Origin: Lineolata rhizophorae
Lineage: Eukaryota; Ascomycota; Dothideomycetes; Lineolatales; Lineolataceae
Direction of reading: 5' to 3'
NCBI GenBank assembly: GCA_010093515.1
Contig: MU001699.1
Location: forward strand, 328,889 to 392,888
Length of the DNA stretch: 64,000 bases
In this document: positions 1-64,000 of the stretch, piece by piece
Layout of the letters: each line of letters starts with the position of its first letter
How positions within the stretch are numbered: the stretch's first letter is position 1
The notes under the pieces: model-generated
Told to the model about the DNA's origin: nothing
What the model saw: only the letters and a program-made list of their open reading frames with translations
Database searches by the model: none
Position numbers and translations under genes: made by a program

Positions 1-782
1 GTCGCAGTAGGTGCCTTAATTCCTGGGAGGGTCCGCGCACCACCAAGATCAGCCCTATCAAGGGGCCACCCCCTATGGTAGAACGTGTGAAACTCCCTAG
101 GGCCACAAACGGTTGTCGTAGGGGCTACGAGTGAGCAAAACGGGAGAAGCTGGCATATAGAAAATTGAGGAGTTCATTATACTTGGTAATTGGATAGGGG
201 TTTGAGGGGCTAAATCTTCTAATCCGATATGCGATCGCCTGTAGGACAAGCTAGGTGGAGGGGAAACTGGGCGTTGGGGTGGCCGCGCTAAAAAACGTCA
301 TGGTTGCCTAGGCAAGCTCGCGTCGCGCCTTGTCGCGTTCTACCTCCCGTTCGTCTCAGGTGGGCGCAAAACACATAACGCGTCGGACCGTGACGATAAC
401 TGGACGCTCACCTTCACGAACTGTAGATATTCTTAGACTGAATTTCCCACATCTCTCATTATCCTACTTCAATCCTGTGGCCCTCCCGCGTCCTAGTTTA
501 AAAGTACCTTGACCATTGTCCTTCCCCTGCGAACGCCGGTCGAACTCTCTGAGCTGAGATATCAGAACCCCAAGAACAAAACAAAAAGGCCGTACAAAAA
601 AGGGTCCAAGACCTCCGCCTTGGGAGACCACCCATCCATCATGCCATGCCGGGTCTCTAGAATGCAGAAAAGGAAGACACGCAAAGGAACACCCTTCATC
701 TAAGACTAAGAGTACAGTATACCAGCAACAGTAACAAATATGCCATGTTCATGAAAAGTGAAATGAACAGCCCGCGCGATGT
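1..782. other. Gene-poor left edge, nothing recognised
   Basis: I see no convincing gene here. The two short open frames at 330-512 and 509-703 have no family resemblance and no splice partners. One ACGCGT lies at 378-383. The last 100 bases or so are probably the 3' untranslated region of the ribonucleotide reductase gene read from the minus strand. Confidence 0.5.
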
Positions 783-2287
783 TCAGAAATCCTCGTCAAA
801 GGCGAAGTCGCCGCTCATGACCGGCGCCGGGGTACCGGCAGAGCCTGACGTCTCCGTCTTGTCATGGCGCTTGGTGCCGGCCATCACCCCAGCCTTCTGG
901 TAGTCGCCGACGCGTTTCTCGAAGAAGTTGGTCTTGCCAGCTAGAGAAATGTTCTCCATGAAGTCGAAGGGGTTCGTCGAGTTGTAGTGCTTGGTAAAGC
1001 CCAGAGCTACCAGCAGCCGGTCAGCAACGAACTCGATGTACTGGCACATGAGGTTGGCGTTCATGCCGAGCAGCGCGACAGGCAGCGCCTCCGTCAGGAA
1101 CTCCTGCTCGATGGTGACAGCCTCGGTGATGATCCTTAGAACATGCTCTGCGCTCGGCTTGTTCTTGATATGCGAGAAGAGCAGGCAGGCAAAGTCGGTG
1201 TGCATTCCCTCGTCACGGGAGATGAGCTCGTTGGAAAACGTCAGACCCGCCATCAGGCCACGCTTCTTCAGCCAAAAGATGGCCGCAAAAGAACCACTGA
1301 AGAAGATACCCTCAACAGCAGCGAACGCGATGAGACGCGACGCAAAGGTGGAATTCTTGTCAGTGATCCAACGAATAGCCCAGTCGGCCTTCTTGCGGAT
1401 GCACGGGACTAATCACGCGTTAGCACAAGGGAAAAAATGCGTCGTACGCGTCGGTCTTGCAGGTGCGAGCATACTATTGTCAATAGCATTGAAGAGATAG
1501 TTGCGCTGCTTGGGCTCGGAGATATAGGTGTCGATGAGCAAGGAGTAGGTCTCGGAGTGGATGTTCTCCATCATGATCTGGAAGCCATAGAAGCAACGGG
1601 CCTCGGGGATCTGAACTTCGCCGCTAAAGCGCTCCACCAGGTTTTCGTTCACGATGCCGTCCGAAGCGGCGAAGAAGGCGAGGACGTGCGAGATGAAGTA
1701 GCGCTCATCGTTGTTGAGACGCTTGTTCCAGTCGTGGAGGTCCTTGGAAAGGTCGATCTCCTCAGCTGTCCAAAAGGAAGCTTCGGCCTTCTTGTACATT
1801 TGCCAAATCTATTCCATAAGTTCGTGTTAGTCCAAGAGTGTCGCAATGCTGGATAACACTTTACGCGTCGACACGGTTTGAACGCGTCGACGCGACAGGA
1901 GACGCGTACCTCGTGATACTTGATGGGAAAGAGCACGAAGCGCTGAGGGTTCTCTTGGAGGAGAGGCTCATCAACCTCCTCAGGTTTGATGGTAGCAGCA
2001 ACCTTGGGCGGCTCGTTCGAAGCCTCCTCCTCCTTGACATCAAGGTCAGGGATACCCACGATGGGGACGGCAACCTCGTCGTTCTCAATTGCGAGGTTCT
2101 CCTTATCCTCCTCCTTGAAGTTAAGTTTCTTAGCGGGGGAGTCGCCCATCTTAAGGCCTTCAATGGCGGAGGCAGCCTGCGTCGAGATGGTATTAGTACC
2201 GGCGCGTCCAGTGCAGGATGGCGGCCACGCGAACAGAGAAGCAGGTTGGTGCCATACCTTTTTGGAAGGAGTGATTTCGGTAGACAT
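783..2287 (-). CDS. RNR2: Ribonucleoside-diphosphate reductase small subunit (R2)
   Basis: Exons on the minus strand are 2258-2287, 1910-2176, 1475-1808 and 783-1408, giving 418 aa with all three introns GT..AG. This is the di-iron, tyrosyl-radical subunit of class Ia ribonucleotide reductase, which makes dNTPs with the large subunit. Visible family hallmarks are [11 protein letters not shown] (first iron ligand Asp near residue 118), [25 protein letters not shown] (iron-ligand Glu and His and the radical Tyr) and [11 protein letters not shown]. The protein ends in the acidic, Phe-terminated tail DEDF that contacts the large subunit. Length fits fungal R2 (about 400-420 aa). The start is the first ATG of the only frame that splices cleanly into the conserved core. 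Regulation by MBF is suggested by ACGCGT boxes upstream and, unusually, in introns 2 and 3. Confidence 0.95.
1409..1909. promoter_or_regulatory. Five ACGCGT (MCB) boxes in RNR2 introns 2 and 3
   Basis: ACGCGT occurs at 1902-1907, 1882-1887 and 1863-1868 in intron 2 (1809-1909), and at 1446-1451 and 1415-1420 in intron 3 (1409-1474). The 1902 copy directly follows the donor GT. The 1415 copy overlaps the CTAAC-like branch site. ACGCGT is the known MBF site of G1/S genes, RNR genes included. That these intronic copies act as enhancers is inference. Confidence 0.5.
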
Positions 2288-3524
2288 TGTTGCGGATTCT
2301 CTAAGCTTAAGCTAAGCAAGTGCAGAAGCAAGAGAACGATGAGAGATAGAATGTCCACAGCTAGAGGATTGGAGCGTGTTGGGATGGAAGAACAAGAGAG
2401 TGACAGAGCTAGAGAGACGCGTTCTTAAAGGGTCTCGCGTCGCGACGCTTTGACCGAAAACCGTGGGTCACCTCAAACGGTGGGCACGGGCCTGCACACC
2501 ACTGCTAGCCAAGTTAGCTTACCGTCGGTTAGATTGATAAATTTTATCTGATTGTATTTTTTGAGCTTGAAGCAGAACAAACTAAACCTAATAAGTTCTA
2601 GTCATGCAGTGGTGCCTACGAACGGTACAGTAGTGTCTGTTATATATTTTCTTGGCCAGCAGGAGCGGGAGCGTCGCAAAGCACGAGAACACGCGCCCTC
2701 CGTCGCGCTGTCGCGCTCCACACCAACAATCCCACCCGACGTCGGCTGAGACCCACAGCTTCTAGGCTGCGCCGCCATTGGCACCTTGCCATTTTTGCCT
2801 AATCTCTGGCCTACTGTGAGCTAGGGAGAGAAGTTTTACAGTCATTGAAAGGCTCGGAGAATTACTGCGGCTCATAGGCAACCTCTGAGTCATTGATGAG
2901 CAATGAAGGTTCTATGTGTTTACTTTCCTCTGCTTTCTGCATCCACCCCACGCGGTTCCCTTTGGTACTGAGATCATCCACGGAAGAGAGCTTCACGCGT
3001 GCACGCGTGCGCGCGTGCCATTTGTGGAGTTTTGGCGCCCGCCAAGTCTGGTGGCTGGACGGGAACGCAAGATTCATTCGCGACGCGAACTCACATGACC
3101 CTCATAACATCGGCAGCTTTTTCCTTTCCAACTCAGTAGCGCGTTAGGACCTAAGACGCGCAAGTTTCACGAAGTCTTTGACTCAGAATTTTCGTATTCA
3201 TTCTGTAGGTAGATTATCGTTCCGGAAAAGGAGAATCATTTCGTTCTTCCCTTCAAGGATACCATTCCTCACTCGACCTTCTACTGCCTCTGAGCGACGC
3301 CACATAGAGAACTCCACCTGTCTACTACCCTCCACTGCGTTTCTTTAAAGCTCTATTTTTGTTTTACCCCACGAATGAGCCTACAATACTTTTGATCCCT
3401 GTTTGCATTTCCTGTAATAAAAATTAGATTAATTCTACTGGAGCACCGTCCAATGCTCCCTTGTCCATTCCCATGCTCCCTGAATGCATTAGAGCAGCAT
3501 TTCCCTTTTTAATACCATCCCACC
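2288..3524. other. Intergenic: RNR2 promoter side and RPC53 3' side
   Basis: No gene is supported. Besides the proximal MCB box, two further ACGCGT copies sit at 2995-3000 and 3003-3008 inside an alternating CG/CA stretch (2994-3018). The right part is low-complexity AT-rich sequence, likely the RPC53 3' region. Confidence 0.5.
2417..2422. promoter_or_regulatory. MCB box in RNR2 promoter
   Basis: ACGCGT lies 130 bases upstream of the RNR2 ATG, followed at 2431-2448 by a CGCGTCGCGACGC-like stretch. This is the expected place for an MBF site controlling an S-phase gene. Confidence 0.5.
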
Positions 3525-5797
3525 TCACCAAGAACCCATAATTTCTTCCCAATCCGGCGTTACCACAAACTTGCCCCTCACTTGTCCAAAACTCAACGTC
3601 TCGCCCATGATGTGCCCCGGCGGACGCTTCGCCGCAGCCCCTTCACCATCTTCGTCCCCTTCAGGCTGCTCATCCATTTTGACCACCATCACGTCTTGCA
3701 GGAACTCCGTGTCCATGCCCATCTTCATCTGAAAGCTTGCGCCGCCCCATGACAGCGTCGCGCGACCCGATTTGTGAATCCGCAGCTTACCGGCGTAGCC
3801 AGGCGCTAGCGTAGGTCCCTGTTCCGCAGCACCTTGCTGTGGTTCCGCGCCTGGGTCCTGCTTGATGGTGACGGATTCCTTGGCTGGGGCTGCGGTCGCG
3901 TTCTGGTCTTGTGCCGCGCTCGTACCGGCACGTGTTTCCGTCGGTGATTCGTTTCTTCCTTCACGTTTTGTCGGTGGTGATTGTGCCGTGGCAAGATCTG
4001 GAAGCACCGGCGGAAGCTGAAAGAGGTACACGCGATCAGCCTTCTTGTCTGGGAGTTGCTGCTCGGATAGAATGGATTCATCCTCGCCTGCAGTTTCGGC
4101 CGGGGCGATCGTGATAGAGCCTAGCTCATCGCGCAGCACTTGCATGTCATGCATGCGACGCTCGTATTCTTGAAGGTCCTGGTCGGTTTGGAAAACAGGC
4201 TTTTGATTCTTCCGACGTTTTGAAGACGGCGACAACTTGATGGCCTTGTCATCCTTCTTCTTAGTCGAAGTAGGTGACTCAGGCCGCGGCTTAGACGTTT
4301 CAGGGGCAGCTAGTTCATTCCTAACCGCAGTAACGTCATCCAGCTCATCCTCGTCGTATGCCCCTTTGAACTCTCGCACGTCAGATATCACTTCCATATC
4401 CTTAGCCTTTGCCTTGCCTTTCTTAATTGCAGACGCAAGCGCCTCCTCCACGTTCGCCGTGCCAGTCTCATCTGCAATGCGACGTAACTCTGCTGTCGTG
4501 GCCGAACTTGCCTCTGTGTTTATTCCAACCACTCTCTCTTTATGCTCGTGACGCTGCAGGCGGACTGGTGCCAGGCTCATACGGTCGAACTGAGGTCTGC
4601 GGCGGCGGTTAATAGACCGCGGCCCCCCCTCCTCATCGCTCGTTCCATCGTCGCTGATGAGATTAATGTAGTCAACATCTAGGAGAGGACCCTCATGGCC
4701 TTCGTCGGGATCCGAGGATATGTATCCGCCATCTTCGGGTTCTCTCTTAACAACTCCCTCATTGCCTTCAACTCCAGTCATGGGAACATCTTGGTTATCC
4801 TCCTGTTTAATCTTTGCTTCGGTCTTTATCCGGGGTCCTCCAGGCTTGGAAGAGGCCCCCACGCTTCCAAAGCCACCGCGCGAGTGTGTGGGCCGACCGC
4901 GCTGAACGAATCTCGAAGTATCTGTTATCAGTTAGACAGCTTCGACGCAACGCATATGCAGAGATCCCATTAAGTAGACAGCGACATACCCCTCGAGACC
5001 ATCCCGCTTGAGAACGGCCCGCTCGCAATCACGTCCCCCATAAATCCGCCCCTGCCCCTCCCCCTCCCAGGTCCTACCATAAACGCGCCTCTTTGTTGCT
5101 GCTGCCGGCCTTGTCCTCTACTTCTAGCCCCAGACACACCACCACCACTTCCTCCCCTCCCCCCTCCTGCCACAACTCCAGCTACTCCCGCGCTCCTCGT
5201 CGGCTGCACCGTGCCTAGCCGGGCCATTTGCTCCGCCCGCCGCGCATCCTCCTGCTCTTGCAACCGCTGCCGCTCCTCCGCGCTCCGCCTGCCACGGCCC
5301 CTAGGCTGCGGCATCAACGCTCTACGTCCCGACGGAGCCCCCGGTCCAGCTCCAACCCCGGCCAGCGTGGCAACGCGCCGAGGCGTCTCCGAACACGATG
5401 GGGGCAACGTCACTGAAGATGGCATCGGCGCACTTGCAGCTCCAATGCTAGAACTGCGCGCTAGATCAGCCGCATCATGGGCCATAGCTGCCGATGCGGC
5501 ATCAATTGCCGTGGCAGTTTCCTGGACGCTCGAAGTGGTGATAGTCAGGCCAGGATGCGATGTAGATGCCGGTTGAGCCTCGGCGCCGACAGCCGGCTCT
5601 ACAGGGTCTCCAGGCGCATCCTCCATCGTGGCATCTTGCGTCTCGGTCGGCGCGGCATCCTGCGGCTGTGCTGTCGGTGGCTCCTCGTCCTCATGTGCTG
5701 GCGCTTCTGTAGCGGCGTTGGGGTTTGCGACTCGTCCCCTGGTGGAGGTGGTGCCGCCGCGTGCGCGGCTCCCACGGGGCCGGCCACGAGGCGGCAT
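3525..5797 (-). CDS. RPC53: DNA-directed RNA polymerase III subunit RPC4/RPC53
   Basis: Exons 4990-5797 and 3525-4921 with one 68-base GT..AG intron give 734 aa. RPC53 pairs with RPC37 in a TFIIF-like subcomplex of Pol III that acts in initiation and termination. The C-terminal 90 residues carry the family signature: a GKLRIHKSGRATLSWGG block, then FLQDVMVV, then SFGQVRGKFVVTPDW near the stop. The N-terminal 270 residues are Ala/Pro/Gly-rich with GRGRGG motifs, and the middle is acidic and lysine-rich and probably disordered. Length is well above yeast Rpc53 (422 aa) but such extensions are common in filamentous fungi. The intron is needed because the N-terminal frame ends at a stop just past it and both frames join cleanly. 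Confidence 0.88.
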
Positions 5798-6619
5798 GAT
5801 TTCCGGCGTCTCTACTGAGGAGGGAGTGGTTGGAAAATGTATTCGTGTTGGTGGTGCTGTCTAAAAGAATTTTAGTGAAAAAACTGAAGGTTTAGTAGGC
5901 TGCGAGCCACAGATGTTCCGCAGATTGTCATTGGTTACTTGAGGTTTGATTGTTCCAAAAAATAGGGTGGGCCCTGCTCTTTCTTCAATTTAGCAGGTCA
6001 CAGCGACCTCATCTTAGTGGGGCAGTGGACGCCAATGAATGTCTATAGAAATTTTAAATTTATGATTACTAGACTGGTCTACATCGATCCTTCCGAATTC
6101 TGGTTGCTACAAGTTGTCGGCTGGGGTTTGTCGTAAGTCCGCTATATTAACGATAATTAGCGTTGGTACCGGACCAAGCCAATCACCAGCACGCAGAAAG
6201 CACAGCTGGCCTCAACTTAACCCAACCCTCGACCCATCCCCCCCCCCCTCTCGTTAAACGGGGCATTGCAGGCTTGAATTAGAAAGCACATCGTTGCAGG
6301 GGTAGATGCCATAGCTTCCCAGCCTTCTCCATCTCCGGACTTCGCACTTCACGCTCACCAACGGCTGACACAGCTGAATAATTCGATTCGATTAGTTGAC
6401 CCCAGGAAGCGCTTAGGACTTGTATAACCGCAGCTCTTTGCTGCTCTCTGTTCATCTTACCACACTTCTTCCCCCTAACACAGGTGCGATAAGCCCAGAT
6501 TACCTGCTTCAGTATCTTGTGGGGAAATTTACCATAACAACCGACTCCCGCAGTTTGTTCTGCTTTGCCGCTATACGAGGATCCGCTCCTAACTCCACCT
6601 GAACATAGACACCACTTCA
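5798..6619. promoter_or_regulatory. Divergent intergenic region RPC53 / PDI
   Basis: This 822-base spacer separates two divergently transcribed genes. I see a CCAAT near 6178-6182, an 11-base C run at 6238-6248, and AT-rich stretches around 6050-6065. No gene or RNA is recognisable. Confidence 0.45.
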
Positions 6620-7783
6620 ATGATGGTTCGCTTCACACACCTCTTTGTTGCCTCGCTAGGCGTGCTCGGCGCGCACGCCGCCTCTGCTGTTACGGACCTT
6701 ATTCCTGACAACTTCGATTCCGTCGTCCTACAATCGGGCAAGCCGGCACTTGTGGAGTTCTTCGCGCCATGGTGCGGACATTGCAAGAAGCTGGCGCCTG
6801 TCTACGAAGAGCTCGGCCAGGCTTTTTCGTCTGCGTCTGACCGGGTCACTATCGCCAAGGTTGATTGCGATGCGAACCGTGAACTTGGCAAGCGGTTCGG
6901 TGTCCAGGGCTTCCCGACGCTCAAGTGGTTCGACGGCACCAGCGACACACCGACGGATTACAAGAGTGGCCGTGATTTGGAGAGCTTATCCAACTTTGTG
7001 TCGGAGAAGACGGGTATTAAGCCAAGGGCGAAGAAGACCGCGCCTAGCCAGGTGGTGATGCTGGATGATCAGAGCTTCCAGAAGGAGATTGGTGGTGACA
7101 AGGACGTTTTGGTGGCATTCACGGCGCCGTGGTGCGGACGTAAGTATCCTTTGTTACTATTCCAAGCATACACAAGTGTAGATCCCTAACATCGCTTCCA
7201 AACCGCAGACTGCAAGAACCTCGCCCCGACCTGGGAAACCCTCGCGCAAAACTTCGCTCCCGAGTCTACCGTCCTCATCGCCAAGGTCGATGCTGAGGCC
7301 CCGAACGCCAAGGCAACCGCTTCCGATCAGGGCGTAAGCTCCTACCCGACGATCAAATTCTTCCCGCGCGGTAGCACTGAGCCCGAGATGTACGAGGGCG
7401 GACGCTCCGAGGCCGACTTTGTCGCCTTTCTCAACGAGAAGGCCGGCACGCGCCGCGCCGTCGGCGGTGGACTGAACACGGCTGCGGGCACTATTGAAGC
7501 CTTCGACACCCTGGTTAAGGAGGTTGGTGGCGCGTACGAGAAGGGTGTCGACCGCGCCAAAAAGCTGGCAGGCGAAGTCAAGGACCGCTACGGCGACTAC
7601 TACGTCAAGGTGTTTGAGAAGATGTCGTCCAATAAGGGTTATGTCGAGAAAGAGCTAGGCCGTCTAGAGGGCATGCTTAAGAAGGGCTCACTTGCCCCGG
7701 AGAAGCACGATGATTTGACAGCAAGGACCAACATCCTCCGGAGGTTCACCGGGGCTGTCAGCAGCGAGAAGGATGAGTTGTAA
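6620..7783 (+). CDS. tigA: ER protein disulfide isomerase, TigA/ERp38 type
   Basis: Exons 6620-7139 and 7209-7783 give 364 aa. The enzyme forms and rearranges disulfides in secretory proteins in the ER lumen. An N-terminal signal peptide (hydrophobic residues about 3-20) is followed by two thioredoxin domains with APWCGHC active sites at about 50-55 and 170-175. The second site is created by splicing: the intron falls between Gly and His of CGHC. A helical ERp29-like domain follows (about 270-355), and the protein ends in KDEL, an ER retrieval signal. This layout matches Aspergillus TigA and its relatives. An alternative start at the second Met changes one residue only. Confidence 0.93.
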
Positions 7784-9664
7784 ATTCAAGGACACGCCTT
7801 ATGGATTTCAGGTCTCGAGCTCTTTTTGGTAAAGTAGTAGGACCTGTACGCACCCTGATATAGACGAGTAGGATGAAAGATACCTGCAGGTGCATTTTTG
7901 GTCGAATAACTGTATGAAAACGACAACGATTGGTGGCGGGCACAAACTCTGTATCGATAGCGTCTGTTCTTAGCGGGAAGAGTGCGTAATGGGTGTTGCT
8001 GCGTTCTCACTACAATAGACAAGATGAAACCGGCAAATGTAAGGTCCGAGCCCGCATACTGGTATATTTAACGACAGTAAACCATGAGAGATGAGGAATC
8101 TGCCGACTCTATGTGAATCCGTAAATAATCGCATCGTCCCAAGCCCGCCTAAAATACACTCAAGTTCGACCGAACCATCCCATGCTTAACATAGCTTCTC
8201 GTTCCTTCGTAATGTGTTTTTAGCTTACTATACCAAGAATTACAATAGCCTATACATAATCGCGCTTTCGCTGACGCGATTCCATCCATGTCTCATTTAT
8301 CTCCTTTTGTGCCTCCAAGCTGAGATCCGGCCTGTATCGTTGCCTCGAGGTTGTCGAGTCGTCGCGACATCTCGTCCACTAGCAGCATCGTCCGAAGCAT
8401 TAGTTTTGTCTCCGACTATCCAAATGCATGAGGTTCCCGCAGGCGGGCGTACTCTTCTCCATTATCTCGGACGACACGCTAGAAAACTTGGTTGAGAGTT
8501 GATTCAGGAGTTCGTCGACGACAGCGGTCAGCTCAGCCGGAGCGGCGGACGTAGGAGACTAAGCGGCCAGTACAGTCCAAAGTTAGCAGGAGTTCGAAAA
8601 TGTACTGCACAGCGACGGCTACATGGCAAGAGGGCAGGGCATACTGGCTGGTCTTTCGACTCCTGGTTTGACATGGCTTACGGGATGTAAAACCACCGGA
8701 TATTTAAGGAATGGGCGTCTCAAGCGGATGTTTCCGAAATTATAAATTTTTGTGACCTCAAGTTATTCAAAACCAATCGTGCGGGTAGTTTCCAGCCGAA
8801 AACGCTCCTACGAGAAAGGAGGTTCTGATACGTCTATCATCGGATGGAGTTAGGAAGCCTCGAAATTGTGGCTGAAATATAAGGCACGTGAATGGTCTGG
8901 TTCGCTAGTCTTTGTTGTGGCTGTGCTTTTTTACCAGATGCTTGAACTTTCATACATAAGCGTCTCTTCCTTTCTCTACTTTAATTCTTCTTTTACTGTC
9001 AGAGTCCCGAAATTTCCAAAAATACCCAAAAATGGCCCTAAGTAAATCAAGACCTATCCTATACATTTATTGGCTGTACGGGGTCAGAGCGGACCTTCGT
9101 CCGTCCGAGTGACTACACCCACCGAAAAAGGAAAACCAAGAAAGCGCGAGCAAAACTTTGAATGTCGGCGAGGTCTCATGACTTTGAATGCATTTGGAAT
9201 GCATTAAAAGTGTTTGGTTTTAGTTTGAGCTTAATATGACAAAAAGGGTCCCTAAGTTTTGAGATACTGGACCCTTTCTAATACCCACTAGAAGATGTTC
9301 CTAGGTCTATATCACTCCGGTTTCAGGCCGATAGCAGTCCAGCAGTATACAATACAGCGCTCACCTACTGGGTCCGCGTAAGTGCACTTACTGCTTGCAA
9401 ATAAAAACCCGCTATATCTCACAAATAGCGTCCAATATTCTCTTTCAGCCCTTCAATCGCTTAACAGGTTCTAGCACATCTGAACAGAACTGAGCATTGA
9501 CCATACAGAGTTGAATAAACTATTAGAGATAAATAGTTCGGAATTGAAATCAATTGTTTTTTAAATCAATTGTTTGACACAGTATGGTATATTCCTCTTA
9601 CAGCTATTAATAGAGCCACAGGACGCCCAACAATGCAAATAAACTAGAGTATAGCACATGCGTA
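7784..9664. other. Intergenic, about 1.9 kb, no gene seen
   Basis: This is the convergent spacer between the PDI and EBP2 3' ends. Small frames exist (for example 8214-8495) but none resembles a protein family or has splice partners. From about 8700 it becomes AT-rich. A short imperfect duplication of an ATCAATTGTTT motif lies at about 9547-9577. Confidence 0.45.
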
Positions 9665-11064
9665 CTATCTCAGCTTAGCCCTCTTACTCTTTCCCGGCCT
9701 TTGATTTCCCTTTTTGCTCCCGGGACCCGCCTTCATTTTCTTCGCGGAATACCCACGCATGTCAGCGCTTGATAGGGCATCACCACTCTTAGAGAAGCGC
9801 TTCTTGCCCCCGAAACCGTATTTCTCATCCTTCTTCTGGCGCTTGAAGTTGGGTTTACCTGCTGCTCCTGCCGCCCTCCGATCGGTGTTAGACTTCTTGC
9901 CATGGCGCCCGCTGTCAGCAGCGTCATCAAGGGCTACGTCGAAGAGATCATCTTCATTTGCGTTGGGAATGTCGGCGTTTTGCCGTTCTGAGGGTTGATG
10001 TTGTTAGCGCAGATTCCAAACTCAACGATATTACACATGACAAAATTGAAGTGACGAAGTGACGAAGCGACGTACTCCTCTTGAGGATATTAATCTTTTC
10101 GAGTGTCTCTTTCTTCGCACGCTCGCGCTCCTGCTGCTTTGCAATCTGCACCTGCTTGCCGAACTTCTTCAAATCGCGCTGCTTGCGAGCCTCCGCCGCC
10201 GCTTTCTTGCCTGCCGCCGCGTCGATCAACTTCTGTTTCACGCGGCCCATATGCTCGTCACTCTTGACCATCTCAGCAAAAAAGTCACTCGGCCGCGAGA
10301 ACGGCACGCCCTCCTTTTTAAGTAGATCGCGGCCCTGGCGCGCTGCCGATAGCGCCTGCGAATAGAAAGCTAGTTCGCGGGTGAGGTCGTCGTCGACGTC
10401 CTTGATATGTACGGGCTCGTCGGTGGTTATGGACTGGTGCTCGGAGAAAGGGAGCTTGTGCAGGGGAAGAGCGATGGACTTATAAGCGCGGAGGAGGGCT
10501 GATGTGTTGTTGATAGTCAAGCGTCGGTGTGGGAGGATGTCGCCCTTGTCTTCGGAGGCAAGGGACTCGATGTCGGAGAGAGGGATGGAACCTTCCTCGG
10601 CAGCGTCTTCTTCCTCGCCATCCTCGGAGGCGTCGCGTACAGGCTCGTCGCTGGAGGAATCGCTGTCGTCGAGGCGGGAGAGATCGAACTATGGGAAATT
10701 GTTAACATGGGCTATGACATTCAAGAGACTGTAGCAGACGCACCTTCTCTTCATGCTCATACTCGTCGTCCTCGACGCTGCCTTCTTCACTCTTTTCCGT
10801 TTCCCATTCGCCATTCTCCCCATTTGCGCCATTTGTGCTCGCGCCATTGACTTCTGCTTCAATACCGGGTTCCGAATCCCTCCTCGCGCCCCTCACGCTT
10901 GTTTCGGCATCATCGGTTATATCGTCAGCCTCTTCTTCGATCTTCTTCCCCTTCACCTGCTTTCGCTTCTCAGCTTCCTTTCGCAACTTCTTTTGCTTCT
11001 CAAGCTCATAGTCGCGGCCCTGGTGGCGGTCCAATGCCTTTTTTAGCTTGCTTCCTTTGGCCAT
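9665..11064 (-). CDS. EBP2: rRNA processing protein EBP2
   Basis: Exons 10744-11064, 10076-10688 and 9665-9987 give 418 aa. EBP2 is a nucleolar factor needed for pre-60S assembly and 27S pre-rRNA processing. The N-terminal third is lysine-rich, then strongly acidic. The conserved core has a LPHRRLTINN block, DVDDDLTRELAFYSQAL, and GVPFSRPSDFFAEMVKSDEHM, then a basic coiled-coil-like stretch. The C-terminus contains KYGFGGKKRFSKSGDA, a hallmark of the family, and ends in a basic tail. Length matches yeast Ebp2 (427 aa). I start at the Met of MAKGSKLKK. An in-frame Met 11 codons upstream is possible. Head-to-head with PUS4. Confidence 0.92.
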
Positions 11065-11353
11065 ATTTGCAGCCGGGCGCCAGGAAAAGAGGCGCAAGGA
11101 GAATGCGGAGCGGTTCGAGAAATTATGGGTGAAATCAAGAAATCGTAAACCTGACCGGTCGCAATGTAGGATTCAGGAAAATCTTCGGCTGGCAGGCGGT
11201 TGGGCGAAATCTTGGCGCTCTAGCAACTCACCGCCTCGGCAGAAATTCACTTATAGCAAGACCCCGGTTGCCCCGGCGTGCGGTTCTTGCAGCTGAGCTG
11301 CAGAAAGCCGCACCTGGAAGCACGCCTACATCGATCTCTCTTCCTTCCCCTCA
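11065..11353. promoter_or_regulatory. Shared EBP2/PUS4 divergent promoter
   Basis: Only 289 bases separate the two divergent start codons, so both promoters must overlap. Both products serve RNA maturation, so co-regulation is plausible but not shown. No TATA box is evident. Confidence 0.45.
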
Positions 11354-12800
11354 ATGCCCTTCAAATTCCAATACCTCCGGACCGTCATGTCGGTTCAGAG
11401 TGTTGTCGAGGGCGTTTTCGGTAGGCTGATTCCTCCCTTTTGAGCTCTTGAGGTTTTCCATTTTTCCAGACCCAATTCGCGTGTCGTGCTATTTGCCCAA
11501 TTGCGTGAAGAGAAGCTCGATCTACAGTTCTTGCTAACGCAGTCTACTCCCAGCCGTCAACAAGCCGCCTTCTCTTTCCTCCGCCCAAGCTCTCCGCGAC
11601 CTCCAAGTTCAATTCAACGAGTCCTCGCTTTTCGCACCCTGGCTTTCCGCGCAGCGCGAAAAGCGCGCCGCCGAGCCGCAGCGGGGTCGGCGGAGGCGCC
11701 GCGAGAAGCGCATCCAGGTGAAGCTCGGACATGGCGGGACGCTGGACCCTATGGCAACGGGGGTGCTCATTGTGGGTGTCGGGGCCGGGACCAAATCGCT
11801 GCAGGACTTCCTTAGCTGCCGGAAGACGTATGACACGGTAGTGCTATTTGGGGCGACGAGCGAGAGCTACGATGCGTGGGGCAAGCTGGTTGCAGTACAG
11901 AAGGACCGGAGTAAATTGAAGGAGTTGACTAGGGACAAGGTTGAGAGTGCGCTGGAGAAGTTTAGGGGCAAGATCATGCAGAAGCCACCGATATTCTCAG
12001 CGCTAAGGATTGATGGGAAGAGGCTCTATGAGTATGCAAGGGAAGGTAAAGAACTGCCTAGGGAGATTGAGGAGAGGCCGGTTGAGGTGTACGATCTGGA
12101 AATGCTGGAGTGGTATGAGGGCGGGACGCATCCGTGGAAGTATCCCGACGAGGTGGCTGCTGATGAAGAGAGAACACTAGCGGGAAAGGTGATGGGAGTG
12201 TCAGAGGAAGATAAGAATGCGGCTCTGGGAAGCAGTTCGAAGCGCAGGAGGGTTGAAGAAGATGCCGTGAGCAAGGCTGTTGGAGACTCTGGTTCGACCA
12301 AGAAGCAGAAGACTGAAAAGACCGAAGAGCAGTTTGCTTCTACCAACCCGGAACCAGAGTCTGAACAATCCCCGCCCGTCGTCGCAGGCGACTCGCCATT
12401 GGCTAGCACCGAACCTCAAGCATCTGGCGCCCTCAAGTCAGATGTGATCAATTCTGTGGATAATCCTACAGAGCAGCCAGTCTCCACTCCGTCGGCATCA
12501 TCAATGGGTTCATTCGCCCCTGCCGCACGCGTCCGCGTAACGTCGTCGTCAGGCTTCTACGTCCGGTCTCTCTGCCATGACTTGGGCAAGGCTGTGGGCT
12601 CCTATGGTCTCATGACCGAGCTCGTGCGCAAGAAACAAGCTGATTTCGAACTTGGGAAGAATGTGATTGAGTTTGAGGATTTCAATAAGGGGGAAGAGGT
12701 GTGGGGCTCTAAGGTGAGGGAGCAATTGGGGCAATGGATGAATGCAAGAGAAGAAAAGAAGCGGAAAGAAGAAGAGAGGAGAGCGAGCATACCGCCATAG
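11354..12800 (+). CDS. PUS4: tRNA pseudouridine-55 synthase, TruB/PUS4 family
   Basis: Exon 1 runs from ATG 11354 or 11387 to 11420, and exon 2 is 11554-12800. This gives 437 or 426 aa. PUS4 makes pseudouridine-55 in the T loop of cytosolic and mitochondrial tRNAs. The motif GHGGTLDPMATGVL carries the catalytic Asp (residue 76 counted from ATG 11387). KPPIFSALRIDGKRLYEYAREG and RVTSSSGFYVRSLCHDLG are the other TruB motifs. A charged insert of about 130 residues (about 12160-12500) separates the two halves of the catalytic domain, as is common in fungi. The first exon supplies the conserved FAVNKPPSLSS strand, which is why the 133-base intron is called. Confidence 0.9.
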
Positions 12801-13226
12801 AGGCGTCATGCGGAATTGTAGTAGGGAGGTATTCATGCGAGTCATTCGGATAACTGTATATATTAGACTAGAACTTCATTCTTGTAATTCAATGTTGCCT
12901 ACTTATGTTCCACTCGTAGAGTGCCGTTCGGTACTAACACCTCGGTTTGCACGCTAACGGTCGTGACTAGCAAACCTCTGCACCAGTAGCTGGGCTTGGA
13001 ATTCTGCCTCCATCAAGCATTTGGTGCAGGATCACTCGCTCCCATACAGTGCCAAGGCCATGGATTAATTCTAATTTGTAATAGTTTAGATCAAAACGTA
13101 AACAATCTTTCCGACTCTGACGGTAAACCAATTCTAGCTCTAGTTGACCTGAAGCCGTCTTCATTTGTGGACTTAAGCCACTAGTCTCTGACCTCCAAAC
13201 AGCCACTCATTAACTAGCGTAAGGCA
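12801..13226. other. Intergenic between convergent PUS4 and ADAL genes
   Basis: A 426-base spacer holding both 3' untranslated regions. Nothing else is recognisable. Confidence 0.5.
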
Positions 13227-15119
13227 TCAGAAATCGTACCTGCCATCATTCCAGCCCTCCCAATTTCCATAAATCTTTACCAGTCTATCAATCTCATCTT
13301 GGCCGCCGAATATAGCACCCACAGCTCCCAGGCAGAGTCGCTTGATGTCGGCCTTATGCAAGTCAAAGTGCTCGGCAGCCAGATAATACTCGTTGGACAA
13401 CGGGCTACAAAACACGCCCACATCGTCCGTCTATTCCAAGTCAGCGACGACACCAAACCAACACCTCCACCACCATCGTAGGACTCACCGCCAACGCCAC
13501 CGGCACCCCCACATCCTTCCACCACCCAAAATGATGCCCCTCAACCCCCCCCTCCACCATCCCCGCAAGCACATTGCAACTCAAGCACAACTCGACCGGC
13601 AGGCCCCTCCTCACGACCTCCCTCCTCACCTCATCCCCCACATGAACGACATGGCCCAACCTCCGCGGGCGCCACCCCAGCAGCTCCCACAGCTCGGCCT
13701 CGCCGCCGCCGCCGGCCGCCTCGCCCACCTCGCCGAAGTGCACCGCGACGCCCAGACCGGCGGCGGCGGCGCGCGCGAACGCGGCGGCGAAGATGCCGAC
13801 GTCGCCGCGGGCCGGGTTGCCGCCGAGGTCGACGCCGACGACGCCGGCGTGCCGGCGCGCGATGGCGAGGTCGACGATGTGCGCGGCCGCGGCGGCGTCG
13901 TGGGAGCCGCGGTCGACGGATAGGATGAGGCGGGCGTGGAGGCGCGTGTCTGGGCGGGCGTTGTGGGCGGCGAGGGCGGATAGGACGAGGTCGATGTGGG
14001 CGGCGGGGGAGAGGGGCGTGGGAGAGGGGGGCGAGGGCAGCGCGCGCGGTGTGGTGCGGAGTTCGGCGTAGACGACGTTGTCGGCTTCGAAGGAGGTGAG
14101 GACGGAGTGGGTGGAGTATCTGTTGAGGGGGGGGGGGGTGAGTTGGGATGGGAAGATATACGGAAGAGTCCCGAAGGAGGAGGGTTTTGGTATGTTTCGG
14201 ATTGGGGAGTGATGATTGGTAGTTGTATTGGACTAGGGATAGGGGAAAGGGAAGGGGGGTAGGAGGTATTACTCTATCGATTGGGGGTCACTGCATAATT
14301 TATATATATAGGACGAGAACAGCGGGAAGAATCTGATAAGCGCCGCACGAGGGCCATTAGATTAGCGCAATTGGCGGTTCCGTAAGAGGTTTGTTGTGGA
14401 ACATGGAGCGCTGAATGGCACAGCAGGACGGAGTTCGTGGTGTACGAGGGACGTGGACGGCGACCTGTGTATCGTCGCACCGAAAAAGACAACCCGACGG
14501 GACGACAAGAGGGGCAAAATTTCAAACCCGCTTTCTCCACTTTGCCGCATTGTGGATCTTTAAAACCCGTGTCCCACTCTTCCAGCGCCGACTGAAATTT
14601 TGGGAAGCGAGCTGTGATCTGCATATATGAACCGTTGAAACCAAAACTCTTGGCGAACCGCCCAAAACGGAAGATGAGGATATTCGGAGAATATCGAATA
14701 GATTAAAAGAAACAGAAAAAAAATACAAAACATAGTCTTACGTGTGCAGATCGTAGTCGACCTTGCCGGGGGGAATCGCCACGAGGGGGTCCTCTAGGTC
14801 TAGGTCGAGCTCTGCGGCTTTCTTGCGGCACCAGATCTCATGGAGACACTCGCGCGAGATGCTGCCGCTGAGGTGCGCGTGAAGCTGGTTTTTTTAATAT
14901 GGAGCGATCAGCGGCGGTCGCGGGGCTTTCATGTAGGACGCATTCCGTTCGGCACGCCCGGAGCGGGCTGGGGCACATGCAATGCACCGTAAAAATTTTA
15001 GGTACAGGGCTCACCTCGATCTTAGGCAGAGCTTGTGTGAAGGCGCGCAGAGCGATGTTGTTGCCCTCCGCCGCTTCCGTCGACGCCAGCGGCGATTCAA
15101 AAAGTTGTGATTCCGCCAT
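13227..15119 (-). CDS. Adenosine deaminase-like protein (N6-methyl-AMP deaminase family)
   Basis: Exons 15015-15119, 14742-14884, 14273-14332, 13489-14119 and 13227-13430 give 380 aa (human ADAL is about 355). The family hydrolytically deaminates N6-methyl-AMP or adenosine-type substrates in the cytosol. LPKIELHAHLSGSIS near residues 31-45 carries the HxH zinc pair. Later come a 60-base exon coding FFPLFSSYIYKLC, then YAELRTTPR, VHFGEVGEAAG (catalytic Glu region), GHHFGWW and ALATDDVGVFCSPLSNEY (zinc/catalytic Asp). GHHFG and TDD-GVF fit ADAL better than classical ADA or fungal adenine deaminase AAH1. All junctions keep frame. The acceptor of intron 3 is preceded by a 12-base C tract on the coding strand (14127-14138). 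Exon 4 is extremely GC-rich. Confidence 0.85.
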
Positions 15120-17330
15120 GGCTTTAGAGGATGTAGGCTGCAGAGTGGGCGTCCGGAGGAGCACCAATAAGTCTATGATTGCAGTCGAAATATGCTCACG
15201 CTTTGGCGAGAAATCTGTGTCTACGCATGGATGGATTGGGAAGGCCAGCAACCGCCGTGTGCGGCGTGAATGCGAAGAGGAAGGCCTCCAATGGAGGCGG
15301 AGACTAGGATTGCCTAAGGCCTCGCTAGCCGCTTCGTAGGGGCTGCGGTATGGCTGAAGTCTGCTCAGGAACTGGACCTGTCCTGAGAGAGGCTTATGTA
15401 GCTGGCGAAAGCTGCGAATGGATTTGACATAACCTGGAAAGATCCGAGTGTCGGTGAAGCATTACGTGTTTGTGTCGCACAGGAATAAATTTTGTTTGCT
15501 GTGAAAGCTTAGCTAGACTTGCGACGACACAAAATGACTGACGGCTCGAATTGCTAACACTGGAATTGGGGAAAGACACTCAATCGAGCCTATAATGGCA
15601 CATTTAAGTTTGATGAATTCGAACACTTTGTGTGATTTACGACCGTGGTTGAAGGAGTCAAAGGATTCGAAGAAATTAACCTGGGTATCTGAGATATACC
15701 GCTAGACAATTTTGGTTGATCGCCATCGCACGAATGCCGTATTGGTATCCATTCGGCATTTTTGCTAGTAAATGCCTGGTAACGTGCCCAACCCACGAGA
15801 AAAGTTAGTTGACGTGCCCATTGAGATTGAGATGCGTTAGAGTGCCCGAAGCAACTAAGACATGGGCGAAAAATCAACCCCGCTCTAACTGACGTGTGTT
15901 CGTAGGGTGTACCTATGAAATACTCACGGGCACCTCTGCTAGATCAAGGAGGATGAGCTTATTTTGAGCTGTGGAAGGAAACTAAGACGTTGTGCTTAGT
16001 AGCGAGATGGCAGAGACGAGGGAAAGGCAAGCCGAGGCTGGCGCGGCGTGTACCAGCCACAGGCGACCGCTGGCGGCCAGGGGCGGCCTTACCCCGGACG
16101 AGGTGGTGAGGGTGGCTGACTAACTGAGACAAGGCGCCGAGGACGATCGACGCCATTTCCGGGCGGGCCATTGGGTTGACCATTCCGACGGGATGAGGCC
16201 CAGGGGCTTGAGTGCACAACTGCGGCATCGGCGAGGACGGGCATCTGCGCAGTGGGTACGTACTTGCACAGGCTGCGGATGGAGGAATTGCCCGCTCTGC
16301 CTCTCGTCCCCCCGGAAGGCACAATATAAAGGCGGCTCGTATTCGAACGATGGAGAGCAGCGACCGGGCCATCTCGCGGCTAACGGCGTGCTAGGGCCGG
16401 GCCCGGCTGACGGGGAACGTGCCTACGCACATAGCATGAGGAGGGTTCGATGCCGGCCAGCTGGTGCCAGGCTGCTTGCGCGGTGACGGAGCGGTGCCTG
16501 AGCGCGGACGCCGGCCCAGGCCGCGAGCCGGCCCCCAATCGCTCTTGCGCCCGCGGCCCCCGACCGCGAGAACCGCCTCCGCCTCCGCGCCTCGTCTCCG
16601 CCCGCAGCACTCGCCTTCAGTTGCTAAGCATTCACTTCCCTTCATCTTTGACTTTTTCTTTTTCTTTCTCTTGCCGGCAGCTGTTCCAACGGCGGCGCCC
16701 ACCCCCGGCTGCTCCCCGTCCGCGCCCCCAGACTCGCTGCGCTCGAGGCAGGCCGCGGCGCCGCCATTAAGCTTTCTCGGCTGCCCCAGCACCAGCCCTC
16801 AGCCAAATACTAGCGCACCGCCCGGCCTGCGCCCGCTGCCCTCCGCGCTGCCAGAACTCCGTGCCCCGTCCGCACCGTAGCGTCAATCTCCCGCGCCTCC
16901 GTTCCCTTCTCCCTTCCCACCCCCCAGCCCCGTCACCCGCGCCCTTCCCTCTCGCCGCCCTCTCCTTCCCATCCATCGACCACGCATCTTGCTCGCCCTT
17001 CGCCGTCGTCCGCCGTCGCCATCGCTCTCCGGCCTCGTCGCAGGCCCGCGCCGAGCCCGCCCTTCGCCGCCAGCCCGCAGCCCGCAGCCGACGCCGAGAA
17101 GCGGCCCCGGGCCAGCCGCGGCCCGTTGAGGTGTCGCATCCCCCCCCCGAACAGCTTGCTGCTCCGGCTTTCTTGCTCGTCGCCAGCCCCGTCGCGGGAT
17201 CCAGCACACTCCACCCCCGCGCCCCTGGATCGCGAGCCCTGCGCTACGCACCTCCACGCACCTCTTCCTTCCCGCCGCCACAATTCTTCGCCTGCCGGCT
17301 CCCGCCTGGGCCGAGTAGCATTCGCCCATC
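15120..17330. other. Divergent intergenic region ADAL / G beta with long pyrimidine-rich leader
   Basis: No gene is supported in 15120-16500. From about 16500 to 17330 the + strand is GC- and CT-rich with tracts such as 16651-16675 ending in a GCAG acceptor-like site, as expected for a long 5' leader of the G beta gene, possibly with a leader intron. The overlapping frames here on both strands are composition effects. Confidence 0.4.
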
Positions 17331-18819
17331 ATGTCGGACATGAACGCCGAGAGCATCCAGCAGAAGATCCAGATCGCGCGGCGCGATGCCGAGGCGCTCA
17401 AGGACCGGATAAAACGCAAGAAAGATGAGCTTGCTGACACCACACGTAAGTTGAAGCTGATGACCAGCCCGTCGCCCTTTCACCTGCTGTCGCGCCCCGT
17501 GCTCTTCCATCATTTCGGCCTGCGCGATACCGCCATGGCTCGCCGCTCGTGCCTGCCGTCAAGCTGCAATGCGTCTGACCAAAGCTCTCTCCCACAGTTC
17601 GCGAGGTCGCACGGCAACGCGTGGACCAATTGCCCAGGCTCACGATGAAGACAAAGCGGACCCTCAAGGGCCACCTGGCCAAGATTTACGCCATGCACTG
17701 GTCGACCGATCGCCGACACCTTGTCTCCGCCTCTCAAGATGGCAAGCTCATCATCTGGGATGCCTACACAACCAACAAGGTGCACGCCATTCCGCTGCGC
17801 TCATCGTGGGTCATGACCTGCGCCTACTCGCCCAGCGGCAACTACGTAGCCTGTGGAGGTCTCGACAACATTTGCTCCATCTACAACCTCTCGGCGCGCG
17901 AAGGGCCGACCCGCGTCGCACGCGAGCTGTCCGGCCATTCGGGTTACCTCAGCTGTTGCCGCTTCATTAGCGACCGCCGCATCTTGACCTCCTCCGGCGA
18001 CATGACCTGCGTGCTGTGGGATCTGGAGACGGGCTCCAAGATCCACGAGTTCGCCGACCATTTGGGCGACGTCATGAGCCTGAGCATAAACCCGCTCGAC
18101 AATAACCAGTTCGTCTCGGGCGCTTGCGACGCTTTCGCGAAGCTTTGGGACATCCGTGCCGCCAAATGCGTGCAGACCTTCGCCGCCCACGACTCGGACA
18201 TCAACGCCATCCAGTACTTCCCCAATGGCAATGCCTTCGGAACTGGCTCCGACGATGCGTCGTGCCGCCTTTTCGACATCCGCGCCGATCGCGAGCTCCA
18301 GAGCTACACGGTACGGATCGCACGTTTCTTTTTTTTTTTTTTTTCCGCATTTCTAATCCCTAAATTGCGCGCCTTTTTCTCTTAAGAGAAAGGGCCACCG
18401 GTATATGGGGCGCGCTTTCCCCATTCGTTTTGCCGAGAGACGCTAACTTTAGACTTCCGTTAGATTGGCGAGCCGGTTTGCGGCATCACTTCGGTCGCTT
18501 TCTCCGTTTCGGGCAGACTGCTCTTCGCCGGCTACGATGATTTCGAGTGCAAGGTGAGCCATCGCACTTTCAACCGAAAGACTATTGTGGCCTTTGGCTA
18601 ACCGTATCGCGCGAATAGGTTTGGGACACTCTTCGGGGAGAACGTGTGGGTACACTTCAAGGCCACGACAACCGCGTCAGCTGCCTCGGTGTTAGCAACG
18701 ATGCGATGAGCTTGTGCACGGGATCGTGGGATTCAATGGTACGGGCTCCCCCCCTTTCAGAGTTGCACATACAAGACGACTAACAAGCCTCCGATGTGTA
18801 GCTCAGGATATGGGCGTAG
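17331..18819 (+). CDS. Heterotrimeric G protein beta subunit
   Basis: Exons 17331-17445, 17598-18310, 18464-18553, 18619-18738 and 18802-18819 give 351 aa. G beta forms the G beta-gamma dimer that transmits GPCR signals at the plasma membrane (SfaD/GNB-1 type in filamentous fungi). The N-terminal helix (about 1-40: [20 protein letters not shown]) is the coiled coil that binds G gamma. Seven WD40 repeats follow, with [47 protein letters not shown] and [15 protein letters not shown] among them. The last exon is only 18 bases and codes LRIWA plus stop, the family's usual end. Intron 2 holds a T run (18329-18345). The next gene on this strand codes a phosducin-like protein, a known G beta-gamma folding partner. 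Confidence 0.95.
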
Positions 18820-20370
18820 ACGAAAACGTAATCACCGGCATAGAAGCTACCAGCCAAGTCCTACGAGCCTTACCCTCCGTACAGTCTTTCGATACTCTCA
18901 TTCACAGGCGTACCTGTGGATACTCTCGCTATACCCCCGCTACTCGAGAGCGAGGCCGTCATAGACTCGGCGATTTTCCTTTCTTTAAAGTTCATAATGT
19001 GCGATATTCAAGTGTGCAATGTTTGATAAGGTTGTGGTGGTTCAGGCTTCGAAAGGTTGGATTGAAGGAAGGCGAAGTGCGGAAGGAAAACTCGTTCGTC
19101 GGCCTCGGAAGCACATTCAATGCATCTATTTGCCAAGAGTTATTCCGTGCATTGGGCCCTCGGAAAAGATGTCTGGTTGCTGGGAGTGGTAGTTCTTTAA
19201 AGGCCTCCTCTGGGTGCTTCCGGGCTCGATCACAAATTCATCAGTTCTGTTCTCGTCGTGTGTCCGGTCACTTCTTTTCTTCCGGTAGCTGGCGGTTTGC
19301 TTTTTTATTACCCTTATGCTTGTCTGCTTTCCTTCTCCTTTTTACGAAAGGCCAAAAACAAGGCACGCCTTTTACGGCTTCCTCTCGAACCAGATTATCC
19401 CCTTCTTCCTCTCGGACTTACTTCGGCTTCCTCCCTTCTTGCTACGTTCTGGCCGAAGTAGTGGTGTTTGCTGTGGTTCGGTCCTCTCCAGGTTCTCATC
19501 ACTTCGTATCTCCCAAAAGAGCACAATAAAAGCCCTTCCTAAATGCTCAACATGTCTCACGGTCTTTTCTATCACCCTCACCCGTCTGCCTCCTTTGAAC
19601 TCCTCTTGATGTACCTTCGTGTCTACCGAAGCCGCTTTGAACTTCTCTCCTTGCGTTGGACCACTGAGCAAATGGCCCTCGCTTGACTTCTATGGAACTC
19701 TTCTCTGTGCACATTGTTTGTCCTTTTCTTCTTACCTTTATCGGAAATTTTGAGCCCCCACCAACACCCCCCCCCCCTTTTCTTTTTTTGCTTTGTCTCA
19801 TTACCCTTCTCCAGTGTACTTTTTTCTGTGTATCCCGGATGGTCATAGCAAGCGATTCCCACCGTGGGTTTGTGTGCGTCTGTGTCTGTACACGGCACGC
19901 TTGTTTTCACCTTTGTTTTCTTTTTCTTTTTTTGTGATCTTTTTTTTTTCGACTTTTCTTATGTATTCAAGTGTGTGTGTGCGTCTTTCGGGAGCCGGGC
20001 GTCGATAGTAATGAGAACTGGCTTTTTAAAAGTTATAGATTGGGCTTGCTCGTGCTGGGGTTGGTGATGTGGTCTTTGGCTTTGAGGTGGCGGTATCGGA
20101 GTCAGTCTTGGTAGTTGATAGTACTGGCAGCTGCATGTGAGACTATACTGACATGGGTGCACGAGCCGTGAACAGCGAACTAACTTTGGCAACGTCGGAT
20201 ATGTTCCTGTCATTCCTCGATGGCCGCAAAGAGGGACTAACGAGCACAAATGACAGCGCAGGTATAATGGAGCCCGCCTTCGGGCAGGGCAGCTCCGCCA
20301 ACAACAGGACGAGTCTCCCACCCCGAACCCACCCACATGCAGATGCCTACAAAGATCACTAGACCTCACA
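18820..20370. other. Downstream of G beta; pyrimidine-rich + strand
   Basis: No coding gene is supported. About 19250-19980 is strongly C+T-rich on the + strand (39 and 45 of 60 bases in two lines counted), with an 11-base C run at 19767-19777 and a TG-rich tail at 19970-19982. It may be a long untranslated region or an unrecognised non-coding transcript. Confidence 0.35.
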
Positions 20371-23300
20371 TGCGCGCCGCTCAGGCGAAAGGATTAGGAT
20401 GCAAAGCGTATCTTAGTACCTTACGTATTAAGGCTGATTCTGCCGCCCTTGCTGCTGCCTATGTCGACTTGCCTTAGGTGCAGCGCGCGTGCATGCTTAG
20501 GGCATGCATGAAGGGGCGGGCGGCTTGGGATTCGCGTATCTGGGTAGATAGACAGGTACGCAGGTAGGCACGCTCGAAGTGTTCACGGAGCTGGGCAGGG
20601 GTTTCGATTTTTGGGGCTGTGGAGACTGCGGATGGAGTGGATGGAGTTAGGTGGGCTGTAAATGGCTAGGGTTGCCGGAGGGTTTGGGTAGGTAGGTACA
20701 TATTTGGGGTCAGCAGAGAAGATTTAAGGTTAAGCTTAAGAGGGTGGGTGTGGCGTGGGGGTTCGTCGTGGAGTTGGTTGTTGGATGGTTCAAAGGTTGG
20801 GGGTTCTGGGGGTTGGCTAAGTGTAGGCGTATCTTCTCTTGGATCTCCGAAAATAAAGTTCCGTTCTGGAGGATGCGGCTATGAATTGAGCGCATAGGGC
20901 GTGCTTGGGGGAACAGGAGTAGATTCAAGGCGGCCAAAGTCTTCTTTAAACTTGACTAGAACGGAGTTACTCGGACACGTTCTGGATCGTCTCCACGAGT
21001 CGGACGCATTGCACTTCGTGAACTGTCGCGATGCGTCTGTCTAGGTCGGCTTGTTTGGAATCCCTTGCTCCGACATCTATAGACCTTTCCGGTGCATAAA
21101 ACAAGGGTAGATATATTTGTTCGCGGAATCAAGCCACGGCTCCAGTTGCTTTACGCATGCAATCGGGATACCAAGCCTTGGGGAAGGAGCTGAAAGTCGT
21201 AGGTTGCGGCGTCTTGTCATGCGTTTCGAGGGTGTAGAATGCCGGACTTAACTGTGAGCTCTGCTTCCTGCAGTGGTGGCTATTAATAGGATGTGTACGG
21301 GGCAAATCCGAGAGCTCACTTTTGCTTCGAAATGGCATTTAGGACGGAAAGTCTTCGAGCACGACAGCAGCTGAGGGCGCGTTGCAGCCCAACGTACTTG
21401 TCAAACTTCAATCTTGGTCAACTTCTAACTCCACATATTCATTCCACGAGGTACGAATTGAGCTGACATTCCGTTGCACATACTTTTCAGCTGTACGCCG
21501 AACTCGGAATTCCATGAGACAATCTTCTAGGAATCGCGAGGCGTGTACTACAAATTAGTCATACTGAAGGCTGAAGGTTGAAAGAGCAGAAGGGGTGCTG
21601 TGAGAATTTCTGCCGCGCTGATTGGCGAATCAATCGTGATTCTTGCGAACTTGAATGATTCACGTGAAATTTGCCGATTTAGGGAATTCGAAAGTGTCGG
21701 GACCTAAAGTCGAACGTCTCATGAGGCCGCCAATCGGGTCTTTCTTCAACTACTTTGGCAATTCCAGAACAACTTGCATCAAAGAGGGGCTGAAGCAATG
21801 CAAAACAGTAGAAGCATATTCTGCTTGGAGTGTCAAGGTGTGGATACGCTTCAAGATCATCGTGAATCGTCTATCTTCGTGACCTTGACATCGAACGAGT
21901 CGACGACACACAATCAAGAGGGGAAAAAAAGAACGAAAGATTGACGATCCATTCGATACTAGTTCGAATGCGCCCTGTTTTCGTTCTGTCCGTGCTTGAG
22001 ACTAACAAAAGGGGAAAGGCTGCGCTAGATGGATTCCCGAACTGTAATGCTTGCATCGTTGGGTGGGGACATTTTTGGCATGTCGTGTATGCAGCTCAAG
22101 TTTGGGTCGGGATATGCAAGGCCAGGGAGACGGTCCCCTCCGCCCTCAATTAATTAACTTTATTTAGCAATAAACACCGCGAATGCGCGTGGCCTCCCAC
22201 AATAGTGTGGGCTAAACATGCCGAATGAAATGCCCAGCTGGCTTGCTATAATTGTCGGAACGTAGATAATTCTTTAGGGTACAGCTGTGCATGGAAGGGT
22301 GTCTGTGTACAGGTTGGACGCAGAAAGTACTGCGTTCTGGCGGAACATGCTGTTCCATGTGACTATCTGTGTCTTAAAGCCCAGTTATTATTACTATCGT
22401 AGGATTAATAGACTTACGAGAGCTTGTTTACTAACACGACAATGCTTTATTGTAGTTACCGGGCTTGTTCACCTGGGCGGTGTGTTTGACTTCCCTGAGT
22501 TTCACATCACTCAATAGAAGCCTACCAACGAGCCATATTTTGACAGCAGAAGAAAAGAAAAGAACGAATTCCTTCTATGCGCATTACAAGCCGGCTAAAA
22601 CACGCTTGGCCGTCGTGGACCAAGGGGCTCGCAGCTGGATCTCAGGTCATGTTGGAGGCTTGTCGTGAAACGACGGCCAAGGAAAACAGATCGAAGTGGA
22701 ACGGAAGCCTTCCAGAAGCCTTCTCCATCAGGCGCTTCTGGCCAAAGCGCACAATCCGCGACTCGGCTGCGGGCAGGAATGACTTGGCCCGTGGGCGTCA
22801 TGCCCATTGATGATCCGCGTTCCGCACCTTGAGTGGCCGAGGGGGTAATGCGCAATGCGGATATCTCCGCCAGCTTTCCGCCGTTTCATCGCGGGTGGTG
22901 TCGGCACGAACGACGAGCGTAGGGATGTTGACAATTATTCCCCTATCCGGCCCCTGCCCTCACACCTTAGGCTCAACGGCTTTTACCCCGGATCTTAGAT
23001 CCATAGGCGCAACCCCCCCGAGAAAGATCTTATCCCAAATGAACAGAGCGAAGCTCTCATCTCGTGAGAGCATAGGAAGCGTGTTACTGGAAATGGAAAG
23101 GACGCGCACTGGGAAATGAAAGCGGAATAATCTGTTCTTCGTGGACAGTGCGCCTTTGTTGACTTCGAGTCCACTTTCAGCCTGACCACAGTTCCAACCG
23201 ACAACATTTTGCGAAGCGAGCTATAGGTACAGGCTAACAAATATAGCTTGGAAGTGCAGCGTATGTCTGCGAAGAAAATGCATTTCGCTGTGATGGCATA

Positions 23301-24388
23301 GCATATGGTGTGAGCTGCGGCTCGCTACGTCTGCACTCTGCACTCCCAAAACCAAGTCCTCCTTTATGGTAGCGCCTTGTAGCTCGCTCAGGGTCTGGAC
23401 GTGAAGGAACTTCTTCTCTGCATCATTCGAGAGCATTGTGGAGGGACTACTCCTGTGTCTACCCCGCGAAGCAGCACAGAGGGACCTGGTAAGTCGGGTG
23501 TCTGGGTCCACAGCGCCTCTTCCATGCTCGACGCTCTGCCCTGTCCTGCAGGCCTTGTATGTCGAGGGCAACTGGATCGCTTGGGGACTGTTTTAAATTT
23601 GGCAATTGAGAAGAGGGGTGTGCATTGCAGCTCGTCTGAGAATTCCTGGCGCCGAGCGCGCAGCGTGCAGGAGGGAAGACACGCGACGACACGTCGCCCG
23701 GCAGCCCAGCACAGTGGTTATCTCGTTGCTAGGGCACGGCTAGCACGGTTCGGGGCTGGCGTTGCCACGAGGATGGGCGGAGGAGTAAAAAAAGGGCGCG
23801 AGGGAACAAGGGGGCCACGCGACGGGCGCGCGCTCGGCACCCCCGGCCGCGCCAAAGGAAGCTGGGCGATCCGCCGTCTCAGCATCGCCCTGCCGCAGCC
23901 GAAATGCATTGTGATCCTCGCCTCTAGCAGCTCCAGAGACTCGCTCCGGCTGGATGCTCGGCCAATAACCGCCACTCCTGAAACGGCTGGCTGCCTAGCT
24001 GTGACGGCGTTTCGAGTTCGAGGGCGGCCGCACGCTCCCGGCCAGCACCGTCCGCTCATCACGCATCGACTGACCTGCACTTCTCCTCGTCACTCCCACA
24101 CGAACGGACCAAGCACCGGGACCCGTGCCCGCATTCCATTCACTGTCCCATTCCACCATCCAACCCTGCGCGTGCGTTGCTCTGGCCCCAGGCTCACTTT
24201 GCACTGCCCTGTACGCTCCTATCTCCCGGCCTGCCCAGGATCACCCTTCTTGCACCCCCAGAAGCGGCCGTCGACACCTCGTCACCAAGGGAGGCGCGGC
24301 GAGGAAACAAGGAAGCCTGACCCTACATACTACTTAAAACCAGGCCGCCCGCGCCTCAACTTGCTTCGTTTTCCCTTTTTCTTCCACC
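20371..24388. other. Gene-free 4 kb upstream of the phosducin-like gene
   Basis: I recognise no gene, RNA or intact mobile element here. 20371-23400 has ordinary mixed composition with frequent stops. The GC-rich 23400-24388 contains a 337-codon open frame (23401-24414) that overlaps the start of the phosducin-like gene in another frame and has no protein-like features, so it is treated as leader or promoter. A pyrimidine tract (24366-24385) immediately precedes the phosducin-like ATG. Confidence 0.4.
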
Positions 24389-25443
24389 ATGACGTCTGCC
24401 CAAGACGAGTTTAACGAATTATTCCGTGAAAAAGGTCGTCGGACTGGACATCCGGAAGACGATAGTGACAACGACAACCACCACCACAATAACAACCGAG
24501 AGCGCGAGACATTCTTCGAAAAGGACTCGGACGCCGGTGACGACGAAGACGACACCCACCCCTCCTCTTCCGCCAACACCTCTAAGATGCGCTCCCGCTA
24601 CTACCTCCCCAAGCTGCGCTCCGAGGCCAACACGGGGCCCAAGGGCGTCATCGCCGACGCCCAGGCCTTCGAGGCGGCCAAGCGCAACGCGCACAAGCTC
24701 CCCTTCATGTCGAGCGGCAAGAAGGAGGCCAGGACTACGCCGCCACCGTCGTCACTCGACAACAACGACAAGGGCGGTTCGTTCCTGGACGGCGAACGCA
24801 GCTCCGACGACGAGGACGCCTTCCTGGCCCGGTGGCGCGCCAACCGCCTCAAAGAGCTGTCGCGCAGCCGCAACTCGAGCCCGGCCAACCGCCGGCGTTA
24901 CGGCAGCCTGCTTACCGTAGACGCCGAGGGCTTCCTCGACGCTATCGAGAAGGTGCAACGTGACACTATCGTGGTGGTCTTCATCTACGACGACATGGTA
25001 AGTTGTGCACCTTTACCATCACACTTGTTCCACTATTCTCTTAGGCGGATGGGGCCTTGCTACCCTTGCGTCGATCCTTTCTGTGATTAACGGTTAGCTA
25101 ACATGGGGTGATCTGCCCACGCATAGTCCGACATTAGCGACATGGTCGAGGACTCGCTGCGCCTGCTCGCCCGCCGCCACAGCACCACCCGCTTCGTCAA
25201 GCTGCACTACGAGGAAGCCGAGATGGAGGTCGCGGGCGTGCCGGCGATCATAGCGTACCGCGGTGGCGAGAAGTTTGCCGGCCTCGTGCCGCTCGTGGAC
25301 GAGATGCCCGACGACGCGGGACTCGATCCTGCGGGGCTGGAGCACGTGCTCAAGAGGTGAGTTCATCTATTAAACCTCCCTTCCATCTATCCTAAGTGGT
25401 GTGCTGACTTGACTCGTGATCTAGGTACCAAATCATCATCTAG
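24389..25443 (+). CDS. Phosducin-like protein, G beta-gamma chaperone
   Basis: Exons 24389-24997, 25127-25356 and 25425-25443 give 285 aa. Phosducin-like proteins act with the CCT chaperonin to assemble G beta-gamma (PhnA in Aspergillus, BDM-1 in Cryphonectria). The N-terminal third is acidic and His/Asn-rich. Motifs GPKGVIADAQAF (helix 1 region) and RRRYGSLLTVDAEGFLDAIEK lead into the thioredoxin-like fold with TIVVVFIYDD, TTRFVKLHYEEAEM, VAGVPAIIAYRGGEKFAGLV. The last exon adds YQIII and a stop. No redox CxxC is present, as expected for the family. Small 3' exons are supported by consensus splice sites and frame. Confidence 0.88.
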
Positions 25444-26682
25444 CTGTAATAATTGAGCGACGACTGTCGCCGACAGCATTGCCCACGGCGCTTGACGGTT
25501 CTTCCTTTTCTTTCGGTCTGCGACATGATCTCAGGTTATTCTCACGCCCGTTGCTAGGGAGGCATGCTTCATCATATGTTTTAATTTCAAGTTTGGATTT
25601 CATTGCTTACGCAGTTCCTTCGTTTTAAAATTGTTCTAAAGGGAGTACCACTGTTGGTTGCAGGTCGGGCACTTGGCAATCTGGCGTTTGGTTGTATAGA
25701 ACGGAATCTTGTCGAACTTGTCGAACTGGCTCGGTTTAAGGACGGACACTCTTTACTACTTTGGTTGGGATGCACATACCAATTGTGCTATGCATTTCTG
25801 TTTACTTGCGGCTGTTGCCAGTTTTTTATTTTGCCACGTTGAACAGGCTACAATGCTATTTGCCGTTGAGATTTGCCTGCAGCTTGTGTCGATTCAAAAC
25901 TTGCTAGACTTGCGTTCCAACCCAAGTTCACAAGATACGAAACCCCATGTTGCTTGACAGGTGTCTTAGAAAGACTGCGTGGTCTGCTTTTTTGTGGATA
26001 CTCTAGCATTAGCTGACCTTAGTTATATAGCACTGTACCTAATATCTGCAATTGTAAGTAATACTTCTAGTAATACCTCCTATGTCAGGATTTGCAAAGT
26101 GTTTGTCGTAGAGTGAAACAAGTCAACTCTTTCCTCGGCTTTCAAAGGGTCTATTCGGAGGTCATCTATCAATCTTTCACTCAAGCATTTCGCAGGCAAT
26201 TCCATTCAAGCGCGGGCACGCACGTGTCCTCTAGGTTGCCAACTGAAGACTTACGAGGGGCTAGACGCCTATACGGGTATGACAACAACGTAGCACTATT
26301 TTAACCTTCGAGCTCCACGCTATCGCGTATTCTTGCCCAAGCATTGCCTAATGTGCTCTTTACGAAAAAAGCGTCGGGCAGTATTTTGAGTTCATTGGGT
26401 GACAGCGATCTGTCCAACGTAAAGCCCGAAAGAGACACGGTGTGAAGACATCTGCGTCCACCCCTTATGGTCCCCCGGCTGGCTGGTAGTCGAATTCCGT
26501 TATCCCGGGTCCAAGGGCACTCCCGACGACAGGAACAACCTGAAGACCTAAACGGGGAGCCCGGCAGTGTAACGGAATCCGAGGAACTAGATGCATCATG
26601 CATAAAATCGCGGTATAATGCCGGCCTTGCTTCACTCCAGACATGGAAGTGGTACCGTCGGATTTCGTTGGCAATACGCTGC
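25444..26682. other. Convergent spacer, 1.2 kb, no gene seen
   Basis: This holds the 3' regions of the phosducin-like and CSL4 genes. Frames such as 25603-25842 and the reverse frame below 26683 have no recognisable protein features. Confidence 0.45.
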
Positions 26683-27424
26683 TCAAAAGGGCTTAGCCAC
26701 TTTCCTCGATTCGGTACGTCCAGTCTTGGGATCTCGAAACTCCTTCCAGCTAATCGGATACATCTGATTGCCGTCCTCGCTGGTTGCCATAACGACGCCG
26801 AGATGATTCGTCGCCGTAGACAAATAATACCCGGTCTGATCGCCAAGGGAGATCTAGCAAACATCCTCCATCAGCTCCTCTAATCTCTTCCAACGAACCC
26901 TTGCTCGCAAGGGAAATAACGCAAGAACCACAAATACTCACCACAACCGCCCTAATCACATCCCCGACCCGAAAACACTCCCCTACCTTCACCTTATCCT
27001 TCTCTGTCGCCCTCACATCCTGCGCCCTCACGATCCCCACAAACGCCCCGCCGCTATCGTCCCCACCCTTCCCACCACCACCGCCCGCGCCCCTGCACGC
27101 CTCCCCGCGCACAACGCCCATCTCCACCGTTGCCTGCCGCGCCTGGAGCCGCGTCACGCGGGCCAGCACCTCGTCGCCGACGCGCGGCAGCACCGTGGTG
27201 GAGGCGCCGTTGTGGGCCGTCGGGTTGGGCGGCGGGTGCGGGATCGAGAGCGTCGGTTTGTCGGCGATGCTGCTGGTGTTGGCGCCGCGGCCGCCGGCGG
27301 TGGTGGTCTGGATGGGCCCTGCGAGCGAGGCGATGATGGCGCCTGAAGGGTCGGTGTGCGTGCCGGGGCCGGAGAGGTGGGTGGCGGTAGTGCCGAGGCG
27401 TTGGCCGGGGAGCGCGATGGCCAT
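26683..27424 (-). CDS. CSL4: RNA exosome cap subunit CSL4
   Basis: Exons 26942-27424 and 26683-26853 with an 88-base intron give 217 aa. CSL4 is one of the S1-domain cap proteins of the nine-subunit exosome core that degrades and trims RNA. The start MAIALPGQ is typical. The S1 domain runs from VGDEVLARVTRLQARQATVEM through FVGIVRAQDVRATEKDKVKV and GDVIRAVV. After the intron the C-terminal domain shows ISLGDQTGYYLSTATNHLGVV and MYPISWKEF. Size fits the family. The acceptor is the second of two nearby AGs and was chosen because it restores ISLGD. The Gly-rich insert around residues 110-120 is probably a loop. Confidence 0.9.
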
Positions 27425-28075
27425 TGGGATTCTTGGCTTGGAAGAGTAGGTCGGTGGTTCGAGATTGGTTTGTGGAAGAATTGGCGATGAGGGCGTGGAA
27501 TTTGAGATGCGGAACTTTTTGACGCAGGGTCTCGGTTAGTCTTGCGCCGTACTACGTATACATAGTTGCTCTATAGAGCTTCACAGATCAAGTTATTTGG
27601 AGAGGAAGCCCACCTTTAATAGTGTATTTTCATGCAGGCCAATTGTTCCCGGCTAGTCTCTGCTTGAGTGCGCACTTCCTAAGAAGTCTTAGGTTGTACT
27701 ACATATGTACCGGGTTAGCGGTATGAGGGCATGGTTGTCCACGTGACTGCGCGACGCAATAACGTGATATAACCCGAGCCGTGAACCTCGCGTATCCGTC
27801 GCAACTAATTTAACAAACCTCTCTATTTATTACGACCCGCTATCAAAAGTCTACCATATCGCGCTATTATCAGAAAGTTACGTATTTAGCTTTCAAGCAC
27901 TTTTTGACAGCAAAAGCTCCCAGTTATTTTTGCACTATGTGAACACCCTGTTACGACCTATGAAAGGGCTATCCGGACAAACTAGTCTTTGTTCGTCGTT
28001 GAACAGAGAACTGGGAGCTGCTGCCGCAACTCAAGCTTTCCCGTTTGCACGCAATATATCGAAAAGTGTGCGGCC
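27425..28075. promoter_or_regulatory. Divergent spacer CSL4 / DUF4211 gene
   Basis: This 651-base region separates two divergent genes and should hold both promoters. It is moderately AT-rich on the right. No specific element is called. Confidence 0.4.
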
Positions 28076-30569
28076 ATGGTGAAACGTAAATCAGGGGCCC
28101 CAAAAAAGGCCCGCCAAACACAGCTCACGTTTACTCCTGTTCCCTCGTCCTCTCCGGCAAGGACTGATTATTCGCCGGTGGTGCAAGGCCGGCTGGCATC
28201 CGTGGGGTATGAGGGGCCGCCGTCGAAGAGGAGGAAGGTGCGAGACGTGCCGCCCGATCACGATGGAAGGCGCCTCGGCGAGAGCCATGGCCCTGGGTCG
28301 CCGGGCCAAGAGTCAAACGGAAATCAACACAGCCGGCCGTTTACACCTGCGCCTTCCCTCTCACCGAAATCTTCCCCGCTCAAGCCTGGCTTGCAAACGG
28401 ACTCGCCTGCTCTTGAAAACCCTCGCCGAAGCAGCGGCTTCTCCTCGCCCGAACATTCCGCGGACTTTCTTCCGTCGAATACCCCTCGCACCTACCCGCG
28501 AACTCGAAGCTCGGCGCGGCAGCAACAGCCCCAGCTCACAGAGGACGAGGACGAGGACGAGGGCGAGGACGACATGGTCCTTCGCTCCAAGTCCGGCAGG
28601 GCGAAGACTCAGAGCGTCTTCAGGCGACCCAGCCCCAGCCCTGCTGAGTATAGCGACACGGATGATGCTCCGCTAAGCCAAATACTTTCCAAGCAAAATA
28701 AGCATCGCCATCATACAGTCGATGGCTCAGCTGGTGCGGCAGGGCCCTCCGCAGAAAACAGTAGGGCCGGCTCCTCTACGCGACCCATATCGACGCCGAA
28801 GCGTCGTCATGCATCTACTAGTAGTGACACGCCGACGGCCCCGAAAGGGCGGGCCAAGTCCAAGAGAGGTCGCAAGGACGACAACTCATCTCCTCATGCT
28901 GCCCAGCACGCCACCATTGATGCTCGTAAGAAGTCCAATGCCTCCATTGCAGACGCACACGTCGGCCAGGACACGCCATCTAACAAGGAGGGGCTTGTGA
29001 ACATAGTTGGCGGTCCCGATGAAAGCGATAATGAAGAACTTACGGAAACAATTCTAGGCAAGAAGCCGATGCATCAAGCCCGCCGCGTGGCTGCAGACCA
29101 GGAGCATCTCGACGACGAAGATGACGACGACGAGCCCATTGTCGTTCGGACGCGGACGCTGTCTAGGCCAATAATCACGGGTTCAAAAGGCGAGGAAGAT
29201 GAGGACGATGATGATGCTGAGCCTATAAAGCAACCTGGTCGTCGTCGCGCTCACTTGGCACGTCCCGAAAGCCATAGTGCTTCCAGCCACGAATCAGACG
29301 ATCTGCGAGAGGACATGGAGTTCTTAAACTCACCAGGTATAGATAATTTCAAATACCTACATAAGAAGCATGTGCTAACACATATCTGGCAGTTTTTGAA
29401 TCCGGTCGCAATCGTCTGTTGGAAGCCAAGGCTGCCAAGACTAAGGCAATGGAGGATTTGAAAAAATCTCGGCTGCGCCGTGCCGCGGGCAACAATACGA
29501 TCACTATAGAATCCGAAGAAAGTGACAGTGACGACGATGACGGCCCGGTCACTGTCGAAGACGATTATAACGATGACGAGAAGGCTGATGAGCGCTTCAT
29601 TGACGATGAGGTCGAGGACGTCTTAGGCGCTCCTACGGATGTCCAGTTGCCAATTGAGTACTCCCGATGGCGTACTCAGCCGGCGAAGGTTCTCTTCAGA
29701 TTCGTTGTTGAATGGATGGTCAACAAAAGGATCCACCCAGGTTTCGAGCGAAGTGACCCGTTATATCAAATCGCGTTCCAGAAAGTCGAGCACGTATTGA
29801 AGGGGCTTGCCGGCTCGATTGAGTCTTCTGCCTGGAAGCTAAATTTTACACAATCCCTCCAGGCTAGACCGAATCTTGCTTATGAGCGTGTGGATTGGGA
29901 CCGTTTTTGCGAAGCGTGCGGACGATCTAACCATCCGGCAACGTGGTTAATGAAGTTTTCTGGGCCGCCTTATGACGAGAACACACTGGAGGAACTCGAC
30001 TCCGAGTCAAGTTCTTCAGGATCAGGAACTGCTGACACGGATTTGGACTCCGACTCCGATTCAAACTCGGATAGGGATGACAGTGACCAGCGCCGCAAAA
30101 AGTCCAAGAGGAATTCGGGACCCACCGACACGACAATGGCTTGTCCGGATTCGCCGTTGAGTGGAAATGTCGAATCGGAAAGCTACTATTGTGGAAAGTG
30201 CGTTGATCATCTCTATTGCCTTATTATTTTGACCTGTCATTATATTGTGGCAATTCTAGTTAACAATTACGCAGGACCTGTAAAGCAAATGCGGCAGCGG
30301 CACACCAATTCCGGCACTGGCGCCTGCACCTATTCGAGACAGTCGACATTCTTTTGCAGGGACGTGGCGAGCTTAGCGAGCAGAAAATTCTCGAGCGTCA
30401 CGACAAGCCCGCGAAGGCGCTGCAGCGGGACGTTAAACAGATCATGGAAACCTTCACGAAAGATGGGCACATCGACGATTTGTATCACCAGATCAAGGCG
30501 GCCATTTCTGATGCTCGGGGCGAGAAGGACAAGTTCTTCGAGCAGCGCGAAGCATTCAGCCGCTCTTGA
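28076..30569 (+). CDS. DUF4211-domain nuclear protein
   Basis: Exons 28076-29336, 29393-30197 and 30275-30569 give 786 aa. The function of this fungal family is not established to my knowledge. Residues 1-500 are low-complexity, Ser/Pro-rich, then acidic, with basic patches that look like nuclear localisation signals. The DUF4211 domain begins at about 507 with PIEYSRWRTQPAKVLFRFVVEW and continues through HVLKGLAGS to a cysteine cluster, FCEACGRSNHPATW, and YYCGKTCKANAAAAHQFRHW, where four Cys and a His suggest a metal-binding unit completed only after splicing intron 2. The N-terminus has KARQTQLTFTP, which resembles but does not fit the strict PCNA-binding consensus. The ATG was chosen because the upstream in-frame extension has no ATG. 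Confidence 0.85.
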
Positions 30570-31163
30570 TCGTCATCAGTTGTTACAATAGTTGTGGATT
30601 TTGAGAGGCGGTCTATTTCTTTGGCCAATTGGGCGACTGAAAGTTTGGCCCTAATACTGGTAATTGGAAGGCATGCACGTAATCTCTGCGAGTTCTTTTC
30701 TTAGTGGGCCCTCATGGTAGCGGCTAGAGTGGGAATGGTCGAAAGTTGGTAAAGTAGTCCTAGTGTAGGCGGATTTGTAGGGCTTGTGGTTGTTGGTAAT
30801 TGGGGAACGGAGATTGGCGACGAGAGGCCGAGTAATTTGGTGACGGCGGAAGCTCTCGGAAGAATGTGTAAGAGATGGCGTTTACGTAGTATGTTTTTTT
30901 GAGCGCAGTACTGAAGTTGGCGGTAGGCAGACCCAAAAGTAACTATAGCCCTTGATGCCTCGCAAAGCGTTCGCTTTTGAGAGCGGAGGGAATCAAATCA
31001 TGAGTCTATTGCTATAGTTTGCCAGCCGAGTGACAAATTAGACTATAATCTTCCTCGGTGCTTGTTATCGTCGCAGCGAAGAAAATTCGACACTCTCCAA
31101 GACTCCACGCAATGCTTGAGCCTAATACTATACCCAGAAAAGTCGACCACACTACCCCTTCCC
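30570..31163. other. Convergent spacer, no gene seen
   Basis: A 594-base region holding the 3' ends of the DUF4211 and APC13-like genes. Nothing else is recognisable. Confidence 0.45.
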
Positions 31164-31818
31164 TCAACGCGGCCAGGTCCGTCCTCCTTGGCGCCTTGCA
31201 GACGCAGCGGCCGTAGCTCTCAACCGCGTCACTACAGCCGCCCCACGGTAAGAATCCGCGCCCTCTCCCCTATCTGAGCCCATGCGCTGCAACATCACCC
31301 CACTGCCGCCGACAATAGCACCACCACCGGTCCCCGCACCAGCAGCAGCAGTGCTCTCGCCGGCACCGGCACTCGCGCTTCCCCCGGCAAGCGGATCCCT
31401 CGGCCCCGCGCCGGCGCCGTTCGCCCCCGCGACGCCGCCCGCGGCGCCCGCGGCGCCGGCCCCCGCGGGCCGCACGAGCTCGTCGACGCCGAGATCGCGC
31501 CAGGCGGGCTCGCGGGCGCGGGCGGTGGCGCGCTGGATGCCGAAGGCGGCGTGCATGTCGGGCACGACGTCGTCCTCGTCCTCGGGGTTGGGCGGCAGCA
31601 GGTGCGGCGGCACGAAGATGTCGTCGTCGGCTTGGTTGGGGGCGCGCAGAGCGGAGCGCGTGAAGTCTTCGAGGAGGTCGGCGTGAGAGGAGCGGTGGTG
31701 GTGGAGATAGGTGTGGTGGGTGTCGGGGGACTAGTCCGTCGGTCGAGGCGGTTGAGGGGTGTAGGTTAGCTGGCGTGGACTGTTTAGGGCAAAAGTGGAG
31801 GAGATAGCTTACCGGCAT
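31164..31818 (-). CDS. APC13: Probable anaphase-promoting complex subunit 13
   Basis: A 6-base first exon (31813-31818, coding Met-Pro) is joined over an 82-base GT..AG intron to 31164-31730, giving about 190 aa. APC13 is a small stabilising subunit of the APC/C ubiquitin ligase. The visible signature is FVPPHLLPPNPEDEDDVVPD followed by AFGIQRATARAREPAWRDLGVDEL, matching the pattern of fungal Apc13p domains (acidic central segment, then a Trp-Asp-Leu motif). The N-terminal HADLLEDFTRSAL helps fix the splice. The C-terminal 90 residues are Ala/Gly-rich low complexity, so the exact stop (31164) is less certain. It could still be another small acidic protein. Head-to-head with the F-box gene. 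Confidence 0.62.
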
Positions 31819-32258
31819 GGTGGCAAGAGTGGTGGCTTGCTGGGTCTTTGGTATGGTGTGTGTTAGCAGTGCCTCCGATCCAGCCGAAGCTTCGATTGTT
31901 GATGTTGATGTTTGGCCACCAGCCACGATTGGAGACGCCGTGGCTGAGAGCTGGGCGCTTTGGCGCTTAGTGCCCGTAGCACTAGACCGACGTCAGTTCT
32001 GCCAGGCACCAACCACGCGCGCCACGCTTGAGTTACCTCCATACACTGCCGCAGCGGCCTTACACCTCCACCGTTTTCGCCGCTCCCTGCAAGGCAGCCT
32101 CCGCCGCTTCACCCTATTTCTTCCTCTTTGTGCGCCACCGGCGCCTGGAGTCTTCAAAGCCGTCCCTATTTCCCATCTAAAATCTCATCACTCTAGCAGA
32201 CGTTGCCCCGCAGAGCTACCTCTCTAGGCTAAGCTCTAGTAGCTCCGTAGCCTACGAA
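31819..32258. promoter_or_regulatory. Divergent promoter APC13 / SAF1-like
   Basis: The 440 bases between two divergent start codons must contain both promoters. No conserved element is called. Confidence 0.4.
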
Positions 32259-34508
32259 ATGCCCGAAAAAATAAACTCCCTTACCGACCTTCCTCTCGAC
32301 GTTCTTCTCCTCATAACGCCTTATCTCGACGCCAAGTCGTTCCTACGCCTAACTAGCACCTGCAAGGCTTTCCGTCAACAGACGATCCTGTTCGACGCCA
32401 ACTACTGGAGCAATGCGACGCGCTCAACTTTCCGCGTTCCTAACCAGCCGGTCGTCGAGCACGATGGCGCCCGCTGGCAACACCTCTTCCGCCGCCTGTT
32501 AACCCAGACCCGCGCCTACACGTGGGGCAGCAATGCGCACGGTTGCCTCGACCACTCGCAGCCATCCCCCGAGGAGTCCCGTCACTACATTGGGCGCCGG
32601 GCGCGTGCGTCACACCCGAGTCCGATGCAGTCGACGGGTGACCTCGGCATCATCGCGGACCTACAGTGCGGTGGATGGTCGACGACACTACTGACGTCGA
32701 ATGGCACCTTGCACACGGTGGGCGAGCTGGACGGCGGCCGGCGGCCTCGCAACATTCGGGGAAACCTACGAGAGCTTACCTACCCAATTCCGTTTAGCCC
32801 GACAAGCGACGCGTACAACCCGTACTGCAGAATCAAGCAATTTTCATCGGGCCGGTCACACGTCCTGGGAGTGGCGGATAGTGGTAGCATCTGGTCATGG
32901 AGCTCGGCCAGCAAGCCTGGCATCCATATCAAGTTCATGTCGCACGAGCTCTACGAAGGCTCCCAATACTCTCCAACGCGGCCTCATGGATCTGTCATCA
33001 AAGTCGTTGCAGGTTGGACGAAAAGTTCGGTCTTAATTAAAGGTGTTGGCATTGTGCTGTGGGAAATAGTTCATCGCGAGGGCGATGATCAAAACGAGTC
33101 CTCCGCTGACACATTCATGATTGGTATTACGGCACTTATACCCAAGACATGGTATTATCGGCCAGTCGGTAGCGCACGTGAGCCGAGTGAGGACTCTCGC
33201 TTGGTGGGCCAGACTATCGGGCAAGTGCGGAACTACATTTTGCTGGAGAACTTCGTGGTCTTGGTAACAGACCTTGGGAGAGTGTTTGCAGCCAAAATCG
33301 TCCCCGAGAGTCACGGGAGCTTCAATACAGACCTTATGGTCGAACTCACGGAACTGCAAGGCAACCCAGACAAGGATAACGAGCCCTGTGTCAAAGACGT
33401 CCAGGGCTCTTTCCGTTCCTTCGCCATCTTCAAGTCCACCGGGGCCGTTCTCGTTGCTTCTCAAGACTATCTTCACGAGCAATGGAACAGCGTGTTCGAC
33501 ACTGCCAACGCGACCCAGACAAGCGGAACTGACTCTGCCATTGGCCGTCTCCGTCCGCATGTCAAGCTCATCCCGGCATTACAGAACTCAGGCGTCATCG
33601 CTCTTGCCTTCGGCGACTATCACTTCCACGCGCTACACCGCGATGGCTCTATCACATCGTATGGGACGGAGCCACAGGCATGCGGGGCGTTGGGCCTCAG
33701 TGGCGAAGGCGATCCGGAGGGCCGCATTCGTGGGATTCGCTACACTGGGCCGGGTAGGGACGGGACCTTGGTACGCCATGCGTACACTCACGGTCGCCAC
33801 ATATGGTTCGAACCGGAGAAAAAGCAGTGGATCCGCTTCATGACGTCGGGTGGGGTAAATCCAGAGGAGGCACAGGTGCGAATGCAGATGAGCATGGTGG
33901 ACCCGTGGGTGCAGGGCGAGGTGAGCGAGTGGTTTGAACAGCAGGGCACCGGATGGGATAAGGAAGGCGACATCGGCAAGGGCGTCGACGACGAGGGCAT
34001 GGGGTCCTATTTCGCGTTGAGCGTGGCGGCAGGCGGGTGGCATTCGGGCGCGCTGGTGCTGGTCAATGAGGCGCTGGCGGACCGCGTGCGCGAGCGGTGC
34101 ATCGTCAAGGCGGAGCCCGCCGGCGTCGACAACGAGGACGAAGTGGAGTGGGAGGTTGTGCAAGGTCAGGCGTCGCTCTTCGCCCTTGGCGTCCCGGACT
34201 GGGTCAACTGGTTCCTCGGCCGTGCGAATGATAGCTCACGTCCGAATCAAGCAGGTCCGTCCGATCAGCAGCAACAGGATGAGCAGCAGCCGAGGCCTCG
34301 TCCACGCCCTGGCCCGGGACCGTCACGCTTCGCGGCCGATCCGACGAGGCATGGCGCGAGCCCGGAACAGGGGTACAGGTATGTGTGGGCGGGCGATTCG
34401 TTCCCGAGGCTGAGTCTGTCAAATGGGCGCGAGATGCCGGGCCAAGTGCCATTCTCAGAGTGGAAGTACGGGAGGCCGGAGTTCATCATCGAGAGCGATG
34501 ACTTTTGA
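32259..34508 (+). CDS. F-box and RCC1-repeat protein, SAF1-like
   Basis: This single exon codes 749 aa. It is likely the substrate receptor of an SCF ubiquitin ligase, as for yeast Saf1, which directs turnover of the adenine deaminase Aah1 on entry to quiescence. An F-box lies at residues about 6-50 (LTDLPLDVLLLITPYLDAKS, then LRLTSTCKAF). RCC1-like repeats start near residue 87 with AYTWGSNAHGCLD and continue with LQCGGWSTTLLTSNGTLHTVG, FSSGRSHVLGVADSGSIWSW and IALAFGDYHFHALHRDGSITSYG. The C-terminal 100 residues are Gln/Pro/Arg-rich and then end with RPEFIIESDDF. The fungal lineage usually has one such gene, so orthology to SAF1 is likely but substrates are unknown. Confidence 0.85.
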   Translation: MPEKINSLTDLPLDVLLLITPYLDAKSFLRLTSTCKAFRQQTILFDANYWSNATRSTFRVPNQPVVEHDGARWQHLFRRLLTQTRAYTWGSNAHGCLDHSQPSPEESRHYIGRRARASHPSPMQSTGDLGIIADLQCGGWSTTLLTSNGTLHTVGELDGGRRPRNIRGNLRELTYPIPFSPTSDAYNPYCRIKQFSSGRSHVLGVADSGSIWSWSSASKPGIHIKFMSHELYEGSQYSPTRPHGSVIKVVAGWTKSSVLIKGVGIVLWEIVHREGDDQNESSADTFMIGITALIPKTWYYRPVGSAREPSEDSRLVGQTIGQVRNYILLENFVVLVTDLGRVFAAKIVPESHGSFNTDLMVELTELQGNPDKDNEPCVKDVQGSFRSFAIFKSTGAVLVASQDYLHEQWNSVFDTANATQTSGTDSAIGRLRPHVKLIPALQNSGVIALAFGDYHFHALHRDGSITSYGTEPQACGALGLSGEGDPEGRIRGIRYTGPGRDGTLVRHAYTHGRHIWFEPEKKQWIRFMTSGGVNPEEAQVRMQMSMVDPWVQGEVSEWFEQQGTGWDKEGDIGKGVDDEGMGSYFALSVAAGGWHSGALVLVNEALADRVRERCIVKAEPAGVDNEDEVEWEVVQGQASLFALGVPDWVNWFLGRANDSSRPNQAGPSDQQQQDEQQPRPRPRPGPGPSRFAADPTRHGASPEQGYRYVWAGDSFPRLSLSNGREMPGQVPFSEWKYGRPEFIIESDDF

Positions 34509-35134
34509 GATGTTCTTTGCATAGTGGTTTTTTCGGGAAAGACGCGTAATCATATGGTGAGTATGTAATCTGCGCAAGCTTTTGTTTTTTTTGTGGCTGT
34601 GCTTCTACAGCATGTTTCCGTTTCCTATTCTTTGCCTGTTTTGTTAGTCTGCTCTACCTTGTCATGTTTTTTGTTATCAGCATCCTGCGTGCAGGTTAAT
34701 GAGTATCCAGGGAGTTTTTCCGCTTTTGTGACTTGCATCTGCGTCTTGGTTTAACTCAAACTGGTTTTGGTTGTAACGGTTACACTATTTTGGTCCCCTC
34801 CTTTGTCTTGGATTGTCAGCGAATATTGGTAGACAACGGAGAGATGGAATGATGCAATGGATTATTGTGTCCTGTCTGTGATGACAACTATGGTTGTATT
34901 TGGAGTTCCGCTGCACTGTTAGGGGGAGATCTCGAATATTTTTCATACCCATTCTTGCATCTTAGGAGCACGCGTCACACAAGATGAGGTTCCTCCATTA
35001 GCAAGGTGCCGTGGTTCTAGCGAATTGGTTTGCGAGCGGTTTCACAAACGTCCAGTGTAATTCCACGCCTATTATGATATCTTCTCCTGGTTTTATCAAT
35101 GCCTTACAGTACATATCTGCCGCTTTCTGCACTG
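34509..35134. other. Convergent spacer, no gene seen
   Basis: A T-rich 626-base 3' region downstream of the F-box gene. No coding potential is supported. Confidence 0.45.
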
Positions 35135-35460
35135 TCACGATGCGATCGGCGTCCCATCGTCGACCAGCAGCTTCTCGCCTTGTGTCTCACGCTGCCGCAG
35201 CAGCTCCCGCATCCCCGCGACTCGTTCTTCTTCCCTGCATAAGCCACGTTTATTCACGGCAGTCCAAACGAAACCATAGATGATAGTGGCGACGACGAAA
35301 ACACCTACATTTCGCAAGACATAACGACGGTCAGTTTTGACGAAAGAATAAGATTCTATTCTGAGGGTGAGAACGCACCAACGAAGCCGAACATCACGCC
35401 AAGTTCATGACCAACGGAGGGAATTGGCACGTAGCCGGAGTTGTCGGGAGAGCGCGCCAT
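35135..35460 (-). CDS. Small single-pass membrane protein, unrecognised
   Basis: Exons 35379-35460 and 35135-35304 with a 74-base GT..AG intron give 83 aa. I do not recognise the family. The N-terminus (MARSPDNSGYVPIPSVGHE) is polar. One membrane segment spans about residues 19-43 (GVMFGFVG then VFVVATIIYGFVWTAV), and the splice junction falls inside it. The tail is charged and helical (CREEERVAGMRELLRQRETQ). Such proteins are often mitochondrial inner-membrane or ER subunits, but nothing here decides that. The call rests on clean splicing that converts an interrupted frame into a continuous hydrophobic helix. Confidence 0.65.
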
Positions 35461-36630
35461 AGTGGTGTAGGTTTGGGCAGTGTGTTCTGCTTGGGAAGAT
35501 TGACTGAAAGGTAATATTAGCAAAGAGTGCGGAAGACTACCAGATCGTATAAGATGAAGTGAATAATGCAATTCCAATCTTTAAAAAAAATCTGAGAAGC
35601 TCCCGTAAAAACGAGATGTAGGCATTTGATTGAATCCGTCGCTAACCTTTTCTTGCTTTCTTTTCCTGCAAGAAAATCGTAAAATTGTACTGGCCAGGGA
35701 GTAGCAAAGTCCTTGCAGAAAGCCAAGAAACAACGATAAACGTCTTGCAGAAGGAACACGAGGCTTTTGTCGAGGCTCGGCGCAGACCCTAAATGCTGGA
35801 CATTTGTCGATGGCGTCGCCGCTGATGTCACTGGTGTGAGCTTGACTCGTCTTGTCGGATTCTTAGCGTGTCAATCATCGGGGGGAGAAGTGCGCGGAAA
35901 ATAACTGGGGTGAGAGATTTTAGTGGCAGGCCTGATGACAACAGCTCGATAGTTGGGCCAGGCCTCGCGTGATTGGGTCTGAGGACCGCAGGGATTCGAG
36001 GCCCGATTTAGTGGAGAGTGCATTCCGTAGGTAGACCAAAGGCGGTTTGGGTAGGTACAGACAAGTTGGCCATTAGAAAGTGTCTACTACGTAGGGAGCT
36101 AGCGGATTAATTTATCCCACTACAGCATGAAGATCGTTAGGAAAGCATTCAAACCGATGACGTATCCCTCGGTGGGACGTTGAGTGTGAAATCTAATCTG
36201 CCGCTCTTTACTCCGTAAATTAATTCTACTTGGCTAGCTAAGGGTCCCTTTGGAGATATTTCCACGTTGTGGATCCTCTGGGCGTGCCACAATTAAGAAT
36301 GAAGTATAAGCTCGAGGAAAGATGCAGAAGCACACAAGCACCGAGAACCACAATAAAACAAGTATTAGGAAGAGGACTAGTCCTGATCTAGGCATGCCGC
36401 GGGTGTCGAATTGGTTCCGTGGACCTCTACGGCTATCTAGAGTGGTTAGAGGCTAAGAGCAGACATTGATGGCACGTTTTTATCAGTCAACACGAGATTT
36501 TTAGTGCGGAAAGCACAGGCTGAAGCATAACCCCTAACGCAGACTTTCGCACTATGCTACACCCTAATCTGATAATCTACAAGTGAGTATTTGGCAGATA
36601 GAAAAATAAAACGAGTACCTCAAAAGTTGC
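35461..36630. other. Intergenic, 1.2 kb, no gene seen
   Basis: AT-rich on average. A 104-codon reverse frame at 35517-35831 lacks family features. No RNA gene or repeat is recognised. Confidence 0.45.
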
Positions 36631-37270
36631 TCATAGCCTAGCTGTCTCATCCGCCTTTATTCGCTCTAACCCTTCCCGTAAGGTGTCTCCCATGCCTCGA
36701 CGAGCTGGTTTTCTCGACTCTCGTTCCACAAACACGTGTACAAAACTGCCCACAGCCTTTACCGCGTCATCGCCGCGTTCGAAAACCCCTATTTCATACG
36801 TGACGCTACTTTTGCCAATTTTATTAACCCTGAGTGCGACATTAACTACTGAGGGAAATGAAATGGGCGCAATATAGTCACAGTGAGAATGGACGACGAG
36901 GCCGATTTGATTGGAGGATGGTGGGTCGAGTCCACAACGTTGAACAAGGTATGTGTTGACAATGGAGTCAAATCTTTGAAGCTTTCAGTAATGCCTCAGC
37001 GCAATCGAAGGAGATAATGTCTCATACAGGTAATAATATACACTGTTGTTCATCTGAAGGTGTGTAAGTTCCAAAGTTCCAATAGTAGAGGTGAGTATGC
37101 CGACTGCCGCTCACATGATCATACATATCATTGTCACTCCTTCACACGGTAAGATACTTTAGCCGATACTGGACAAAACCTAGGATGAGGAAAGCATACC
37201 ATCTTGTCCTATACTCCAAAGAGAACCTGTAATCTGCTCTCCGGCGACTCCGGAGCTTAGTGCTAGCCAT
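36631..37270 (-). CDS. Hotdog-fold acyl-CoA thioesterase (4HBT-like)
   Basis: Four exons, 37200-37270, 37115-37139, 37028-37053 and 36631-36973, give 154 aa. The two middle exons are only 25 and 26 bases. Introns of 60, 61 and 54 bases are all GT..AG and all phases agree. The family hydrolyses acyl-CoA thioesters. The catalytic region appears only after splicing: TRW + SDNDMYDH + MNNSVYYYL + FDSIVNTYL, matching the D-x-D-x-x-x-H-x-N-N pattern of 4-hydroxybenzoyl-CoA thioesterase-like enzymes. Beyond it, IGLVVHSHCDYIAPISFP, VNKIGKSSVTYEIGVFE and FVHVFVERESRKPA are typical beta strands. The substrate is unknown. Short open frames alone would miss this gene. Confidence 0.85.
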
Positions 37271-37719
37271 GATGAACTTGAAACATCGAAAATAGAACAA
37301 TGAGGGGAGTAGGTCGGAAGGGTGACGTCTCAAGTGCGTATACGCGTGCAATCCAAACAAGCAGCCTAGAATCTTCCACAAATGTCGGCTGTATAGATGT
37401 CGTGTGCTATTACACTTCCATGACTACCAAAGACTTGCGCCTAGATGCACTTGTTAGTCTCCTGAGAGAAAGAGCCGAGGTCCAAGACTAAGCATGATCA
37501 CGTGAGCCAGCGATCAGGCACGTCTTGGCGTTTCCACTTCCAGCCGCAATGGGCTCAGCCGAATAGTTGCGGAAAGCTTCCAAGAACGCCGACACTACTA
37601 TTTATGAAATACGCACATAACACGGATCTGAAGATCTACTCCCAAGCAGCATTCTCCTGGCTCCATCACCACGCGTCCTTGCGTACCTAGTACGCAAAGG
37701 GCGTATTCCATCCCAAACA
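37271..37719. promoter_or_regulatory. Divergent spacer thioesterase / pseudouridine synthase
   Basis: The 449 bases between the two start codons should contain both promoters. Nothing specific is called. Confidence 0.4.
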
Positions 37720-39168
37720 ATGGCTCTTACCACCGTGGACCATCAACCATTCGGCATCGACGAGCCGGAGGTTTTCGCTCCTCCTCCTCCGGTAGTCACC
37801 ACGCCTTGCGATCCTTGGCCACGACCGTACTATTTAGAAAATGGATTGCGCCGTGTTACTCCTTACCATTTTACCTACAATACGTACTGCAAGGAGCGCT
37901 GGAGAGGACGCGAGCTCCTTAATATATTTTCGAGCGAGTTCCGAGATCGCCCGGTAGAATACTACGTAAGTATTTGCCTTCATGACGACCGCAACTCTAA
38001 TTACATAGGCTATTCTGACTTTTGACCGTAGAGAAAAGCTATAGAAGTCGGTAACGTCGTTCTAAATGGCGAAAAAGTACCTTCAGTCAACACAATCGTG
38101 AAAAACGGCGATGTCATCTCCCACACTCTCCACCGTCACGAACCACCCGTTACAGCGCAGCCAGTCGGCATAGTGCACGAGGACAATGATATCATTGTAA
38201 TCAACAAACCTGCTGGAGTTCCCGTCCATCCCGCCGGACGTTACAACTACAACTCAGTCGTCGAAATAATGCGTGCTGAGCGAAGCTTCGGATTCAATCC
38301 TCTTCCATGCAATCGATTAGATAGGTTGACGAGCGGCATCATGTTTATTGGAAAGCACAGGGCTGCGGCAGATGACATGACTGTCCAAATAAAAGCGAGG
38401 ACGGTGAAGAAAGAATACATTGCCAGGGTTGTTGGGGAATTCCCGGAAGGAGAAGTCATTTGCGAACAACCCATTTTGCAGATTAGCCCTAAGCTCGGGC
38501 TGAATAGGGTACGTGCGAATGGTAAGGAAGCAAGAACTGTCTTCAAACGGCTGGCATACTATCCACCGTCAGGCGAAGATAAAGTTAGCAATGGCGAGAG
38601 GACCGCAGGTAGCGCGAGTGCCAAGGCGGATGTACCGAAAGGAATGTCCTGGAAGAACTTGAGAGGCTATTCAATCGTTCGCTGTCTTCCGTTGACCGGT
38701 AGGACACATCAGCTCCGGGTACATCTTCAATTTCTTGGCCACCCAATTGCAAACGACCCGATCTATTGCAACCAACGGGTGTTTGGACAAGATCTTGGTC
38801 GAGGCGATGACAAGTCTGATGATGACGAGGACATCATGTCTCGTCTCACTCGCATGGGCAAGGAGGAGATCGCAGAGGCTGTCGCGTATCACGATGAGAT
38901 GGTCGACGAATACCATAAGCGCAGAGCGGAGAAGATGAGCGGTGAGGTCTGCCACATTTGCGCCGCTCCGCTTTATACGGATCCGGGCGAGCATGAGCTA
39001 GGTATCTACCTCCATGCGAAGAAATACGCCTGTGAAGAAGGCCGTTGGGAGTACGAGACACCATTGCCGGAATGGGCTCTCCCGCCGCCCGGCATGTCTG
39101 GACCTGTTGAGACAACGGCAGATACAGATCCACTTGCGATCGACTTGGAAAAGTTACACTTGAGCTAA
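37720..39168 (+). CDS. RluA-type RNA pseudouridine synthase (PUS8/PUS9-like)
   Basis: Exons 37720-37965 and 38032-39168 give 460 aa. The enzyme isomerises uridine in RNA. The closest yeast models are Rib2/Pus8 and Pus9, which modify U32 of cytosolic and mitochondrial tRNAs. The N-terminal block PRPYYLENGLRRVTPYHFTYNTYCKERW is typical. An S4-like stretch follows (AIEVGNVVLNGEKV). The catalytic motif is NRLDRLTSGIMF, with the conserved Asp. LTGRTHQLRVHLQFLGHPIANDPIY is the RluA C-terminal motif. A cysteine pair (CHICAAPLY) occurs in the C-terminal tail. No deaminase domain like that of yeast Rib2 is visible, which argues for a PUS9-like role. No clear mitochondrial presequence is seen. Confidence 0.88.
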
Positions 39169-39534
39169 CAGCCACGAGCAATGCGCCTCTTGAGACAAAT
39201 TTTGCATCAAAGGCAAAGGCGGAAGAGGCTCAAGCGACGTGAGACGTCTCAGCCATTTAGACGGTTATCAGAAGTTATGGTGCTATTTTTTGGCGGTTCT
39301 GAGATCTATACACTCACTGGCACCATAACGTCTAGGAGTCGCAAACGCATGGAACGGAGTTGAAGGCTTGGACTGCAAATGAAGGAAATGCGTCGATCCA
39401 AGACGTCGTATCACAATTTCCTTCCAGCAGGTATTCAATGAAGTGCATTCGGCGAAGAACGTCAGGTGTACTTCAAATCCACAGGGGTTCCGTTGTTTTC
39501 CCCACTTCTAAGCATTGCTTCGAGCTTTAACTTA
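39169..39534. other. Convergent spacer, no gene seen
   Basis: 366 bases of 3' sequence between two convergent genes. Confidence 0.5.
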
Positions 39535-40942
39535 TTAGTAGGGTTCCATCAAAGTTCTAGAGCGCGTGCTTACAATTGTAAGGTCCGCAAGCGCTTCCTC
39601 TGGAGTCTGACGAGGATTCTGCGAGCCAGAAACGAGACTCTCGGCCCATGCTTTGACTTCTTGCTTTACACCCGTACCTTCTCCTGGAAATTCCCTTTTC
39701 TCCTCTCCAGTTGGTTTGCTCACCTTCACTGTTGAGTCTTGGACAGTCACAACGCCACCTTCGCAGCCAATCGAATATTCAGTCCCCTATGGCTAGTTGT
39801 CAATGCAATGTTCGCCAGTGATATTTCGGGAGTTCTCGATTCAGGAAGGACATACCTCCAATGGAGTTCCAAAAGACACGCTGAAGGTGCCTGTCACTCC
39901 CGTTTTCGTGCGCCAGGTTGCATCCAAAGTATCTACCGGCGGTAAATGTGGTTGAATCTGAGCAGACATCGAAGACACCCTAGCTGGCGCATTTTCCGGC
40001 TGGAGTAGGAGACGTGTTGCTGCTACAAAATGAACACCGCCATCCAACAGAAAGCCGCCCTGGTACTCAGGTACTTTCCGCCACGGCGTTTCTGCACGAA
40101 TCAGCCGCGTTTGTTCGATTCAAGAAGCCTAAAACGATACCATTTCACGGACTCCATTCTAGTCCTATCGCATCTGACTCCGGAAGTCCCCTGTCGAAGA
40201 CTCCAATTGAAAATGGTTCGTAATCCTTACCAAAATATTTGCTTCCAGGCTTGGTAAGCATGTGCACCCGGACCTTGAAGTGTAGGACTTTCCCGAGACT
40301 CTTCACCTGCTCAGCCGCATACAAGAATGAATCCAAGAACCGGAAGTTCTCAGCTATTCCGAAGGTCACCCTCGAACTATCGACGTTCTTATGACACCAA
40401 TTGATCAGTTCGACCGCGGCTTCCACATTCTCCGCAACCGGTTTCTCCGCAAGAACATGCTTGCCAGCCTCCAATGCGGCACGTATGTATTTTGGTTGCG
40501 CCAGAATCGGGAGCCTAATCGATGATTTTTGATTTAGCGAAGACAATGAATCTTTCTCGGTAGAAGTTACCCACGCAATAATTACAGCTTTGATATCGTC
40601 CCGCTTTATCAGGTCTTGGTAAGTCTTCGTCGACTCTTCGTCGCAATATATATCGACATTGGGTGTTCCTTCGGCAAGGCTGCGAGCGGATTTGAGAGAG
40701 CGAGAGTAGACCGCCTTCAGCTCGAGCGAAGGAGTTTGTTGTATGGCAGGCTGTTGCAAGCTTCAGAATTATGGCTCTTGACGCTACTAGGGCTCTAAAA
40801 GATTGATTGCGCACCAAATGCTGCTCTTTGGCAAAAATGCCTGTGTACTTGTTAGCGACGTTAACGAGCTACATAGGCACTGCGGGGTAGCTCGGGAAAG
40901 GATGGATATACCGCTTCCCACAATTGCAATGCCAATTGCCAT
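39535..40942 (-). CDS. Gfo/Idh/MocA-family NAD(P)-dependent oxidoreductase
   Basis: Six exons, 40912-40942, 40815-40840, 40575-40750, 40231-40514, 39856-40091 and 39535-39786, give 334 aa with all phases consistent. The second exon is only 26 bases. The family oxidises or reduces sugars, inositols or dihydrodiols. The Rossmann start is IAIVGSG + IFAKEQHLPA, assembled across two introns. AVIIALPILAQPKYIRAAL and KHVLAEKPVAENV carry the nucleotide-binding and catalytic EKP motif. VPEYQGGFLLDGGVHFVAA is the C-terminal domain signature. Substrate cannot be inferred. Length is normal for the family (about 330-390 aa). Confidence 0.87.
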
Positions 40943-41752
40943 AGTGTGGATGATTGTATTATGGAGCAATTATATGGATCACTTCGAAGGCTTTCTTGAG
41001 ATGAAAAAGTCAGTTTCCACAATCTACACCAAAGAATGGGTGATTCTTATCGAGGGCATTTTCATATGCTAATCAGCCTAAATAGGAATCGGACCTTCTC
41101 CATTTCCGAAATACAAACTATCGCCGCTTCCGGTGGAAGTGCAAAAGGCTCTCTAAAAGTCGGAAACGCCGGTCTCGCCGTTAAAATCAGTCTCTGAAAG
41201 CTTTCAAGTAATGAAGAAATGCAACACAGCCACACTGATTGGTCTGAAAAGAAAAGAAACGAGTTAGCACCAGCTGACCCGTCGGAAGTGGGCAGAGTCC
41301 ATGTACCATTATCCGAGGACGCAATCTTAAGTGGCGCGGGGTTGGTGCAGCTATATGATTGGACTCTTTGAGAAGTCACGTGCTCTTGTCCTTATCATGT
41401 TGGTTCTTCCCCAAAGCTCCGAACAATAACCTCGCAGCATGGTCTTTTCATCGGATTCTCGTGCTCTTATCTGGACTATATGCTGTCCTTCCTTTGGGGT
41501 TCACTTTGAATTTCTTGATGAGATGCCGAGTTCCGTATGAGACGGACGGAGAATAATTCTTAACGCCATGTTTTCTTAACTCCGACAGATGACGTCTCTA
41601 TAGCAATGGAGCCAAGTGAATTTTTATCCCTATATAAAGTCAAGCTCAAGGGCTAAACATCATCCTCTCATTTACAATTTTGTACTTTGCACTCATCACA
41701 ATATTCCGTGAACTGCTCGGCTATCGTCTATCAAACTCCTCAGCTACCGAAA
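40943..41752. other. Divergent spacer oxidoreductase / SDR, no gene seen
   Basis: A reverse 105-codon frame at 41062-41379 has no family match that I recognise and no upstream exons. Otherwise only promoter sequence is expected here. Confidence 0.4.
41631..41637 (+). promoter_or_regulatory. TATA box of the SDR gene
   Basis: TATATAA lies 116-122 bases upstream of the SDR ATG, a suitable distance for a core promoter with a short leader. Confidence 0.45.
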
Positions 41753-42826
41753 ATGGCTCAAACGGCAACCGTAACACCCAGTCAAGCAAATGCTCAAGAC
41801 GTCCGCGATTTCATTCAACCTATCCACACGGCACCATATCCAGCAGTCGATCCCTCTACCGTCAAACTCCCGAAACCCTTCACTGTCGCTATTCTCGGCG
41901 GCCATGGCGCAGTCGGAACAGGTCTGGCTCGCGCCTACGCAAGCGCTGGTGCTTCAGGCATGCTCCTCTGTGCACGCTCAGTGCCGGCACTTGAAGATGT
42001 TGCTGCCAGCGTGAAATCAATCAATCCGTCAATCAAGACCGTTGTTGTGGCCTGCGATGTCAGCTCAGCGGAGAATGTTGCCGGTGCCGCGGCGGTAGCG
42101 AAAGAGAAGTTCGGCGGCGTGGTGAATGCTGTAGTGGTGAACGCGGGGTATTCGACTCCCATGGAGAAGGAAATCGCCCAGGGAGAATGGAGTACGGCCC
42201 CGGAACTTTTTGAGAAAGCTTTTGGTGTGAACACGTGCGGAACATATTTCGCGGCAAGATACTTCTTACCTTTGTTGCTAGAAGCCACGCAAGAAGTCGA
42301 GGCGAAAGATGAGAAGATCCCGGCGGCATCCTTTATTGCAATCAGCTCGATCGCCGCCCCGATGGTTGGTAGCTGGGTTACACCTCCGGGTTATTGCGCG
42401 AGTAAGATGGCGCAGGCGAGGATTGTAGAGATTCTATACGAACAATATGGAGGAAAGCGGCTTTTTTGTGCAAGTTTGCACCCAGGTGGAGTAATGAGTG
42501 AGTTCGCGAAAGTCACTCCGGAGGATTTCTGGAAGTGTAAGTTGCTTCTCTCCATGTTCGTTGTCAGCCGTGTTCGTTTGCAACGAACACTTGGCTGCAG
42601 ACGTCTTGTTCGCATGGTTGTGCTAATTCCAACAAAACGTGTAACAGATCTCGTTGATGATCCTAATCTCGCGGGTGCATTCTGCGTATGGCTCACAAAA
42701 GACCCGGATAAGGTTTGGGGTTTGAATGGGAGATTCCTCTCCTGCAAATGGGACGTAGACGGGCTATTGGCAAAGATGGATGAAATCGCTTGCAAGGACT
42801 TGCTAAGATTTCGCATAGCCCTGTGA
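41753..42826 (+). CDS. Short-chain dehydrogenase/reductase
   Basis: Exons 41753-42536 and 42648-42826 give 320 aa. It is a classical SDR with the dinucleotide-binding motif ILGGHGAVGTGLARAYA (TGxxxGxG-like), the NAG strand VVVNAGYSTP, the catalytic Ser in FIAISSIAAP, and YCASKMAQA carrying the YxxxK pair. HPGGVMSEFAKVTPEDFW precedes the 111-base intron, and the rest reads LVDDPNLAGAFCVWLT and ends near FLSCKWDVDGL. The last segment is typical of fungal SDRs of unknown substrate, often found near secondary-metabolism genes. No such cluster is visible here. The start is the first ATG of the frame. Confidence 0.9.
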   Translation: MAQTATVTPSQANAQDVRDFIQPIHTAPYPAVDPSTVKLPKPFTVAILGGHGAVGTGLARAYASAGASGMLLCARSVPALEDVAASVKSINPSIKTVVVACDVSSAENVAGAAAVAKEKFGGVVNAVVVNAGYSTPMEKEIAQGEWSTAPELFEKAFGVNTCGTYFAARYFLPLLLEATQEVEAKDEKIPAASFIAISSIAAPMVGSWVTPPGYCASKMAQARIVEILYEQYGGKRLFCASLHPGGVMSEFAKVTPEDFWKCKLLLSMFVVSRVRLQRTLGCRRLVRMVVLIPTKRVTDLVDDPNLAGAFCVWLTKDPDKVWGLNGRFLSCKWDVDGLLAKMDEIACKDLLRFRIAL

Positions 42827-43216
42827 ATTCGAGTTTGGGCTCGACAGTGTTATGATTCCGTGGCCGGCCTCGGAATACATTCATATTCATCTAGTAAAGC
42901 ACGTTAATGTAGCGAGACATTTTGGTCTGTTCTAAATGAAATCTAGGAGCTTAAAACTGACATCTCATTTTCTCGTAATATTAAATCCGCAGGATTTTCA
43001 TATAATTGATAACTCGTAAGCGTCATACACTACAGAAGTAGCGCTAATACATAACTACCTTTGATATAAAGGCCAAGGGAAATAACACTTGACCGAAAAT
43101 CCCATGAGCATCCATTAACTCAAATAAACTGTCCTTGTAGTGATCAACATATGGTGATCCAAATGCATGTGAATTCCCGGCCGGCGGGCAGCTCTTGTGG
43201 TATGTGTTCCAGGTCA
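42827..43216. other. Convergent spacer, no gene seen
   Basis: AT-rich 3' region of about 390 bases, without recognisable features. Confidence 0.45.
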
Positions 43217-44056
43217 CTAGTACGGACCATTGTTGTTAGTTTGATCCTGCTGCGGGTAATAGGATGCTTGTTCCGATCGGTAGTAGGACTCATTAACATC
43301 TGCGGGTTGATTCTGGGCCAGAGTTGGTGGATATTGCTGTCCTGGAGGGCAAAATGGTGGATGGATGGGGTAGAAAGGCGGAGGTTGCTGTTGTGCCTAG
43401 AGGCCATGGCCGTGGTACACCCATGGTCCGCCGCAGGGCTCAGGCTGTGTCGGCAAATACCCCGGCGTCATAGTAGAAGCGCCAGAGTGATGTGCAACGT
43501 ATGGTTGAGAATTGCTCTGAGTAGGCATGCTATCAGACCAAGCTTGCGGTCCTTGCTCGGCGGGGATGAAATGTGGGGAACGGATTGGTCGTGATGTGGC
43601 CCCAGCTGAAGACTGAGCAGATGATGAATTGTCCATCGGAAACGTGTTCGGATGCACTATAGACGGTAGCGACAACCCTCCAGGGGAGTAATCGTAGGAT
43701 GGAATGCCCGTTGGAGATGTATACGTGTAGGGAGGTCGAGGATGAGGATGAGGACCAGCTGGAGGTGTATACGTGCAAGAAGGTCGAGGGTGATGACCAT
43801 CTGGAGAGTGGTGAGGCCCATTATAGGAGTTACCATAGGAGTCAAGGTAATCCGGAGCTGCATATGCGTGGTCCACTGGTGGTGGCGACTCTGCCTTCGG
43901 CCCTTTCTTCTTCTTTTTGAGTTTTACTGTTGTGCCAGCCCTTTCGGTTTCATCGCATGACGATTGAGAGTCAGGGGAGGTATCTCGGCTCGATGTATCA
44001 TTCCGGAGCCGACGGATCTTCGTCAGAGCGGACACCGCAGAAGGAAAATTGGACAT
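43217..44056 (-). pseudogene. Pro/Tyr/Gln-rich protein gene split by in-frame TAG
   Basis: The frame from ATG 44056 codes 219 residues to a TAG at 43397-43399. Without changing frame it then continues for another 59 codons to a TAG at 43217-43219. Both parts share the same unusual composition: before the stop HPRPSCTYTPP, HPRPPYTYTSP and GIPSYDYSPGG, after it QQQPPPFYPIHPPFCPPGQQ and SYYPQQDQ. The N-terminus has a basic run (VKLKKKKKGPK). No known domain is seen and the protein is probably disordered. The stop may be a nonsense mutation, a site of read-through, or the acceptor of an intron of unusual kind (it reads CTCTAG just before the continuation). If the stop is real, the 219-residue form could still be made. 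Confidence 0.55.
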
Positions 44057-44846
44057 CTATGGTATACTGTGAGTTGTGGGGAAAAAAATTCAAATATAAT
44101 ACAGCACGACGCACGTTTAGTTTCTCGAAATGATTCACGAAACGAGGCAGAAATTCCGTCCTCTTAAACGAGGCTCTAAACGAGGCTGTATCCGTGTCGT
44201 GAAAACAAAGTGTCAGTTCTGACGTCCCGGGCGCATCGGATATTTGCAGCCCCTAACTGAAACTGACGAGGTGAGTAAAAGGTAGCTCCCGGTGAAGTAA
44301 ATGGTAGTCTTCGAATTAGTTCGGGGGCGGTGTCGAAGATCAAGACCAAATGTTCGTCCACCACGTACTGTCGGGCCTTATGTGTCTCATGAATGTAGGC
44401 AACTTGACAAGCCGTAAGGCAACAACAATATTTGCCTAGAGAAGTCGAGTTGATTTTTTCGATTCTTTGTCGTACGACGCCACATTAGCGGCTATTCCGC
44501 ATTCGTGACCGGTGACTCTGTTGGTGGAGGTTCATTGGACAGTTATGCGATACTCATGCAAGGCTAACTGTACACACATCTTTGTCGTACTACGCCATAT
44601 TAGCGGCTATTCCGCATTGGTGTCCGGTGACTCTGTTGATAGAGATCTATTGGACAGTTGTGTGATACTCATGCGAGGCTAGCTGTACACACATGATTCA
44701 TTGCTCAAGGTGGCTGCGCAAGAACAGGGCAGTGCTAGGAGCATAGATATAGTCTGATAGCGGGTATTACCCTAGGAGTTGGAAACGTTCTATTTCTTCT
44801 GAAAATGACCCGCCACAACCATCAGTTTCCACTAAGTTCATAGCAC
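44057..44846. other. Spacer with tandem duplication, no gene seen
   Basis: Divergent promoter space for the flanking genes. The only notable structure is the 115-base tandem duplication listed separately. Confidence 0.5.
44465..44694. repeat. 115-base imperfect tandem duplication
   Basis: Two adjacent units, 44465-44579 and 44580-44694, align without gaps and differ at 13 of 115 positions (about 89% identity). Each unit starts CTTTGTCGTAC and ends GTACACACAT. It is upstream of the DUF6594 gene (ATG 44847). Confidence 0.9.
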
Positions 44847-46170
44847 ATGGACCGATGCGAAACCACCGAGGCCTACGGGCCGAGCCCGCCACAGAGAGCG
44901 CCTAATGTTGCTCCCACTTGGGGCATTGAAGACACACGAACTGTTGCTCACCAGAGCGCCCAAACTAGGAGTCCTCATACTGCGCAGAAGAACCCACCAA
45001 CGAACTGGGAGACGTATTCTTCCCAGGTCCAATTTATACCAAACTCCGGATCAGTACCTCCGCCACCGAACAGCTTCGATTCTTCTGGCTTAGCTTTTGG
45101 GAACCGGTTTGTTCCAGGAAGCTCTTCATTTGGCGCCGGGCATACAAATACCGAGAAAATTTTAAAAGGAGCATGGAGGACGAAAGGATACCCGGCATTT
45201 GCGACATTTATGGGGTCGTCGGATGACACCTTTGCTGTGCGGAGATTCGCAAAGCTTCACGCCAGGTCTATCTTGTTGTTGCAGAATGAGATTGTGGTTT
45301 TGGAACGGCAGTTGCGAGACATGGACGAGAAGATATACCAGAATGAGTCAGATCCGGAGAAAGCAAACCAGTCGAGTCTCTTAAATGACAAAAAGCACCA
45401 CCCTGTGAGGATAACACTTCTCTGGCAACTCACCTCTATGCTTGAACGATATGGTACGTGCTTGGTATAAACAGATCTACATCTTAGAAGAAATTTACTG
45501 ACTTGGTTTTCAGATAAGATGGTGCTTCGGTATTCAATGCTGAAGAGCCGCCCAAAAGCACAGAAGAGTACCATACGAAACCTGCAGGGTTGGTTGCACA
45601 ACAATGAACATGCGATAGAGAAATCAGAAGCAGAGTTCTTCACTGAAAAGGGTGATGACCTCATTGAGCTTGTTCCAGGTGCGAAATCGATGTTAAGGAG
45701 GGTCTTTGAGCGCTTGCCAACGTTCAAGCAATGGTTCCGTTATCGTGAGGTAAAACCGTCCTAGCAAACGAAACATCATTTATCTAAGAAATTTTTAGCC
45801 ACGACCGGGGAACTATGACTTTGAGTATGAGCCCGACGGGGTAATATATTTCAGCAACGGGTGCATAGAAATATTTACCTTCGTCATCATCATGGGCATG
45901 GGTTTGGGTATGCTACTTGGACCAGCATGGTGGCTCCAGAAAGCCTCATCACCGGATACGAGACTTTTCATCATATCTGCTTTCGTGCCTCTGTTTGCCG
46001 TCCTCTTACTGCTTGCATTGCCGACACCGAAGCCGTTTGAGACTCTTGCGGCCACTGCAGCGTAAGTCCAGCATCCTTTACTAGTTGTCCCAAACTTATA
46101 ACAGAACTACAGATACGCCGCTGTTTTGATGGTGTTCATGCAACTAGGAGTTGCTGATTCCGAGACATAA
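44847..46170 (+). CDS. DUF6594 membrane protein
   Basis: Exons 44847-45453, 45514-45749, 45799-46061 and 46113-46170 give 387 aa. Function of this fungal family is unknown. The N-terminal 100 residues are Pro/Ser-rich. The domain starts around GYPAFATFMGSSDDTFAVRRF and contains the coiled-coil-like LHARSILLLQNEIVVLERQL. Three C-terminal membrane segments follow: IEIFTFVIIMGMGLGMLL, LFIISAFVPLFAVLLLLALP, and YAAVLMVFMQLGVA in the last exon. This order is typical of DUF6594 proteins, often found in accessory or heterokaryon-incompatibility-rich regions. All four exons have consensus splice sites. Confidence 0.88.
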
Positions 46171-46283
46171 ATTTGCATCCCATGGATTGGTCAACAAATT
46201 GCTCTGTGTCAAGTAAAAATTTAACACAATATGTCTAAGGTGGACATGGTAGGTTGGTTATATACGATAGCACTCAACCAACT

Positions 46284-46400
46284 TGTCAGATTGTAGCTAG
46301 CGTGCCTAAACTCGCTTACGCTATCAGGGGCAGACATAAATAGCTTTCTGTGCTTCGCCACTCTTCTTTCCAATACAACACTTCAACTTCACACAACTTC
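46284..46400 (+). mobile_element. LTR-like repeat, copy A
   Basis: The sequence begins TGTCAGATTGTAGCTAGCGTGCC and is repeated in the same orientation at 50077. Copy A has CATAAATAG (TATA-like) followed by GCTTTCTGTGCTTCGCCACTC. Similarity stops abruptly at TGTCAG on the left. The TGT start and TATA box suggest a solo LTR or the end of a degraded LTR element. No target-site duplication was verified. Confidence 0.5.
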
Positions 46401-46450
46401 CATTCCCCATTTGGTATGCTAGATGACTCGGCATTTCTTTTTGGCTCAAC

Positions 46451-46490
46451 GTCGGCTCAGCCTCGGTTCAGCCTCGGCTCAGGCTGAACC
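46451..46490. repeat. 11-base tandem repeats and perfect hairpin
   Basis: Three 11-base units (46451, 46462, 46473) of the form CTCGGCTCAGC lie head to tail. They overlap a perfect inverted repeat: GGTTCAGCCT at 46465-46474 and its complement at 46481-46490, with a 6-base loop. Confidence 0.8.
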
Positions 46491-47943
46491 GCCACTGCTC
46501 AAGACTGATCAGGGACCATTTCTGGAAATCGCTCCTATTAGCTGGTCAATCTATAGGTTGGTCAACTCTACGCGACCTGCTTTAGGGTTATGTTTTTGGG
46601 CTTCGGATCCCAAAAGTAGTCTTAAAGACCATAGGATCAATTCTATGCCTTTCAGAGGGTCCTACCTTCGAAAGAATGCAATATTGTGGCCTTCTGCTAT
46701 AGGGTTTAGCTTCTTCCCTTAATAAAGACCCTTTATCTCCACTTTCTAGGCATTCCTTAAGAGGCCTCTAGGCTTAGCAGCCTTGCTTCTCTTCTAATTA
46801 TATTCCAAAATTCTTCCTCACTATAGTGTTAGAGTCTATTCTGAATGCTTTTCGTCGAGCTGAAGATAAGGGGTGCGAGAGGGATATAGAAATCGTTAAT
46901 GATAAGAAAGTCTGTAACTCTATCCAGCCGGATACGAACTGTAGCTACCGAAGAATAGTAGCGTTTTAGGAGGAGTGAGTTTTTACCAAGTCTCGGTAAC
47001 CTATGGCTGATATCTATAGATACGCAAGGAGAAATCTAATACGATTAGAAGGCTCCGCCTATGAATAGAAGGAGCACGTAACCGAGGAATAGAAATACTG
47101 CAAACTTAAGAAGCCCATAGAACAGTATTTACTTGTAGAATGTTGCCACCTGCGGGAATGCCGCCAGAAATGGAGGTTTCGGCCGCCGTTTCTGGAGGCA
47201 TTCCCACATCTGTCTCACGGTTTCAGGGGCCACCGAGTCGAGAGCCAATTCGTACTTGAGGGTAAGTCCATGTGACGAGGACATCAGACACTTCGCTTGT
47301 TGTAGGTCGCTACGCCACCCCCTTGCAGTAGGTAATCGTCGGGACTGAAGTACCAGAGCGAATCGCAAGACCCAAGCCCATTAACGTGCAAAGACACCCA
47401 ATAACGCTAAGTTTGGGTTCAGTTGCTTCTCCCTTGAATTTGACGAACAGGCTGTGCCGCCCTTAGTTGCTGGGTCCTGTTTCAAAGTCTTAGTCTGCTT
47501 TCCAATGGAAGACAAAAAATCATACCTGCGAAGTCGCCAAGCGTTGCGGCACAGCTTCTTCCAGCGCTTCCATTGCTTTCTACGCGTTGGAAGGAGTTTG
47601 AACAAGTGGCAGCTGTCTCGAAGACAACTATGCCGCAAATTTTGCCGCCGATCAACTTTGCAAGGGCAGTGTTGCAAACGACGGCCTTGGCCTGCGAGGC
47701 TCGCCAGAAGCACTTAAGAGGAGAAGAAATCTCCACCATGAAAACCAAGTTTCCAACCAACTCTCTGGGCCACGTGCACAGTAAGCAGAGCGACACGGTG
47801 CTGGATATGTCGATAAATGAAGCCTACAGTAACACAGCCTTTGAAAACCAAAACAACTACCGCTTCTCGCTACCCCTTCCCGTCGCCTCTCACAATGGCC
47901 CAAATGTAAATCATCATATATCAACAATGATGTACCGCATTAG

Positions 47944-48324
47944 TGCTTTCATACCATTGACGGCGATGGCGACGAGCTCATCTTCGAGGCCCTCGGTAGC
48001 ACTGGCGACGCCTTCCGCTTCCACAGCCGTGAAGTCCAAATGGCAAAATCTCAAAGCCAGAAGGAGAGAATACATATCGGACGTATCGAGGCGGATGTCT
48101 GACCAGATACTCTGGGTCTGCTCGCAGCGGTGCCCATGAGCACGCAAGCCGGGTGGAACTCTCAGAACTGGATCATGGACGCGCTCCAGGCTTTGGAGAA
48201 TGAGAATTATCTGGAGAAAGATGATCGTGGACTTTCATATATCCGAGGAAGGTACCAGAAGAAAGAAGCACGTACCAGTAGGGATTGTGACGGATATAGG
48301 AGAGACATGGAATCGATTCGATAG
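47944..48324 (+). pseudogene. Decayed DUF6914-like gene
   Basis: From an acceptor-like TAG (47941-47943) the frame reads CFHTIDGDGDELIFEALG and later KERIHIGRIEADV, hits a TGA at 48100-48102, and continues without frame change as PDTLGLLAAVPMSTQAGWNS and QNWIMDALQALENENYLEKD. The second part resembles the pattern (vPv...WNCqnWv..AL..L) of fungal DUF6914 proteins, with Ser in place of the usual Cys. No intact N-terminal exon was found. I infer an inactive copy broken by the TGA. A sequencing error is possible. Confidence 0.45.
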
Positions 48325-48495
48325 GTGGCGCGCCTGGATCCTTACGCACCACGTAGTTCTGCTTTCACAATCGCGGAATCTCTTTCGTTATCATCCGTAG
48401 TTTCCTCCTAATCTTAGAACTGTGACATGGATATTGAATATTTAGTCATGTATGGTATATGACACAACCACGATGGGAATGGCTCGGTGGATCAG

Positions 48496-49767
48496 CTATT
48501 CTCTCGCAAAACGCCCAATGACAGAATACCTCGCATACTCATTGAAGTACCTGCCAATGCCGGCCTTAGGTAGGTAGAGACGCCAGTCATCTCTAGTACC
48601 CAATGATGACTTGAAAGCGTTGACGTATTCCCAATACTCTGGGTATGCGCCTCCGGTGTCCCAATCAACAATCCCAGTAATCCGCTGTCTATCCTCGCTC
48701 TCGACAATGATATTTGGCGGACACAAATCGCCATGTGTCATTACGATTCGATGACCATTGGGCAGGCTCCTGTGGATGTGATCCACCCGAGCTGGCTGCA
48801 ACCAGGAATCTTCGAGCAGGAAGTCGTTGAATTGGGCTTCGCTGACAATGGGTGAAGAACTGGTTTTCCTGAAACGGTGGCCGCCTTTACAGACTGGTGG
48901 CGTTCCTCCGCCCAGATACCCCTCGCTTGACGGTCCTGGAAGCCGCCTTAGCTCGGTGAAGATATGATTGAGTTGTTCTCGCACATAGCTTTTCTTGGCG
49001 GGCGTGAGATTTCCCCAGATTCGATCAAGTGGAATTCCTGGGATGAAGGATGTAAAGGTATAAGACCATATACCAATCACCATCATGCCAAGGGGCCTTG
49101 GCGCTGGAATTCGTTGTGTGTGTTTGTGGATGTGGTGGAGGACGTGTGTTTCGGTCTGATCCTTAGATTTGTTGATTTTCACGACCATGTCCGAGAAGAT
49201 GCGGACAACAGTTCTTGTGGCGTACTGGTAAAGCAACTCGCCTTGTATCAGAAGAGTACTCAGAATCGAACGTAGCATGGATGCCTGTTCGTTTTGTATG
49301 ACATCTCCCGTAGCTACGGCAGTAATCTGCAACGAATTCTGTAGAGCAGACGACAATGGCCACGGAGTGTAGATATCTTCGTCCGGGATCTTGTGTTTGA
49401 AGCTGTCGTGTCTCTCGAGCCCAGCCTTCGGCTTAGAGTCTGAACCGCATCTCGGATCCTCGCCACTTGGTTCAGGTTTCGGATTTTGTGAGTCAAGAAT
49501 ATCGGTTCTCCTTCTCTTGTAATCCGAAAGTGCTTGTCGAAACTGAGGCCAAAGGTCGGATGCGGGCTTGTTGTCGCTCACTATCTGGGTAGCTTTGCTA
49601 ATCATGGAGCGGTTGAGCAATTCTAATTTATTTTCGGCTTGTTCTTCGACCTCCTTTTCCCTTCCGCCATCATTTGACGGCATACTCAGATGGGTTGAGG
49701 TAGAACGAAGAAGTGAAGAGCCTACAAGGGGGAGAGGGCCCAACGGGCGAGAGATTTCGAGCGTCAC
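48496..49767 (-). CDS. APH-family phosphotransferase-like protein
   Basis: A single exon of 423 aa from ATG 49767, or 395 aa from the in-frame ATG at 49683 (MPSNDGGREK), which may be the better start. The C-terminal half is an aminoglycoside phosphotransferase/choline kinase-like fold: TRTVVRIFSDMVVKINKS (Lys strand), ETHVLHHIHKHTQRIPAPRP, MTHGDLCPPNIIVE (catalytic loop HGDLxxxN), and GIVDWDTGGAYPEYWEYVNA (metal-binding DWD in place of DFE). Fungi carry many such proteins and few have known substrates, so no antibiotic resistance should be inferred. The N-terminal 150 residues are charged and unrecognised. The gene lies between the two LTR-like repeats. Confidence 0.85.
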   Translation of the reverse strand: MTLEISRPLGPLPLVGSSLLRSTSTHLSMPSNDGGREKEVEEQAENKLELLNRSMISKATQIVSDNKPASDLWPQFRQALSDYKRRRTDILDSQNPKPEPSGEDPRCGSDSKPKAGLERHDSFKHKIPDEDIYTPWPLSSALQNSLQITAVATGDVIQNEQASMLRSILSTLLIQGELLYQYATRTVVRIFSDMVVKINKSKDQTETHVLHHIHKHTQRIPAPRPLGMMVIGIWSYTFTSFIPGIPLDRIWGNLTPAKKSYVREQLNHIFTELRRLPGPSSEGYLGGGTPPVCKGGHRFRKTSSSPIVSEAQFNDFLLEDSWLQPARVDHIHRSLPNGHRIVMTHGDLCPPNIIVESEDRQRITGIVDWDTGGAYPEYWEYVNAFKSSLGTRDDWRLYLPKAGIGRYFNEYARYSVIGRFARE

Positions 49768-50076
49768 AGAGCGTACGGTGGCAAAACAGAGTGTATACGA
49801 GGTTGAGGTTGCAAAATGGGCGATCTATGTACGCTGTGGGCTAGACCGGGGCCGCATTACCTTTGGCCCCGAGCATCACGTGACTGCTGGTAAATTCGAG
49901 CCATCTTGGCATCCCGACCACACCATTGTTGTCAGAATATTAGGTGGCCCTAGTTCGCCAACCCCTGACAGGGATTCTACAAGTGTATTTATGCAGCCTC
50001 AGATAGCACCATTTTTCCAATGTCAATGGACTTGGCCTACCCATTCCAGATTTCCACTGGAATCTGTCAATTGCTG
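49768..50076. other. Upstream region of the APH-like gene
   Basis: 309 bases between the kinase-like gene and LTR-like copy B. Promoter is expected. Nothing specific is seen. Confidence 0.45.
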
Positions 50077-50198
50077 ATGTCAGATTGTAGCTAGCGTGCC
50101 TAGACTCGCTTACGTTACCATGTTGGTCCAGGGGCAGATATATATAGCTTTTCTGTGCTTCGCTACTCTCTTTTCCAATACATCACACTACAACTCTA
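50077..50198 (+). mobile_element. LTR-like repeat, copy B
   Basis: This is a near copy of 46284-46400 in the same orientation, starting at the same TGTCAG. It carries a small extra segment (TTACCATGTTGGTC region, about 50113-50128) and a GATATATATAGC TATA-like box. Similarity ends near ACTACAACTCTACA. Confidence 0.5.
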
Positions 50199-53127
50199 CA
50201 GCTGAACAGGGATCTACAGGGATAACAGTTCAAGCGATGAGGAGCCGAGGTTGCAAGGGTGGTCTCGCGCGGGCGTCAAAGCTCAACCTTCTTCACCCGC
50301 CTTCATCCGCCCCCAATTTCTTCCAAGTACACTTCTCACCTAGTGCTCTCCAAAAGTTCGCAATCAAACTTCTACTTCTCGCTTTAGATGTTGCGACTTT
50401 GCCAATCCAGCATCCGTAGGGCTTCACCGGTCCGGATCAACGCTACTGTCCTGCATGCCATTAGATGATCGCATGGACTTTTGGGATTCTGGAACATGTC
50501 CTAGGTGCTGCGACTAGGCGGAAAAATGCGCTCGGTCGCTGACCCGAAATAACCGCCTTGCGGATATGCGCGTGGACCAATGCCCAGAACTAGTCGCCTT
50601 CTGCAATTCGTTCGAGAATCCTACTGTAGGTGCAAATATGAGCTCCACTCATTCGTGCCGAACCTAGCAGATCGTCGCTTCACACACTAAGCAGAATGTT
50701 GATTGTGGAGGAGTTTGGACAATGCGCCACCTAGCGGAGGCTTGTCTTCTGGAACGATCTTTGTGGTTGGTTCCTTGATCGCTTGTCTTGCGTGACAAGA
50801 TATTCGAGGACCGGCAGCCCGGTTGCGGGCCAAGAGTCGCTGCGCCAATCTATTAGTTAGGGCGTTAGGTAGGGAATAAGCATTCTTGCTTGGCCAGCAT
50901 CCCGTATGCGATTTCGGATCAGAGGCACGAAACATGGAAATACCAGTTTCGCAGCATATTCTCGAGTTTTTAGGGGCTTTCAGACCAATCCAAGTGATAT
51001 CTGCGCGCCATCTCGAACCGTAGAACTGCCTTGGCTCTGATATGACACTCTCTCTTGATGCAAGCAATATCATGGTTTGATGGAGCTATGATAGACGTGG
51101 GCCGCTTTTCTTGCACGGCTTACATTTGGTCTTATAGTCTTGTCTAATTTGGACTGGATTGTTTTTCACTATACTTTGGGCCGTTGGCTCGGTCGATGTG
51201 TTGACAAGTCGGTTGGGGATTTTCAACTTCCGAAAGACCGAAGCTAGCCAGGACTTTGGAGACATCAATGCCGAACTCGCCGGCATGAAGAACCCCCAGG
51301 CTAAGATTGCCTCAACATCGTGGGGGCGATCGTGTCTAGGACATTGCAAAAGAGTCAAAGCTTGGAAGGCTTCTAGAAGAACTGCACTCTCCGAATACAG
51401 GATTGAGAGAAAATAGTCCCTCGGAAGCTTTCTGTGGTCAGCTTTATCCTAGGTATAACTTTTATTCGTCAAATTAAACATCCTCTCAGCGTCTAACTCA
51501 AAATATTCACATCTTAATGCACAGCAAATAGCCTCCGCCCAAGCCAAAATCGACAACTATGGCTTATACTTGAAGAGGACTACCTCCCGCATCTTGCAGA
51601 TCGCCTTACCCCGGATCTGCAAGGGGTCTGGCTCACCCTTAGCGCCCAGGGTTTCTAGATCCTTCTCGAAGAGCTGGCACGCGTGCATGTCCGTATTAGG
51701 AAGCTTTCAGCAAATATGGACTGTTTGGTTGTCTCGTCCCGTCACCGCTTGGACTAAGGACTCTCTAAGCGAAATTTCAACGGTAGACTTTTGCACACCT
51801 TCCAGCAACATGATACTCGTCATACGGAATGACATTCCGACTCGATACGTCGGACATCCCCTACACAAAGAACGCATAATAAGTAAAGATTCAAAACCTT
51901 TAGTTGACGACCCGTAAGGTACTTCGCTACCCATATTGTGGACGGGATCGTTGGAATCAGCTTCTCATGAGCTTCGGAACTAGAAAACGGATTGAAACCG
52001 CGTCGACTCCAGTGCATGATATGTGACTGAACAGGGTAATTGCTTTTGCCAGTATATGCTTGAAAACACCTAGTACTACATGGTACATGCGGACGCAAAC
52101 GCTCTAGAGCCTCACTGTGGCATAATCAGTATGATTATCAAGATCGGCACTACAAGGCAGTGAGACTACTCAGTCAAATGGCGATTAACTATCTATCCCG
52201 GTGTTGGACGCCTGCCTCTGAACTTTCTCTTACCATTAGGTCTCCATCATCAGGCAACCGAGCTGTTCACTTGCTATCTTTTGGTGGAGTTACCTTCGTG
52301 TGAAGTAGAATACAAACTCAAGCATTCAGTCCGATCAGGCTTCGATTTGGTGATCAAGTACGCAATGTCACCCGACATCTGCATACGGCAAAATAGCTGT
52401 TTCGCACGCCACCCGGGTGTGAGCTGCATTGCGACACTGGGCCTCCGCAATATCGAATGGGGCCACGAGCGGATAAGGCTGGATAAATTAGGCGATTGAG
52501 AACCCTGCACCCCGCATTTAATCCCTACTGCCCATGTGGACGGGCCATTGTCTCAGAAATCCTGGTTCGGAAGTGACCGGGACCTCGGATTTCAGGCTCG
52601 GCTTTGCTACTCCCGCACTGTTCTACAATACCGCACGCACTCACCAAGTGAGCAAACAATGCATGGCGTTACCCCAACTTTGAGCCGCCAAGGCTGCAAG
52701 ATCAAGCCATATTCGCCATCTCCCGCTGCACGCGCCACATTCGACTAGCCATAGCATAACACCAATATCGGTATACTTCGCATCTTTTGGCCCAGGTCTA
52801 CACGGACGTCCGCTTTGACACATACCAATGGCCCTTCGATAGCTATGCCGCTCATTCTTTGGAGATTATGACCTTGTATGGGCAGATGGCCTGTCCACAG
52901 CACCGCGTCATAGGTGAACGGCTAGACGGCATACCGTCGAGGCTTCTGGATATATCAAGATACCACGGACCAGCTGCCATTGCCTCTTTGCTTTCTTCCA
53001 CATCTTCTGCATACCAACGAATCTCCAGGGCAGCATACGCTTAGAGACACAGGATTCTCTGCGTTAAATGTTCTACAAAAGGTTCTGGAAACTTTAGCAG
53101 TCGGCCACTCGTTCAAAACTGTCGGCG
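50199..53127. other. About 2.9 kb of decayed sequence
   Basis: No intact gene. Around 51540-51780 one frame reads LEEDYLPHLADRLTPDLQ and, after a stop, LLEELARVHVRIRKLSANMD, which resembles the helical N-terminal segment of fungal STAND/ankyrin proteins and suggests a gene relic. Other short frames (51159-51416, 52281-52499) are not recognisable. Part of it probably derives from pseudogenes or old repeats. Confidence 0.35.
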
Positions 53128-54554
53128 ATGGCAGAGAATCTGGGACCTACCGTCCTGATCACCGGGTTTACGCTCACAGGATTTTCCACGTTCATTTTGG
53201 CGCTCAGGTATGCTCATTACGGTAGAACTCATAAATAGACTCACTGACCTTTTCGATCGCCAAAGGTTCTATTGTCGTTATTTCCGCATCGGTTCGCTAA
53301 AAGCATATGACTTCTTAATGCTTGCTGCTTTGGTACGTTCATTACTTCCTGTCACTTACTATATTTTGAGCTTGGGAGCACTAACTCTGGTCTGTCTAGC
53401 TCGTAACATGGGGTATTACTGTGATTAACCACTTCCAAGTCAAGAACGGATCTGGAAGGCATACAAGAGACCTCCCGACAGTAAGTCTACTCCTATTCGG
53501 CCACAACAAAGTCAAGACTGTAGCTGATTGAGATTGCTGATGACCAATTTAGGAACCATCAGTTGTTATGCCCCTTCTCGAAGGCACACTCAAGTCCTGG
53601 TATGTTTACCAAATAGTGTACCTCGTCGACTTGGCCGTTATCAAGTTTTCGATTCTCGCTTTCTACGCTGCCATTTCTTCTTACCTCCCGTATCGGGTAG
53701 GCGTGTACTTGACCATGGCGGTCGTTGCTGCATTCACTGTGGCTATGGTCTTTGTAAACGCCTTTGAATGCTCAAACCCATCGGATGCCTGGTCTCCAGA
53801 ATTTCTCTTCCAGGAGACGAGCTCCTGCCGCAATCTTCATCCAATTTACTTTGCCCAGGCAGGCTTCAACATTCTGACCGACATTATCATTATCCTACTA
53901 CCGATGCCAATTTTGAACAAGCTCAACCTAAAACGAAGCAAGAAATTCGGCCTGTTGGGCGTCTTCAGCGTGGGCCTTATCGCCGTTGGCGCCTCCGGGG
54001 CGCGCGTCCACGCCCTCTTCGTCTGGTCTAATTCGTCAGATGTTCCATTCGACTCTGCTCTCATCCTCACTTGGTCTCAGATTGAGCTCAATGCCGCCAT
54101 CATCTCCGCGTCTATTCCTTCTCTTAAACCTTTGTTCTCCTGTTCTTGCTCCTCTTCTGACACGACGTCCACCGCCTCTACTACTTTGGGTTTCACACGT
54201 CGCACCACCTTCTCCTTCCTCCGCCGCGTTCGCTCCAGTCACTCAGCCCGCAGTGCAATGACAGTTGGCTCTTACGCTCCGTCAGCGAACAGCTGCAAGG
54301 AGATTCCGGCCCCCATGCTTGCCAACCCCCCTCCGCCGCCGCCTCCGCCACCACCGGCAGCGGCTTTACCGCCGCTCGAGCGCCGCACTCGTCACGCTCG
54401 ATTGTTCGCGCAGGGCTCTGAGGAGCAGCGTATCGCGCAAACATTCGAGGCATTCCAACCGTTCCGCGGACCGTGGATTGACCTTGAGGGGGGCAAGTGG
54501 GCCAAGCCGCCACCGACATTGTCGCGATTCTCTGGTTCGAGCAATGGAAGATAG
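53128..54554 (+). CDS. Rhodopsin-like fungal integral membrane protein
   Basis: Exons 53128-53207, 53266-53332, 53400-53480 and 53553-54554 give 409 aa. It belongs to the fungal rhodopsin-domain/PTH11-related family of multi-pass membrane proteins, with no ligand known. The first exon codes a membrane helix (VLITGFTLTGFSTFILALR). Then come AYDFLMLAALLVTWGITVI, SWYVYQIVYLVDLAVIKFSI, VYLTMAVVAAFTVAMVFV, and NILTDIIIILLPMPILNKL (D-x-x-x-x-x-LP motif typical of the family), GLLGVFSVGLIAVGASGARV and LILTWSQIELNAAIISASIP. The cytoplasmic tail is Ser/Thr-rich with a run of ten prolines and ends in a conserved-looking GPWIDLEGG segment. No N-terminal CFEM domain is present. Confidence 0.85.
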
Positions 54555-55499
54555 TCGCCTGTGCGTAGCATACGCCTCGTCAACTTGATGTTTGCGTTTT
54601 GTCATTGTGATGAATGCCACCTCTCATTTATAGTATTGTTGATACGCGACTCTAGCTAGACCGTAGTTGCGCTCTATTTTATTTGATACCCTGCATGCAG
54701 TCCAGCCTTGGGAGATCGAGTTTTTTTCTTATTGTTTCTTTTTATCGTTCTGCATTTTCCTGGCCTTTTTTCCCGGCTTGCATCGCTTCGGCGTTTCCTT
54801 GTCTCTTGATTGCTCATTCATCACTTAGTACCTTGGGATTTCTTATCTTCGTTGCAATGATAATACCCTAACAATTTCCGTAGTATGATGCGCACGGCTG
54901 GACTCACGAAAACTTTAGTTAGCGCAACTTAATAGATAAAACCCAAATATGCCTAAAATGCTCGCATTGTGTGATAAGGTGTTGTCGTCTTACTATTCAT
55001 TTAGAAACCTAAGTAAGGAATATCCGAATATGATGATAGAATATGGAACCCACGGTTCTTTCGATAGAGGAACGTGATGTTACTTATCATTTTGAGCGTG
55101 TCTTATAGCATTTTCCTAGGCGAATTTTCTTACAACGAAAAGCAAATGTCAATTAAAGACTATCAATAAATCCCACGTCCTAAAATAAGTGGTTCTTGTC
55201 ATTGGTAGACCTTCAGGTGTCCACTTATGGCTGGTAAGACCTTTATTACAAGGAAAATTCAACGTGTTTTCGGTGTTTGGGGTACCTGGACGCTGCCACA
55301 CTGTAGTCGCCGTCCTGAATGGTCGCCGTTGCCGTGCATACCCGGCGGAACGGAAGTACGGAGTACGAGGGTGCAAGTACCCGGCCCGTAGAAACTGCTG
55401 TTTTGTAAATCTAACTTAGTGTGCAAATCCTGGGGACAATTCCTCCTATTGGAACAAAAAATAAAAGGAAGAAAAAGTGTTTTCGGTCTAGGCTCCCTT
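54555..55499. other. Spacer between membrane-protein gene and Copia fragment
   Basis: T-rich 3' region then AT-rich sequence. 55180-55490 is more complex and could be a remnant of Copia-related sequence, but no second copy exists in the window to prove it. Confidence 0.4.
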
Positions 55500-56978
55500 A
55501 AGGCCTGACGTGATCGCTCCAGCGCCAACCAGTATTTCAACAAGACCACAGCTCGCCGGCCCCACTTCTGCCCCAGACAGATCTACCTCTGGCGAGATTG
55601 TAACGATGCTAATGGCCGGAAAACCGAGGAAGGGACTCCGCGTTGGGACCCCCGGAAAAGAGGTTTGGTACTTCTTTGAAGGCGATTATGTGCAGGTGAA
55701 CCTCCGAGGGAAATGGAGCCCCAGGCGACCATCTGAACCTCTCCATACCCTTGAATAGGCATCTGCTCACCTCCTGCGAAAACAGCGGATCGATTGGTTG
55801 AAGTGTACGAGGTGAATCTGTCGAGATTGTTGCATACATGGATCGTTGCAGCCGAATCAAGTAGGAAGCTGTTTCTCAAGGTGTACTGTGGGACCATGGA
55901 CCTCACACAGTGTGACAAATAGCGAGTCGTCGGCAGGGTCCTGATCGTGTGTAGAAGCCCTATCTGTGTTGGTTGTGTCGACCGTATGCACACCCTTCTG
56001 CTTCATGTACGATTCTATGTCGAGACGTTTGAGTAGTGCTTCAACCTCCTTCTTAGTAGTAGGGTTGAGCTTGTTGATGTTAGACCATACAGTCCTCTCA
56101 CCGATAGGTGACTGTTTCCAGCCCTTGGGCCTATTTTGGGGTTCAGGTAGAAGCATTTTGCATACTTATGGTAACGACCGCAAAGACACTTTTCGCCTTG
56201 TGAGGGCTCGGTTGAGGTTGAAGTTGTAGTTGAAGGACCGGGTTGGTAAGTCTGCTCAAGGGTGAGGTTACCCGAGGCCTGGAAAGTGGCGAATGTCGTA
56301 ACTTGTGGCTTCCTTGACCCTAGAGGTGGGCCTACCAGGTTGCGAATAACTTTGAATTGGCGTATGAGCTCTGGCAGATCTGGCCATTTGTTGAGAGGTT
56401 TACGAACGAGGTTCGTGAGTTTAATGCGAGCCCACTCCTCCCCAGCATGGATCAGTGAGGCCAAGAAGTGCTTCGTTGAGGCATGAGGGCCTGTTTTGAA
56501 CAGATCAACGACGATGCAATTGTTGTACATAGTCACCCACTCAGTGATCCAGCTGTCAATATTCCTCATTTTCGGTATAGACTGTTGTAGGGTATCGTAT
56601 TGTCGTCGGAGGTCAGATCGCCGGTTTTCCTCTGATGGTGCGAAGCGCTTGTAGGGGGCTCGTAAGATATCGTGAACAGATTGCTCTCCGGTAATGATCG
56701 GCTGGTGGTGGACTTGAAGGGTCGTTTCAATCAATCGCCGAATGTTCTCAAGTGCTGTATGCCGGGCCTTGTATTCGTCGTATAGCTTTTGGTTTTCATA
56801 GCGGATTATGGCGTTCTCTTCAATCATGAGTTGGCTTCGGTATCTGAGGTGGAGTTTCCACCTCTGGATCAATGAAGGGCCAGATGCCGGTAGCCTGGGC
56901 AGATCGCTCGATCATGGCGATCCAAACCGCCCAGTTACCAGGCCCATTGAACTTTACAACGCTGAGCCCAGTATCCAT
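55500..56978 (-). mobile_element. Truncated, frame-broken Ty1/Copia gag-protease
   Basis: Read from the minus strand, a gag starts at ATG 56978 with a VKFNGPGNWAVWIAMIERSA segment (KFxGxNWxxW pattern of Copia gag). It breaks frame near 56820 and continues as IIRYENQKLYDEYKARHTAL. It has a zinc-knuckle-like KCLCGRYHKYAKCF near 56150, breaks frame again in a C/A homopolymer near 56130, and once more near 55890 before the protease motif FLLDSAATIHVCNN (aspartic DSxAT). Integrase and reverse transcriptase are absent. I infer a dead 5' fragment of a Copia element. No LTR was identified next to it. Confidence 0.8.
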
Positions 56979-57114
56979 GATGAATCGTATACCGCAGTGT
57001 TGATGGTGTTCGTTTCGTATGGTCGATAATGCTCGCTTCGTACGGTCGAGGTCGAGGTCGAAGCAAGAATGCTCAAGGTATGCAGGTTATGCTCTCCTGG
57101 GTTCGGTGGCAATC
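56979..57114. other. Junction between Copia fragment and T-poor block
   Basis: This holds the Copia 5' leader side on the minus strand. A short purine/pyrimidine repeat (GGTCGAGGTCGAGGTCGA-like) lies at 57046-57061. Composition is normal until about 57115. Confidence 0.5.
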
Positions 57115-60100
57115 GTAAATGAACAAAAACCGGACAATGAGAGCAGCGGTGACCAAAACATGCGCAACGGAAAAGCGATTCCCGCCCACACAACAGACAA
57201 GCGTGAAGTGTGCACGAAGCAAAAAAAGAGGGGCGAAGCAGACAGAAAACTAAACCGACCCAGATTATGGAAACGAGACAAGACACCCCACCCAAAATCC
57301 GACACTGAACAAGAGAAGGCCAACAAGTGGGAGGAAGGGAGAAGAGAGGAACTAAGAGAACACCCAACAACAAAGAAAAGACGAGCCCGGAAACAGCGAG
57401 AAAAAATCACAGTCAAACCAAGACAGGCACTCAAACCTCCTGTACACGAAAGACTAGAAATCACCACTGAGAAGAAGCACAACCGACGCCGCTCACAGGA
57501 CACGACGGCGACACTCATCCCATAAAAAAGACCAAATCGAAAATCAACGATCAAAGAAAAAACATCCCGAGGACGTGGCCAAAGAACAGAAGAGGCCAGA
57601 AGAAACCCAAGGCAGCCACGAAAAAAACGGGGCGATGCAAAAAAAACCGTCGATTTGAAGTCCGAGATAGCACAAAGGAACCGAAAAAACAACCGAAAGC
57701 ACGACAGCGAAGCAACACAACCAGAAACAGCACAACACCAAAGCTCAACCTACAAAACAAGACAACCGAAAAAGACACCACCAGCCCAAATCCCAGTTAA
57801 CCAAGAACTAAAATACAAGAACAAACAATACCAGAAACAAGACCGTAACTAGCGCGCCTAGAACAGCCAACAGCACCAGCGAAATCCGCCGACACACATA
57901 CGACGGACAACATGACAGCGAGGCGACACTCCTAGCCAACAAAACACACCCCAACCCAAAAACAGCCCACAAAAAGTCATCCACCCCCACCACCAACCAA
58001 CCCAAGGAACCATCACAAACCAAAAAACAAAAACCAAGCAAACATAAACAAATCGCCCAGAGGGGAACACCAGCCAGGGGGCGCTAAAACCAGGACCAAA
58101 TAAACCCCCAACGCGCGCAACATGTGACCAGCCGAAAAAAGCGAGTGAGTGAGGAGGATGGCCACTAAACATGTCAGATACGACGTCACCCACACACGCC
58201 TAGGCTACAAAACCCCAAAAAGGGGAAAAACGAACGACACGCGAAGCCATGCACCATCAGATAGCACGAACCCCCAAGGGCAATGGCATGGGCCTACCGA
58301 CCATCCATACAAAAGTAAAACCGCAACCTGACACTAGCCCTCCGGAACTTAGCCCTATCTAACACACAGCAAGAGAAACAATAGAAACACAGCCAAAAAG
58401 AGGCCTCGGAACCTAGCAGCTCAGAACACCTAACAAGACCCGACCACACCTACCCATCAAACAGAGCACCAAAACAAAAAGAGCAAGCACAAACAAGATA
58501 AATAGCAGCCGAGACGCCCACGGCCGTAAGTAGACACCCAGAAAAGACGCCACAGCACATACAGCACGCTAAGTGCAGGGAGAACTGAATGCCACAGGCA
58601 CAAACTACAACAAAAGGATCAAAGAGCCAGCTAAAGGAAACATACCCAGAAAAGGAGACCCCAAGCAACAAGAAACCACCCTACTACAAACCCCTCACGC
58701 CCCCACCAAGTGCCACCACCTCCCAAGCGAACCAAACAAATACTACACGCAACAAAAACACACCTGAAGCAGATACCCAAACCCAAACCAAAGCACCAAA
58801 ATCCACTGCGTCAATCAACTAAACAACCTGCGCAGACCACACAAGAGGATCCGGAAAAGCCGCCACCACCCGACATAAATATCCCAAGCCAAAAAGGACA
58901 ACATCGCCCCAGACTATCAAAAGACACAAAGGTAGTACCGCCAGCTAGACAACAAATGACGTACACCGACAGCAGCCCCATAAAATCAAAGGGACAAAAG
59001 CTCAACGAGCAAAGCAGAAGGAACAACGCTGCGAAAGCAAAACGGAATAAACCCTCAAGATGCCACACCACCCCACAGGCAACTCCGCGGCAAGGAGACG
59101 GAAAAAGCAAGAAGAAACAACCCGACGAACACAAAAAAAGACGAGAAAAGCGACCAGAGCCCGGGAAACTAAACAACGGCGCACCGCGACAAAGGCCTGC
59201 CTCAACCACACAGCATTCCGCGAGTCCAGCAACCTAGCAGCCAGAAGAACGCCGCCGAAGACGCTCGAGGCGAAAAGGCGCAGAAAATGAAACCACCCAC
59301 AGAGCAATGCAGGGACGGGACCGCCAGACGAACCGGCGGCAGGCAGAAAGAGAACAGAAACCATCAGGACCCAAGAAGAAAAGCACCTCCAAAACACGAC
59401 GAGACGGGCTGCGACACTCAAATCGAAAACACCAGTGACAAATTAACCTGACCAAACGCCAGGAGGAAGATCCACAGACGCTACACACAAGAGCACCGAA
59501 TGACAACCCGAGATCAGGAAACAAGAGACGTCCCCCAAGACAAAACCCGCCGCGACCCCAAAGCCGAGACCAAAAGACCACCCACGGAGAAGAACAAATA
59601 GAAACGCCGGACCGTTGCAACGATACTCCCGGCAGACGGGCACATACGGGGCACGATCAAAAAGATTCGGCGGAGAAGCCAGTTCAAACGAATAGAAGAC
59701 GTCCAAACTGCGCAGAAAAAACAGCCGACCGCGCACAAGACGACATCAGAAAAAGACCCCCCAAGGAAACCGAACAGAACCCCACCAATCGGACCGCACC
59801 ACCGAGCAACGGACACCACCCACCAGCGAGCGCCTCTTCCAACAACCCAACCAATCCTGAATCCTCTTACAGCACCGAGAAGGGCAGAAATCACGCCCTG
59901 AGCGAAAAAAGACAACAACACCCAGCCGCCGACCACGGCGGACGAAAGCACAAAGTGCAGGAAGAGGAAAGCCCTAAAAGAGGCCGAACGGCAACCGAAG
60001 CAGCCCAAGCAAGCCGAAGAACCAGCACCAAGAAACGGTGAAAGGGGAGGGCAGATCCCGGCAATAGTCGCAGAGGGGCGACAGAAAAGAACAGACGGCA

Positions 60101-63100
60101 GACGAAACACACACTCCCAAAAACAAGCAAGGCTAGCCGAGGCCCACGTGTGCAACATCAAATGACCAAACCGCCACACCCCAAGAAAGCACGCCACGAG
60201 CCCATCCAATCAAACAAGAAACAGCCGGTCACGAAAGCTCCAAGACAACAGTGCAAACAAGCGCAGAAAACACACCGAAAAACAGATGCCACACGCCAAA
60301 CTCCGAAGAAAAGCGAAGAGCATACGCAGGCGACAAAAACAAACACCGGAGGCCAGAACACGAGACTAGAACGTATGCAACCCAACCAAAAGAACCCAGC
60401 CACCCGCACTCGACCCCATAGCACCGTCCAAAAGCAACTCGCTCGAAAAAACACAACGCGAAAACAAAACAAAACCAAAAACCAACCCAAGAGAAAGCCC
60501 GAAGTCAAGACGCAAAACGAATGGAATACAACAGAGAACAGACCCCAACTAACACTGAAACCACACCGAAAGAGCCCAACAGCACCAATGGAAGCACTAT
60601 GGACCGAAAAGACACGTCCCACACCAACCAAAAAAGCCAACACACCCACAACGCGCTCAGAGAGCGACGAGACCACGAATGCCAACGGAAAACCCCGAAC
60701 CCAAAACCGCCTCGGAACCAACGCGCTCCCAAAACCAAGCAACAAACCGAATCAAAACAAGCTTACACGCAAACGACGGCCCCCACAAAATTCCAAAAAG
60801 CCCAATCATCCGAACCGGCGGTCCCATGGACCACCCCAGCGCAAACTCCCACCAACACAGTAAAGGCTCCCCAAACACCAACAGATGAACACAAGACACT
60901 CAACAGCGACAACGGTCGAAAAAAAGAAACACAAAAGGCCATGATCACAGGGCATACATAGGACACAGAGACCACCCACGCGAGGCACAAAAAATAACCG
61001 GAATGACCAACACAAACAAACTCACAATTACAAGCGAGAAGACGCGCTAAGGCGAAAGACAACATCACGCAGATAAGGAAAGGAGCGCCTGAACAAGCTA
61101 CAAAAAAAACCCAGCAGCAAAATCCCCATACAAGATAAAATGAAACAGACCCAGAAGAGGAGACGCGCGAGAAGATACGAACGAAAACAGCAAGCAGACC
61201 CAAACGAAGTGAAGAGGAAGAGATGACGCGAGACACAGACAAACAGGGAGCGAGAAGAGCCGGGGAAACAACACCAGGCAAACAGAAAACACGGGAAGAA
61301 CAAACATCACAACCCACAAAGCAGGAAAGGCGGACGCGAGAACAAGAAGGACAAATACGAAACTGGACACGCCCGCGCAGCCCCCGTCGAGCAAAAATCA
61401 AACAAACAGAGGAAGAGATCGACCAGACAAAACAAAAAAACTAAACAGCAACACCCAAACCCGAGCACCACCCCATCGAACAACACACCACATTCGCCAA
61501 CATAAACGACACAGACCATTAAAACAAAGAACCACACTCCCAAGGGCGGCCCTAGCGACAAGACGCAAAACCCCAAAACCCAGAACCACTCCGAAAGCGG
61601 AGCCGAAACGAACACGAGCCGCAAAGCAAAACCGGAGGAAAAAAACACAAACAACCAGCCGAATCGGCCGATCGAGAAACAAACAACACGGAAAAACAGA
61701 AGAACAAGACCTCAAGAGCAAGAATGGAAAGGGCGAACACCACGGAGACCCGAACAAAAGCCCCTACTTCGAGCCACGGCCAAACGGGCAGCGCGACACA
61801 GCCCACAAAACAGAACCGAGACACGTGAACAAAAACAGACCACACCTCGACACCATAAACCATAACCTAAACAAGGGACGCCGACAAGACCTACGAACCA
61901 ACCCACAGCAGCGAACGGATCACCACATCCCGTCCGAGAAACAAAAAACCCACAACAGGCATATACGCCAAAGGAGAAAGCAAACCGAGGATTGGCAGGA
62001 CAGGAGAAACGCAAACACCGACTGCAAGATCGAAGACAGCCGAGAAAAGAAAGGATCAAGAACCACACCAAGAGATGCGGAAAAAAAAATGCTCGATCAA
62101 TCTGCACCGGGACAGCAGGAGGAACAGCTTACACACACTAAGAAGGCGAACCAACCAGGAACCGGCACCCTCGCCCAAAGAGCCAGGACCAAGTAAAGAA
62201 CCAGCAACCAAAACCAAAACCCACAAGAGAACCGGGGAATAGATCACGAAAACCAGACAAAGGAAACACACAACGCCCCGACAAATCACACCCAAAGAGA
62301 AGGATAACAACAAGAGCAAGCAACAACTCAGAAGCAAACAACCAGCCAGGACACCGACTAAGAATGCGCAACGAAAACAAAAAAAAAACACGCAAACTAC
62401 CCAAACACGAAAAACACCGTCGACCAGCTGCAAGCACTAGGGAAAAAAAGACCCACCACCGGGGGCGGCAACTCACCCAAAAGGCCCTCGAAATGCGCAA
62501 AAGATACCAATAGCAACAAAGAGTCAAAAACAAACGCCAAGCCACACCCAACCCGAATCTGACCATCGAAACTCCCAGATCCTATCCACAAATCGGGCAC
62601 ACGACCCAAAAACCCCCATGCAACGGCTAGCCACCTAGAACAACTCGGCCCCGACACGGGAGACCCATGCACCAAAAGAAGAGACAAAACAGGCACACGC
62701 CCCGAAGACGCACAACGAACGCGTCCATAACCGAGCAGCTCAAACCACCACGATGTACGCCAAGATCGAGCGCACCCTGCCAGCAGAGACCCTACCAGAC
62801 GACACAGTCCGAGGCAACGCCCAGAAAGACCAAAACGCCCTGCCAAACACAGACAACAGCGACAAATTTCAAACGAAGACCCCCCACCAAGACACGCCAA
62901 ACAGAAAGCGCAACAACCACCGACCAGACACCAGCACGCCAACCTCAACAAGTACCGCCAATAGGACAGCCGCCAAGCCGCGTGCGACCGCTCACACGGC
63001 GACCACCTGCAGGACGACCTCGTCCAGAGCTATCACTCACAGGGACGCACACCAAACACCTCCACGCGCAACACTCACCTGCACAACCACAGCGCGCCCA

Positions 63101-63350
63101 AAACTACATCCCGCTGGGCGACCGCTCGTAATAAGACCTCCCAAACACCCCAGAGAAACGCAAACCCGAGTTATAGACCATCGACCTTCTACAAACACAA
63201 GTCAACACAGAAACATAGAAAGAGCAGAAACAAGCAACCGCGCGCAGACCGCCAGCCGTCAAGTAACGACATACCCACAGAGCAGTGCGTAGTAAGGAGT
63301 CACACGACCCACAAGGCAGCACACAAAAAACAACCACCTCCAGCTCAGAA
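57115..63350. other. 6.2-kb thymine-depleted, A/C-rich block
   Basis: Eight 60-base lines sampled across the block contain 24 T in 480 bases (5%). A reaches 50-55% in the richest lines and C is next. Lines just left and right return to about 15-25% T. Since all stop codons need T on the + strand and A on the - strand, long open frames appear on both strands, but they are low-complexity (Lys/Thr/Pro/Asn/Gln on +, Phe/Cys/Leu/Val on -), carry no domains and break at random. I see no tandem unit, tRNA or known element. It directly precedes the LINE ORF1 on the same strand. Confidence 0.85.
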
Positions 63351-63454
63351 CCAGTTTTTGGAAACGCGTCAAATTTTGCAAACCACACAGTCTACCGGTA
63401 TCTCCATAGGCAATTACCGCAGAAAACGCGTCCAGACGCGTCCATTTTGCAGTG
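63351..63454 (+). promoter_or_regulatory. LINE leader with three ACGCGT boxes
   Basis: ACGCGT occurs at 63364-63369, 63426-63431 and 63436-63441. Two copies are followed by a similar ATTTTGCA string (63371-63380 and 63444-63451), so a short motif is repeated just upstream of the ORF1 ATG. This may be the internal promoter region of the LINE. Confidence 0.4.
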
Positions 63455-64000
63455 ATGGCGCCTAGGTGGCCGCAGGTAAACAATGGCCCCGAAAACATCA
63501 ACGAGCACGCCACCTACCTCAGAGAAGCATGCAACCAATTGCAAACGGTCGATAGAGGAAGACAGAACCAAGTCCCATGGAATATAGTACAACCATACAT
63601 GGAATCAACCATTGCGCTCATCGGCAAAGTCCTGCGACAGCCTGCGATGGAGGCGATCCTCCAGCACGTCCAGGACGCAGCCAAATGTACAGAGAACATC
63701 CAAAGAGACATCACGACTATCAAGAACTCCGTCGGACTGAGCACTACTCCACCAAATCCGGCTAACTTCGGCGGAGGAAGACCTGCCGCGACGACCTGGG
63801 CTCAGGTCGCAGCACAGGCAAGAGACCCTCCGCCAGTGCCGCCAGGCGCATCCGCTACCAGGAATCAGCCAACGGTCACGGCATATAAGGACCGAGTGGT
63901 AACAGTCAAGCTCAAGGACCACGGAATCGCCCGGCGTTTCCGAACGCATCCAGCGACCTGGATCAGGATGCAAGTGGTGACCTCAGTACACGACAACGCA
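63455..64000 (+). mobile_element. Tad1-like LINE ORF1 (gag-like), 5' part
   Basis: An open frame from ATG 63455 runs 182 codons without a stop to the window edge, so it is partial. It begins MAPRWPQVNNGPENINE, continues with helical MEAILQHVQDAAKCTENIQR, then TTWAQVAAQARDPPPVPPGA, and KDRVVTVKLKDHGIARRF. The order (helical start, T-W-A-x-V-A linker, Pro-rich segment, then a KDR-VxVKL strand) is that of fungal Tad1-clade LINE ORF1 proteins, which bind the element RNA. Zinc knuckles and the ORF2 endonuclease/reverse transcriptase would lie beyond the window. Codon quality looks intact and non-decayed. Confidence 0.62.

What the first reader, a model, noticed from the sequence alone, without database searches (positions are those of the whole stretch)
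57115..63350. A 6.2-kb block almost free of thymine on one strand
Hand count gives 24 T in 480 bases over eight lines spread through the block, against 13 T in the single line at 63361-63420. Both edges are abrupt (about 57115 and 63350). The block is extremely rich in CpA, the preferred RIP target, so it has not been RIP-mutated. It is not an obvious tandem repeat and the frames in it are composition artefacts. It abuts a LINE ORF1 in the same orientation whose sense strand would be the A-rich one. Hypotheses: a giant uridine-poor 5' leader of a Tad1-like LINE; an independent non-coding element; or the product of a strand-asymmetric mutation process. I know of no described fungal element with such a segment.
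Basis: partly seen in the sequence, partly recalled or inferred. Interest (0 to 1): 0.88.

Follow-up and report, generated by a model that had tools for sequence, protein, structure and literature searches.

The report
Thymine-stripped DNA beside a jumping gene
Next to a young jumping gene in a mangrove fungus lies a 6.2-kilobase stretch with very few thymines on one strand; parts of its left fifth can be shown to be ordinary repeat DNA whose thymines were mostly replaced by other bases, which points to an unusual one-strand burst of mutation that has so far been seen once and still needs checking in raw sequencing reads.

Summary
Bases 57116-63330 hold A 42%, C 31.5%, G 20%, T 6.6%, with abrupt edges. 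The block is not a LINE leader: the LINE starts at about 63331, and the C35 copy has ordinary DNA upstream. It is not plain random sequence either. Allowing for loss of T, four pieces of ordinary repeat or element DNA appear in the block's left 1.2 kb. With neutral scoring, two of them pooled kept T at 21/64 sites, G 36/56, C 43/56, A 66/72; normal copies of the two repeats keep 87-96% of each base. Only 2 of 184 non-T sites became T. Replacing T in normal DNA of this genome also reproduces the block's low adjacent-base information. Best reading: in-place, strand-coordinated hypermutation of ordinary DNA, ending at the 5' end of a young Tad1/I-like LINE. I infer, not show, mutagenic strand synthesis over a resected or gapped flank during LINE integration. 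Caveats: one case; the right 5 kb has no identified relatives; the other half of the insertion is inferred; the target-duplication test was negative; no raw reads, so an assembly artefact remains possible. The genome is that of Lineolata rhizophorae (Dothideomycetes), by protein identity.

The parts
57116..63330 (+). T-depleted tract (A-depleted on the minus strand)
   Evidence: Composition and change points; no second copy found
57125..57212 (-). T-depleted leader (and last bases of the LTR-like repeat) of the gag fragment, collinear with the relative at C19 (L010)
   Evidence: Anchored extension score 37; highest of 300 shuffles 17; highest of 145 other block places 15
57204..57304 (-). T-depleted copy of LTR-like repeat R2, just upstream of the gag leader
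   Evidence: Neutral alignment score 69, highest of 60 shuffled blocks 35; T kept 6/22, A 33/36
57826..57959 (+). T-depleted R2 fragment
   Evidence: Tolerant scores 34.7 (one shuffled block: at most 31.8) and 48.8 with the second matrix (three shuffles: at most 32.9); with neutral scoring only 35, equal to the highest shuffle; weakest of the four
58172..58333 (+). T-depleted full-length copy of the 149-bp inverted-end repeat R1
   Evidence: Neutral score 57, highest of 100 shuffles 30; T kept 15/42, A 33/36; a model built from block 58172-58560 finds 9 of 10 normal R1 copies given to it
63331..64000 (+). 5' end of a LINE (start of ORF1); contig ends here
   Evidence: Near-identical in C27, C35, C36; C35 ORF2 has endonuclease, RVT_1, RNase H
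56015..57115 (-). Unmutated gag fragment and proximal leader of an LTR-retrotransposon remnant
   Evidence: 88% and 73% relatives at C23 and C19; substitutions spread over all four bases
49930..50071 (+). Normal R1 copy used as reference
   Evidence: 39 R1 places among the 40 candidates scored of 73, this one included
50079..50199 (+). Normal R2 copy used as reference
46284..46394 (+). Normal R2 copy
   Evidence: T-tolerant match to block 57201-57304

Best explanation
The block is ordinary TE-bearing genomic DNA that was hypermutated in place, in one strand sense, over 6.2 kb. SHOWN (for pieces of the left 1.2 kb): T on the plus strand was replaced at about two thirds of sites by C, A or G, with weaker loss of G and, in R1, of C, and almost no change to A or towards T. 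INFERRED: the same applies to the other 5 kb; it was one recent event; and it is tied to insertion of the adjacent young LINE, because the tract ends at the LINE's 5' end. Proposed mechanism: on the LINE's 5' side the broken flank was resected or left gapped for 6.2 kb, then re-synthesised by a low-fidelity polymerase under a strong nucleotide bias (the LINE cDNA 3' end sits where it could prime leftward synthesis of a minus strand poor in A); a later replication fixed the changed strand.
For: T-tolerant alignment finds normal relatives above shuffles; on the same 96 chunks A-, C- or G-tolerant versions reach at most 28.1, 31.1 and 32.5 against 44.7. Neutral-scored tables: R1 alone, kept T 15/42, G 20/30, C 29/39, A 33/36 against 795/861, 580/614, 753/806, 727/760 in 21 normal copies (Fisher 1.6e-18, 8.6e-6, 3.0e-4, 0.22); R2 alone, T 6/22, G 16/26, C 14/17, A 33/36 against 241/263, 267/302, 173/193, 346/397 in 13 normal pieces (1.7e-11, 8.8e-4, 0.41, 0.60). 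Leader at the very edge: minus-strand A kept 5/19 and T 26/28, against 175/243 and 117/159 in the adjoining unmutated part. Replacing 74% of T in 60 normal 6.2-kb segments gives mean adjacent-base information 1.89 mbit; block 1.89, normal 7.4; surviving T keep the natural TA deficit, 0.78 against 0.77. T content is even along the tract while C and G vary. Shared LINE sequence of C30 and C35 begins at 63327-63331, where the T-poor composition ends. From 63361 the LINE's 640 bases equal the C35 copy; one T-run length differs further left. The flanks beyond the LINE 3' end in C27 and C36 have normal composition.
Against: One case: of two readable 5' flanks of this LINE, one (C35) has no tract. 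No relatives found for 58341-63330, so 5 of 6.2 kb are unanchored. Target-site duplication test for C30/C36 negative: 323 of 3000 random flanks score as well. The tract lies near a contig end and no reads were available. In the simulation T loss alone gave A 0.335 and G 0.296, not the block's 0.42 and 0.20, so extra G loss or a skewed ancestor is needed. The change spectrum (T to A 14, C 17, G 12) does not follow one simple nucleotide-pool model. No polymerase was identified or sought.
Confidence: 0.45

Rival explanations
1. Hypermutation in place, but unrelated to the LINE, which later inserted at the tract's edge by chance or because the edge was a break site.
For: The per-base tables need no LINE; the C35 LINE copy lacks a tract.
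Against: Tract end and LINE start agree within about 25 bases in a 6.2-kb tract; both held sequences beyond LINE 3' ends are normal.
Confidence: 0.2
2. Sequencing or assembly artefact: a faulty read or fill near a contig end.
For: Single copy near a contig end; contig ends 670 bp further on; no reads available; no other such tract in the roughly 245 kb examined.
Against: Changes are mostly substitutions of one base class, unlike usual long-read errors (recalled); repeat relatives are collinear; edge coincides with LINE start; no N in the window.
Confidence: 0.22
3. DGR-like event: an error-prone reverse transcriptase copied an RNA of this region, misreading template A, and the cDNA replaced the locus.
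For: T to A/C/G on one strand at a very high rate resembles cDNA of DGR reverse transcriptase, for which 30.65% and 51.2% error opposite template A are reported (PMC12875486, passages).
Against: G is also lost above background in both repeats, and C in R1; no unmutated template copy found, though the search misses such relatives; DGRs are described from bacteria, archaea and microbial viruses (abstract start of PMC6328139 in the listing).
Confidence: 0.08
4. Giant U-poor 5' leader of the LINE.
For: Same orientation; the LINE itself is mildly T-poor (16% T).
Against: C35 copy starts at the matching base with ordinary DNA upstream; the C27 contig ends within a base or two of the same point; block holds other repeats.
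Confidence: 0.01
5. Random, non-templated or noise sequence.
For: Base order of A, C and G is close to independent.
Against: Recognisable repeats; natural neighbour bias around surviving T over the whole block.
Confidence: 0.04

Closest known systems
Kataegis / strand-coordinated mutation showers in ssDNA at breaks (APOBEC; PMC6786661, passages read)
   Same: Kilobase tract, one strand sense, clustering, next to a presumed break or integration site
   Different: Those hit C, typically in tCw context; here about 67% of T are changed in the measured pieces. The weaker G to A and G to C changes (9 and 11 of 56) would be C changes on the other strand, so a minor deaminase part is not excluded
Diversity-generating retroelement mutagenic retrohoming (PMC12875486, passages read)
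   Same: Replacement of one base (T in the cDNA sense) by the other three at a rate of tens of percent
   Different: No template/variable repeat pair found, no DGR reverse transcriptase sought or identified, tract of 6.2 kb, other bases also changed, eukaryote
Repeat-induced point mutation (RIP) of fungi (recalled)
   Same: Heavy mutation of repeat-bearing DNA in an ascomycete
   Different: RIP makes C to T on either strand and raises T; here T is removed from one strand
Tad1/I-like LINE insertion junctions (recalled)
   Same: Adjacent element has APE-type endonuclease, RT and RNase H
   Different: Kilobase hypermutated 5' flanks are not a described feature that I know of

Membership tests
Strand-coordinated clustered hypermutation | Clustered substitutions of one base sense on one strand relative to unmutated relatives | tested here: met
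   T 21/64 kept against A 66/72 (Fisher 2.8e-13), in the two best anchored repeats
Strand-coordinated clustered hypermutation | Association with a break or ssDNA intermediate | tested here: inconclusive
   Tract ends at LINE 5' end; target duplication test negative
APOBEC kataegis | Changes confined to C (C to T or C to G, tC context) of one strand | tested here: not met
   The main change is at T (43 of 64). Plus-strand C to T 1 and C to G 2 of 56; minus-strand C (plus G) to T 9 and to G 11 of 56. Context not tested
RIP | C to T (G to A on the other strand) with T or A gain and no loss of T | tested here: not met
   T lost at 43 of 64 sites; changes to T 2 of 184; G to A 9 of 56
Diversity-generating retroelement | Mutagenesis at template adenines only | tested here: not met
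   G lost above background in R1 (p 8.6e-6) and R2 (8.8e-4), C in R1 (3.0e-4) but not in R2 (0.41)
Diversity-generating retroelement | Template repeat elsewhere in the genome | tested here: inconclusive
   None found, but that search also misses the known R1 relatives
Diversity-generating retroelement | DGR-type reverse transcriptase and accessory protein | not tested
   No search was made for one in this genome
LINE 5' leader | Present upstream of ORF1 in other copies | tested here: not met
   Absent in C35

The most novel reading that the evidence does not exclude
LINE integration in this fungus can trigger mutagenic re-synthesis of kilobases of its 5' flank by a polymerase that hardly ever inserts one nucleotide (T on the plus strand, or A on the minus strand), a base-specific hypermutation path not described in eukaryotes as far as I know and comparable in rate to bacterial DGRs.
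Probability: 0.3. Interest if true: 0.92.

Novelty: new variant of a known kind. Interest (0 to 1): 0.72.

Why it matters
If real, it shows that a eukaryotic chromosome can have about a third of its sites rewritten in a kilobase tract, mainly at one base of one strand (82 of 248 aligned sites in the two best repeats). It would be a base specificity unlike RIP or APOBEC, and a possible unseen cost of LINE insertion. It also gives a practical lesson: such tracts escape ordinary homology searches (the known R1 relatives were invisible to the genome search) and look like non-coding novelties until base loss is allowed for.

Tried and rejected
LINE leader: rejected by the C35 copy. Random or noise sequence: entertained after (base order near independent), dropped. 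Hidden coding region: no sign. RNA family: one match far below its gathering score. Phage DNA: no match. The first T-tolerant alignment was scored too leniently to mean anything; its plain-scored version was not above shuffles either (55 against a mean of 58.6), so the leader homology shows only in the anchored test and the later tolerant search (43.8). The second tolerant matrix was set from the R1 result, so it is not independent for R1. TSD between C30 block end and C36 flank: looked good by eye, failed the control. T-interleaved rows for a tolerant model were misaligned by the aligner and not used. C36 flank as route to an unmutated parent: apart from the LINE end it matched nothing else. 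Scripts 19 and 36 stopped with errors (36 after printing its alignments). Literature: searches showed no report of this kind of tract; listings only, apart from passages of two papers. Searches returned no paper at all, so absence from print is weakly tested.
Full report
Where it is. A window protein is identical to a Lineolata rhizophorae protein on a contig of 392,888 bases, the length of the contig that holds the window (C30). The window is the last 64 kb of that contig. The contig ends 670 bases into a LINE.

The observation. Bases 57116-63330 are T-poor: over 57115-63350 A is 0.42, C 0.315, G 0.20, T 0.066. Change points are 57116 and 63338. No other tract like it was found in 244,842 other bases held from this genome (extremes of AT skew 0.56 and -0.58 in 4752 windows, block mean 0.73; 18 windows reach the block's minimum in either sense). 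No second copy was found, no coding signal and no internal repeats.

Not a LINE leader. The LINE of about 6.3 kb has two long open frames in its C27 copy. The C35 ORF2 carries endonuclease, reverse transcriptase and RNase H domains. Near-identical copies lie on C27, C35 and C36 (99.7-99.9%). In C35 the shared sequence begins at the base matching window 63327-63331, preceded by ordinary DNA. The C27 contig ends within a base or two of the same point. Of the two 5' flanks that can be read, C30 and C35, only C30 has the tract. On single differing bases, C30 is compatible with C36 as the other half of the same LINE and conflicts with C27 at one base; this pairing is inference.

Not plain random sequence. 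Adjacent-base information in the block is low (1.89 mbit against a mean of 7.4 in 60 normal 6.2-kb segments). Replacing 74% of T in those segments gives a mean of 1.89. The surviving T still avoid a following A as in normal DNA (0.78 against 0.77). The simulation did not give the block's high A and low G, so something more than T loss, or a skewed ancestor, is needed.

Direct evidence from relatives. At the left edge, the leader upstream of the gag fragment stays collinear with the relative on C19 for 88 bases inside the block: anchored score 37, highest of 300 shuffles 17, highest of 145 other block places 15. An unanchored plain search did not show it. There, minus-strand A is kept at 5 of 19 and T at 26 of 28; in the adjoining unmutated part A is kept at 175 of 243 and T at 117 of 159. 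A Smith-Waterman search that tolerates natural T becoming another base, run on 96 chunks of held natural DNA, found further matches above shuffled blocks. Versions tolerant of A, C or G found nothing comparable.

These matches are two dispersed repeats. R1 is a 149-bp repeat with inverted ends; 39 places were listed among the 40 candidates scored of 73. R2 looks like an LTR (starts TGTCAGA, has a TATATA stretch, lies just upstream of the gag leader); the name is my inference. I fetched 20 normal R1 copies and 11 R2 pieces and used all of them with the window's own copies (21 and 13). With scoring that treats all bases alike, R1 aligns to block 58172-58333 over its whole length (score 57, highest of 100 shuffles 30) and R2 to 57204-57304 (69, highest of 60 shuffles 35). 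A second R2 fragment at 57826-57959 is supported by the tolerant search only; with neutral scoring it equals the highest shuffle. A sequence model built from block 58172-58560 alone, run on the window, L010 and 10 of the 20 fetched R1 copies, found 9 of the 10 copies (L042 missed), L010 and the window's own normal copy.

The change spectrum (R1 and R2 at 57204 pooled): T kept 21/64 (to C 17, A 14, G 12); G kept 36/56 (to C 11, A 9); C kept 43/56 (to A 10, G 2, T 1); A kept 66/72. Of 184 non-T sites 2 became T. Normal R1 copies keep 92-96% of each base, normal R2 pieces 87-92%. Taken apart, T loss is overwhelming in both (1.6e-18, 1.7e-11), G loss is present in both (8.6e-6, 8.8e-4), C loss in R1 only (3.0e-4; R2 0.41), and A is not affected (0.22, 0.60). 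The order of retention A, C, G, T is also the order of final composition.

Age and shape. T content is even along the tract while C and G vary (chi-square p 0.81 for T, 1.8e-4 for C and 1.5e-4 for G at 300 bp), as expected if a uniform loss of T was laid over varied DNA. The near lack of new T and the youth of the LINE suggest a recent event. Both are inference.

Mechanism. The tract ends at the LINE 5' end, where target-primed reverse transcription leaves the cDNA 3' end to be joined to the left flank (established knowledge, recalled). Resection of that flank would expose the plus strand, and filling from the cDNA 3' end leftward would make a new minus strand. A polymerase that rarely inserts A there would give the observed pattern; equally, a newly made plus strand that rarely gets T would. 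A uracil-rich plus strand followed by bypass of abasic sites is another route to T loss. I hold the LINE-linked version as most likely (0.45), without proof. Against it: one case, one tract-free sister insertion, and a negative target-duplication test (323 of 3000 random flanks as good).

Limits. The right 5 kb (58341-63330) has no identified relatives, so its origin rests on equal composition and statistics. The genome search does not see the known R1 relatives of the block, so a missing parent copy means little. No reads were available, so an artefact near a contig end keeps a probability of about 0.2.

Comparison. It works like strand-coordinated mutation showers (PMC6786661, passages) and, in rate and one-base focus, like DGR reverse transcription (PMC12875486, passages), but fails the defining base rules of APOBEC kataegis, RIP and DGR as tested here.

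Noticed in passing
window 56015-57115 (-): Remnant of an LTR-retrotransposon gag with a CxCGxxH-type zinc knuckle (motif recalled); relatives at 88% (C23) and 73% (C19).
   Followed up: partly
window 44464-44694: Two-copy tandem repeat of 115 bp (88% matches).
   Followed up: no
window 49930-50199: R1 inverted-end repeat and R2 LTR-like repeat side by side; two of the 20 fetched R1 copies (L046, L054) carry a short insertion at the point where the block copy has one of 7 bp.
   Followed up: partly
C36 LINE copy (L032/L007): Internal deletion of 80 bp relative to the C27 and C35 copies.
   Followed up: no
L014 1-36 and L017 1-36: Contigs C1 and C4 start with CCCTAA telomere repeats; contig C30 ends in a LINE, not a telomere.
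   Followed up: no
L006 629-1451: An older LINE 3' end, 76-81% identical, lies directly upstream of the young LINE on C35.
   Followed up: no
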